DNA of 28,233 bases, taken from a virus. Within the stretch, counting starts at the first letter, position 1. Every line of letters starts with the position of its first letter. This document shows positions 1 through 28,233 of the stretch, piece after piece. Below the pieces are notes generated by a model, which saw only the letters and a program-made list of their open reading frames with translations, was not told the origin of the DNA and did no database searches. The position numbers were made by a program, and so were the translations under genes. The DNA is taken from positions 1-28,233 of the IMG/VR virus record IMGVR_UViG_3300044641_005744; one strand, 5' to 3'.

Positions 1-1
1 A

Positions 2-265
2 GGTATGCGCGACGACATCACGCTCTACTTCACGCAGCTAAAAAATAACGCCATCAGCACTTTCAACGAGATCATACGTTTGTATAACATCGTCGCGCCA
101 TTCATGGGCTTGGTGCCAATAAATGCAGGGCTTGGCATGCGAGGTGCCAGCGCATCATCTGCCACCACGACCAACATCAACCTGACGGCGAACTACGGGT
201 ATCAGAGCGAACGCAGCCTGCGCGACGACGTGCAGACCTTGCAAATGCTCTACGGAGGCGCGTGA
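2..265 (+). CDS. Tail tape measure protein, C-terminal end (partial)
   Basis: The frame is open from the first bases of the window and ends at TGA 263-265, so only about 87 C-terminal residues are present and the start lies outside. The tail end reads as a short hydrophobic stretch (FMGLVPINAGLGM), an S/T/N-rich linker with TTTNINLTANYG, and a final helix (LRDDVQTLQMLYGGA). A beta-rich NxNLxxN segment followed by a terminal helix is a common ending of siphovirus tape measure proteins, and the next gene is a distal tail (Dit-like) protein, which normally follows the tape measure gene. The assignment rests mainly on that order. It overlaps the next start by one base (TGATG). Confidence 0.55.
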   Translation, partial: GMRDDITLYFTQLKNNAISTFNEIIRLYNIVAPFMGLVPINAGLGMRGASASSATTTNINLTANYGYQSERSLRDDVQTLQMLYGGA

Positions 266-1143
266 TGCAGAACGGCCATACATTCGAAATCATCCGAGGC
301 ACGCAGACGGTAGACATCAGCGACCTGGTGAACTACGGCCTCGTGGAGTTCGACGGCTTCGGGATGCCTCCGGTGCGCCGGCTCGTGCAGCGTGGGCCGA
401 TGCAGAACGGGGATACGGACGTCGGGTATCGCCTCGATCCTCGCATCATGCGGCTGAGCGTTCTGGCGTACGCTGGATCGGAGCAAGGCATCATCGACAA
501 GCGCGCGGCGCTGCTCGGGCTGATGCGTCCGAGCGATAGCGCGCTCATTCTGCGATGGTCATATGGTGGTGTGTCGAAACAGATCGACGTGCACTACAAC
601 GGCGGGATGTCGCTGCCATCGACCGACTGGAGGCTCGGCCATCATCGCGCGGTGTTTGAGCTTCGCGCGTCAGATCCGACGTGGTATGACACATACGCGT
701 CCGAGTTCGCATTCGCACAGGGAGCAGGCGGTAGTGGATTCGCATTTAATCTTTCTGTGCCAATGACGTTCGGCGCTTCGTCGTTGAATGAGACAACGAC
801 GATTTCTCTTTCTGCAGAAAATGCATGGGTGACATTCCCGAAGGTGTACATTTACGGGCGCGTGACTTCGCCAGTGTTGACCAACCAGACGACCGGAGAC
901 AAATTGGATTTCACTGGATACGCGCTCAACGCCGGACAATACGTTGTTATTGATCTCGCCTATGGCACGAAGACAGTTCTGCGAGACGATGGCTCGAATC
1001 AGGTTTCGAAGCTGACTACAGACAGCGATCTGGCAACATGGGCGCTTCAGCCCGGCGACAATGTGATCGTGGCAACCGGCACTAATGCCGACAGCACAAC
1101 GCGCGTTGTATTGTTCTACAACGCGCGTTATATCGGAGTGTGA
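265..1143 (+). CDS. Distal tail protein (Dit-like, siphovirus tail family)
   Basis: This 292-residue protein probably forms the ring joining the tail tube to the tip. The N-terminal part has the Dit-like pattern: an early statement of a region of interest (DISDLVNYGLVEFDGFG), a P-x-RR-L-V-x-RGP turn, then a beta-rich domain with DP-x-W-YDTY near residue 140, where Dit proteins typically read DPxxY. The C-terminal half resembles a galectin-like or carbohydrate-binding insertion (WVTFPKVYIYG, then TTGDKLDFTG), as in evolved Dit proteins. ATG 265 is preferred over the overlapping GTG 262 because GGAGG at 254-258 sits 6 nt upstream of it. The position between the tape measure end and a fibre supports the call. 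Confidence 0.75.
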   Translation: MQNGHTFEIIRGTQTVDISDLVNYGLVEFDGFGMPPVRRLVQRGPMQNGDTDVGYRLDPRIMRLSVLAYAGSEQGIIDKRAALLGLMRPSDSALILRWSYGGVSKQIDVHYNGGMSLPSTDWRLGHHRAVFELRASDPTWYDTYASEFAFAQGAGGSGFAFNLSVPMTFGASSLNETTTISLSAENAWVTFPKVYIYGRVTSPVLTNQTTGDKLDFTGYALNAGQYVVIDLAYGTKTVLRDDGSNQVSKLTTDSDLATWALQPGDNVIVATGTNADSTTRVVLFYNARYIGV

Positions 1144-1144
1144 C

Positions 1145-2746
1145 ATGACAGGTGTTTCTAGATTCTGGTCCACGAATGGCACGGGCGATGGCACGAGCGG
1201 CGGATACACGCAGGCGGACTTTGGACGCTATCTTGCTAGTTCGTTGATCACAAACACCGCGACTGAAGGCGTGCTGTTTGGGGTGCTCAACAACCTTGTT
1301 GTCTCAGCCTCTGGTGCTAATGCGACAATCGGTACAGGTGCCGCAGTCGTCTACGACAAGTTCTACTACAACTCATCGTCGTTCAATTTGGCGATTGACC
1401 CAGAACTGACAACGCGCACTGACGGCGTAGTGCTCCGATATGATCCAACCGCGCAAACAGTTCGCGCCGTCGTCAAAAAGAATGACGTGACTGTGACGCA
1501 GACGGCCGGCGGATCTGGCGTTTGGGAAATTCTCATTGCCACTGTGTCCGTCGTATCTGGCTCTGCGACAGGTGCTACAGACGCTCGAAGCTACTGCAAA
1601 TCTCCTGCTGCATATGGATGGTTCCGAAGTGCTCTCACTCTCAGTAGCACTCTGACGGTGTCAAGCAACGCGACCGTGAACGGCGTGCTATCCTCCAGCA
1701 GCGCCAATGTCAACGGCGCGTTCGCAGCGAGCAGTGCGACGGTTAACGGCAACCTCAACGTCACGGGCACGACGACGATTGCCACGCTTTCAGGCACGGG
1801 GATCGTCGGCGCGACGAACCTCGCAACGGATTCCGTGACGACGGTGAAGATCGCGGCCAGCAATGTGACATCGGCGAAAATCGCGGATGGGGCGATTGTC
1901 GAGGCGAAGATTGCATCGGCGGCTGTCACGTCTGCGAAAATCGGCACGGGCGCAGTTCTCACGACGAACATTGGGGACTCGCAGGTGACGTCTGCGAAAA
2001 TCGCCGATGCAAACGTCACAACGGCGAAACTCAACGCTAATGCTGTTGTCACCACGAGCATCACAGACCTCAACGTGACGACTGCGAAGATCGCAGCAAG
2101 CGCCGTCACGTCGGCGAAGATCGGCGCAAGCGCGGTGCAGACGGCAAACATCGCCGACTACGCGGTGGAATCGCTGAAAATTGACACCAGCGCGGTGACG
2201 ACGGCGAAGATTGCGGATGTGAACGTCACCGAGGCGAAGATCGCCAGCAGCGCCGTCACCTCCGGGAAGATCGCAAGCGGCGCGGTGACGCTTGGCAAGC
2301 TCGCCACGAACAGCATTGATGAGGACAACATCAAGGCAGACGTCGTCACCGGCGCAAAGATCGGTGAATGGGCCGTGAAGTTCGGCGGGCGTCAGGGCGG
2401 CAACTCCGACAATTGGGCAACGCCGGGAACCTCCGAATACAAAAACCCCATCAGCGCAACGTATGGCAGCGAGGTGCTGATGTGCTCTGGATCAATCCAG
2501 ATCAGCATTTCCGCTGCTGCAAGCGGGACGGCCAACGTGACGTTCTACGACAAGGACACGGGGTCGGCTCCGTTTGCGACCAACCCTATCATGGTCATTG
2601 CGAACAACGGCTCGCCAGACTACATCATTGACATTTCGGCCATCAGCACTTCCGGCGGCACTGTTCGCGCGACGCACAAGGCGGGCACATCGGCGACGAC
2701 GACCGTTACCGTGTGGTGGATCGCCATCGGCACGACGACTATCTAA
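1145..2746 (+). CDS. Tail fibre / receptor-binding protein with decapeptide repeats
   Basis: A 533-residue protein in three parts. Residues 1 to about 160 form a globular N-terminal region, likely for attachment to the tail tip. A low-complexity S/T/N-rich stretch follows (NATVNGVLSSSSANVNGAFA). Residues about 230-409 are 18 tandem ten-residue units close to AVTTAKIAxx. The C-terminal domain of about 120 residues has a possible trimerising or receptor-binding beta fold (CSGSIQISISAAASG, then VWWIAIGTTTI). Short A/V-T-x-A-K-I repeats are typical of fibrous, trimeric beta-structured phage fibres. ATG 1145 is chosen because GGAG at 1135-1138 precedes it; a longer frame begins at 1085 inside the previous gene without a ribosome binding site. 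Confidence 0.75.
   Translation: MTGVSRFWSTNGTGDGTSGGYTQADFGRYLASSLITNTATEGVLFGVLNNLVVSASGANATIGTGAAVVYDKFYYNSSSFNLAIDPELTTRTDGVVLRYDPTAQTVRAVVKKNDVTVTQTAGGSGVWEILIATVSVVSGSATGATDARSYCKSPAAYGWFRSALTLSSTLTVSSNATVNGVLSSSSANVNGAFAASSATVNGNLNVTGTTTIATLSGTGIVGATNLATDSVTTVKIAASNVTSAKIADGAIVEAKIASAAVTSAKIGTGAVLTTNIGDSQVTSAKIADANVTTAKLNANAVVTTSITDLNVTTAKIAASAVTSAKIGASAVQTANIADYAVESLKIDTSAVTTAKIADVNVTEAKIASSAVTSGKIASGAVTLGKLATNSIDEDNIKADVVTGAKIGEWAVKFGGRQGGNSDNWATPGTSEYKNPISATYGSEVLMCSGSIQISISAAASGTANVTFYDKDTGSAPFATNPIMVIANNGSPDYIIDISAISTSGGTVRATHKAGTSATTTVTVWWIAIGTTTI
1832..2371 (+). repeat. 18 x 30-bp tandem coding repeats in fibre gene
   Basis: Eighteen consecutive 30-base units encode decapeptides such as NVTSAKIADG, AVTSAKIGTG, NVTTAKIAAS and SIDEDNIKAD. 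The first unit is SVTTVKIAAS and the last VVTGAKIGEW. Nucleotide identity between units is only partial, with frequent gcgaaNatc and gtcacg words, so the array is old or diversified rather than recently expanded. Confidence 0.9.
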
Positions 2747-2749
2747 ATC

Positions 2750-3853
2750 ATGGGCGCAGAATACCAACTCCGCATCGTAGACACCGCAGGAGCTACGCAG
2801 GCGATCATCACCGATTACTTGCAGCTGGCCTACACGCGCGTCGTCAACGCTGCGGGGATGGTGTCATTTGATCTGCGGGCCGATCACCCGGCGATCTCCT
2901 ACATCGTCCACAACAACCAGGTAGAGGTGTGGAGGCGCAACGAAACAATCGGCCTCGCATGGCGCAGGGAGATCGTCGGCATCATCCGCTCGCTGACGTG
3001 GACGACGTCGGATTCGACCATCGTGCGCGTGACGGCTCCCGGCGCAATGGCAATGCTGGGATGGAACATCGTAGCGTTTCGCGCGGGGACGGCCAACAGG
3101 TCGCTGTTCACGAATCTGAGCGCGCGGCGCGTGATGTCGCGCATCGTGCAATACAACTGCACGGCGACGGGAGCGACGTCTGCACGTCTGCGGCCTGCCA
3201 CATCATCGGGGAAGATCAGCGGCCTCTACACGATCACGTTCGAGGCCGAGGTAACTGGCGGCAACACCATTGACTACGGATGCGCCTACGCCAACGTGCT
3301 ACTGGCCTTGCAGGACGTGCAGAAGATCGCGGGGGGAGACTTCGACCTTGTGAAGACGGCCGGCGCGACGTTTGAGTACCGGTGGTATACCGGGCAGCTT
3401 GGCACGGACAAGACGGCGACGGTGCGGTTCAGCCTGGAGCTGGGCAACATGTCGGAGCCGGTGTTCACGGATGAGCGGCTCTCGGAGCGTACGGTGGCGA
3501 TCGTCGGCGGACAGGGCGAGGATGCCGATCGCATGGTGGTAGTGGAGACGGGCGGAGGATACGTTGTGTCATCGCGCGCCTTTGAGATGTTCGTGAATGC
3601 CAGCAGCGACGAGACACGGCGCGCGCTTGTCGCTCGCGGGGATCAGGCGATTGATGACGCGCGCGCGAAGCCGCAGTTTTCGTTTGTGGCACTACAAGCG
3701 CCAAATGCGTACTACGGGGTGCACTATGATCTGGGAGACCTTGTGACGGGCGTGTATCGCGGCGTGTCCTACACCGAGAAGGTGGACAGTGTCGCGGTGC
3801 AGTTCGATTCGCAGGCAGGAGAGCAGATCGACGTGCAGATGAAGCAGGTGTAA
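2750..3853 (+). CDS. Siphovirus ReqiPepy6 Gp37-like tail protein
   Basis: A 367-residue protein resembling the Gp37-like family of phage ReqiPepy6. These are tail-tip proteins related to the hub or Tal fold, usually encoded just after Dit or fibre genes. Visible features are an N-terminal strand set describing a bounded region (LQLAYTRVVNAAGMVSFDLR, then NNQVEVWRR), a central SARRVMSRIV helix, and a C-terminal half with EPVFTDERLSERT, VGGQGE and YDLGDLVTGVY. The last motif is the characteristic D-x-GD-x-V ending of hub-like domains. It starts three bases after the fibre stop. There is no good Shine-Dalgarno sequence, so translational coupling is likely. No lysozyme or peptidase domain is seen. 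Confidence 0.7.
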   Translation: MGAEYQLRIVDTAGATQAIITDYLQLAYTRVVNAAGMVSFDLRADHPAISYIVHNNQVEVWRRNETIGLAWRREIVGIIRSLTWTTSDSTIVRVTAPGAMAMLGWNIVAFRAGTANRSLFTNLSARRVMSRIVQYNCTATGATSARLRPATSSGKISGLYTITFEAEVTGGNTIDYGCAYANVLLALQDVQKIAGGDFDLVKTAGATFEYRWYTGQLGTDKTATVRFSLELGNMSEPVFTDERLSERTVAIVGGQGEDADRMVVVETGGGYVVSSRAFEMFVNASSDETRRALVARGDQAIDDARAKPQFSFVALQAPNAYYGVHYDLGDLVTGVYRGVSYTEKVDSVAVQFDSQAGEQIDVQMKQV

Positions 3854-3855
3854 CG

Positions 3856-4107
3856 ATGGTGACGGATGAGATGTTTGAGAAGCTCATGATGCGCCTGCTC
3901 GCTGCTGAGCGGCGCATAGCACGGCTGGAGCAAGAAGCGCGCACGGACACGACGCCGGCGTTCGTGCTGCACGTTGCTACGACTGGAACGGCGTGGACGG
4001 ATGGTGGCTCAATCCGCGTCGGCAGCAAGGCGCAGACATACGGCACAGACCAATACGGTCAGCAGGTCTACAAGGCGGAGACGGCCGAAGTCTTCCGATG
4101 GGAGTAA
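3856..4107 (+). CDS. Small protein with N-terminal coiled coil
   Basis: An 83-residue protein of unrecognised family. Residues 1-30 form an amphipathic helix (MFEKLMMRLLAAERRIARLE) likely to oligomerise, followed by a short beta-rich, glycine-containing domain ending in EVFRWE. It lies two bases after the Gp37-like gene and three bases before the next fibre-like gene, so it belongs to the tail operon. A small adaptor or chaperone of the adjacent fibre is plausible but only inferred from position. Confidence 0.6.
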   Translation: MVTDEMFEKLMMRLLAAERRIARLEQEARTDTTPAFVLHVATTGTAWTDGGSIRVGSKAQTYGTDQYGQQVYKAETAEVFRWE

Positions 4108-4110
4108 CGC

Positions 4111-4653
4111 ATGGCAACAAATTTCCCGACCAGCATCGACAGCTACACGACGAAGGTAAACAACGTTGACACCATCGACGCGGCCAACGTGAACGACCTA
4201 CAAGACGCGATGGTGCAGGTTGAGACGATCCTCGGAGCGAGCAGCAGGCGGCGCACATCATGGACGCCGACGCTGACGTTCGAGACCACCGCGCCCACAA
4301 GCATTACATATGCAGCAACGACCGGCGGATGGTATGCCAGATTCGGCTCGTTGATCTACATGACGGGGCGTGTTGATCTTGCAACCCTTAGCGGCGGCAG
4401 TGGTAACGTCAATATTTCGCTGCCCGTCAATTCGCAGACCGGTAACTTTGATCTGTCCACAATCACCATTTCCACGACAGGAAACTGGACGACCTTATAT
4501 CCTGCGGTCGGACGCATCGCCGTTGTAGGAGGCGTCGCTGGCGTATTCCGTCTGTATTCTTACGCCGCTGCCACTGGCGTTACCGTACTGACCAACTCAA
4601 ACACGACTAGCACATCTTCGGTGTTGTTCAGCGGGTTCTATTGGCACGCGTGA
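4111..4653 (+). CDS. Minor fibre-like / receptor-binding structural protein
   Basis: A 180-residue protein. The first 45 residues carry the FPTSIDSYTTKVNNVDTIDA motif followed by NDLQDAMVQVETILG. This attachment segment is often found at the N-terminus of phage tail and capsid fibre proteins. The rest is a beta-rich C-terminal domain (WTPTLTFE, then WYARFGSLIYMTGRVDLA, ending SVLFSGFYWHA) of the type seen in small trimeric fibre tips. A ribosome binding site is weak (GGAG at 4099-4102). It is probably a virion-surface decoration or receptor-binding protein. Family-level function is inferred from these motifs. Confidence 0.65.
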   Translation: MATNFPTSIDSYTTKVNNVDTIDAANVNDLQDAMVQVETILGASSRRRTSWTPTLTFETTAPTSITYAATTGGWYARFGSLIYMTGRVDLATLSGGSGNVNISLPVNSQTGNFDLSTITISTTGNWTTLYPAVGRIAVVGGVAGVFRLYSYAAATGVTVLTNSNTTSTSSVLFSGFYWHA

Positions 4654-4654
4654 G

Positions 4655-4882
4655 GTGAGTTTCCACAGGACGGAGAACGGCGCGGGCGAGGTTCTGCGCG
4701 CGAACATGGGGAGGGGATTCTGGGTGCACGAGGTGGCCGTGCCGTGCACCGGGGAGTTCGCGCCGTCTCACGTGACGTACGACGGCTTCTCGGCCTTCAG
4801 CACGCGCTGGCCGTCCGGGATCGTTGCGCACGATGGGAGGTTCGAGTGCCCGATCGGGCGGACGGCCGTCGTGCGCGACTAG
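4655..4882 (+). CDS. Hypothetical protein, end of tail operon
   Basis: A 75-residue frame with a GTG start at 4655, one base after the stop of the previous gene, and no clear ribosome binding site. An internal ATG at 4706 is an alternative. The protein is rich in aromatic and glycine residues (GRGFWVHEVAVPCTGEF), has two cysteines in the middle and end, and resembles nothing I recognise. It fills the space up to the convergent leftward gene, overlapping its stop by four bases, which supports it as the last gene of the rightward tail block. Confidence 0.45.
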   Translation: MSFHRTENGAGEVLRANMGRGFWVHEVAVPCTGEFAPSHVTYDGFSAFSTRWPSGIVAHDGRFECPIGRTAVVRD

Positions 4883-5235
4883 CGTTTCGTTTCGGTTGCG
4901 CGGCGCTGCTGTTCGCGCGCGAGAATCTCGTTCTGGCGCAGCATGATTTCTTCTCGGTCTCGGTCGCGCTTCGCTTTCTCTTCGGCGTCGAACTGCTGCC
5001 GACGGCGCAGGCGCTCCTCAGTGACCATGTTGTGCCACGTGCGGCGCTCGACCTCGGACTCCTTGCGCGAAAGTTCCTGAATGCAGTTGCCGTTGACGAG
5101 GCGATAGATGCGCAGGTGGCGATTGTTTTTCGAGCGGCCGAAGATCGCTTCGTAGAGACTGTGAAACCGCTCCACGATGAACGGCTTCCCGTTGCGTAGG
5201 TCAACGAGGCAGTGCGTGAGCGGCGGATCAATCAT
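4879..5235 (-). CDS. Hypothetical protein with charged C-terminal helix
   Basis: A 118-residue protein of unknown function. The first 60 residues are mixed alpha/beta (THCLVDLRNGKPFIVERF, then RHLRIYRLVNGNCIQEL). The last 55 residues form a long, highly charged helix (EERLRRRQQFDAEEKAKRDR). ATG 5235 overlaps the upstream HTH/zinc-ribbon gene by 8 bases but has no Shine-Dalgarno. The alternative GTG at 5256 has AAGGAG four bases upstream and would add seven residues. It is the last gene of the leftward early block, convergent with the tail operon. Confidence 0.55.
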   Translation of the reverse strand: MIDPPLTHCLVDLRNGKPFIVERFHSLYEAIFGRSKNNRHLRIYRLVNGNCIQELSRKESEVERRTWHNMVTEERLRRRQQFDAEEKAKRDRDREEIMLRQNEILAREQQRRATETKR

Positions 5236-5476
5236 TTGCTGTAGCTTGTTTGTCACGGCACTCCTTGCAGTATTTCTTGTTGTGGTGTTTGACATCGACG
5301 GGCTCCCCGCACTGGCGGCAGGGCTTGGCGATGTCGTCGAACAGCTCGATCTTGTGCCAGTACGAGGCAAGCGCGGTTGAGTATCCGAGCCGGCGCGCTG
5401 CGAGGCTGGCGTTGTATCCGCATGCGACGTACATTTCGCGGATGAGCTTGCGCCGGCCGTCGTCCATCTTGTTCAC
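5228..5476 (-). CDS. Small HTH plus zinc-ribbon DNA-binding protein
   Basis: An 82-residue protein. Residues 5-40 form an HTH of the homeodomain-like/Fis style (MYVACGYNASLAARRLGY, then LASYWHKI). It is followed by a treble-clef or zinc-ribbon motif with CRQC and CKEC pairs about 14 residues apart. GTG 5474-5476 is preferred over ATG 5465-5467 because GGAGG sits 6 nt before the GTG but 15 nt before the ATG, and the GTG overlaps the previous stop as GTGA. The same HTH-plus-zinc module appears in a larger, duplicated form in the gene at 15053. It is likely a phage transcription or replication accessory factor; the target is unknown. Confidence 0.65.
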   Translation of the reverse strand: MNKMDDGRRKLIREMYVACGYNASLAARRLGYSTALASYWHKIELFDDIAKPCRQCGEPVDVKHHNKKYCKECRDKQATAND

Positions 5477-6270
5477 GGCCTGCCTCCGGCGGCGTTTGGC
5501 TTCAGTGCGCTGATGATCACGCGGAGACTCTCGTTCTGCACGGTCGGCGCGTCCGCCAGGTAGACGTGTTCGCGGCTCGTGCCGATGAAGGCGTTGCCAG
5601 AGAACATGCGCAGCGAGTCGTGAAACCACCTTGCGTTGACCATCGTAACGCTGTCGTCCATGAGAGGGTTCACGCACAGCACGTGACGCGGAAATTCTTC
5701 GGTGCCGACCATCGCGCGAATGCTGACGGACTGCGGCGAGTAGCGCACGAGGAGAGGCGCCATCTCCTGCCCTTTGCTTTTCTGTCGCTCGACCATCGGC
5801 CAGTCTTTCATTGCCTTGCGGCAGTATGGCGCGTCAAACTCCGCAGCGTTGCGCGGCATGATCTGCTTCTCGTAGAGCCGCTTTACGCCGTCCCATCGTT
5901 CGTCCAGCTCCATCGCCTGCGATCCGTTGCGGTGCCGCGCATCCTCGCCGGGGAGTGGCGTTGTGTCGATGCGCAGCTTGCCGTCGATGAGCGACAGCGT
6001 GGCGGAGTCGGCCTTCGCAATTTCGGCCATCTGGTATTTCAGGTACTGGCCGCTGATTGAGATTGGCTCATGGTCGCCTGCGTCCACGCCTTCGACGCTG
6101 ACGACGGCGCGGTAGCCATCTGTGCCGCCGACGTAGAGCGCGCTGCCGGAGACCCACATGCTGACGCACTTGAGGTTGGCGCGCGGCTCAACCTTCGGGA
6201 CGATCGTCAGCGCGCGGGAGACCATCTCCTTGAAGCGCGTGTAGGTGAGCGTGCAGATGTTGGTGTTCAT
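5473..6270 (-). CDS. DNA polymerase sliding clamp-like protein (beta clamp-related)
   Basis: A 265-residue protein resembling the DnaN beta-clamp family. Residues about 27-60 carry the pattern of a beta-strand pair followed by TDGYRAVVS, close to the TDGYRL signature of bacterial beta clamps. Near the end, VNARWFHDSLRMFSG resembles the conserved strand and helix with which clamp domains begin their last repeat, and SLRVIISALKP resembles the clamp's closing strand. It is shorter than bacterial DnaN (about 366 residues) and closer to two-domain clamps. ATG 6270 overlaps the upstream stop as ATGA, with AGGTGG just before it. It may tether the host or phage polymerase, or modulate the host clamp loader. 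The fold assignment is by motif only. Confidence 0.55.
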   Translation of the reverse strand: MNTNICTLTYTRFKEMVSRALTIVPKVEPRANLKCVSMWVSGSALYVGGTDGYRAVVSVEGVDAGDHEPISISGQYLKYQMAEIAKADSATLSLIDGKLRIDTTPLPGEDARHRNGSQAMELDERWDGVKRLYEKQIMPRNAAEFDAPYCRKAMKDWPMVERQKSKGQEMAPLLVRYSPQSVSIRAMVGTEEFPRHVLCVNPLMDDSVTMVNARWFHDSLRMFSGNAFIGTSREHVYLADAPTVQNESLRVIISALKPNAAGGRP

Positions 6271-6572
6271 GCGACCACCTGCCATTCGTTGTATTCAAGG
6301 CCCGACTCCTGCGCGACGACCTGCGCAGTGGTAGGATTGTCGTACGCCGCGAAGATGTATTCGTAGCCGTGTTCTATTTCGGTGATGACGTAGGCGTAGG
6401 TGGGCGCGCCTTCCGACGTGCAGCGGAGCTTGCATTCGTATGCTCTCCAGTCGTTGCCTCGCATCTTCGTTTCGGCGTCAGCAAGCGCGACATTGAGGAA
6501 AAGCACGTGCTCCTTGATGCGATCGCCGTCGCTGACGAACCACGCGCGGCGAGATTTGATAATCGGATTCAT
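6267..6572 (-). CDS. Hypothetical early protein (101 aa)
   Basis: A small soluble alpha/beta protein (AWFVSDGDRIKEHVLFLNVA, then YAYVITEIEHGYEYIFAAYD) of no family I recognise. It overlaps the clamp-like gene by four bases (ATGA), indicating translational coupling. The start at 6572 has no Shine-Dalgarno; instead an 8-bp GC-rich hairpin lies 10 bases upstream, at 6582-6604. Function unknown. Confidence 0.6.
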   Translation of the reverse strand: MNPIIKSRRAWFVSDGDRIKEHVLFLNVALADAETKMRGNDWRAYECKLRCTSEGAPTYAYVITEIEHGYEYIFAAYDNPTTAQVVAQESGLEYNEWQVVA

Positions 6573-6581
6573 GATGAGAGA

Positions 6582-6604
6582 AGCCCCGCATCACACGCGG
6601 GGCT
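6582..6604 (-). terminator. GC-rich hairpin between small early genes (terminator-like)
   Basis: AGCCCCGC pairs perfectly with GCGGGGCT (8 bp) around a 7-base loop. On the minus strand it is followed by ttctctc, a pyrimidine-rich but not U-rich stretch. It sits between the 29-aa membrane-protein gene and the 101-aa gene, so it may be a weak terminator or an mRNA processing or stability element. Confidence 0.45.
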
Positions 6605-6610
6605 GGTGGT

Positions 6611-6700
6611 CTAGCGAGTCGCTGCGGCGTAGACGATCATCCACACGACGCAGGCGAATGCGAGGACGACGAGGACGAGGGCGTCGATGAATTGCTTCAT
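6611..6700 (-). CDS. 29-aa single-span membrane peptide
   Basis: MKQFIDALVLVVLAFACVVW begins a 29-residue peptide that is almost entirely one membrane span (residues 7-26). Its ATG at 6698-6700 overlaps the stop of the upstream 58-aa gene as ATGA, a coupling signature that supports real translation. Function unknown; a phage membrane effector, superinfection-exclusion peptide or small lysis modulator are possibilities. Too short for usual gene-calling limits. Confidence 0.5.
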   Translation of the reverse strand: MKQFIDALVLVVLAFACVVWMIVYAAATR

Positions 6701-6873
6701 GGGAAGAGATAGAGCGGAACGTAGAACACGGCGAGCAGCCCGATGGGGATGAGGATCAACCCGAACAGCGCCTGCCGCATGAATTCGCTCATCGCGTCGA
6801 CCTGCTGCTGGCGTCGGTATTCGCGCTCGTCGTAGTCGTCGTATCGTCGGTAGTCGTTTCGTCGGTTTCTCAT
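6697..6873 (-). CDS. 58-aa membrane protein with Arg/Tyr/Asp-rich head
   Basis: This is an ATG-to-TGA frame of 58 codons. Residues 1-27 are extremely charged and repetitive (RRNDYRRYDDYDEREYRRQQ). Residues about 36-57 form one hydrophobic span (LFGLILIPIGLLAVFYVPLY). The N-terminus probably stays cytoplasmic. It overlaps the 29-aa membrane peptide by ATGA. No Shine-Dalgarno is seen before ATG 6873, which weakens the call; the composition and the coupled downstream gene support it. Function unknown. Confidence 0.5.
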   Translation of the reverse strand: MRNRRNDYRRYDDYDEREYRRQQQVDAMSEFMRQALFGLILIPIGLLAVFYVPLYLFP

Positions 6874-6896
6874 GGCTAGATGAATTTGAGTGTGTT

Positions 6897-7244
6897 CTAC
6901 CTGTTATCGATGCGATCGCGCAGCAGAATAAATAGTTTCGCAAGCTGATCTTCAAATGCGGTTCCTCTGAGATCAGACTGCATGTCTTCGATTGCTCTGA
7001 CGTCTTCGTATGCGATATTCCCGCTCATCACGTCGCAAAAGATTTCAATCAGACGTTCGTATTTGCTTTGCCAATCAGCAGCGCTATGAAACCCTTTCAA
7101 TCGTGAGGCCACCAATTCATTGGCAAGCCCCTTCTTCATAATCACTTTTTGCAGAGTCGTGCGTGGGACATTGAGTTCACGAGCAGTGGCTGCGATGTTC
7201 CCGCTATTGTTTGTAAGTGACTGCTTGATCTGTTCTTCGGTCAT
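6897..7244 (-). CDS. Fis-type HTH DNA-binding protein
   Basis: A 115-residue protein. Residues 2-42 form a Fis/HTH_8-like helix-turn-helix (IKQSLTNNSGNIAATARELN, then VPRTTLQKVIMKKG), followed by a helical, acidic C-terminal domain that probably dimerises. The N-terminal layout (ten-residue helix, S-GN-x5-A-x2-L-x-V, R-x2-L-x-K) is the same as in the phage's own TerS at 24613, so the two share an ancestral DNA-binding module. AGGAG lies 8 nt before the ATG. Probably a regulator of early genes; the operator is not identified. Confidence 0.7.
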   Translation of the reverse strand: MTEEQIKQSLTNNSGNIAATARELNVPRTTLQKVIMKKGLANELVASRLKGFHSAADWQSKYERLIEIFCDVMSGNIAYEDVRAIEDMQSDLRGTAFEDQLAKLFILLRDRIDNR

Positions 7245-7271
7245 TGTGATTACTCCTTGTGAATGCTGCTT

Positions 7272-7886
7272 CTAGACGCTGTCGTAGTCATTGCCGTCCT
7301 TGCGCCACCAGCGTCCCCAGGTCTCGTCGCGGTTTGGCGGATCAATCGGGGCAGGTGGCGCGTCGTCTGGCACGCGGACGACGCGGTAGACGCCTTCCTC
7401 AGTGCGCAGGTGGGCGATCCGCGCATCGTCCCAGCCGTGGCAGACGCGGTAGAGATAGTTGACGCGAAGCTCCTGCGCACGGCCGGCGAGTAGATCGTTG
7501 ATAGCGCGCGCGACCTGCGACGGCTTGTAGAGCGGCTTGTCGTTGATCCACGCCGCCGGTGTGCGCGATAGGCGCATGCCCGACACCAGGTATTTGGTGC
7601 TCTGCGGGATGATGTCGTGCTCGTACTCGCGAACGACGAATTCGCGCCATTCGCCGCCGCTGCGCGCATCGTCTCCGCACTTCACGATTGCGCCAAACGC
7701 CGTGCTCTTGGCAACGACGCGATTCCCGATGCAATTGACGCGCTCGACGGACACGCGCCATTCGTGCGGATGCGCTGTTTCTCGAATCGCCTCGAGTGCG
7801 CCGTGCCGATGCAAGTGAAACGAGGAGTGCGGCGTGATGCCCAGCGTGAGGTGTTCGGTGTAGTAGACGGTCTTCCAGTTGGTCAT
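7272..7886 (-). CDS. Hypothetical early protein with VNCxGN motif (204 aa)
   Basis: No family recognised. The protein is mixed alpha/beta and includes HLHRHGALEAIRE, VNCIGNRVVAKSTAFGAIVK and a long acidic or aromatic C-terminus (DETWGRWWRKDGNDYDSV). The VNCxGN segment also occurs in the proteins at 11179 and, more loosely, 8812. ATG 7886 is chosen because GGAG lies 6 nt upstream; a longer frame starts within the upstream hairpin region. A conserved-core hairpin lies directly upstream (7900-7922). Confidence 0.6.
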   Translation of the reverse strand: MTNWKTVYYTEHLTLGITPHSSFHLHRHGALEAIRETAHPHEWRVSVERVNCIGNRVVAKSTAFGAIVKCGDDARSGGEWREFVVREYEHDIIPQSTKYLVSGMRLSRTPAAWINDKPLYKPSQVARAINDLLAGRAQELRVNYLYRVCHGWDDARIAHLRTEEGVYRVVRVPDDAPPAPIDPPNRDETWGRWWRKDGNDYDSV

Positions 7887-7899
7887 TGTGTTCTCCAGT

Positions 7900-7922
7900 G
7901 CCCGGCGTCGCACTCGCCGGGC
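7900..7922 (-). repeat. Conserved-loop hairpin, copy 1
   Basis: On the minus strand GCCCGGCG pairs with CGCCGGGC (8 bp perfect) around the loop AGTGCGA. It starts 11 nt after the bet stop codon and ends 13 nt before the next ATG. It shares the 13-nt core GCGAGTGCGACGC with four other copies. Confidence 0.85.
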
Positions 7923-7933
7923 GAATACGTGTG

Positions 7934-8782
7934 TTACGGCAGCGTCTTCTTCAGCTGCTCGGACGCCGCGCGGATGTTGGCGATGGCGTCCGTCTTCAGG
8001 GCAATGCGCGCTTCCTGCATCGCTTCGGCGATCGCCTGCGATGCGTCACCGATGACCTCGCCAGATTCGAGCACCGCCTTCGCGTGCAGGCCGAGGGCGC
8101 GAAGCTCTGCCTTCGCGGTCTCCACCGCGATGTTGGGCTGGATCGTCGGCGTAGTGCTCTTCGTAGGCGACGGCGCAGCGGGAGTCGGCGCAGCGATCAC
8201 GACGGGCGCGGAAGCCGGCTCGTTCTGCGCCTGCTGCATCTCGTCGTCGGTGTAGACGCCGCTCAGCTCGGCAGGAAAGGCGCGGCGCAGCGCGAGAGCT
8301 TCGGCGCACTTCGCCAGCATCAGCCTCGGCATTTTCGCCCACATCGCCGTAGGCTGGCCGTCTTTGTTGGTCTGGGCATATTCCTCCCAGAAGGCGACGG
8401 CGGACACCTCGTGCCAAGCCCCGCCTGCGAGCTTGAGCACGTAGGCCGTGGCGCTGGTCACGCGGCCGTGTGCGTCGTATTCGTAGGTCGGCGCTTTGCC
8501 GGGGCAGTAGCGGCCGGTGCGCTCGGCGACGAGGCGATAGCCATCGATGCCGACCACGATCGTCATGGCGTCGCCCCACTCGCCGTTGGGGAGCTTAGCG
8601 CGGCGCTTGACGCAGTGGATTTGGCGCGACAGCGGGTCGAGGCCGAGCTTCTGCGCCATTGCGACGAACATTTTCAGCTCGACGTCCGATGCGCCGCGCG
8701 CAATCACATCCTTGATCACGGACATTTCGTCGCGCGAGAATTCGCGGGGCTGGGGGATTACTGCGAGGTTCGTGTTGTCCAT
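7934..8782 (-). CDS. bet: Phage recombination protein Bet (Red-beta/RecT-type annealase)
   Basis: A 282-residue single-strand annealing protein of the lambda Red-beta family. Conserved features are FVAMAQKLGLDPLSRQIHCV near residue 42 (lambda Bet has a matching GLNPWTKEIY), VVGIDGYRLVAERTGRYCPG near residue 76 (lambda VVGVDGWSRII), and WAKMPRLMLAKCAEALALRR near residue 148, followed by FPAELSGVYTDDEM, the family hallmark. The last 90 residues are an A/P/T-rich linker and a helical tail that in this family contacts SSB. It would anneal resected ends or Okazaki gaps during phage DNA replication. No lambda-type exonuclease gene is adjacent; the only visible nuclease candidate is the VRR-NUC gene at 16666. 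Confidence 0.9.
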   Translation of the reverse strand: MDNTNLAVIPQPREFSRDEMSVIKDVIARGASDVELKMFVAMAQKLGLDPLSRQIHCVKRRAKLPNGEWGDAMTIVVGIDGYRLVAERTGRYCPGKAPTYEYDAHGRVTSATAYVLKLAGGAWHEVSAVAFWEEYAQTNKDGQPTAMWAKMPRLMLAKCAEALALRRAFPAELSGVYTDDEMQQAQNEPASAPVVIAAPTPAAPSPTKSTTPTIQPNIAVETAKAELRALGLHAKAVLESGEVIGDASQAIAEAMQEARIALKTDAIANIRAASEQLKKTLP

Positions 8783-8811
8783 TGTGTTTCTTCCCTTATT
8801 AATGTTCTTAC

Positions 8812-9087
8812 TTAGTAGTCGTTCATCACATCGTTGAACGCATCTGCGATTTCGTCCCAGTCAACATTGCTGTTCGCACCCACGTTGACATCATCGGGAG
8901 TCTTGCCGAATTCAAACAGTTTGTTGCAGAATTGCTTCGCTGCATCAGCGCAAAACTTGCTGCCGATGCAATTGAGGAATCTGCATTCCCTGACCAACCT
9001 GTTGTGCATCAATTCATCATTCATCACCCAAAGGTTGATGTTCCACGTATCGTAATTTCTCCAGCCATTGTAATTGTCAGTTCCCAT
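8812..9087 (-). CDS. DUF7249-like small phage protein
   Basis: A 91-residue protein whose first 20 residues, MGTDNYNGWRNYDTWNINLW, match the NGWTNYETWNVxLW opening of a widespread family of small phage proteins. The rest is helical and ends in acidic DAFNDVMNDY. ATG 9087 is chosen so that this motif begins the protein, as is usual in the family; longer frames begin at GTG 9156 inside an inverted repeat. No clear Shine-Dalgarno is seen before 9087. An LNCIGS segment loosely matches the VNCxGN motif of two neighbours. Function unknown. Confidence 0.65.
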   Translation of the reverse strand: MGTDNYNGWRNYDTWNINLWVMNDELMHNRLVRECRFLNCIGSKFCADAAKQFCNKLFEFGKTPDDVNVGANSNVDWDEIADAFNDVMNDY

Positions 9088-9132
9088 TTGTTTGTTAATC
9101 CACTTGGTCTCATCAGTGCTGGCATCACCAGC

Positions 9133-9162
9133 AAACAGGTGCATTGATGCGCGCACCTGTTT
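9133..9162 (-). repeat. 10-bp inverted repeat between early genes
   Basis: AAACAGGTGC at 9133-9142 is the exact complement of GCACCTGTTT at 9153-9162, with a 10-base loop. It lies between the stop of the 82-aa gene (9170) and the DUF7249-like gene, the same position as the conserved-core hairpins but with a different loop. Confidence 0.6.
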
Positions 9163-9169
9163 CGACCTA

Positions 9170-9418
9170 CTATTTGTTCAGTGCAGTATTGATCGCGCGG
9201 TTTGCGAGAGCCATGGCATACGCAGCGCGTGTCGCTTTCTTAGTCATGCTGATCATGCCATACATCTTCTCCAATTCATTCTCGCTGATGGATTCGAAAT
9301 ACTTGAAATCGTTGATATCGTAGAGAACCGTATCCTTGTCGCTGCACACGAATGGCAGGAGCCGATGAGAGAAGTTGCCGAACAATTTGATGCTAGTGCG
9401 CTTGATGGAGTTAGCCAT
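9170..9418 (-). CDS. Hypothetical early protein (82 aa)
   Basis: No family recognised. The start is certain: AGGAG lies 5 nt before ATG 9418. The protein opens with a basic, beta-like segment (MANSIKRTSIKLFGNFSHRL), has an acidic middle (DTVLYDINDFKYFE) and ends with a basic helix (TKKATRAAYAMALANRAINT). It is cotranscribed with the 85-aa gene upstream, eight bases away, and lies in a somewhat AT-richer part of the early block. Confidence 0.65.
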   Translation of the reverse strand: MANSIKRTSIKLFGNFSHRLLPFVCSDKDTVLYDINDFKYFESISENELEKMYGMISMTKKATRAAYAMALANRAINTALNK

Positions 9419-9426
9419 TTTTTCTC

Positions 9427-9684
9427 CTACTTCTGATGCGTTTTGATCAACTTCATCACTTTTGCGGCGGCGATTGCTGCGCGCACCGGTTTGCGTGATC
9501 CGTTGTCCATAGCTTCCCACTTGGCCGCTTCGAGTTCCTCCCAAGTCATTTCCAGAGCTTTCTCATACATCGCGCGGTCCACCGGAACGTAGGTGTATTT
9601 GATCGCATAGGGATGCATGCAGATGTCGAATTCATAACCGAACTGGGCCATGGGCAGGTTGATGATTTTCTTGTTGTTGTTCAT
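9427..9684 (-). CDS. Hypothetical early protein (85 aa), first gene of its transcript
   Basis: No family recognised. The N-terminus is MNNNKKIINLPMAQFGYEFD, the centre contains tyrosines (YAIKYTYVPVDRAMYEK), and the C-terminal half is helical with EELEAAKWEAMDNG and a basic end. AAGGA lies 8 nt before the ATG. A strong leftward promoter is centred about 55 bases upstream (9724-9752), so this gene starts a transcript that probably runs through 9170, 8812 and bet. Confidence 0.65.
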   Translation of the reverse strand: MNNNKKIINLPMAQFGYEFDICMHPYAIKYTYVPVDRAMYEKALEMTWEELEAAKWEAMDNGSRKPVRAAIAAAKVMKLIKTHQK

Positions 9685-9723
9685 TTTGTGATCCTTGTTT
9701 TCGCTCTACTCACTGACATATGA

Positions 9724-9752
9724 ATATTACACCAATTATTCGTTCATGTAAA
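9724..9752 (-). promoter_or_regulatory. Leftward sigma-70-like promoter
   Basis: On the minus strand TTTACA (9747-9752) and TAATAT (9724-9729) are separated by exactly 17 bases. The downstream gene starts at 9684. The same TTTACA -35 box recurs at three other leftward promoters in the window. Confidence 0.75.
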
Positions 9753-9764
9753 GCGTTTTTTCGC

Positions 9765-9784
9765 GCAGTTTAAGCGCAGTTTTT
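9765..9784. repeat. Short tandem direct repeat upstream of promoter
   Basis: GCGCAGTTT occurs twice with two bases between, followed by an A/T homopolymer stretch, just upstream of the promoter at 9724-9752. It could be an activator or repressor site or simply the AT-rich end of the neighbouring transcript. Confidence 0.4.
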
Positions 9785-9811
9785 TAAAAAAACAGCAAAT
9801 GTCATCGTTTT

Positions 9812-10105
9812 CTACAACCCTTCCTCTTGATCTGCCATCAATGCAAGGGCTCCGTCCGCCAGGTTGGCGGCCTCTGCGAGTAATGTAGTGATGCGTTTCT
9901 CGCTACCCATCCACTCGTCGTATCCGATGACGTCGTCGTCGAATTCGCGCCACAATCGCAGCGACATCAGTTCAGCGGTTGCCTTCGCTTCGGCGTGGTA
10001 GTTGTGCACCGTCTGCGGGCTGGTGCTCGACCCGATGCGTTCGGCCGCGTCGATGTAGGCCGCGCGCATGTCGGAGATGATCTGTTCGAGGGTTCGTTCG
10101 GTCAT
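9812..10105 (-). CDS. Hypothetical helical early protein (97 aa)
   Basis: An all-helical acidic protein (LEQIISDMRAAYIDAAERIG, then KRITTLLAEAANLADGALAL) of no recognised family. AAGGA lies 9 nt before the ATG, and a near-consensus leftward promoter (TTGACA, 17 bp, TACTAT) begins 35 bases upstream. It therefore heads its own short transcription unit. Confidence 0.65.
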   Translation of the reverse strand: MTERTLEQIISDMRAAYIDAAERIGSSTSPQTVHNYHAEAKATAELMSLRLWREFDDDVIGYDEWMGSEKRITTLLAEAANLADGALALMADQEEGL

Positions 10106-10139
10106 TTTGTGTTCTTCCTTACTAAACTAACGTGAGACG

Positions 10140-10168
10140 ATAGTATCCCATCTACTCGCCGGTGTCAA
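10140..10168 (-). promoter_or_regulatory. Leftward near-consensus sigma-70 promoter
   Basis: Minus strand TTGACA (10163-10168), 17-base spacer, TACTAT (10140-10145). The -35 box is a perfect consensus and overlaps the stop of the 30-aa membrane peptide gene. It serves the 97-aa gene at 9812. Confidence 0.8.
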
Positions 10169-10257
10169 TACCCGACGAGCAGTGCGATGCTGGCAAAGCA
10201 GACGATGCAGGCCGCGACGATGAGCACGACGTGGGTGACTACTTCGCGCGTGGTCAT
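10165..10257 (-). CDS. 30-aa single-span membrane peptide
   Basis: MTTREVVTHVVLIVAACIVC starts a 30-residue peptide with one hydrophobic span (about residues 8-29) and two cysteines. GGAGGG lies 9 nt upstream of the ATG, which begins one base after the stop of the preceding 47-aa gene. The good ribosome binding site and tight spacing argue for a real gene. Function unknown. Confidence 0.55.
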   Translation of the reverse strand: MTTREVVTHVVLIVAACIVCFASIALLVGY

Positions 10258-10258
10258 G

Positions 10259-10402
10259 TCAGCGGCCCTCCGCGGCGATGGTCGCGCGATGGCGGATGTA
10301 GCTGCGCTCCGCTTCGGCGTCGGCAGCGCCGGTGACGGCCATCACGAGGATGCAGGCGGCCACGACGAGCAGGCCGAGGATAAGTTCGGTGATGCGGTTC
10401 AC
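10259..10402 (-). CDS. 47-aa membrane protein
   Basis: The GTG start at 10402 is preceded by a strong GGAGGTG six bases away and overlaps the upstream stop as GTGA. Residues 5-26 are hydrophobic (TELILGLLVVAACILVMAVT), followed by a short charged tail (ADAEAERSYIRHRA). It pairs with the 30-aa membrane peptide one base downstream. A second such tandem membrane pair occurs at 6611-6873. Function unknown; holin/antiholin-like control or superinfection exclusion are guesses. Confidence 0.55.
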   Translation of the reverse strand: MNRITELILGLLVVAACILVMAVTGAADAEAERSYIRHRATIAAEGR

Positions 10403-10803
10403 GCTTGCACCTCCGCTTCCAGCGCGGCATTCGCGCGCGCGTAAACCTTCAGCTCCGCCTTGAGCACCGCGTGCAAACGCGCGTGCGTGTCGTCGCTGAT
10501 GCGTTTGTCCTGGTCGATGCGATTCGCCATCCCGATAGCAATGAGCGATGTTTCGGCAGGCGACACGCGCGGATCAAAGAGCGGATCGTGGTGCGTGAAA
10601 TCTTCTTCCAGCGCGCGGCGCGTGAGCCGTGCGGCGCGGCGTTCAATCGACATCGTGCGACGAGCGTGCTGCACCTCGTTGATGATCGTGCGGCGCAGGT
10701 CCTCGTCGGCCTTCGACAATTCGATCTCGCGCTCCGCGGCGATCTCTGCAAGGATGCGTTCGCAGATCAGATGAGGATAGTTCGTGTTCGGTTCGTAGTT
10801 CAT
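10399..10803 (-). CDS. Hypothetical helical protein (134 aa)
   Basis: No family recognised. It is nearly all helix and rich in Arg, Glu and Ala (ICERILAEIAAEREIELSKA, then RRAARLTRRALEEDF), with a C-terminal repeat-like helix HARLHAVLKAELKVYARANA. GGAGACAC precedes ATG 10803; the same ribosome-binding leader (agGAGacacATG) is reused at 11475 and 17884. The stop overlaps the 47-aa membrane gene. Possibly nucleic-acid binding, by composition only. Confidence 0.6.
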   Translation of the reverse strand: MNYEPNTNYPHLICERILAEIAAEREIELSKADEDLRRTIINEVQHARRTMSIERRAARLTRRALEEDFTHHDPLFDPRVSPAETSLIAIGMANRIDQDKRISDDTHARLHAVLKAELKVYARANAALEAEVQA

Positions 10804-10813
10804 GTGTCTCCTG

Positions 10814-11176
10814 TCAGCTGAGGAATTCGATCGGCGAGGATTCATTCGGATTCGCAACACGTCGTGCTCCCACTTTCGCGGCGATCGCATGTTCCCATGC
10901 GATGCGCTTCGCACGGTAGGCATCGCTCTCCGGGGCGTACCCGTAAAGTTCTGCCGCGATTTCAGCAGCAGCGAACGCGGCGCGGATGCGCCTGTGCTTG
11001 TGGGTGGCATCGTCCCGCGCTTCGACCATCTCGGCGCGGCACATGCCAAGCGCCTGCATGTATGTCTCACGATCAACGATGACATCTCCGTCTTTGTTCG
11101 CCCAGTAGCGCATGCCGTCTGCGTATTGCTTGAATTTGTAAAGCTCGATTGCCAACGTCTTGAGTCCTTTCTTCAT
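10814..11176 (-). CDS. Hypothetical protein (120 aa)
   Basis: ATG 11176 is preceded by GAGGAG 8 nt upstream. The protein opens MKKGLKTLAIELYKFKQYAD, has a short beta segment (DGDVIVDRETYMQ) and a long helical C-terminal half ending SSPIEFLS. No family recognised. It lies between two other leftward orphans, 10 and 2 bases apart, indicating one operon driven from 11577-11604. Confidence 0.6.
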   Translation of the reverse strand: MKKGLKTLAIELYKFKQYADGMRYWANKDGDVIVDRETYMQALGMCRAEMVEARDDATHKHRRIRAAFAAAEIAAELYGYAPESDAYRAKRIAWEHAIAAKVGARRVANPNESSPIEFLS

Positions 11177-11178
11177 GA

Positions 11179-11475
11179 TTACATCTCCTCTTTGGTCAGC
11201 GTCAGCGCGTCGATGCGCTCGAGAGCGCCGACGGCGTAGACGTCGTTCTGCTGCGCGAACCATTCGTTGTCGCGGTTGAACGTGTTCTGTGCGGCCGCGG
11301 CGAAATCCTGCGCGTGCCAGACGATGCGGTTGCCGGTGCAATTCACGCGCTTGGCCGCGCGGTGCAAGGCAGTGACTTCGTTGGCGAACGATTCCCAGTC
11401 GTTGGCGCGGGCGTGCGCAGCGACGTTGTGGGCAAGCTGCTTGACGCGGGCGAGTCTCTTTTCGTTGGTCGTCAT
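11179..11475 (-). CDS. Hypothetical protein with VNCxGN motif (98 aa)
   Basis: ATG 11475 follows AGGAG by five bases. The sequence is helical with RVNCTGNRIVWHAQDFAAAA in the centre, matching RVNCIGNRVVAKSTAFGA in the 204-aa protein at 7272. This suggests a shared small domain. It ends TLTKEEM. The function is unknown. It is the first sizeable gene of the leftward operon starting at the switch-like region. Confidence 0.6.
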   Translation of the reverse strand: MTTNEKRLARVKQLAHNVAAHARANDWESFANEVTALHRAAKRVNCTGNRIVWHAQDFAAAAQNTFNRDNEWFAQQNDVYAVGALERIDALTLTKEEM

Positions 11476-11486
11476 GTGTCTCCTAT

Positions 11487-11540
11487 TTAGTTCAGGAATT
11501 CGCTCACTGGGATTCGGGTGGTCTTTGTGGTCTTGGCCAT
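11487..11540 (-). CDS. Possible 17-aa leader peptide
   Basis: ATG 11540 preceded by GGAG seven bases upstream opens MAKTTKTTRIPVSEFLN and stops at TAA, 11 bases before the next gene's ATG. It is the first open frame on the leftward transcript, about 30 bases from the predicted start site. The good ribosome binding site and position support a leader peptide; the length makes this tentative. Confidence 0.35.
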   Translation of the reverse strand: MAKTTKTTRIPVSEFLN

Positions 11541-11554
11541 TTTTGCGCTCCATT

Positions 11555-11570
11555 TATCAATCTCTTGATA
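11555..11570. promoter_or_regulatory. Inverted-repeat operator candidate
   Basis: TATCAA-tctc-TTGATA is a perfect 6-bp inverted repeat with a 4-base spacer. It covers the expected transcription start of the leftward promoter (-10 at 11577-11582), a classic repressor position. The XRE gene about 100 bases away is the natural candidate binder. Confidence 0.55.
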
Positions 11571-11576
11571 ATGTAT

Positions 11577-11604
11577 ATAGTAGCACGGTATTTCGCCCTG
11601 TAAA
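11577..11604 (-). promoter_or_regulatory. Leftward early promoter of the switch-like region
   Basis: Minus strand TTTACA (11599-11604) and TACTAT (11577-11582) with a 16-base spacer and a TG one base before the -10 (extended -10). It drives the leftward operon from the 17-aa leader down through 11179, 10814 and 10399, and lies back to back with the rightward repressor gene. Confidence 0.7.
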
Positions 11605-11663
11605 GTGGCCTCCAGCACGAATCTTCGCCAATTAGCCAGCTGATAGCGATCATTTTTTTAGTG

Positions 11664-11676
11664 TAAAATCAATTTC
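11664..11676 (+). promoter_or_regulatory. Rightward promoter giving a leaderless repressor mRNA
   Basis: TAAAAT at 11664-11669 lies seven bases before ATG 11677, so transcription should begin at or one base before the start codon. There is no Shine-Dalgarno. CTGATA at 11640-11645 is a partial -35 with an 18-base spacer. The arrangement resembles lambda PRM and the leaderless cI transcript. Confidence 0.5.
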
Positions 11677-11919
11677 ATGGCAAAGACACCTTCCCCGCCC
11701 AGAACTCATAACCAGCTCGGTGAATTGATTCGCTCTCAGCGAGAATCGGCAAAAATGACCCGAATGCAGTTTGCCGCTAATACCGGCATACATGTAGTCA
11801 CGCTGACGAAAATAGAATTAGGGAATCACGACCCGTCTTTGTGGGCACTATCGCGCATGATCGACATGCTGAATCTCGACCCCAGTGAAGTATTCAAGGC
11901 AATTGACCGACGACGATAA
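11677..11919 (+). CDS. XRE/Cro-CI family transcriptional repressor
   Basis: An 80-residue protein consisting almost only of a lambda-repressor-like HTH: LGELIRSQRESAKMTRMQFA, then ANTGIHVVTLTKIELGNHD and PSLWALSRMIDMLNLDPSEV. The recognition helix region is VVTLTKIE. It lacks a C-terminal oligomerisation or cleavage domain, so it is closer to Cro or a minimal repressor than to full-length CI. It is divergent from the leftward early operon, with a candidate operator between them. No ribosome binding site is present, and a -10 box seven bases before the ATG suggests leaderless translation. Confidence 0.8.
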   Translation: MAKTPSPPRTHNQLGELIRSQRESAKMTRMQFAANTGIHVVTLTKIELGNHDPSLWALSRMIDMLNLDPSEVFKAIDRRR

Positions 11920-11931
11920 TCGGAAAAGCAA

Positions 11932-11959
11932 GACGCCCGGTTCATCAGAACCGGGCGTC
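11932..11959 (+). terminator. Strong 12-bp hairpin after the repressor gene
   Basis: GACGCCCGGTTC pairs perfectly with GAACCGGGCGTC around the loop atca, starting 13 bases after the XRE stop. No U-run follows on the plus strand; on the minus strand it is followed by ttgcttttcc. It may terminate repressor transcription or act as a stability element before the replication genes. Confidence 0.55.
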
Positions 11960-12034
11960 GCTCTCAGGAAGAAAGACTGACACTCAAGACACGTGATCAC
12001 TAACCGAATGAACCACGAGAGACTAACAGCCGTG

Positions 12035-13018
12035 ATGATACCACGAAGTCAAATGGGCGACAATACCCAGGAATCATTTACCAAAATCCCCAATGCCCTG
12101 CTGGACAATGCGCACACGCTCAGCGCATCAGCGTTCATGGTGGTCTGCGCGATTGCGCGGCGCACCATCGGATGGCACAAGGAGCGCGACGTCGTGAGCG
12201 TGTCGCAGGTCGTCAACACGACCGGCCTTTCGCGCAACACCGTCATGTCGGCGCTCTCCGAGGCCGTGGCCGTTGGCTGGCTGGTGCGCAGCGGCGTGAC
12301 GACGGCGAGCGGGACAGGATATTCCTACGAATTCCGCACGATCGACACCAGTGCAATTTCTGCACCGGTGCAAAATTTGGACGGGGGGATGCCCAATATT
12401 TGCACTACCCCCAGTGCAGAATTTGGGCACCCCCCAGTGCAAAAATTGGGCACACAAAAGAAACCTAAAGAAAGAAGAAAGAAAGGGAAAGAAAACTCCT
12501 CGCGCGCTGCGCGCGCGAGTGTGCCCGATCAGATCGTTGACATTCGTTCGGATTCCGAACTACTGAATCCCCCGCAGGAGGACGATCCGTTCGCGTTCAT
12601 TCCCGGCGTTGACGACAAGCCGGCCGTTGCAGAGCAAAAAGAGAAACCCGCAGAGAAACGGCAGAGAAAGTCGAAGGCGGCCTTATCACCGGAGGAAGCG
12701 CAGCGTCACGCCGAACTGTTCGAGGGCATCGTCCGCGTCTGCGTCGTCGATCCGAAGCTTTGCGGCGGGCACATCGCGCGAACCGCGAAGCAGCTGCGCG
12801 AGGCCGATCCGGACGCGAACGGCGCGGCGATGGACGCCTTCCTCGAATGGTGGAAGACCAGCGACTTCCGCGGGAAGCAGGGCAAGCCTCCGACCATTGC
12901 GCAGATCGCGCCGGCGTGGAAAATGTTCCGCGAGGGATACGCCGAACGCCCTGCGCAGCATCAGCCGAAATCCAAAAAAACAATGACCGACGTTATGGCG
13001 ATCCTCGCCAACATCTAG
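12035..13018 (+). CDS. Phage replication protein O-like initiator
   Basis: The N-terminal 90 residues match the winged-helix domain of lambda O and phage replisome organisers: SFTKIPNALLDNAHTLSASA, then ARRTIGWHKERDVVSVSQVV and NTTGLSRNTVMSALSEAV. The middle is a low-complexity linker whose DNA carries the iteron cluster (12350-12453). A basic stretch (KPKERRKKGKE) follows, then a C-terminal helical domain (FEGIVRVCVV onwards) with FLEWWKTSDFRGKQGKPPTI. It would bind its own iterons and recruit helicase with the next gene's product. The start is uncertain: ATG 12053, ATG 12008 and GTG 11993 are in frame and no ribosome binding site is convincing; 12035 has GAGAG 12 bases upstream. Confidence 0.75.
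   Translation: MIPRSQMGDNTQESFTKIPNALLDNAHTLSASAFMVVCAIARRTIGWHKERDVVSVSQVVNTTGLSRNTVMSALSEAVAVGWLVRSGVTTASGTGYSYEFRTIDTSAISAPVQNLDGGMPNICTTPSAEFGHPPVQKLGTQKKPKERRKKGKENSSRAARASVPDQIVDIRSDSELLNPPQEDDPFAFIPGVDDKPAVAEQKEKPAEKRQRKSKAALSPEEAQRHAELFEGIVRVCVVDPKLCGGHIARTAKQLREADPDANGAAMDAFLEWWKTSDFRGKQGKPPTIAQIAPAWKMFREGYAERPAQHQPKSKKTMTDVMAILANI
12350..12496 (+). other. Candidate replication origin: iterons plus purine-rich tract
   Basis: Five 16-18-bp iterons close to AGTGCAAAATTTGGGCAC lie at 12350-12366, 12367-12382, 12391-12406 (inverted), 12413-12430 and 12436-12453. Each is itself a rough GTGC/GCAC dyad. They are followed at 12454-12496 by an almost pure A/G tract on the plus strand, an easily melted region. 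This matches the lambda ori layout (iterons then AT-rich tract inside gene O). Confidence 0.65.
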
Positions 13019-13027
13019 GAGAAACAT

Positions 13028-13633
13028 ATGGCAACCAAACAGACCGTACTCAAGACGCTCGCCCTGCTCTACATGAACTATCCACATGCGACCAATGCAT
13101 CGGAGGAAGACATCAAGCTGCGCGCCGAACTGTGGCTCGACTTGTTCGCTGATGTGCCCGACGACGCGATGGTCGAAGCGGCAAAGCGTCACTGCAAGGA
13201 GGGGACGTTCTTCCCTGCGCCTGCTGAGCTGTTCAAGCACATCCGCGCGATGGAAGAGCTGGCCGATGGCGGCGATGACTGGACTCAGTCGTGGTCGGCC
13301 GTCAAGGGCGCGATTGGACGATACGGCGCATGGGGAACGACGGACGAGGTGCGCAAATACCTGGGGGACAAACTCCCCGCAGCGATGGCCGAAGACACGG
13401 CAACGATCATTCAGCGCCTCGGCTGGCGCGAACTGTGCGGCTTCGACCTCGACCAGGAGGGAATGTGGCGCGCACAGTTCCGCGACGTCTACAACCGCGT
13501 GCGCACGACGCGCATTGAGCGCCAGCGCATGACTCCCGACGTTGCGCGGCTCATCAGCGACATGGCGCAGAAGATGGCCGCGGATCGCCTGCGGCTCAAC
13601 GCGCCGAAGAACGACGAGGAGGAGGGTTTCTAG
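13028..13633 (+). CDS. Replicative helicase loader/inhibitor (G39P-like)
   Basis: A 201-residue protein resembling the SPP1 G39P family of helicase loaders and inhibitors. The N-terminal domain has LALLYMNYPHATNASEEDIK, LWLDLFADVPDDAMVEAAKR, then GTFFPAPAELFKHI, the family's pattern of four helices ending in FPxxAEI. The central region (WSAVKGAIGRYGAWG) and basic C-terminal region (RTTRIERQRMT) would contact helicase. TAGGAG six bases before the ATG gives a clear start, ten bases after the O-like stop. Order O-like then loader is the classical initiation pair. It may load the host DnaB, since no helicase gene is visible here. Confidence 0.75.
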   Translation: MATKQTVLKTLALLYMNYPHATNASEEDIKLRAELWLDLFADVPDDAMVEAAKRHCKEGTFFPAPAELFKHIRAMEELADGGDDWTQSWSAVKGAIGRYGAWGTTDEVRKYLGDKLPAAMAEDTATIIQRLGWRELCGFDLDQEGMWRAQFRDVYNRVRTTRIERQRMTPDVARLISDMAQKMAADRLRLNAPKNDEEEGF

Positions 13634-14553
13634 TGTGGATCATCAGCAACGCCTTAATGAACTCGCTCTCTTCGCTGGCGCAGGCGGGGGAATCCTCGGA
13701 GGACATCTGCTCGGATGGCGCACCGTCTGCGCCGTTGAGCGAGAGCCATACGCCGCAAGCATTCTTGTTCAGCGACAGAACGACGGCCTACTCCCGCCTT
13801 TCCCGATTTGGGATGACGTTTGCACATTTGACGGCCGACCGTGGCGAGGAATTGTTGATGTCGTATCTGGAGGGTTTCCCTGTCAGGACATCAGCGCAGC
13901 AGGACGAGGAGCTGGCATCGATGGCGCACGTTCTGGACTCTGGGTGGAGATGGCACGGATCATTCGTGAAGTACGACCCAGATACGTGTTCGTGGAGAAC
14001 TCCCCAATGCTCACTGCTCGAGGACTCGGACGAGTTCTCGCAGACCTGGCCGAGATGGGGTTTGATGCGCGATGGGGAGTGCTTGGAGCAGTTGACGCCG
14101 GCGCTCCGCATAGACGAGACAGAATTTGGATTGTGGCCAACTCCGACGGTGTGCGGGAACTACAACAGGAAGGGGGCATCGGCGACGAGCGGCGATGGTC
14201 TGGCGACGGCGGTGCGGATGTGGCCGACGCCGATGGCGCGCGATTGGAAGGACAGCGCGAAATCTGGCAATCGCAAGTCGCCGAACCTTGGAGCAGAGGT
14301 GCACTGGCCGACGCCGCGCACGAAAGGCATGTGCGGAGGATCGGGAGCATGGCAGCAGCTGAAGGAATCGACGACGATCGAAGAGGCGCGAATGATGGGA
14401 GCCGGCAATGGTGGGCAGCTGAACCCTACGTGGGTAGAGTGGCTCATGGGGTGGCCGCTCGAGTGGACAGACTTAAGGCCATTGGCAACGGACAAGTTCC
14501 GGCAGTGGCAGCACTCGCATGGCGCATACTCGGAGGTGAATGATGCAGACTAA
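13633..14553 (+). CDS. WPTP-motif protein overlapping the methyltransferase (same strand, +1 frame)
   Basis: A 306-residue open frame on the same strand and over the same DNA as the cytosine methyltransferase, starting at GTG 13633 just two bases before its GTG. The translation is not random. It has SRFGMTFAHL, KYDPDTCSWRTPQ, FSQTWPRWGLMRDGEC, LWPTPTVCGNYN, MWPTPMARDWKDS, HWPTPRTKG and LNPTWVEWLMGWPLEWTDLR. I recognise this pattern (SW-T-Q, TWPR-G-M-G, repeated WPTP, NP-WVEWLMG) from uncharacterised phage proteins. GGAGGG at 13621-13626 serves both starts. Either it is a genuine overprinted gene, or the pattern is a frame shadow that recurs because the methyltransferase is conserved. No enzymatic motif is recognised. 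Confidence 0.5.
   Translation: MWIISNALMNSLSSLAQAGESSEDICSDGAPSAPLSESHTPQAFLFSDRTTAYSRLSRFGMTFAHLTADRGEELLMSYLEGFPVRTSAQQDEELASMAHVLDSGWRWHGSFVKYDPDTCSWRTPQCSLLEDSDEFSQTWPRWGLMRDGECLEQLTPALRIDETEFGLWPTPTVCGNYNRKGASATSGDGLATAVRMWPTPMARDWKDSAKSGNRKSPNLGAEVHWPTPRTKGMCGGSGAWQQLKESTTIEEARMMGAGNGGQLNPTWVEWLMGWPLEWTDLRPLATDKFRQWQHSHGAYSEVNDAD
13635..14543 (+). CDS. DNA cytosine-C5 methyltransferase
   Basis: A 302-residue enzyme transferring methyl from SAM to carbon 5 of cytosine. All core motifs are visible: motif I LFAGAGGG (residues 12-19), motif IV GGFPCQDIS with catalytic Cys83, motif VI ENSP at about residue 121, motif VIII PHRRDRIWIV, a variable target-recognition region rich in ADADGARLEG, and motifs IX-X VDRLKAIGNGQVPAVAALAW. 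It starts at GTG 13635, two bases after the GTG of the overlapping frame. In my hand count of the first 61 codons, 26 end in A or T, against 15 of 62 in the preceding gene, as if third positions are constrained. It may protect phage DNA or supply 5-methylcytosine for further modification (see the TAGT gene). Confidence 0.9.
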   Translation: MDHQQRLNELALFAGAGGGILGGHLLGWRTVCAVEREPYAASILVQRQNDGLLPPFPIWDDVCTFDGRPWRGIVDVVSGGFPCQDISAAGRGAGIDGARSGLWVEMARIIREVRPRYVFVENSPMLTARGLGRVLADLAEMGFDARWGVLGAVDAGAPHRRDRIWIVANSDGVRELQQEGGIGDERRWSGDGGADVADADGARLEGQREIWQSQVAEPWSRGALADAAHERHVRRIGSMAAAEGIDDDRRGANDGSRQWWAAEPYVGRVAHGVAARVDRLKAIGNGQVPAVAALAWRILGGE

Positions 14554-14716
14554 CGAAAACCTCCAGCGCGACAACGACGAGCGCGCGGCGCAGGAGTCCG
14601 CCGAAATCAAGCGCGTGATGCTCCAGCGCCTCCAGCGTATCCTCGAACGTGAACAGGCCGAAGGGCGCATGATCGGCAAGACCGTGCAGGATCTGCTGCG
14701 AGGGCAACATGACTAA
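14543..14716 (+). CDS. 57-aa helical protein
   Basis: ATG 14543 (or ATG 14540, in frame) follows GGAGG by six bases and overlaps the methyltransferase stop. The 57 residues are an almost continuous charged helix (MQTNENLQRDNDERAAQESA, then LQRLQRILEREQAEGRMIGK). The stop overlaps the next gene by eight bases. No family recognised; a dimeric coiled-coil accessory protein is plausible. Confidence 0.6.
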   Translation: MQTNENLQRDNDERAAQESAEIKRVMLQRLQRILEREQAEGRMIGKTVQDLLRGQHD

Positions 14717-14936
14717 CAAGAAGATCTTGTCGGCGCGTGGGGAGTTTCACACGATGCTCGACATCGCACGGGCAAACGCGGCGTCTTACGGCTGCGTATC
14801 GTCCATCGACGGCGCAGCAGGCGCGGCAGTCATCATGTGGCGATTGGGATTGATCACCAGCGCATCGTTTGATCGTGTGCTGTCGCTGCTCAAGGCGTAT
14901 CGGGCGCGAACTGAACCCCCAGAGTGGTATTGCTAG
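14709..14936 (+). CDS. Hypothetical protein (75 aa)
   Basis: MTNKKILSARGEFHTMLDIA begins a mainly helical 75-residue protein ending RTEPPEWYC. It overlaps the previous gene by eight bases, with GAGG five bases before its ATG. No family recognised. A 13-bp hairpin terminator candidate follows 31 bases after its stop, making it the last gene of this segment. Confidence 0.6.
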   Translation: MTNKKILSARGEFHTMLDIARANAASYGCVSSIDGAAGAAVIMWRLGLITSASFDRVLSLLKAYRARTEPPEWYC

Positions 14937-14967
14937 AATAGCGCAAACGGCATCCGTTCTCACGCCA

Positions 14968-15000
14968 ACACACGCCCAGCATCGCACGCTGGGCGTGTGT
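14968..15000 (+). terminator. 13-bp perfect hairpin
   Basis: ACACACGCCCAGC pairs perfectly with GCTGGGCGTGTGT around the loop ATCGCAC, followed by cgtttccc. It lies between the 75-aa gene and the HTH/zinc-ribbon array gene. The stem is very stable, but the U-run is short, so partial termination is likely. Confidence 0.65.
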
Positions 15001-15052
15001 CGTTTCCCGCGATACAATCGGCGGCAACGTTTAGATAACCACAATTACCACA

Positions 15053-15997
15053 ATGGGAAAATTCATCTACACAGAAAACGACTTCGTGCGATTCCGCGCT
15101 CTGGCCGACGAGTGCGACTACGAGCTAAAGACCATCGCCCGTCGCCTCGGCATGCCGATCAAAACGGCGCAGTATCTGTCCTCCCGCCGAAACGCATTCG
15201 CCCCGCCCGGCAAGCGCCTGTGGGATCTGATGGTCGAGCGTAAACGACAGCGACAGCGCGAGACGATCATCAAGCACAACGGCGACATTCGCGCGGCGGC
15301 GGCCGAACTGCACATCTGCTCTCAGTCGCTGTATCACTACGGGCGCAGGATGGGCATGACGGCCGATGTCCGGCGCGAATACACCAAGCCTCGGCGCTGC
15401 GCGATCTGCTTCCAAAATTTCCACACCACCAGTCACAACCGCAAAGCATGTTCCGAGGAATGCCGGCGCATCATGACGAACCGGTCGAACATGCGCAAAT
15501 ATCGACAGCGCATGCGGAAGGCCGGGCGCGAGGTCGAGCCGGTGGATCGTGACTACCTCGAGTTCCAGGTCAAGAACGCGCTGTGGAAGACGTTCGGGCG
15601 CGTCTACCTCGCAGCGAAAATCCTCGGCAAAGGCGAATCAGCAATCTGGCGCGCGATCAAAAACTGGGGCTTGCAGGATTACTACCAGAAATGCCGCGCA
15701 TCCATGTACGACCCGGAGCGCCTGCGAGAGATCCTCGAAGACGCGAACTACGACATGCGCGCGGCGGAGCGTGCGATGGGCTGGTATCGCGGGAAAATCA
15801 CGCGACTGTGCAAGTTGGCCGGCGCTTCGCATCTCGTCAGCATCGCCGTCTGTAAGCACTGCGGGAAGCAGGCGAAACGGCCGGAACGCGGCGGACACAC
15901 GGACTATTGCTCGAAGGAGTGCCGCCTAAAGGCACGCAAGCAGCGCATCAAACAAGCAGCGAAGGAGAATTCATGTTCCAGAAAATCACAATCGTAG
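15053..15997 (+). CDS. Multi-HTH, double zinc-ribbon DNA-binding protein
   Basis: A 314-residue protein built from two copies of [HTH-HTH-zinc ribbon]. HTH segments are near residues 10-45 (LKTIARRLGMPIKTAQYLSS), 70-100 (HNGDIRAAAAELHICSQSLY), 170-195 (FGRVYLAAKILGKGESAIWR) and 215-250 (ANYDMRAAERAMGWYRGKIT). Zinc clusters are C116-C119...C133-C137 and C267-C270...C286-C290. The single-module relative is the 82-aa protein at 5228. No catalytic motif is seen, so it is likely a sequence-specific binder, perhaps a late regulator or replication factor. It follows a strong hairpin. Its last 25 bases overlap the ssb start, whose AAGGAG lies within it. Confidence 0.65.
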   Translation: MGKFIYTENDFVRFRALADECDYELKTIARRLGMPIKTAQYLSSRRNAFAPPGKRLWDLMVERKRQRQRETIIKHNGDIRAAAAELHICSQSLYHYGRRMGMTADVRREYTKPRRCAICFQNFHTTSHNRKACSEECRRIMTNRSNMRKYRQRMRKAGREVEPVDRDYLEFQVKNALWKTFGRVYLAAKILGKGESAIWRAIKNWGLQDYYQKCRASMYDPERLREILEDANYDMRAAERAMGWYRGKITRLCKLAGASHLVSIAVCKHCGKQAKRPERGGHTDYCSKECRLKARKQRIKQAAKENSCSRKSQS

Positions 15998-16353
15998 GAC
16001 GTCTCGGCCGCGATCCGGAGTCCTCAAAAACTCAAGCCGGCGCTGACGTGTGCTCGTTCAGCATCGCCTCGGATCGCGGATACACCGACCGCAGCGGCGC
16101 GCGCCAGAAGGAGACGACGTGGTTCCGCGTGAACGTCTACGACGGGCAGGCCGGAATTGCCGCGAAATACCTGCGCAAGGGGAAACTCGTGCTCGTCGAG
16201 GGACGCTTGCGCGTTGATCCGCAGACCGGCGGGCCGCGCGTCTATCAGAAAAAAGACGGCACGCACGGCTCGTCGTTTGAAATCGACTGCCTGCTCATGC
16301 GGATGCTGTCGCCGGCCGAAGGCGTGCAGGAGCCGGAAGACGTGCCGTTCTAA
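15973..16353 (+). CDS. ssb: Single-stranded DNA-binding protein
   Basis: A 126-residue SSB with one OB fold: MFQKITIVGRLGRDPESSKT, then FSIASDRGYTDRSG, TTWFRVNVYDGQAGIAAKYL and RKGKLVLVEGRLRVDPQTGG. The C-terminus is EPEDVPF, the acidic tip that recruits SSB partners. The linker is short. ATG 15973 is chosen because AAGGAG lies six bases upstream and the OB fold begins at once; a longer frame has no site. It coats single-stranded DNA at phage forks and probably interacts with the Bet annealase. Confidence 0.93.
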   Translation: MFQKITIVGRLGRDPESSKTQAGADVCSFSIASDRGYTDRSGARQKETTWFRVNVYDGQAGIAAKYLRKGKLVLVEGRLRVDPQTGGPRVYQKKDGTHGSSFEIDCLLMRMLSPAEGVQEPEDVPF

Positions 16354-16682
16354 TGCATCGCATCTACGCGCGAGTGGACACGATCAACGGCGGGATCGTG
16401 TTCGCGCATGCCGAGGTTGGAGGACGCGTCGTGTTCTCGGGGTACGCCGCGTCGTCGGTGAGGTTTGAGGCCGGCGTCTCAATGCCAGACGCACCGCTTC
16501 ATCTGCGCTCCGTCACCTGCGAGGTCGGCAAGCGGCTCTACAAAGCGATCGACGAATGCAAGGGCGACGTGCTGGCACTGCACTCCGCAGCGCGCAAGAT
16601 CATCGCGTCCTACGAGGACCTGTTCACGATCCGCATCGTCGTCCTGCTGGAGATGAAGGTGACCAATGCCGCGGAGGAGTAA
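16353..16682 (+). CDS. Hypothetical protein (109 aa)
   Basis: The start overlaps the ssb stop as TAATG. The N-terminal half is beta-rich (IYARVDTINGGIVFAHAEVG, then GRVVFSGYAASSVRFEAGV), the C-terminal half helical (VGKRLYKAIDECKGDVLALH). No family recognised. It overlaps the VRR-NUC gene by 17 bases, so it belongs to the same operon of DNA-metabolism genes. Confidence 0.6.
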   Translation: MHRIYARVDTINGGIVFAHAEVGGRVVFSGYAASSVRFEAGVSMPDAPLHLRSVTCEVGKRLYKAIDECKGDVLALHSAARKIIASYEDLFTIRIVVLLEMKVTNAAEE

Positions 16683-17016
16683 CGTCACCGAGCGCAACGT
16701 GCAGGACGCGATCGTCGAGCGCCTGCGCGTGCACGGATGGATGGTGCGCGAACTGTCGCAGTCGCAGGCCGTGCGCGGGGAGTTAGTCGGCGTGCCCGAC
16801 ATCATCGCGTGGAAGACGGGCGTGACGCTCCTGGTGGAGTGCAAACGCCCGGGGGGACGAGTGCGCCCTTCGCAGCTGGCATTCGAGCAGGAGATCAGGC
16901 CACACGAGGCAACGACGCTCCGTTACATCCGCACGTCGGATGTGGATATCTTTGCCGACTGGCTCATCGACATTGAGGACAAGGCCGGCATCACGACCGT
17001 GCGGGAGGCGCGATGA
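16666..17016 (+). CDS. VRR-NUC domain nuclease
   Basis: A 116-residue single-domain PD-(D/E)XK nuclease. The core is GWMVRELSQSQAVRG, then GVPDIIAWKTGVTLLVECKR with the catalytic PD and E-x-K, then PGGRVRPSQLAFEQEIR, the VRR-NUC hallmark. Such stand-alone phage domains may act as junction resolvases or structure-specific nucleases. It overlaps the preceding gene and is overlapped by the next one by four bases. With no lambda-type exonuclease in view, this is the only recombination nuclease candidate to pair with Bet. Confidence 0.85.
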   Translation: MPRRSNVTERNVQDAIVERLRVHGWMVRELSQSQAVRGELVGVPDIIAWKTGVTLLVECKRPGGRVRPSQLAFEQEIRPHEATTLRYIRTSDVDIFADWLIDIEDKAGITTVREAR

Positions 17017-17372
17017 TCGCCAACAAGCACCAGCGCGACGTGATGAGCCGATGGCAGCGCGACATTGAAGACTACGATCGGCGCGAACGTGAGCGCCTGC
17101 CACTCAAGGGCAACGAGCCGACATGGGACGGGTGGATGCGCTTCCATCACCTGCCGATGATGGCCATGATCGCATTCCAGAAAGCGCGCGACTTCCCGGA
17201 GGCGTATCGACTGCTAGAAGAAGAGCGCGCTCTTGCCGTGCGGAAATACAACGCGCATTGGCAGGGCGATCAATGGATGATGCGCTCATCGGAGCACGAC
17301 TGCCACCTGGCGGCCTCGCTCATGCAGCAGCTTGAGCGATGCGCGGAAAACGAAACAAGCCCCGCCGAATGA
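17013..17372 (+). CDS. Hypothetical protein (119 aa)
   Basis: GGAGG five bases before an ATG that overlaps the VRR-NUC stop. The protein is helical and charged (DVMSRWQRDIEDYDRRERER), with a central HHLPMMAMIAFQKARDF and a C-terminal HDCHLAASLMQQLERC. No family recognised. It is the last gene of the rightward replication block; its stop codon lies in the loop of a terminator hairpin. Confidence 0.6.
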   Translation: MIANKHQRDVMSRWQRDIEDYDRRERERLPLKGNEPTWDGWMRFHHLPMMAMIAFQKARDFPEAYRLLEEERALAVRKYNAHWQGDQWMMRSSEHDCHLAASLMQQLERCAENETSPAE

Positions 17373-17381
17373 CGGGGCTTG
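17356..17381. terminator. Bidirectional terminator between convergent genes
   Basis: CAAGCCCCG pairs with CGGGGCTTG (9 bp) around an 8-base loop that contains the TGA of the preceding gene. It separates the rightward replication block from the leftward orphan block. Runs of T are short on both sides. Confidence 0.65.
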
Positions 17382-17395
17382 CTGCTGCGCACGGC

Positions 17396-17884
17396 CTACG
17401 CGATCAGCGCGGCGCGGAATGAATCGGCGTCGATGAGCTGGCCGTTGCGCACACGATGCGCCGACCACGTGATGCCGTGGTGCTCGCCGCGATCTTTCCC
17501 ATCGGCGAACTGCCCGACGATGTCCTCGATGAGGATGTGCGACAGCCCTTCCTCGACACCCAGCAATCGGCCGGACTCGTCGATGCCGATGACGACCGGC
17601 TGGAAGTGCGGCGACGTGCGCAGGACGAGCAGCGTTTCGATGTCGCGCACCTCCCACGTCCACAGTTCGGTCTCGGTGCCGACCGGCACGTCGATGTTGC
17701 CGGCCGTGTATTCCGCTTCCTCGTGAAGGGCAAGGATGTGCTCCCACCAGAAATGGGGCGGGAGCGTGTCTGCGAATCGGCCGTTCACGACGATCCTGCT
17801 CATCGTGGATCGGTCGGACGCGCGCTCGGTGTGGATGGCGGACGCGAATGCCCAGCCGTTGCGGATTGTGTCAGTGTTGATCAT
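17396..17884 (-). CDS. Hypothetical leftward protein (162 aa)
   Basis: No family recognised. AGGAGACAC precedes the ATG. The protein has AFASAIHTERASDRSTMSRI, HFWWEHILALHEEAEYTAG and ELWTWEVRDIETLLVL; the last part loosely matches the AG-x3-G...W-x-W segment of proteins at 17930, 18892 and 19349. It is the last gene of the leftward block and is preceded by a conserved-core hairpin. Confidence 0.6.
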   Translation of the reverse strand: MINTDTIRNGWAFASAIHTERASDRSTMSRIVVNGRFADTLPPHFWWEHILALHEEAEYTAGNIDVPVGTETELWTWEVRDIETLLVLRTSPHFQPVVIGIDESGRLLGVEEGLSHILIEDIVGQFADGKDRGEHHGITWSAHRVRNGQLIDADSFRAALIA

Positions 17885-17895
17885 GTGTCTCCTGT

Positions 17896-17920
17896 GGTCG
17901 GGCGTCGCACTCGCCCGGCC
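17896..17920 (-). repeat. Conserved-loop hairpin, copy 2
   Basis: Minus strand GGCCGGGCG and CGCCCGACC form nine positions with one A-C mismatch, around AGTGCGA. It starts nine bases after the TAG of the 164-aa gene and ends 11 bases before the next ATG. Confidence 0.8.
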
Positions 17921-17929
17921 ATATATTTT

Positions 17930-18424
17930 CTAAGCCGAGAAACGGCGTTTCTTTTCAGAAAGGGTTTTTGTGATCTCGCTGCACACGTTACTGATGCGCT
18001 TGCCGGATGCGCTGGTCATGCGCCCTTCCCATTCTGCGTGCCACCTGCCATGCAGTGCGTGGCGCATCGTCTGCACGGCTGATTCAATATCAGCCATGCA
18101 GTTCGCAGCACGCGCGGCCAAGAGCGCAGTCATTGTCCATCTGCATACTGCGTGCCGCAGCCACGCAGCGGCGCTGATCTGATGGTAATCCGCGTTCCAC
18201 GTCCATTCCACCGTGCTTGCTATCAAGCTGCCGTTTTCGCGGCCTGCCAGGATTGCGTTCTCGATCTGCTTCCACGCGGCGTCTTCGGAGCCGTCGGATG
18301 CGCACAGGCAATCCATCGGGCCGGTATCCCATCTCTTCGCTGCAACATCCCAAGCGCGGAAGATCAAGAAGTCGTGCGTTGGAGAAATGAGTGTCACTCC
18401 GATTGTCTTGTAGTTCGTGATCAT
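17930..18424 (-). CDS. Hypothetical leftward protein (164 aa)
   Basis: No known family. Beta-rich N-terminus (TIGVTLISPTHDFLIFRAWD), then AWKQIENAILAGRENGSLIA and EWTWNADYHQI, and a helical C-terminal half with RHALHGRWHAEWEGR. The middle segment recurs in neighbouring orphans, suggesting paralogy. GGAG lies eight bases before the ATG, and a conserved-core hairpin stands on both sides of the gene. Confidence 0.6.
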   Translation of the reverse strand: MITNYKTIGVTLISPTHDFLIFRAWDVAAKRWDTGPMDCLCASDGSEDAAWKQIENAILAGRENGSLIASTVEWTWNADYHQISAAAWLRHAVCRWTMTALLAARAANCMADIESAVQTMRHALHGRWHAEWEGRMTSASGKRISNVCSEITKTLSEKKRRFSA

Positions 18425-18442
18425 TGTGTGTTCTCCTGAATA

Positions 18443-18465
18443 GCTGAGCGTCGCACTCGCTCAGC
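18443..18465 (-). repeat. Conserved-loop hairpin, copy 3
   Basis: GCTGAGCG and CGCTCAGC form a perfect 8-bp stem around AGTGCGA on the minus strand, eight bases after the TAA of the 87-aa gene and 18 bases before the next ATG. Confidence 0.85.
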
Positions 18466-18473
18466 CTGTATTT

Positions 18474-18737
18474 TTAATAAACCAAGCGATCAGCCTGAGT
18501 GATTGTCCACGGGCAGGGAGCCGTCCCCATCGCATCATCTGCAGCGTTGCGCAGCCGCCGCGCATCTTCTAGCTCGATGTCCAAGTTCTCGCGGTGAGCC
18601 TTGAGAAGTTTTTGAATCATGACGTAGCGGTCACGGGCGATCTTCGTGCTGCGCGTGGTGCTCAAGTTGTTGATAAGGCGTTCAAACGTTTCGATGAGGC
18701 GGATCTGCTGTTCTTGCTGCGAGTAAGTCTTGTCCAT
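18474..18737 (-). CDS. Hypothetical helical protein (87 aa)
   Basis: ATG 18737 follows AGGAG by nine bases. The protein is a long helix (DKTYSQQEQQIRLIETFERL, then RDRYVMIQKLLKAHRENLDI) with a short C-terminal segment (CPWTITQADRLVY). It is the first gene behind one of the two duplicated 41-bp promoters. Function unknown. Confidence 0.65.
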   Translation of the reverse strand: MDKTYSQQEQQIRLIETFERLINNLSTTRSTKIARDRYVMIQKLLKAHRENLDIELEDARRLRNAADDAMGTAPCPWTITQADRLVY

Positions 18738-18779
18738 GTTTTGATTCTCCTGATCAATCACTGCGCTTTGTTACTCAGT

Positions 18780-18820
18780 GATGGGCAGAGTATAGCACAC
18801 ATGCTACGCCGTGTAAAGTG
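18780..18820 (-). promoter_or_regulatory. Leftward promoter, duplicated 41-bp copy A
   Basis: Minus strand TTTACA (18812-18817), 17-base spacer, TATACT (18789-18794) with TG one base before the -10. It drives the 87-aa gene and those downstream. The 41 bases are identical to 19701-19741 except for one base in the spacer. Confidence 0.85.
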
Positions 18821-18862
18821 GGCTACAGCATCAATCTGCATCAGTGCCCGAACTACGGGCAG

Positions 18863-18885
18863 ACGCTGCGTCGCACTCGCAACGT
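18863..18885 (-). repeat. Conserved-loop hairpin, copy 4
   Basis: Minus strand ACGTTGCG and CGCAGCGT pair over 8 bp with one G-U wobble around AGTGCGA, six bases after the TAG of the 132-aa gene. Unlike the others, a promoter rather than a ribosome binding site follows, so the element tracks the end of a gene, not the start of the next. Confidence 0.8.
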
Positions 18886-18891
18886 TTTGGA

Positions 18892-19290
18892 CTAAGCTGC
18901 GCGCCAGCTATAGGTGCGCTCGCCGGCCTCGACCTCGCCGGCCGTCTCGCCTGCGCGGATAGCCGTTCGAATGGCTGCGTAGATTTCGTCGTCGGTGTCG
19001 GCGTCGCTGCTGAGCTGCGCTCCGTCTTGCCAGCCCTGCGTGCTGCTGTAGGCCGCGTCCGTCGCCCACACGCCGTCCTCGGCGATGCTGATGCGGGTGA
19101 TGGTGCCGTAATTGACGCCGGCGTCGATGTCGGCCTGCTCAGCGCCGAACATGTTGATCATCATCGCCACCAGCGCGTCCTCGTTCATCGTGTCGAACTG
19201 TTCGCGGCTGATGATGCCGTCGGCGTCGGCGTATTCCGTCCACAGGGCGTAGCTGTTGGCGATCTGGCTGTAGGTGTAGGTCGTGTTCAT
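18892..19290 (-). CDS. Hypothetical acidic protein (132 aa)
   Basis: An acidic 132-residue protein: YSQIANSYALWTEYADADGI, FDTMNEDALVAMMINMFGAE, and a C-terminal AIRTAIRAGETAGEVEAGER ending in TYSWRAA. The last part matches the shared AG-x3-G...W segment of neighbouring orphans. The 22-nt leader up to the ATG (ggagacctaacagac) is identical to that of the next gene upstream, another sign of duplication. Function unknown. Confidence 0.6.
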   Translation of the reverse strand: MNTTYTYSQIANSYALWTEYADADGIISREQFDTMNEDALVAMMINMFGAEQADIDAGVNYGTITRISIAEDGVWATDAAYSSTQGWQDGAQLSSDADTDDEIYAAIRTAIRAGETAGEVEAGERTYSWRAA

Positions 19291-19314
19291 GTCTGTTAGG
19301 TCTCCTGTGAATGC

Positions 19315-19339
19315 GGCTGAGCGTCGCACTCGCCCAGCC
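19315..19339 (-). repeat. Conserved-loop hairpin, copy 5
   Basis: Minus strand GGCTGGGCG and CGCTCAGCC pair over 9 bp with one G-U wobble around AGTGCGA, nine bases after the TAG of the 106-aa gene and 24 bases before the next ATG. Confidence 0.85.
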
Positions 19340-19348
19340 TGTTGTTGT

Positions 19349-19669
19349 CTAGTAGTTCGTCAAGCGAAGGCGCGCTTCCATGCGTTCGCGGCTGGTTGCG
19401 CGCCTCGGCGCACCGATCAGCGTGCCATCCGTAGCAACTCCGTAGGTCACTCCGAGATGCCCCTTCTCGCGCTTGATCTCTGCGATCTCGACCGCGCGCC
19501 AGTTCCAGACGTTCGCGCCGGCGATGCTCTTGCCACTCTTCTGCCCGGCCGCGACTGCTTCGGCGATGTCCTGCCAATTAGCGAATCCGACGAAGCAACC
19601 GTCGATCATCAGCGCGGTCATGGTGTCGCGGGTGTCGTTGGCGTTCGTCAGGATGATTCCGGTGTTCAT
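19349..19669 (-). CDS. Hypothetical protein (106 aa)
   Basis: No known family. MNTGIILTNANDTRDTMTAL, then a hydrophobic IDGCFVGFANWQDIAEAVAA, GQKSGKSIAGANVWNWRAVE and a basic C-terminus. The AG-x3-G...W-N-W segment is shared with the proteins at 17930 and 18892. It lies directly behind the second copy of the 41-bp promoter, whose TATACT box is about 40 bases upstream of the ATG. Confidence 0.6.
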   Translation of the reverse strand: MNTGIILTNANDTRDTMTALMIDGCFVGFANWQDIAEAVAAGQKSGKSIAGANVWNWRAVEIAEIKREKGHLGVTYGVATDGTLIGAPRRATSRERMEARLRLTNY

Positions 19670-19700
19670 GTCTGTTAGGTCTCCTTTATTCGCTGCACTT

Positions 19701-19741
19701 GATGGGCAGAGTATAGCACACATGCTACGCCATGTAAAGTG
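19701..19741 (-). promoter_or_regulatory. Leftward promoter, duplicated 41-bp copy B
   Basis: Minus strand TTTACA (19733-19738), 17-base spacer, TATACT (19710-19715) with a TG extension. It is identical to 18780-18820 at 40 of 41 positions, and drives the 106-aa and 132-aa genes. Confidence 0.85.
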
Positions 19742-19834
19742 TTTTGCCGACGAGTTTTATGTTGCTTTTGCACACTTCCGCGATTCTCGCTAAGCCCGAC
19801 ATAATTCGCCCATGCCATACGACAGAATGGGGAA

Positions 19835-19856
19835 GCGCGGCCTCGTCGCCCCGCGC
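19835..19856 (-). terminator. Hairpin after thyX (terminator candidate)
   Basis: GCGCGG pairs with CCGCGC around a 10-base loop, 14 bases beyond the thyX stop on the minus strand, followed by ttccccatt. Weak as an intrinsic terminator. The remaining bases 19742-19834 hold no gene I can support. Confidence 0.35.
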
Positions 19857-19869
19857 AAGGCAAGGAGAA

Positions 19870-20601
19870 TTACGCGGTGGAGGATCGCAGCATGACAAAC
19901 TGCTCGAAGGCCTCGGCTGTCCACGGCAGCAGCGGCGTGAAGAACTCGCGGTAGATCGCTTCGGCGTAGACGCGAATCTCGTGCTGCGCTTCCTCCGCCA
20001 TGCGCAGCCGGAGGAAATGCATCAGGTTGTGCGCGTCGGCCTTCACGACCCACGTGTAGTAGACCGAGAAGCCCGGCAGGAAGGCGCGCGCCAGCTCACG
20101 CGCGACGCCCTTGCCGATCGCGTCCTCATACAGCGCATACCCGCGTGCGTAGTGCTCCAGGAGGGACGTAGTGAGCGCCTGCCCGTCGTCGGCTGACACC
20201 TCCCCCAGGCTGGCCTGCTTGTTCGATGGCGACTGCCTGCGCCAGACATCCGGCACGTAGAAGTCGTTCTCCTCGAACTCGGTATACCGACCACTCTGCG
20301 CGTTCATGTTGAACATGCGATGACGCACCCACTGCCACCACGTCACGAGCGGCGCACGCACGCGGAACTTGAATTCGACCTGCTCAAACGGGCTGGTGTG
20401 CCGATGGCGCAGCAGGTAGAAGAGAAGCTTCTTGTCCTTCTCCTCGCCCTTGCTCTCGCCCATGAACGACACACGCGCGGCGTTGACGATCGCCAAATCA
20501 CCGCTGACGCCCGACGCCGGATGCGGCATGAAGTCGAGCAGCTCAATGTATCCCTTGTCCAAGACGTTGATTCGCTTGCCGATGATGTCTGTATGGTGCA
20601 T
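19870..20601 (-). CDS. thyX: FAD-dependent thymidylate synthase ThyX
   Basis: A 243-residue ThyX that makes dTMP from dUMP using methylene-tetrahydrofolate and FAD/NADPH. The signature RHRMFNMNAQSGRY (RHR-x7-S) is intact, and the first half has IVNAARVSFMGESKG, LLRHRHTSPFEQVEFKFRVR and PLVTWWQWVRHR. The second half has ARAFLPGFSVYYTWVVKADA and HNLMHFLRLRMAEEAQHEIR, the conserved dUMP/FAD-binding helix region. Length is normal. The start may be ATG 20601 or ATG 20628; neither has a ribosome binding site, and TACAAT eight bases before ATG 20601 hints at a near-leaderless message. It would support phage DNA synthesis. Confidence 0.93.
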   Translation of the reverse strand: MHHTDIIGKRINVLDKGYIELLDFMPHPASGVSGDLAIVNAARVSFMGESKGEEKDKKLLFYLLRHRHTSPFEQVEFKFRVRAPLVTWWQWVRHRMFNMNAQSGRYTEFEENDFYVPDVWRRQSPSNKQASLGEVSADDGQALTTSLLEHYARGYALYEDAIGKGVARELARAFLPGFSVYYTWVVKADAHNLMHFLRLRMAEEAQHEIRVYAEAIYREFFTPLLPWTAEAFEQFVMLRSSTA

Positions 20602-20641
20602 GCGCGCGCATTGTACGGCGGCAATCATCCGAGGATATACT

Positions 20642-20757
20642 ACGCGTAGCTGTCGCTCCTGCGGGATCGTCAGCTTCTATCAGCCCGGACTCGGGGTACG
20701 TATCCTGTCAAGGGCACCCGGCGTCGGCAACGGCGCCGGGATTCTGGGGGAGGGAAT
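20642..20757 (+). promoter_or_regulatory. Leader region of the lysis-packaging operon
   Basis: Non-coding space between divergent thyX and the holin. TATACT at 20636-20641 is a good -10 but its -35 (TTGTAC at 20611-20616, 19-base spacer) is poor. CCCGGCG (20717-20723) can pair with CGCCGGG (20734-20740) just before the holin ribosome binding site. Late transcription probably enters here. Confidence 0.35.
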
Positions 20758-21057
20758 ATGTCGGTGATTGAATTATTTGCTTGGCTTGCAGGTGCTGGCG
20801 TGTCGGCCGTGTCCGCGTTCGTGCTGGAGCGATTGAGCGGATTCCAGCGGTTGACTCCGAACGGGAAACAGCTCGTGGCAATGTCAATCGCCGTTGCCGT
20901 CGGCGCGCTGTCGATCGCCGCGCGAGACTATCTCATCGCTCAGCCCGACGTCACGGCGCGCATTGAGCCGTACGCTCAAATGCTCATTGCTGCGGCGTCG
21001 ATCCTCGTGCAGCAGGTCGCGCACGGAATCAACAAGGGAGCCGATAGCAATGGGTGA
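20758..21057 (+). CDS. Holin-like membrane protein
   Basis: A 99-residue protein with an N-terminal span (residues 3-23, IELFAWLAGAGVSAVSAFVL), a second (about 38-56, QLVAMSIAVAVGALSIAARD) and a third, weaker one (about 73-90, AQMLIAAASILVQQVAHGIN). Small size, two to three spans and location directly before a second holin-like gene and endolysin fit a phage holin that opens the membrane at lysis. GGGAGGG lies six bases before the ATG. Confidence 0.7.
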   Translation: MSVIELFAWLAGAGVSAVSAFVLERLSGFQRLTPNGKQLVAMSIAVAVGALSIAARDYLIAQPDVTARIEPYAQMLIAAASILVQQVAHGINKGADSNG

Positions 21058-21280
21058 AACGCAGATGCTGACGTTGCTCACGAACGGCGGCATGCCTGCG
21101 ATGTTCGCGGCGCTGCTCATCTGGACGCTGAAGACGTCAGCGGAAAGAGAAGAGCGGCTGATGCGCAGAGAGGAAAAAGTGCTGGCGAAGCTGGACGAAA
21201 TGTCGCAGACGATCCTGCGAATCTCAACCCAGCTAGACAGCCTCGCGCGCGAGATAGATCGCATGCGCGGGGAGGATTGA
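21050..21280 (+). CDS. BhlA/UviB-type holin-like protein
   Basis: A 76-residue protein with one N-terminal membrane span (residues 10-27, NGGMPAMFAALLIWTLKTSA) followed by a highly charged coiled coil (EREERLMRREEKVLAKLDEM, then LRISTQLDSLAREIDRMRGE). This is the layout of the BhlA/UviB family of phage and bacteriocin holin-like proteins. ATG 21050 has AAGGGAG nine bases upstream and overlaps the first holin by eight bases. The pair probably acts as holin plus accessory holin or antiholin. Confidence 0.75.
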   Translation: MGETQMLTLLTNGGMPAMFAALLIWTLKTSAEREERLMRREEKVLAKLDEMSQTILRISTQLDSLAREIDRMRGED

Positions 21281-21281
21281 T

Positions 21282-21322
21282 CCGCCCACGATGGGGCGGT
21301 AGGTCCTAGCCGCTTTCGCGGC
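21282..21322 (+). promoter_or_regulatory. Two hairpins covering the endolysin ribosome-binding region
   Basis: CCGCCC (21282-21287) pairs with GGGCGG (21294-21299), and GCCGC (21309-21313) pairs with GCGGC (21318-21322) around a UUUC loop. The second hairpin ends two bases before ATG 21325, exactly where a Shine-Dalgarno would be; none is present. Endolysin translation may depend on coupling or be restricted by structure. Confidence 0.5.
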
Positions 21323-21324
21323 GC

Positions 21325-22953
21325 ATGCCATACGGTCAGTTTTCGAACCGAATGAATGATATCCCATACGTCAACCAGCTGGACAACGCGCCGCGCGGAA
21401 ACGACTGTGGACCGGCATGCGTGGCGATGCTCACCGGCAGCGTTGATCCGGCACTGGCAACGGCCGCGACCGTGACCGACTTGTCGAAGCGCTTCGACGT
21501 GGCACAAGACGGCACCACGGCGCGCGACCTCGTGCGCATGGGCGAATATCTCGGCATCGACCTTGTCGCAGACACGTCGGCGCCGTTCCCGTGCATCAGC
21601 CTTGTTGATTACAAGATGCTGCCGCGCAAATACCAGGTGAACGGCGATTTCGGCCACTGGATCGTTCGCCTCTCCGACACCGTCTACCACGACCCGCTCT
21701 ATCGCGGCGATCGCGGGGCAAACATCGTTACGACGAAGGCCGTGCTCAACGCAGCGGAACAAGCCGCACGCCGATGGTCGTCCACCATCCCGAATCGCGT
21801 TCGACTCAAAACGACTATGACTCAAACCTCCGGAAAGGCTCTCATCACCGCGACCGAACGATTCCGCGTCCGATCCGCGCCGAGCACGTCGTCGGGCACG
21901 CTGACCGGTTACTGGCTCCAGCCCGGCCAGCTGTTCGATGTGCTGGGCACAACGACGGCCGAACGCTACACGTGGGGCAAGGTCAGCGTCACAGCCGGCT
22001 CCGTCGTCGTCGGTGATGGCTGGGTGCGCGGCGATGGATGGCGATTCGTGAACACGCCGACGCCTCCGCAGCCGCAGCCTCCGACGCCCGTGCAGGACTG
22101 GCAGCACGCGAAATACCTGCTTGGTGTCTCGTGTCTGAACGACGGCGACGCGGGCATGGACGCTCTCGCGCGCGGATGCCGCAGCGTGCTGTTCATGGAT
22201 AACCTCATGGGCGCAGCAGCGGCCGCTCGCCAGTATCCGGACGCGATCATCGCCGCGCGCTTCTGGTTCCAGAACGCGCCCGATCCGGCGTGGCTTGCCG
22301 ATCACGCGGGAGCCGGCCTCGCCAACATCCCGTCCAACATGTGGACGACATGCGCGAACGAGTGCGACTGGATTTGCTACGGCACGCCCGACGAACTTCG
22401 CCGCCGATTCGAATACGAGCGCGCGTTCTGCAACGCGATGTGGGCGAAGAACCCGTCGCGCAAGCTTGTCATCGGCGAGTTCAGCCACGGCACGCCCGAC
22501 ATCACTAACCCGGCAATCGTGCAGACCTTCAAGGAGACCTACTACGCCTTCGCACAGCAGAACGCCGGCCGCGTCCGCATCGGATGGCACCTCTACACGA
22601 AGGGGAAGCGATTCGCCGATGCTCCTCCCGCGCAGGCGGAGATCGACGCGCCTGAATGGTACGAAGGCCGCGATGCATCGTTCTGGACGCAGTGCGGTGC
22701 GAGCAAGAGCGTTGTGCACTTCTGCGGAGAAACCGGCGTAGAGGCTGGCTCTGGCGGCTTTGCTTGGGCGGGATACTCGGATGAGCAGTTCGCGCGATGG
22801 TGCAGCTGGTGGCTCGACTACCGGCGCAGCAGGCCGGTCGTGCTCAACGGCGCGTGCATCTTTCAGTTTGGCTACCATCCCAATTGGCAGGGATACGACG
22901 TGCGCCGATTCGCAGGAGTGCTTGAAGATTTTTGGAAGGGGAGGCGGTCATGA
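21325..22953 (+). CDS. Modular endolysin: C39-like peptidase, SH3, glycosidase
   Basis: A 542-residue three-domain lysis enzyme. Residues about 12-130 are a papain-fold C39-type peptidase: NDCGPACVAML with Cys28, GHW with His111 and the HDP Asp123 strand. Residues about 165-240 are an SH3-like domain (RFRVRSAPSTSSGTLTG, then WGKVSVTAG and GWVRGDGWRFV), probably binding the cell wall. A Pro/Gln linker (PTPPQPQPPTPVQ) leads to a C-terminal TIM-barrel-like glycosidase with candidate catalytic residues in NEC (Glu346) and GEFS (Glu385), typical of clan GH-A spacing. It follows two holin-like genes and has no signal peptide. No Shine-Dalgarno is present; ATG 21352 is an alternative start. Confidence 0.8.
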   Translation: MPYGQFSNRMNDIPYVNQLDNAPRGNDCGPACVAMLTGSVDPALATAATVTDLSKRFDVAQDGTTARDLVRMGEYLGIDLVADTSAPFPCISLVDYKMLPRKYQVNGDFGHWIVRLSDTVYHDPLYRGDRGANIVTTKAVLNAAEQAARRWSSTIPNRVRLKTTMTQTSGKALITATERFRVRSAPSTSSGTLTGYWLQPGQLFDVLGTTTAERYTWGKVSVTAGSVVVGDGWVRGDGWRFVNTPTPPQPQPPTPVQDWQHAKYLLGVSCLNDGDAGMDALARGCRSVLFMDNLMGAAAAARQYPDAIIAARFWFQNAPDPAWLADHAGAGLANIPSNMWTTCANECDWICYGTPDELRRRFEYERAFCNAMWAKNPSRKLVIGEFSHGTPDITNPAIVQTFKETYYAFAQQNAGRVRIGWHLYTKGKRFADAPPAQAEIDAPEWYEGRDASFWTQCGASKSVVHFCGETGVEAGSGGFAWAGYSDEQFARWCSWWLDYRRSRPVVLNGACIFQFGYHPNWQGYDVRRFAGVLEDFWKGRRS

Positions 22954-23735
22954 ATAAAAAAGAAAACTGGAGAAACCGTATCGTTGGCCATGGGGAGCAA
23001 GCCGCAATTTCGTTCGCAGCAAACCCGCTGAATTGGCGAATCCATCCGAAAGCTCAGCGCGATGCATTGACCGGGATTCTTGAAGACGTTGGCTGGGTTC
23101 AGTCTGTAATTGTCAACAAGACGACAGGGTTCGTGATTGACGGGCATGCGCGCATTGAGGAAGCGCTCAAACTTGGCGACGATACGCTTGTTCCATTCGT
23201 CGAAGTCGAATTGAGTGAGGAAGAAGAGCAGAAAATACTACTCACGCTCGATCCTGTTGCTGCGATGGCCGCAGCTGACAAAACGAATCTTGATTCGTTG
23301 ATGCAAAGCGTCAGCACTGATAGCGAAGCGTTGCAGAAAATGATCTCCGATCTTGCCGATGAACACGGCTTGCATGCCGAAAACGAGAGCCCTTACACGC
23401 ACAAAGTTGAAGCCCCTATTTACGAACCGAAAGGGCCAAAGCCCCCGCTGAGCGCGCTTTCAGACGTGGATCGCTATAACCAGATTTTGATGCGCATCGC
23501 CGAATCGGATGTCGATGATGAAATAAAGAGATTCCTTATCGCAGCTGCGTCGCGCCATATCGTTTTCAACTATGCAGCGATAGCCGAATACTACGCCCAT
23601 GCCGACTCCGCAGTGCAACGGCTTTTCGAAGACAGTGCGTTGGTCATCATCGATTTCGACGCTGCTATAGAAAAGGGCTATGTTCTGCTGAGCAAGAAGA
23701 TGATGGAAATTACCGGGGAGATGCGCGATGGCTGA
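22950..23735 (+). CDS. ParB-like domain protein linked to DNA modification
   Basis: A 261-residue protein. Residues about 15-100 form a ParB/Srx-like domain: AANPLNWRIHPKAQRDALTG, VGWVQSVIVNKTTG, FVIDGHARIEEALKLG and VPFVEVELSEEEEQKILLTL. This is the version common at the N-terminus of phage DNA methyltransferases. The C-terminal half is separate: EAPIYEPKGPKPPLSALSDV, then AAASRHIVFNYAAIAEYYAH and SALVIIDFDAAIEKGYVLL. It overlaps the downstream glycosyltransferase by eight bases. Such ParB-like partners are reported next to TET/TAGT base-modification genes, so a role in delivering the modification is inferred. GGGAGG precedes the ATG. Confidence 0.7.
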   Translation: MNKKENWRNRIVGHGEQAAISFAANPLNWRIHPKAQRDALTGILEDVGWVQSVIVNKTTGFVIDGHARIEEALKLGDDTLVPFVEVELSEEEEQKILLTLDPVAAMAAADKTNLDSLMQSVSTDSEALQKMISDLADEHGLHAENESPYTHKVEAPIYEPKGPKPPLSALSDVDRYNQILMRIAESDVDDEIKRFLIAAASRHIVFNYAAIAEYYAHADSAVQRLFEDSALVIIDFDAAIEKGYVLLSKKMMEITGEMRDG

Positions 23736-24609
23736 TTATGCGGTTTTTGTTCTCACATATGGCAGGCCTGACAATGTAAAAACATACAACATGCTGCGCG
23801 AAAGTGGATACACAGGGAAAATATTCCTTGTATGCAGCAGCGATGACAAACGGCTCTCGGAATATCAAGCAAAATATGAAGACGTGATTGTTTTTAATAA
23901 ACGCGAGATCGAACTTGAGATTGATACAGCGGACAATTTTAAAAATTACGCATCAGTGTTGTATGCGCGCAACGCATGTTTTCGGATTGCCGAGCAGCTT
24001 GGTTATGAGTATTTCATAGAACTAGATGACGACTACGGGAGTATTGTCTATACAGTTGATCACAATTATCACTGGACTAGTTCCAGCATGAAAGCTGACC
24101 GCGTAAAAAAGCTTGATGAAATCTTTGACTTGACGTTTGAATATTTCAAATCTGGCCCATTTGCAACTCTTGCATACAGTCAAAGTGGCGACTGGCTTGG
24201 CGGGGGGGACAAGCCGCATACCATGTTCGACAAACTTGGAGCTCGCCGCAAGGCTATGCAGATCTTTTTCTGCTCAGTAAAAAGGCCATTTGATTTCATC
24301 GGGACACTAAACGACGATGTAAATGCATACGTGAAACACGGCAGAACGGGCAAGCTGTTTATGACTTATCCGTACCTTTGTGTGCAGCAGATGCAAACAC
24401 AGTCGAACGCCGGAGGGCTAACTGAAATCTACAAAGCGATGGGGACTTACGCCAAATCGTTCTATACAGTGATGCTCAGCCCGTCATCTGTGCGCGTGTT
24501 CGCGATGCAAACCTCAAATACAAGACTACATCACATTATCAAATGGGATCGCACTGTTCCCATGATTATTAGGGAATCGCACAGAAAGGTTGACAAAGTT
24601 GGCGCATAA
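23728..24609 (+). CDS. TET-associated-type DNA glycosyltransferase (TAGT)
   Basis: A 293-residue GT-A-fold glycosyltransferase of the TAGT type. It begins ADYAVFVLTYGRPDNVKTYN, the nucleotide-sugar strand typical of the family, then SGYTGKIFLVCSSDDKRLSE, DNFKNYASVLYARNACFRIA, and the metal-binding triad in ELDDDYGS at D100-D102. Later conserved parts are GSGDWLGGGDKPH-like (SQSGDWLGGGDKPHTMFDK), RPFDFIGTLNDDVNAYVKHG and TYPYLCVQQMQTQSNAGGLT. The usual substrate in this family is 5-hydroxymethylcytosine in phage DNA, made by a TET/JBP oxygenase from 5-methylcytosine. The gene is notably AT-rich, which suggests separate acquisition. Confidence 0.8.
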   Translation: MADYAVFVLTYGRPDNVKTYNMLRESGYTGKIFLVCSSDDKRLSEYQAKYEDVIVFNKREIELEIDTADNFKNYASVLYARNACFRIAEQLGYEYFIELDDDYGSIVYTVDHNYHWTSSSMKADRVKKLDEIFDLTFEYFKSGPFATLAYSQSGDWLGGGDKPHTMFDKLGARRKAMQIFFCSVKRPFDFIGTLNDDVNAYVKHGRTGKLFMTYPYLCVQQMQTQSNAGGLTEIYKAMGTYAKSFYTVMLSPSSVRVFAMQTSNTRLHHIIKWDRTVPMIIRESHRKVDKVGA

Positions 24610-24612
24610 AAA

Positions 24613-25044
24613 ATGGCTAAGCTCAAAAAAAAAGAGGTCGAATCCGCATTGCGCTCATCTTCCGGGAATGTCACGGTTGCTGCGAACGGGCTTGGTGTTT
24701 CTAGAAACGGGCTCTACAAATTCATAGCAAAATCAGGGCTGCTTGATATTCTCGATGAGGCTAGGCAGTCCACAGTGGATATAGCTGAATCCGCCTTGAA
24801 ACGCGCAGTCATTAACGGCGAGGCGTGGGCCGTTTGCTTTACCTTGAAAACTCTTGGCAAGCAGCGCGGGTATGTAGAGCGTGTGCAGCAGGAAATTAGT
24901 GGCAGAGATGGCGAAGCGATCGAAGTCAAGCAAACAGTCTTTAACCACCAAGCCGCAGTTGCCTCCCTTGCGGCCCGATCAGCTGGACATTATCGGGAAC
25001 CCGGCGAAGTTCAAAATCGTGGCGATGGGGAGACGCTGGGGTAA
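24613..25044 (+). CDS. Terminase small subunit (TerS), Fis-type HTH
   Basis: A 143-residue protein. Residues 3-45 form a Fis-like HTH (EVESALRSSSGNVTVAANGL, then GVSRNGLYKFIAKSG), followed by a helical oligomerisation region (LDEARQSTVDIAESALKRAV, then GEAWAVCFTLKTLGKQRGYV) typical of phage TerS that recognise pac/cos DNA. The last about 45 residues overlap the TerL frame by 137 bases and read as low-complexity. It starts three bases after the TAGT stop, has only an A-rich leader and no clear Shine-Dalgarno. Its N-terminus resembles the regulator at 6897. Confidence 0.75.
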   Translation: MAKLKKKEVESALRSSSGNVTVAANGLGVSRNGLYKFIAKSGLLDILDEARQSTVDIAESALKRAVINGEAWAVCFTLKTLGKQRGYVERVQQEISGRDGEAIEVKQTVFNHQAAVASLAARSAGHYREPGEVQNRGDGETLG

Positions 25045-26137
25045 GTCATTCATGGCAACGTCCTACGCTCTCTCCTGTGCAGACCTCGGCGCTACTGTCG
25101 CGTGGATCGCGCCGACGTACCGCAACAGCCGCCCACTGTGGCGCGCTGCGGAGAAGGCCGTAGTGCCAGTGGCTCACAAGCTCACAGTGCGCAGGAGTGA
25201 GCGCGAAATCGTATTCCCGTCTGGCGGATCGCTGTTCGTGTATTCAGCCGACAACTCGGACGCGATGCGTGGCATGTCGTTCGACCTCGTCATCATCGAC
25301 GAGGCGTCACGCGTCTCCGAGGAATCGTGGACGGACGTGATTCAGCCGACGCTTGCGGATCGCGGCGGACGCGCAATGCTCATCAGCACTCCGGTAGGGC
25401 GGAATTGGTTTTACCGCGAGTGGCTCAAAGGCCGTCAGCACTCGGAGCGCATCGCGTCCTTCCAAGCGCCGTCGAGCGCGAACCCAATGCCGACGATCCG
25501 CGAGGCATTTGAGCGCGCACGGGAAACGGTGAGCGATCGCACGTTTCGGCAGGAATGGCTTGCCGAATTCGTGGACGACGGCGGAGGCGTGTTCAGGAGC
25601 GTCACTGACGCAGTGCGCGCGCATCCAGCCAGTTCGCCGAACACAGACCATACCTACGTAGCCGGCCTCGACTGGGCGCTGTCGAACGACTACACCGTGC
25701 TCACCGTCATCGACCAGACGACGCGCGAGGTCGCGCACATCGAACGGTTCACGATGATGGACTACGGCGCGCAGCGTGCGAGGATTCACGCCGTGTGCCA
25801 GCGATACGGCGTCTACCTGGTGGTGGCGGAATCGAATGCGATGGGCAAGCCCAACAACGACGAGCTGCGGCGCATGGGCGTGCGCCTGCGCGATTTCAAC
25901 ACTACGAACTTGAGCAAAGCCGCGGCCATCGAATCACTCGCCGCCGCGTTCGATCACCGGGAGATCGGCATTTACGATCACCGCGAACTCATCGAAGAGC
26001 TACAGGCTTACGAGGGATCGCGTCTCGATAGCGGAGCCATGCGATACGGCGCGCCTGACGGCATGCACGACGACATGGTCATGTCGTTGGCTCTTGCATG
26101 GCAGGCATGCGGGAGCCAGTCAATGTGGGGGGCATAG
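24908..26137 (+). CDS. Terminase large subunit (TerL)
   Basis: A 409-residue packaging motor. The ATPase has LRPDQLDII, Walker A GRRWGKS at residues 41-47, IAPTYRNSRPLWRAAEKAVV, Walker B LVIIDEAS and coupling motif LISTPVG. The C-terminal RNase-H-like nuclease has GLDWALSNDYTVLTVID, VVAESNAMGKPNNDELRRMG and DGMHDDMVMSLALAWQA with catalytic aspartates. Its start at ATG 24908 lies inside terS and has no strong ribosome binding site, so it is likely coupled. The stop is immediately followed by the portal ATG. Confidence 0.93.
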   Translation: MAKRSKSSKQSLTTKPQLPPLRPDQLDIIGNPAKFKIVAMGRRWGKSFMATSYALSCADLGATVAWIAPTYRNSRPLWRAAEKAVVPVAHKLTVRRSEREIVFPSGGSLFVYSADNSDAMRGMSFDLVIIDEASRVSEESWTDVIQPTLADRGGRAMLISTPVGRNWFYREWLKGRQHSERIASFQAPSSANPMPTIREAFERARETVSDRTFRQEWLAEFVDDGGGVFRSVTDAVRAHPASSPNTDHTYVAGLDWALSNDYTVLTVIDQTTREVAHIERFTMMDYGAQRARIHAVCQRYGVYLVVAESNAMGKPNNDELRRMGVRLRDFNTTNLSKAAAIESLAAAFDHREIGIYDHRELIEELQAYEGSRLDSGAMRYGAPDGMHDDMVMSLALAWQACGSQSMWGA

Positions 26138-28233
26138 ATGGGAATACTCGATAGACTTTTCGGGAGGGACGAGCCGGACGCGGTGAAGGCGCTGGAGCGT
26201 CCGACGTGGTGGTCGAACGTCTGGAACACGGAAGGCGAGGACGGCAAGGACGAATACGGCAATTCCCCCAGTGGCCGTATCGGTGCCGTTGAGTCCAACG
26301 TGTGGGCGTACAACTGCGTGAAGGCGCGCATGGCGGCTGTGGCGCAGGCTCCTATGAAGCTGTATCGCGGATACGGCGACGACAAGGAAGAGATCACGGA
26401 ACATCCCGTGCTCGACTTGCTCAGCAAGGTAAATCCTCTCAACCTCAACGCGCTGTCGTTTCGACGCGGCATTGAGCAGCAGCTCAGCCTGCACGGGCGA
26501 TGCTTGATTCAGAAAGTGAAGGGCGCGGGCGGCGTCGTTGAGCTGTACATCTTGCCGATGAACTACGTCGAGATCGTGCCCGATGCGCGGCTGTGGATCG
26601 CTGGCTTCCGCTGGCTCCCAACGAACGACTTCATTCCGCGTGCCGACGTCATTGACATCTCGTATCCCGCGCTCGACGGCAGCGTAGAAGCAGACAGCCC
26701 GACGGCTGTTGCGCTGGACGCGATCAACAGATACAACCTCGCGGACAAGGCGCAGGCCAGCATCGACCGGCGCGGCGGACAGAAAGGCGGCATGGTCATC
26801 CATCCGCAGGGGACGATCGCCGCGGACTTCGAGCGCATTCGCATGGCGTGGGACAGGTGGCGTAAAAACCCCGACAACGCAGGCCGAGACATGCACGTGT
26901 CGAACGGCTTTGAGTATGTGGCCGATGCGTTCTCCGCCGTGGAGATGCAGCGCGAAGAACGGCTGATGCGCATCGCCAACGAGATCATGGCTCCGTATGG
27001 CGTCCCTCCGGCGATCGCTGGCGACTACAAGGATGCCAGCAAGCTTGCGAACGCGGACGCACAGCGAAAGAATTTCTGGGAGTCGTTCGCCGTCGATGAG
27101 CTGAAGCTGATCGAGGAAGAGTTGACGTTCGCACTGCTTCACGCCGAATATCCCGGCTCGGAGGACCTGTATTTCGAACACGACCTTAGCGACATCGCCG
27201 CGCTTCGTGAGGACGCCGACAGCCGCGTGAATCGCGCCATCGCGCTCACGGCCGCTAACCTCGCATCGGTGAACGAAGCACGAGACCTGGTGGGACTCGA
27301 CATGAGCGAAGACCCGGCAGCGGATCGCATCCTCATGGAAGCATCGCAGGCCGACGTCGTGGCGGACCCCGCTCCGCTCATCGCTATCGTTGATCAGCGC
27401 AACGCCGGCACGATCACGGACGACGCGGCGTCTACGCTGCTGCGGATCGCCGCGCCGAATCTCACGGATGAGCAGGTAGCATCGCTTCTCACGCGATCGG
27501 CTGCACCCGCGCCGGAAGCCGCGCCTGTGGAGGAAGAGGCAGACGACGAGGCGGACGATGAGATGGACGCGTTCGATGCGGAGGACGATCTCATCGAGGC
27601 TGAGATTGACGCGCTGCTCTCGGAGGAATCCGCAAAGGCCGACCGCATGTTCGACGAATCGAAGATCGAGCGGCAAGGCGGGAAATTCGCGCCGAAGGGC
27701 GCTGGCGATTCCGGCGCGCCTGCCACGCCGAAGCGGAAGCGCGTGCTGTCTCCCGAGGCGAAGAAGCGCATGCAGGAGCGGCGCGTGACGAAGGCGCGAG
27801 AAGTTGAGTCTCGGATGAAGGCCGACATTCAGCGGCTGGACGAAGCGCGCGCGAATGCCGACGAGAAGCTTGGCAAGCGCATAGACAAGCTGAAGGCTCG
27901 CTTGCAGCAGCGGCTCACGGACGCCACGACGATCATTGAGAGCAACGGCACCACTGTGCCCAAGCGCAAGCGCACGAGCGCGGTTGATCGCTTGCTTGGC
28001 TCGCGCGAAGAACCTGCGTCGGCGCCGTCTCCCACGGACTCGCTGCCGACCGTGAAGGCCGTTGACGAGAGCGTAGACGATCCGTGGGCACCCCCGGCCG
28101 CAGTGCGCAAAGCGGCGGAGCGCGGTCTGGAGCTGCGCCGCGAGTTCAACCGAGGCGGGACGGAAATCGGCGTGGCGCGCGCGCGTGACCTGTCGAATGG
28201 GAAACGGATTCCGCCGCAGACGATCAATCGCAT
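26138..28233 (+). CDS. Portal protein with long C-terminal extension (partial)
   Basis: The frame starts at ATG 26138, directly after the TerL stop, and stays open to the window end (698 codons). Residues 1 to about 400 are an HK97-type portal: GILDRLFGRDEP, WAYNCVKARMAAVAQAPMKL, EHPVLDLLSKVNPLN, LSFRRGIEQQLSLHGRCLIQ, VSNGFEYVADAFSAVEMQRE, ANEIMAPYGVPPAIAGDYKD. Portals of this type are usually 400-500 residues. Here an acidic patch (EEADDEADDEMDAFDAEDD), a basic coiled coil (EAKKRMQERRVTKAREVESR) and a final segment RGLELRREFNRGGTEIGVAR follow. The last motif occurs in stand-alone or protease-linked phage proteins, so this is a portal fusion. It forms the DNA gate at the capsid vertex. Confidence 0.85.
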   Translation, partial: MGILDRLFGRDEPDAVKALERPTWWSNVWNTEGEDGKDEYGNSPSGRIGAVESNVWAYNCVKARMAAVAQAPMKLYRGYGDDKEEITEHPVLDLLSKVNPLNLNALSFRRGIEQQLSLHGRCLIQKVKGAGGVVELYILPMNYVEIVPDARLWIAGFRWLPTNDFIPRADVIDISYPALDGSVEADSPTAVALDAINRYNLADKAQASIDRRGGQKGGMVIHPQGTIAADFERIRMAWDRWRKNPDNAGRDMHVSNGFEYVADAFSAVEMQREERLMRIANEIMAPYGVPPAIAGDYKDASKLANADAQRKNFWESFAVDELKLIEEELTFALLHAEYPGSEDLYFEHDLSDIAALREDADSRVNRAIALTAANLASVNEARDLVGLDMSEDPAADRILMEASQADVVADPAPLIAIVDQRNAGTITDDAASTLLRIAAPNLTDEQVASLLTRSAAPAPEAAPVEEEADDEADDEMDAFDAEDDLIEAEIDALLSEESAKADRMFDESKIERQGGKFAPKGAGDSGAPATPKRKRVLSPEAKKRMQERRVTKAREVESRMKADIQRLDEARANADEKLGKRIDKLKARLQQRLTDATTIIESNGTTVPKRKRTSAVDRLLGSREEPASAPSPTDSLPTVKAVDESVDDPWAPPAAVRKAAERGLELRREFNRGGTEIGVARARDLSNGKRIPPQTINR

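Follow-up and report, generated by a model that had tools for sequence, protein, structure and literature searches.

DNA cytosine-5 (C5) methyltransferases made of two polypeptides are already known, and the arrangement described here has a precedent in one characterised bacterial enzyme, M.EcoHK31I. The small subunit of this enzyme is reportedly encoded inside the large one, in another reading frame, and both polypeptides are needed for methylation. M.EcoHK31I (YGGCCR; Lee, Kam and Shaw 1995, as cited in PMC3404938) carries motifs I-VIII and X in the large subunit, and its small subunit has motif IX only; the predicted target-recognition domain (TRD) is placed in the large subunit, not in the motif IX subunit (PMC3404938). 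M.AquI (CYCGRG), another two-polypeptide enzyme, is divided in its variable region, downstream of motif VIII, and its second chain carries the distal TRD, motif IX and motif X (PMC3404938).

Phage genes that share one stretch of DNA in different frames are represented by lambda Rz/Rz1, but Rz1 is short and unrelated. An HNH frame lies within a phage methylase of ShiLan (PMC11855218); here too two frames occupy one stretch, but the HNH frame is a homing endonuclease insertion and not a methylase subunit (PMC11855218). The open-licence literature searched yielded no report of the overlap described below in phage methyltransferases.

The locus lies in the window, by which is meant the whole of a 28,233-base virus record from IMG/VR. 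Two same-strand open reading frames (ORFs), M and W, have about 910 bases in common, directly downstream of the gene for a replication O-like protein. The original prediction had described both ORFs, their starts in GTGTG behind a single GGAGGG and their stops ten bases apart, and all of this was confirmed on the sequence. The features are listed below.

13635..14543, + strand: M, C5-methyltransferase catalytic frame, 302 aa, GTG start, motifs I-VIII and X without motif IX (Pfam, PHROG)
13633..14553, + strand: W, WPTP frame, 306 aa, GTG start, proposed TRD and motif IX subunit (phrog_1008; conserved and stop-free at 141 non-redundant loci)
13618..13626, + strand: Shine-Dalgarno-like GGAGGAGGG common to both starts (sequence)
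13633..13637, + strand: GTGTG double start, with the W GTG at 13633 and the M GTG at 13635 (sequence)
13671..13685, + strand: motif I of M, FAGAG (read from sequence)
13869..13886, + strand: motif IV of M, GGFPCQ, with the catalytic Cys (read from sequence)
13995..14006, + strand: motif VI of M, ENSP (read from sequence)
14112..14129, + strand: motif VIII of M, RRDRIW (read from sequence)
14134..14418, + strand: target-recognition-like stretch of W with three WPTP words at 14134, 14221 and 14305 (region-specific rates; M is a neutral linker there)
14419..14457, + strand: motif IX in the W frame, LNPTWVEWLMGWP (in-frame equivalents in L346, L349-L351 and L282/L288; aligned with RLTPRECARLMGF of Dcm)
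14463..14489, + strand: motif X in the M frame, VDRLKAIGN (motif census and position)

Distribution of methyltransferase motifs between the two frames

M matched phrog_363 (8.7e-71) and PF00145 (4.6e-30), the latter over model positions 5-163 of 324 only. Motifs I, IV, VI, VIII and X, previously described as intact, are indeed in frame in M; motif IX is absent from this polypeptide and sits in the +1 frame. The canonical motif order is therefore preserved along the DNA, with only the TRD and motif IX in the +1 frame. W matched phrog_1008 (1.1e-29), and searches with W against Pfam and NCBIfam gave no match. The best conserved block of W, LNPxWVEWLMGWPxGWTDL, corresponds to NPTWVEWLMGWP at 14422-14457 of the window. 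In L346, a single-chain methyltransferase on a Ca. Megaera plasmid, this block immediately precedes motif X within the methyltransferase frame, and in BLASTP RLNPDWVEWLMGY aligned with RLTPRECARLMGF of E. coli Dcm; the W block is therefore identified as motif IX. The three WPTP words reported for W are present, in a stretch that precedes motif IX, where the TRD is placed in C5-methyltransferases. W had been taken for an unrelated, uncharacterised protein; on this motif evidence it is instead the half that M lacks, with motif IX and the TRD, and very probably gives the enzyme its DNA-recognition part.

The N-terminal half of W is weakly constrained beyond staying open and is missing from many distant relatives; no known homologue of this half was found. 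AlphaFold gave a pLDDT of 57 and a pTM of 0.32 for W alone. In a natural fusion of the two parts (L288, see below), the catalytic part was well folded and matched HaeIII/HhaI, most of the WPTP stretch fell below pLDDT 50, and a Foldseek search with the model confirmed the catalytic domain only. Because of this low confidence over the W part, no fold is claimed for W. A PDB search with W returned a single weak match, 3nng (E 0.028), which was taken as chance, and a search with its last 57 residues returned none.

Like M.EcoHK31I, the window has motifs I-VIII and X in one chain and motif IX in the other. The subunit genes also overlap in different frames, as is said of M.EcoHK31I. In the published description, however, the predicted TRD of M.EcoHK31I belongs to the large subunit, whereas in the window only the alternate frame shows constraint over the TRD stretch; W is also longer and usually starts beside M, and the loci are those of phages. 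Since the TRD is apparently placed differently, the window is not filed as a member of the M.EcoHK31I type. As in M.AquI, the second chain has part of the TRD and motif IX, but in the window motif X belongs to M and the two frames overlap over nearly their whole length; a second chain with motif X, as in M.AquI, is found in L194, L283 and other relatives. Both protein families have been recorded, as phrog_363 (M) and phrog_1008 (W), the latter also labelled 'DNA methyltransferase', and for Redbud g51 ('g50 internal gene', KP296794), a locus with the same two families, the depositors annotated both frames. Neither the PHROG nor the Redbud annotation gives a function, a motif IX or a subunit role for W. 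What appears to be new is the scale of the arrangement in phages, the assignment of the TRD to the alternate frame, and the series of overlapping, split, fused and monomeric forms.

Translation starts

The TAG of the upstream gene (13631-13633) overlaps the first GTG by one base, and GGAGGG precedes the W and M starts by 6 and 8 bases, respectively. In E. coli, GUGUG sites are able to initiate both frames (PMC9841429). Most relatives have NTGAATG instead of GTGTG, with M starting at NTG and W at the ATG four bases later (94 of the scored loci); the start codon of M is ATG, GTG or TTG, and that of W is almost always ATG. The family-wide W start is the ATG equivalent to window position 13657, and the upstream GTG of W is backed by relatives such as L012, L017 and L032. 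An extended N-terminus characterises a group that includes the window and L087; in distant relatives, such as those in mycobacteriophages and Paenibacillus phages, W is shorter and opens within the catalytic domain.

Constraint on both frames

Scans of viral contigs with W and, independently, with M yielded 160 loci, and W was in the same register at all 79 scorable loci found with M. Stops were counted at 141 non-redundant homologous loci, with expectations for W obtained by shuffling the synonymous codons of M and those for M by shuffling the codons of W. The W frame contained no stops, against 90 expected over motifs I-III, 249 over motifs IV-VIII and 104 over the TRD (443 in total); M had none in the TRD against 330 expected, and the third frame had hundreds. 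The frequent stops that would mark W as a spurious frame are thus missing, and the lack of excess constraint that would do the same is not seen either.

Selection was found to act differently along the locus. By our own simplified four-class (NN/NS/SN/SS) estimator, which has a non-unit baseline, 29 independent pairs gave 0.11 (0.10-0.13) for M and 0.52 (0.43-0.62) for W over motifs I-VIII, a dNN/dSN of 1.06 (0.84-1.34) for M and a dNN/dNS of 0.29 (0.18-0.42) for W over the TRD, and 0.28 for M and 0.45 for W over motifs IX/X, with a flanking-gene control at 0.73 (0.58-0.87) in the +1 frame and 0.15 in its own. Differences in the TRD fell on M codon positions 1, 2 and 3 in the numbers 332, 170 and 164, these being W positions 3, 1 and 2, and 24 of 29 pairs, against 3 of 44 control gene pairs, had more variation at M position 1 than at position 3. 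This concentration on M position 1, which is W position 3, indicates that M is a neutral but stop-free linker there. Purifying selection in both frames, together with an excess of stop avoidance, identifies the locus as dual coding.

With M neutral and W constrained in the TRD, the M words VANSDG and ADADG are a shadow of WPTP. The original prediction had also mapped VDRLKAIGN onto words of W; motif IX (in W) and motif X (in M, VDRLKAIGN) are adjacent and do not coincide.

Arrangements among relatives

In a motif-frame census of about 430 phage and bacterial loci, 386 had a catalytic frame that continues past motif IX, which itself lies in the +1 frame; in 362 of these 386, the catalytic frame had a recognisable motif X. 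In a further 17 loci, motif IX was in the +1 frame and the catalytic ORF ended before it. In eight of the 17 (L194, L229, L234, L266, L280, L283, L285 and L348), motif X likewise fell in the W frame, a reading made by eye for L229, L234 and L266; these M.AquI-like splits have a truncated catalytic ORF, and WPTP, IX and X all lie in the W frame. They are WPTP genes with no intact methyltransferase frame beneath them, such as the original prediction had proposed to look for, and they show that W does not depend on that frame.

Natural fusions were found in two viral contigs (L282:2377-3459 and L288:2784-4043, the latter of 414 aa), with motifs I-VIII, WPTP, IX and X in one ORF; PF00145 matched their N-terminal halves (L288, 8.5e-47; L282, 2.6e-40). 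In the monomers L346 and L349-L351, a single frame holds the catalytic block, motif IX as a LNPDWVEWLMGYP-type motif, and then motif X; PF00145 aligned over its full length with L346 and L350, up to model position 322 of 324 and, in L346, from position 3. Taken together, the overlapping, split, fused and monomeric arrangements identify W as the TRD and motif IX half of a C5-methyltransferase.

In all four monomers (L346, L349, L350 and L351) a long open stretch bearing WPTP remains in the +1 frame and stops just before motif IX. A P. polymyxa plasmid protein (WP_244944323.1) considered as a further fusion was rejected, being an ordinary M form. The methyltransferases of enterobacterial prophages or phage-plasmids at L340:2781-3839 and L430:794-1846 also have a W frame (QLNPAHSRWLMGFP); they differ by 13 bases in the 170 codons of motifs I-VIII and by 127 in the 125 codons of the TRD, as if the TRD had been swapped as a module. 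At L168, in Mycobacterium phage Llama, W is matched as two separate pieces and two ORFs are annotated for the methyltransferase; a shift of one base appears to have disrupted both frames.

Proposed mechanism and alternative explanations

On these sequence comparisons, M and W are both to be regarded as genuine genes, and as more than two unrelated genes that overlap. The locus is highly likely to encode a two-polypeptide DNA C5-methyltransferase with both subunits encoded by one stretch of DNA in different frames, M being catalytic and W providing the TRD and motif IX; translation of both frames, complex formation, methylation activity and biological role are what we infer. A single Shine-Dalgarno sequence would serve the two adjacent starts (GTGTG in the window, as a rule NTGAATG in relatives), from which ribosomes would produce both proteins. 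M (frame 0) would be the catalytic subunit with motifs I-VIII and X, and W (frame +1) the specificity subunit, whose C-terminal half would give the target-recognition region (WPTP) and motif IX and whose N-terminal half, overprinted on the catalytic domain of M, would provide its start. M would cross the TRD codons of W as an unconstrained linker to reach motif X, and the two proteins would assemble into one active enzyme, with which the phage most likely methylates its own DNA against host restriction. More broadly, a large and mostly unrecognised class of phage C5-methyltransferases probably consists of heterodimers formed by dual coding, in which compensating frame changes would have split the halves of one ancestral enzyme, each then overprinting the other (over the catalytic domain W would have gained a start, and over the TRD M would have gained a linker), and in which target specificity would be set by the alternate-frame protein instead of the annotated methyltransferase.

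The canonical linear order of the motifs along the DNA and the existence of single-chain fusions would also suit a single polypeptide made through two programmed frameshifts, from frame 0 (I-VIII) to +1 (TRD, IX) and back to 0 (X). Such a chain would not require either frame to be open outside its own part, yet W has no stops over motifs I-VIII, where 339 are expected, M likewise lacks them over the TRD, and W has its own conserved start beside that of M; with each frame maintained open outside the part it would contribute, the doubly frameshifted chain is considered unlikely. W could instead be a real overprinted protein with a function apart from methylation, for example in anti-restriction or regulation, and an N-terminal half that lacks a known homologue and is nevertheless kept open would fit this. 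Among the loci examined, however, W was never found away from a C5-methyltransferase; it has the motif IX missing from M, and the fusions join it to motifs I-VIII and X, which makes a separate function very unlikely.

That W might be a mere frame shadow, or an annotation artefact, of a GC-rich methyltransferase gene was one of two options left by the original prediction, the other being overprinting. The conservation of M does explain part of the similarity among W sequences, since shuffled M still scores about 190 +/- 15 bits with a W profile built without the loci tested. The real sequence scores about 400 bits (for the window, 408 against 200 +/- 15; for a Paenibacillus phage, 111 against 17 +/- 9), the W frame is free of stops throughout, W is constrained where M is neutral, which reverses the relationship over the TRD, and W survives at loci with a dead M frame. 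A shadow is accordingly given almost no probability, and overprinting, with W a conserved coding frame under purifying selection, is the option retained.

Annotation of these loci and other features of the window

Depositors have been inconsistent, annotating M, W or both. In the phage records L002, L005 and L171, the W frame alone is annotated ('hypothetical protein') and the methyltransferase frame is left out. Because gene callers retain a single frame, many phage methyltransferases in databases lack half the enzyme, and some records (phPA-G, Vibrio 1.291.O and Sc-Yong805-2) show the 'hypothetical' half only; such enzymes may look inactive when expressed alone. The target specificity of these enzymes becomes testable by swapping or removing W. 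The loci also offer a rare long overlap with its own comparison set of overlapping, split, fused and monomeric forms, in which the division of a protein between two frames can be followed.

Elsewhere in the window, 23728-24606 matched phrog_842 (1.1e-61), labelled beta-glucosyl-HMC-alpha-glucosyltransferase, and adjoins a ParB-like/methyltransferase-like ORF at 22932-23735, which possibly points to further DNA modification in the same phage. A 664-aa ORF at 20884-22878 (- strand) lies opposite a 542-aa ORF at 21325-22953 (+ strand) that has no PHROG match.
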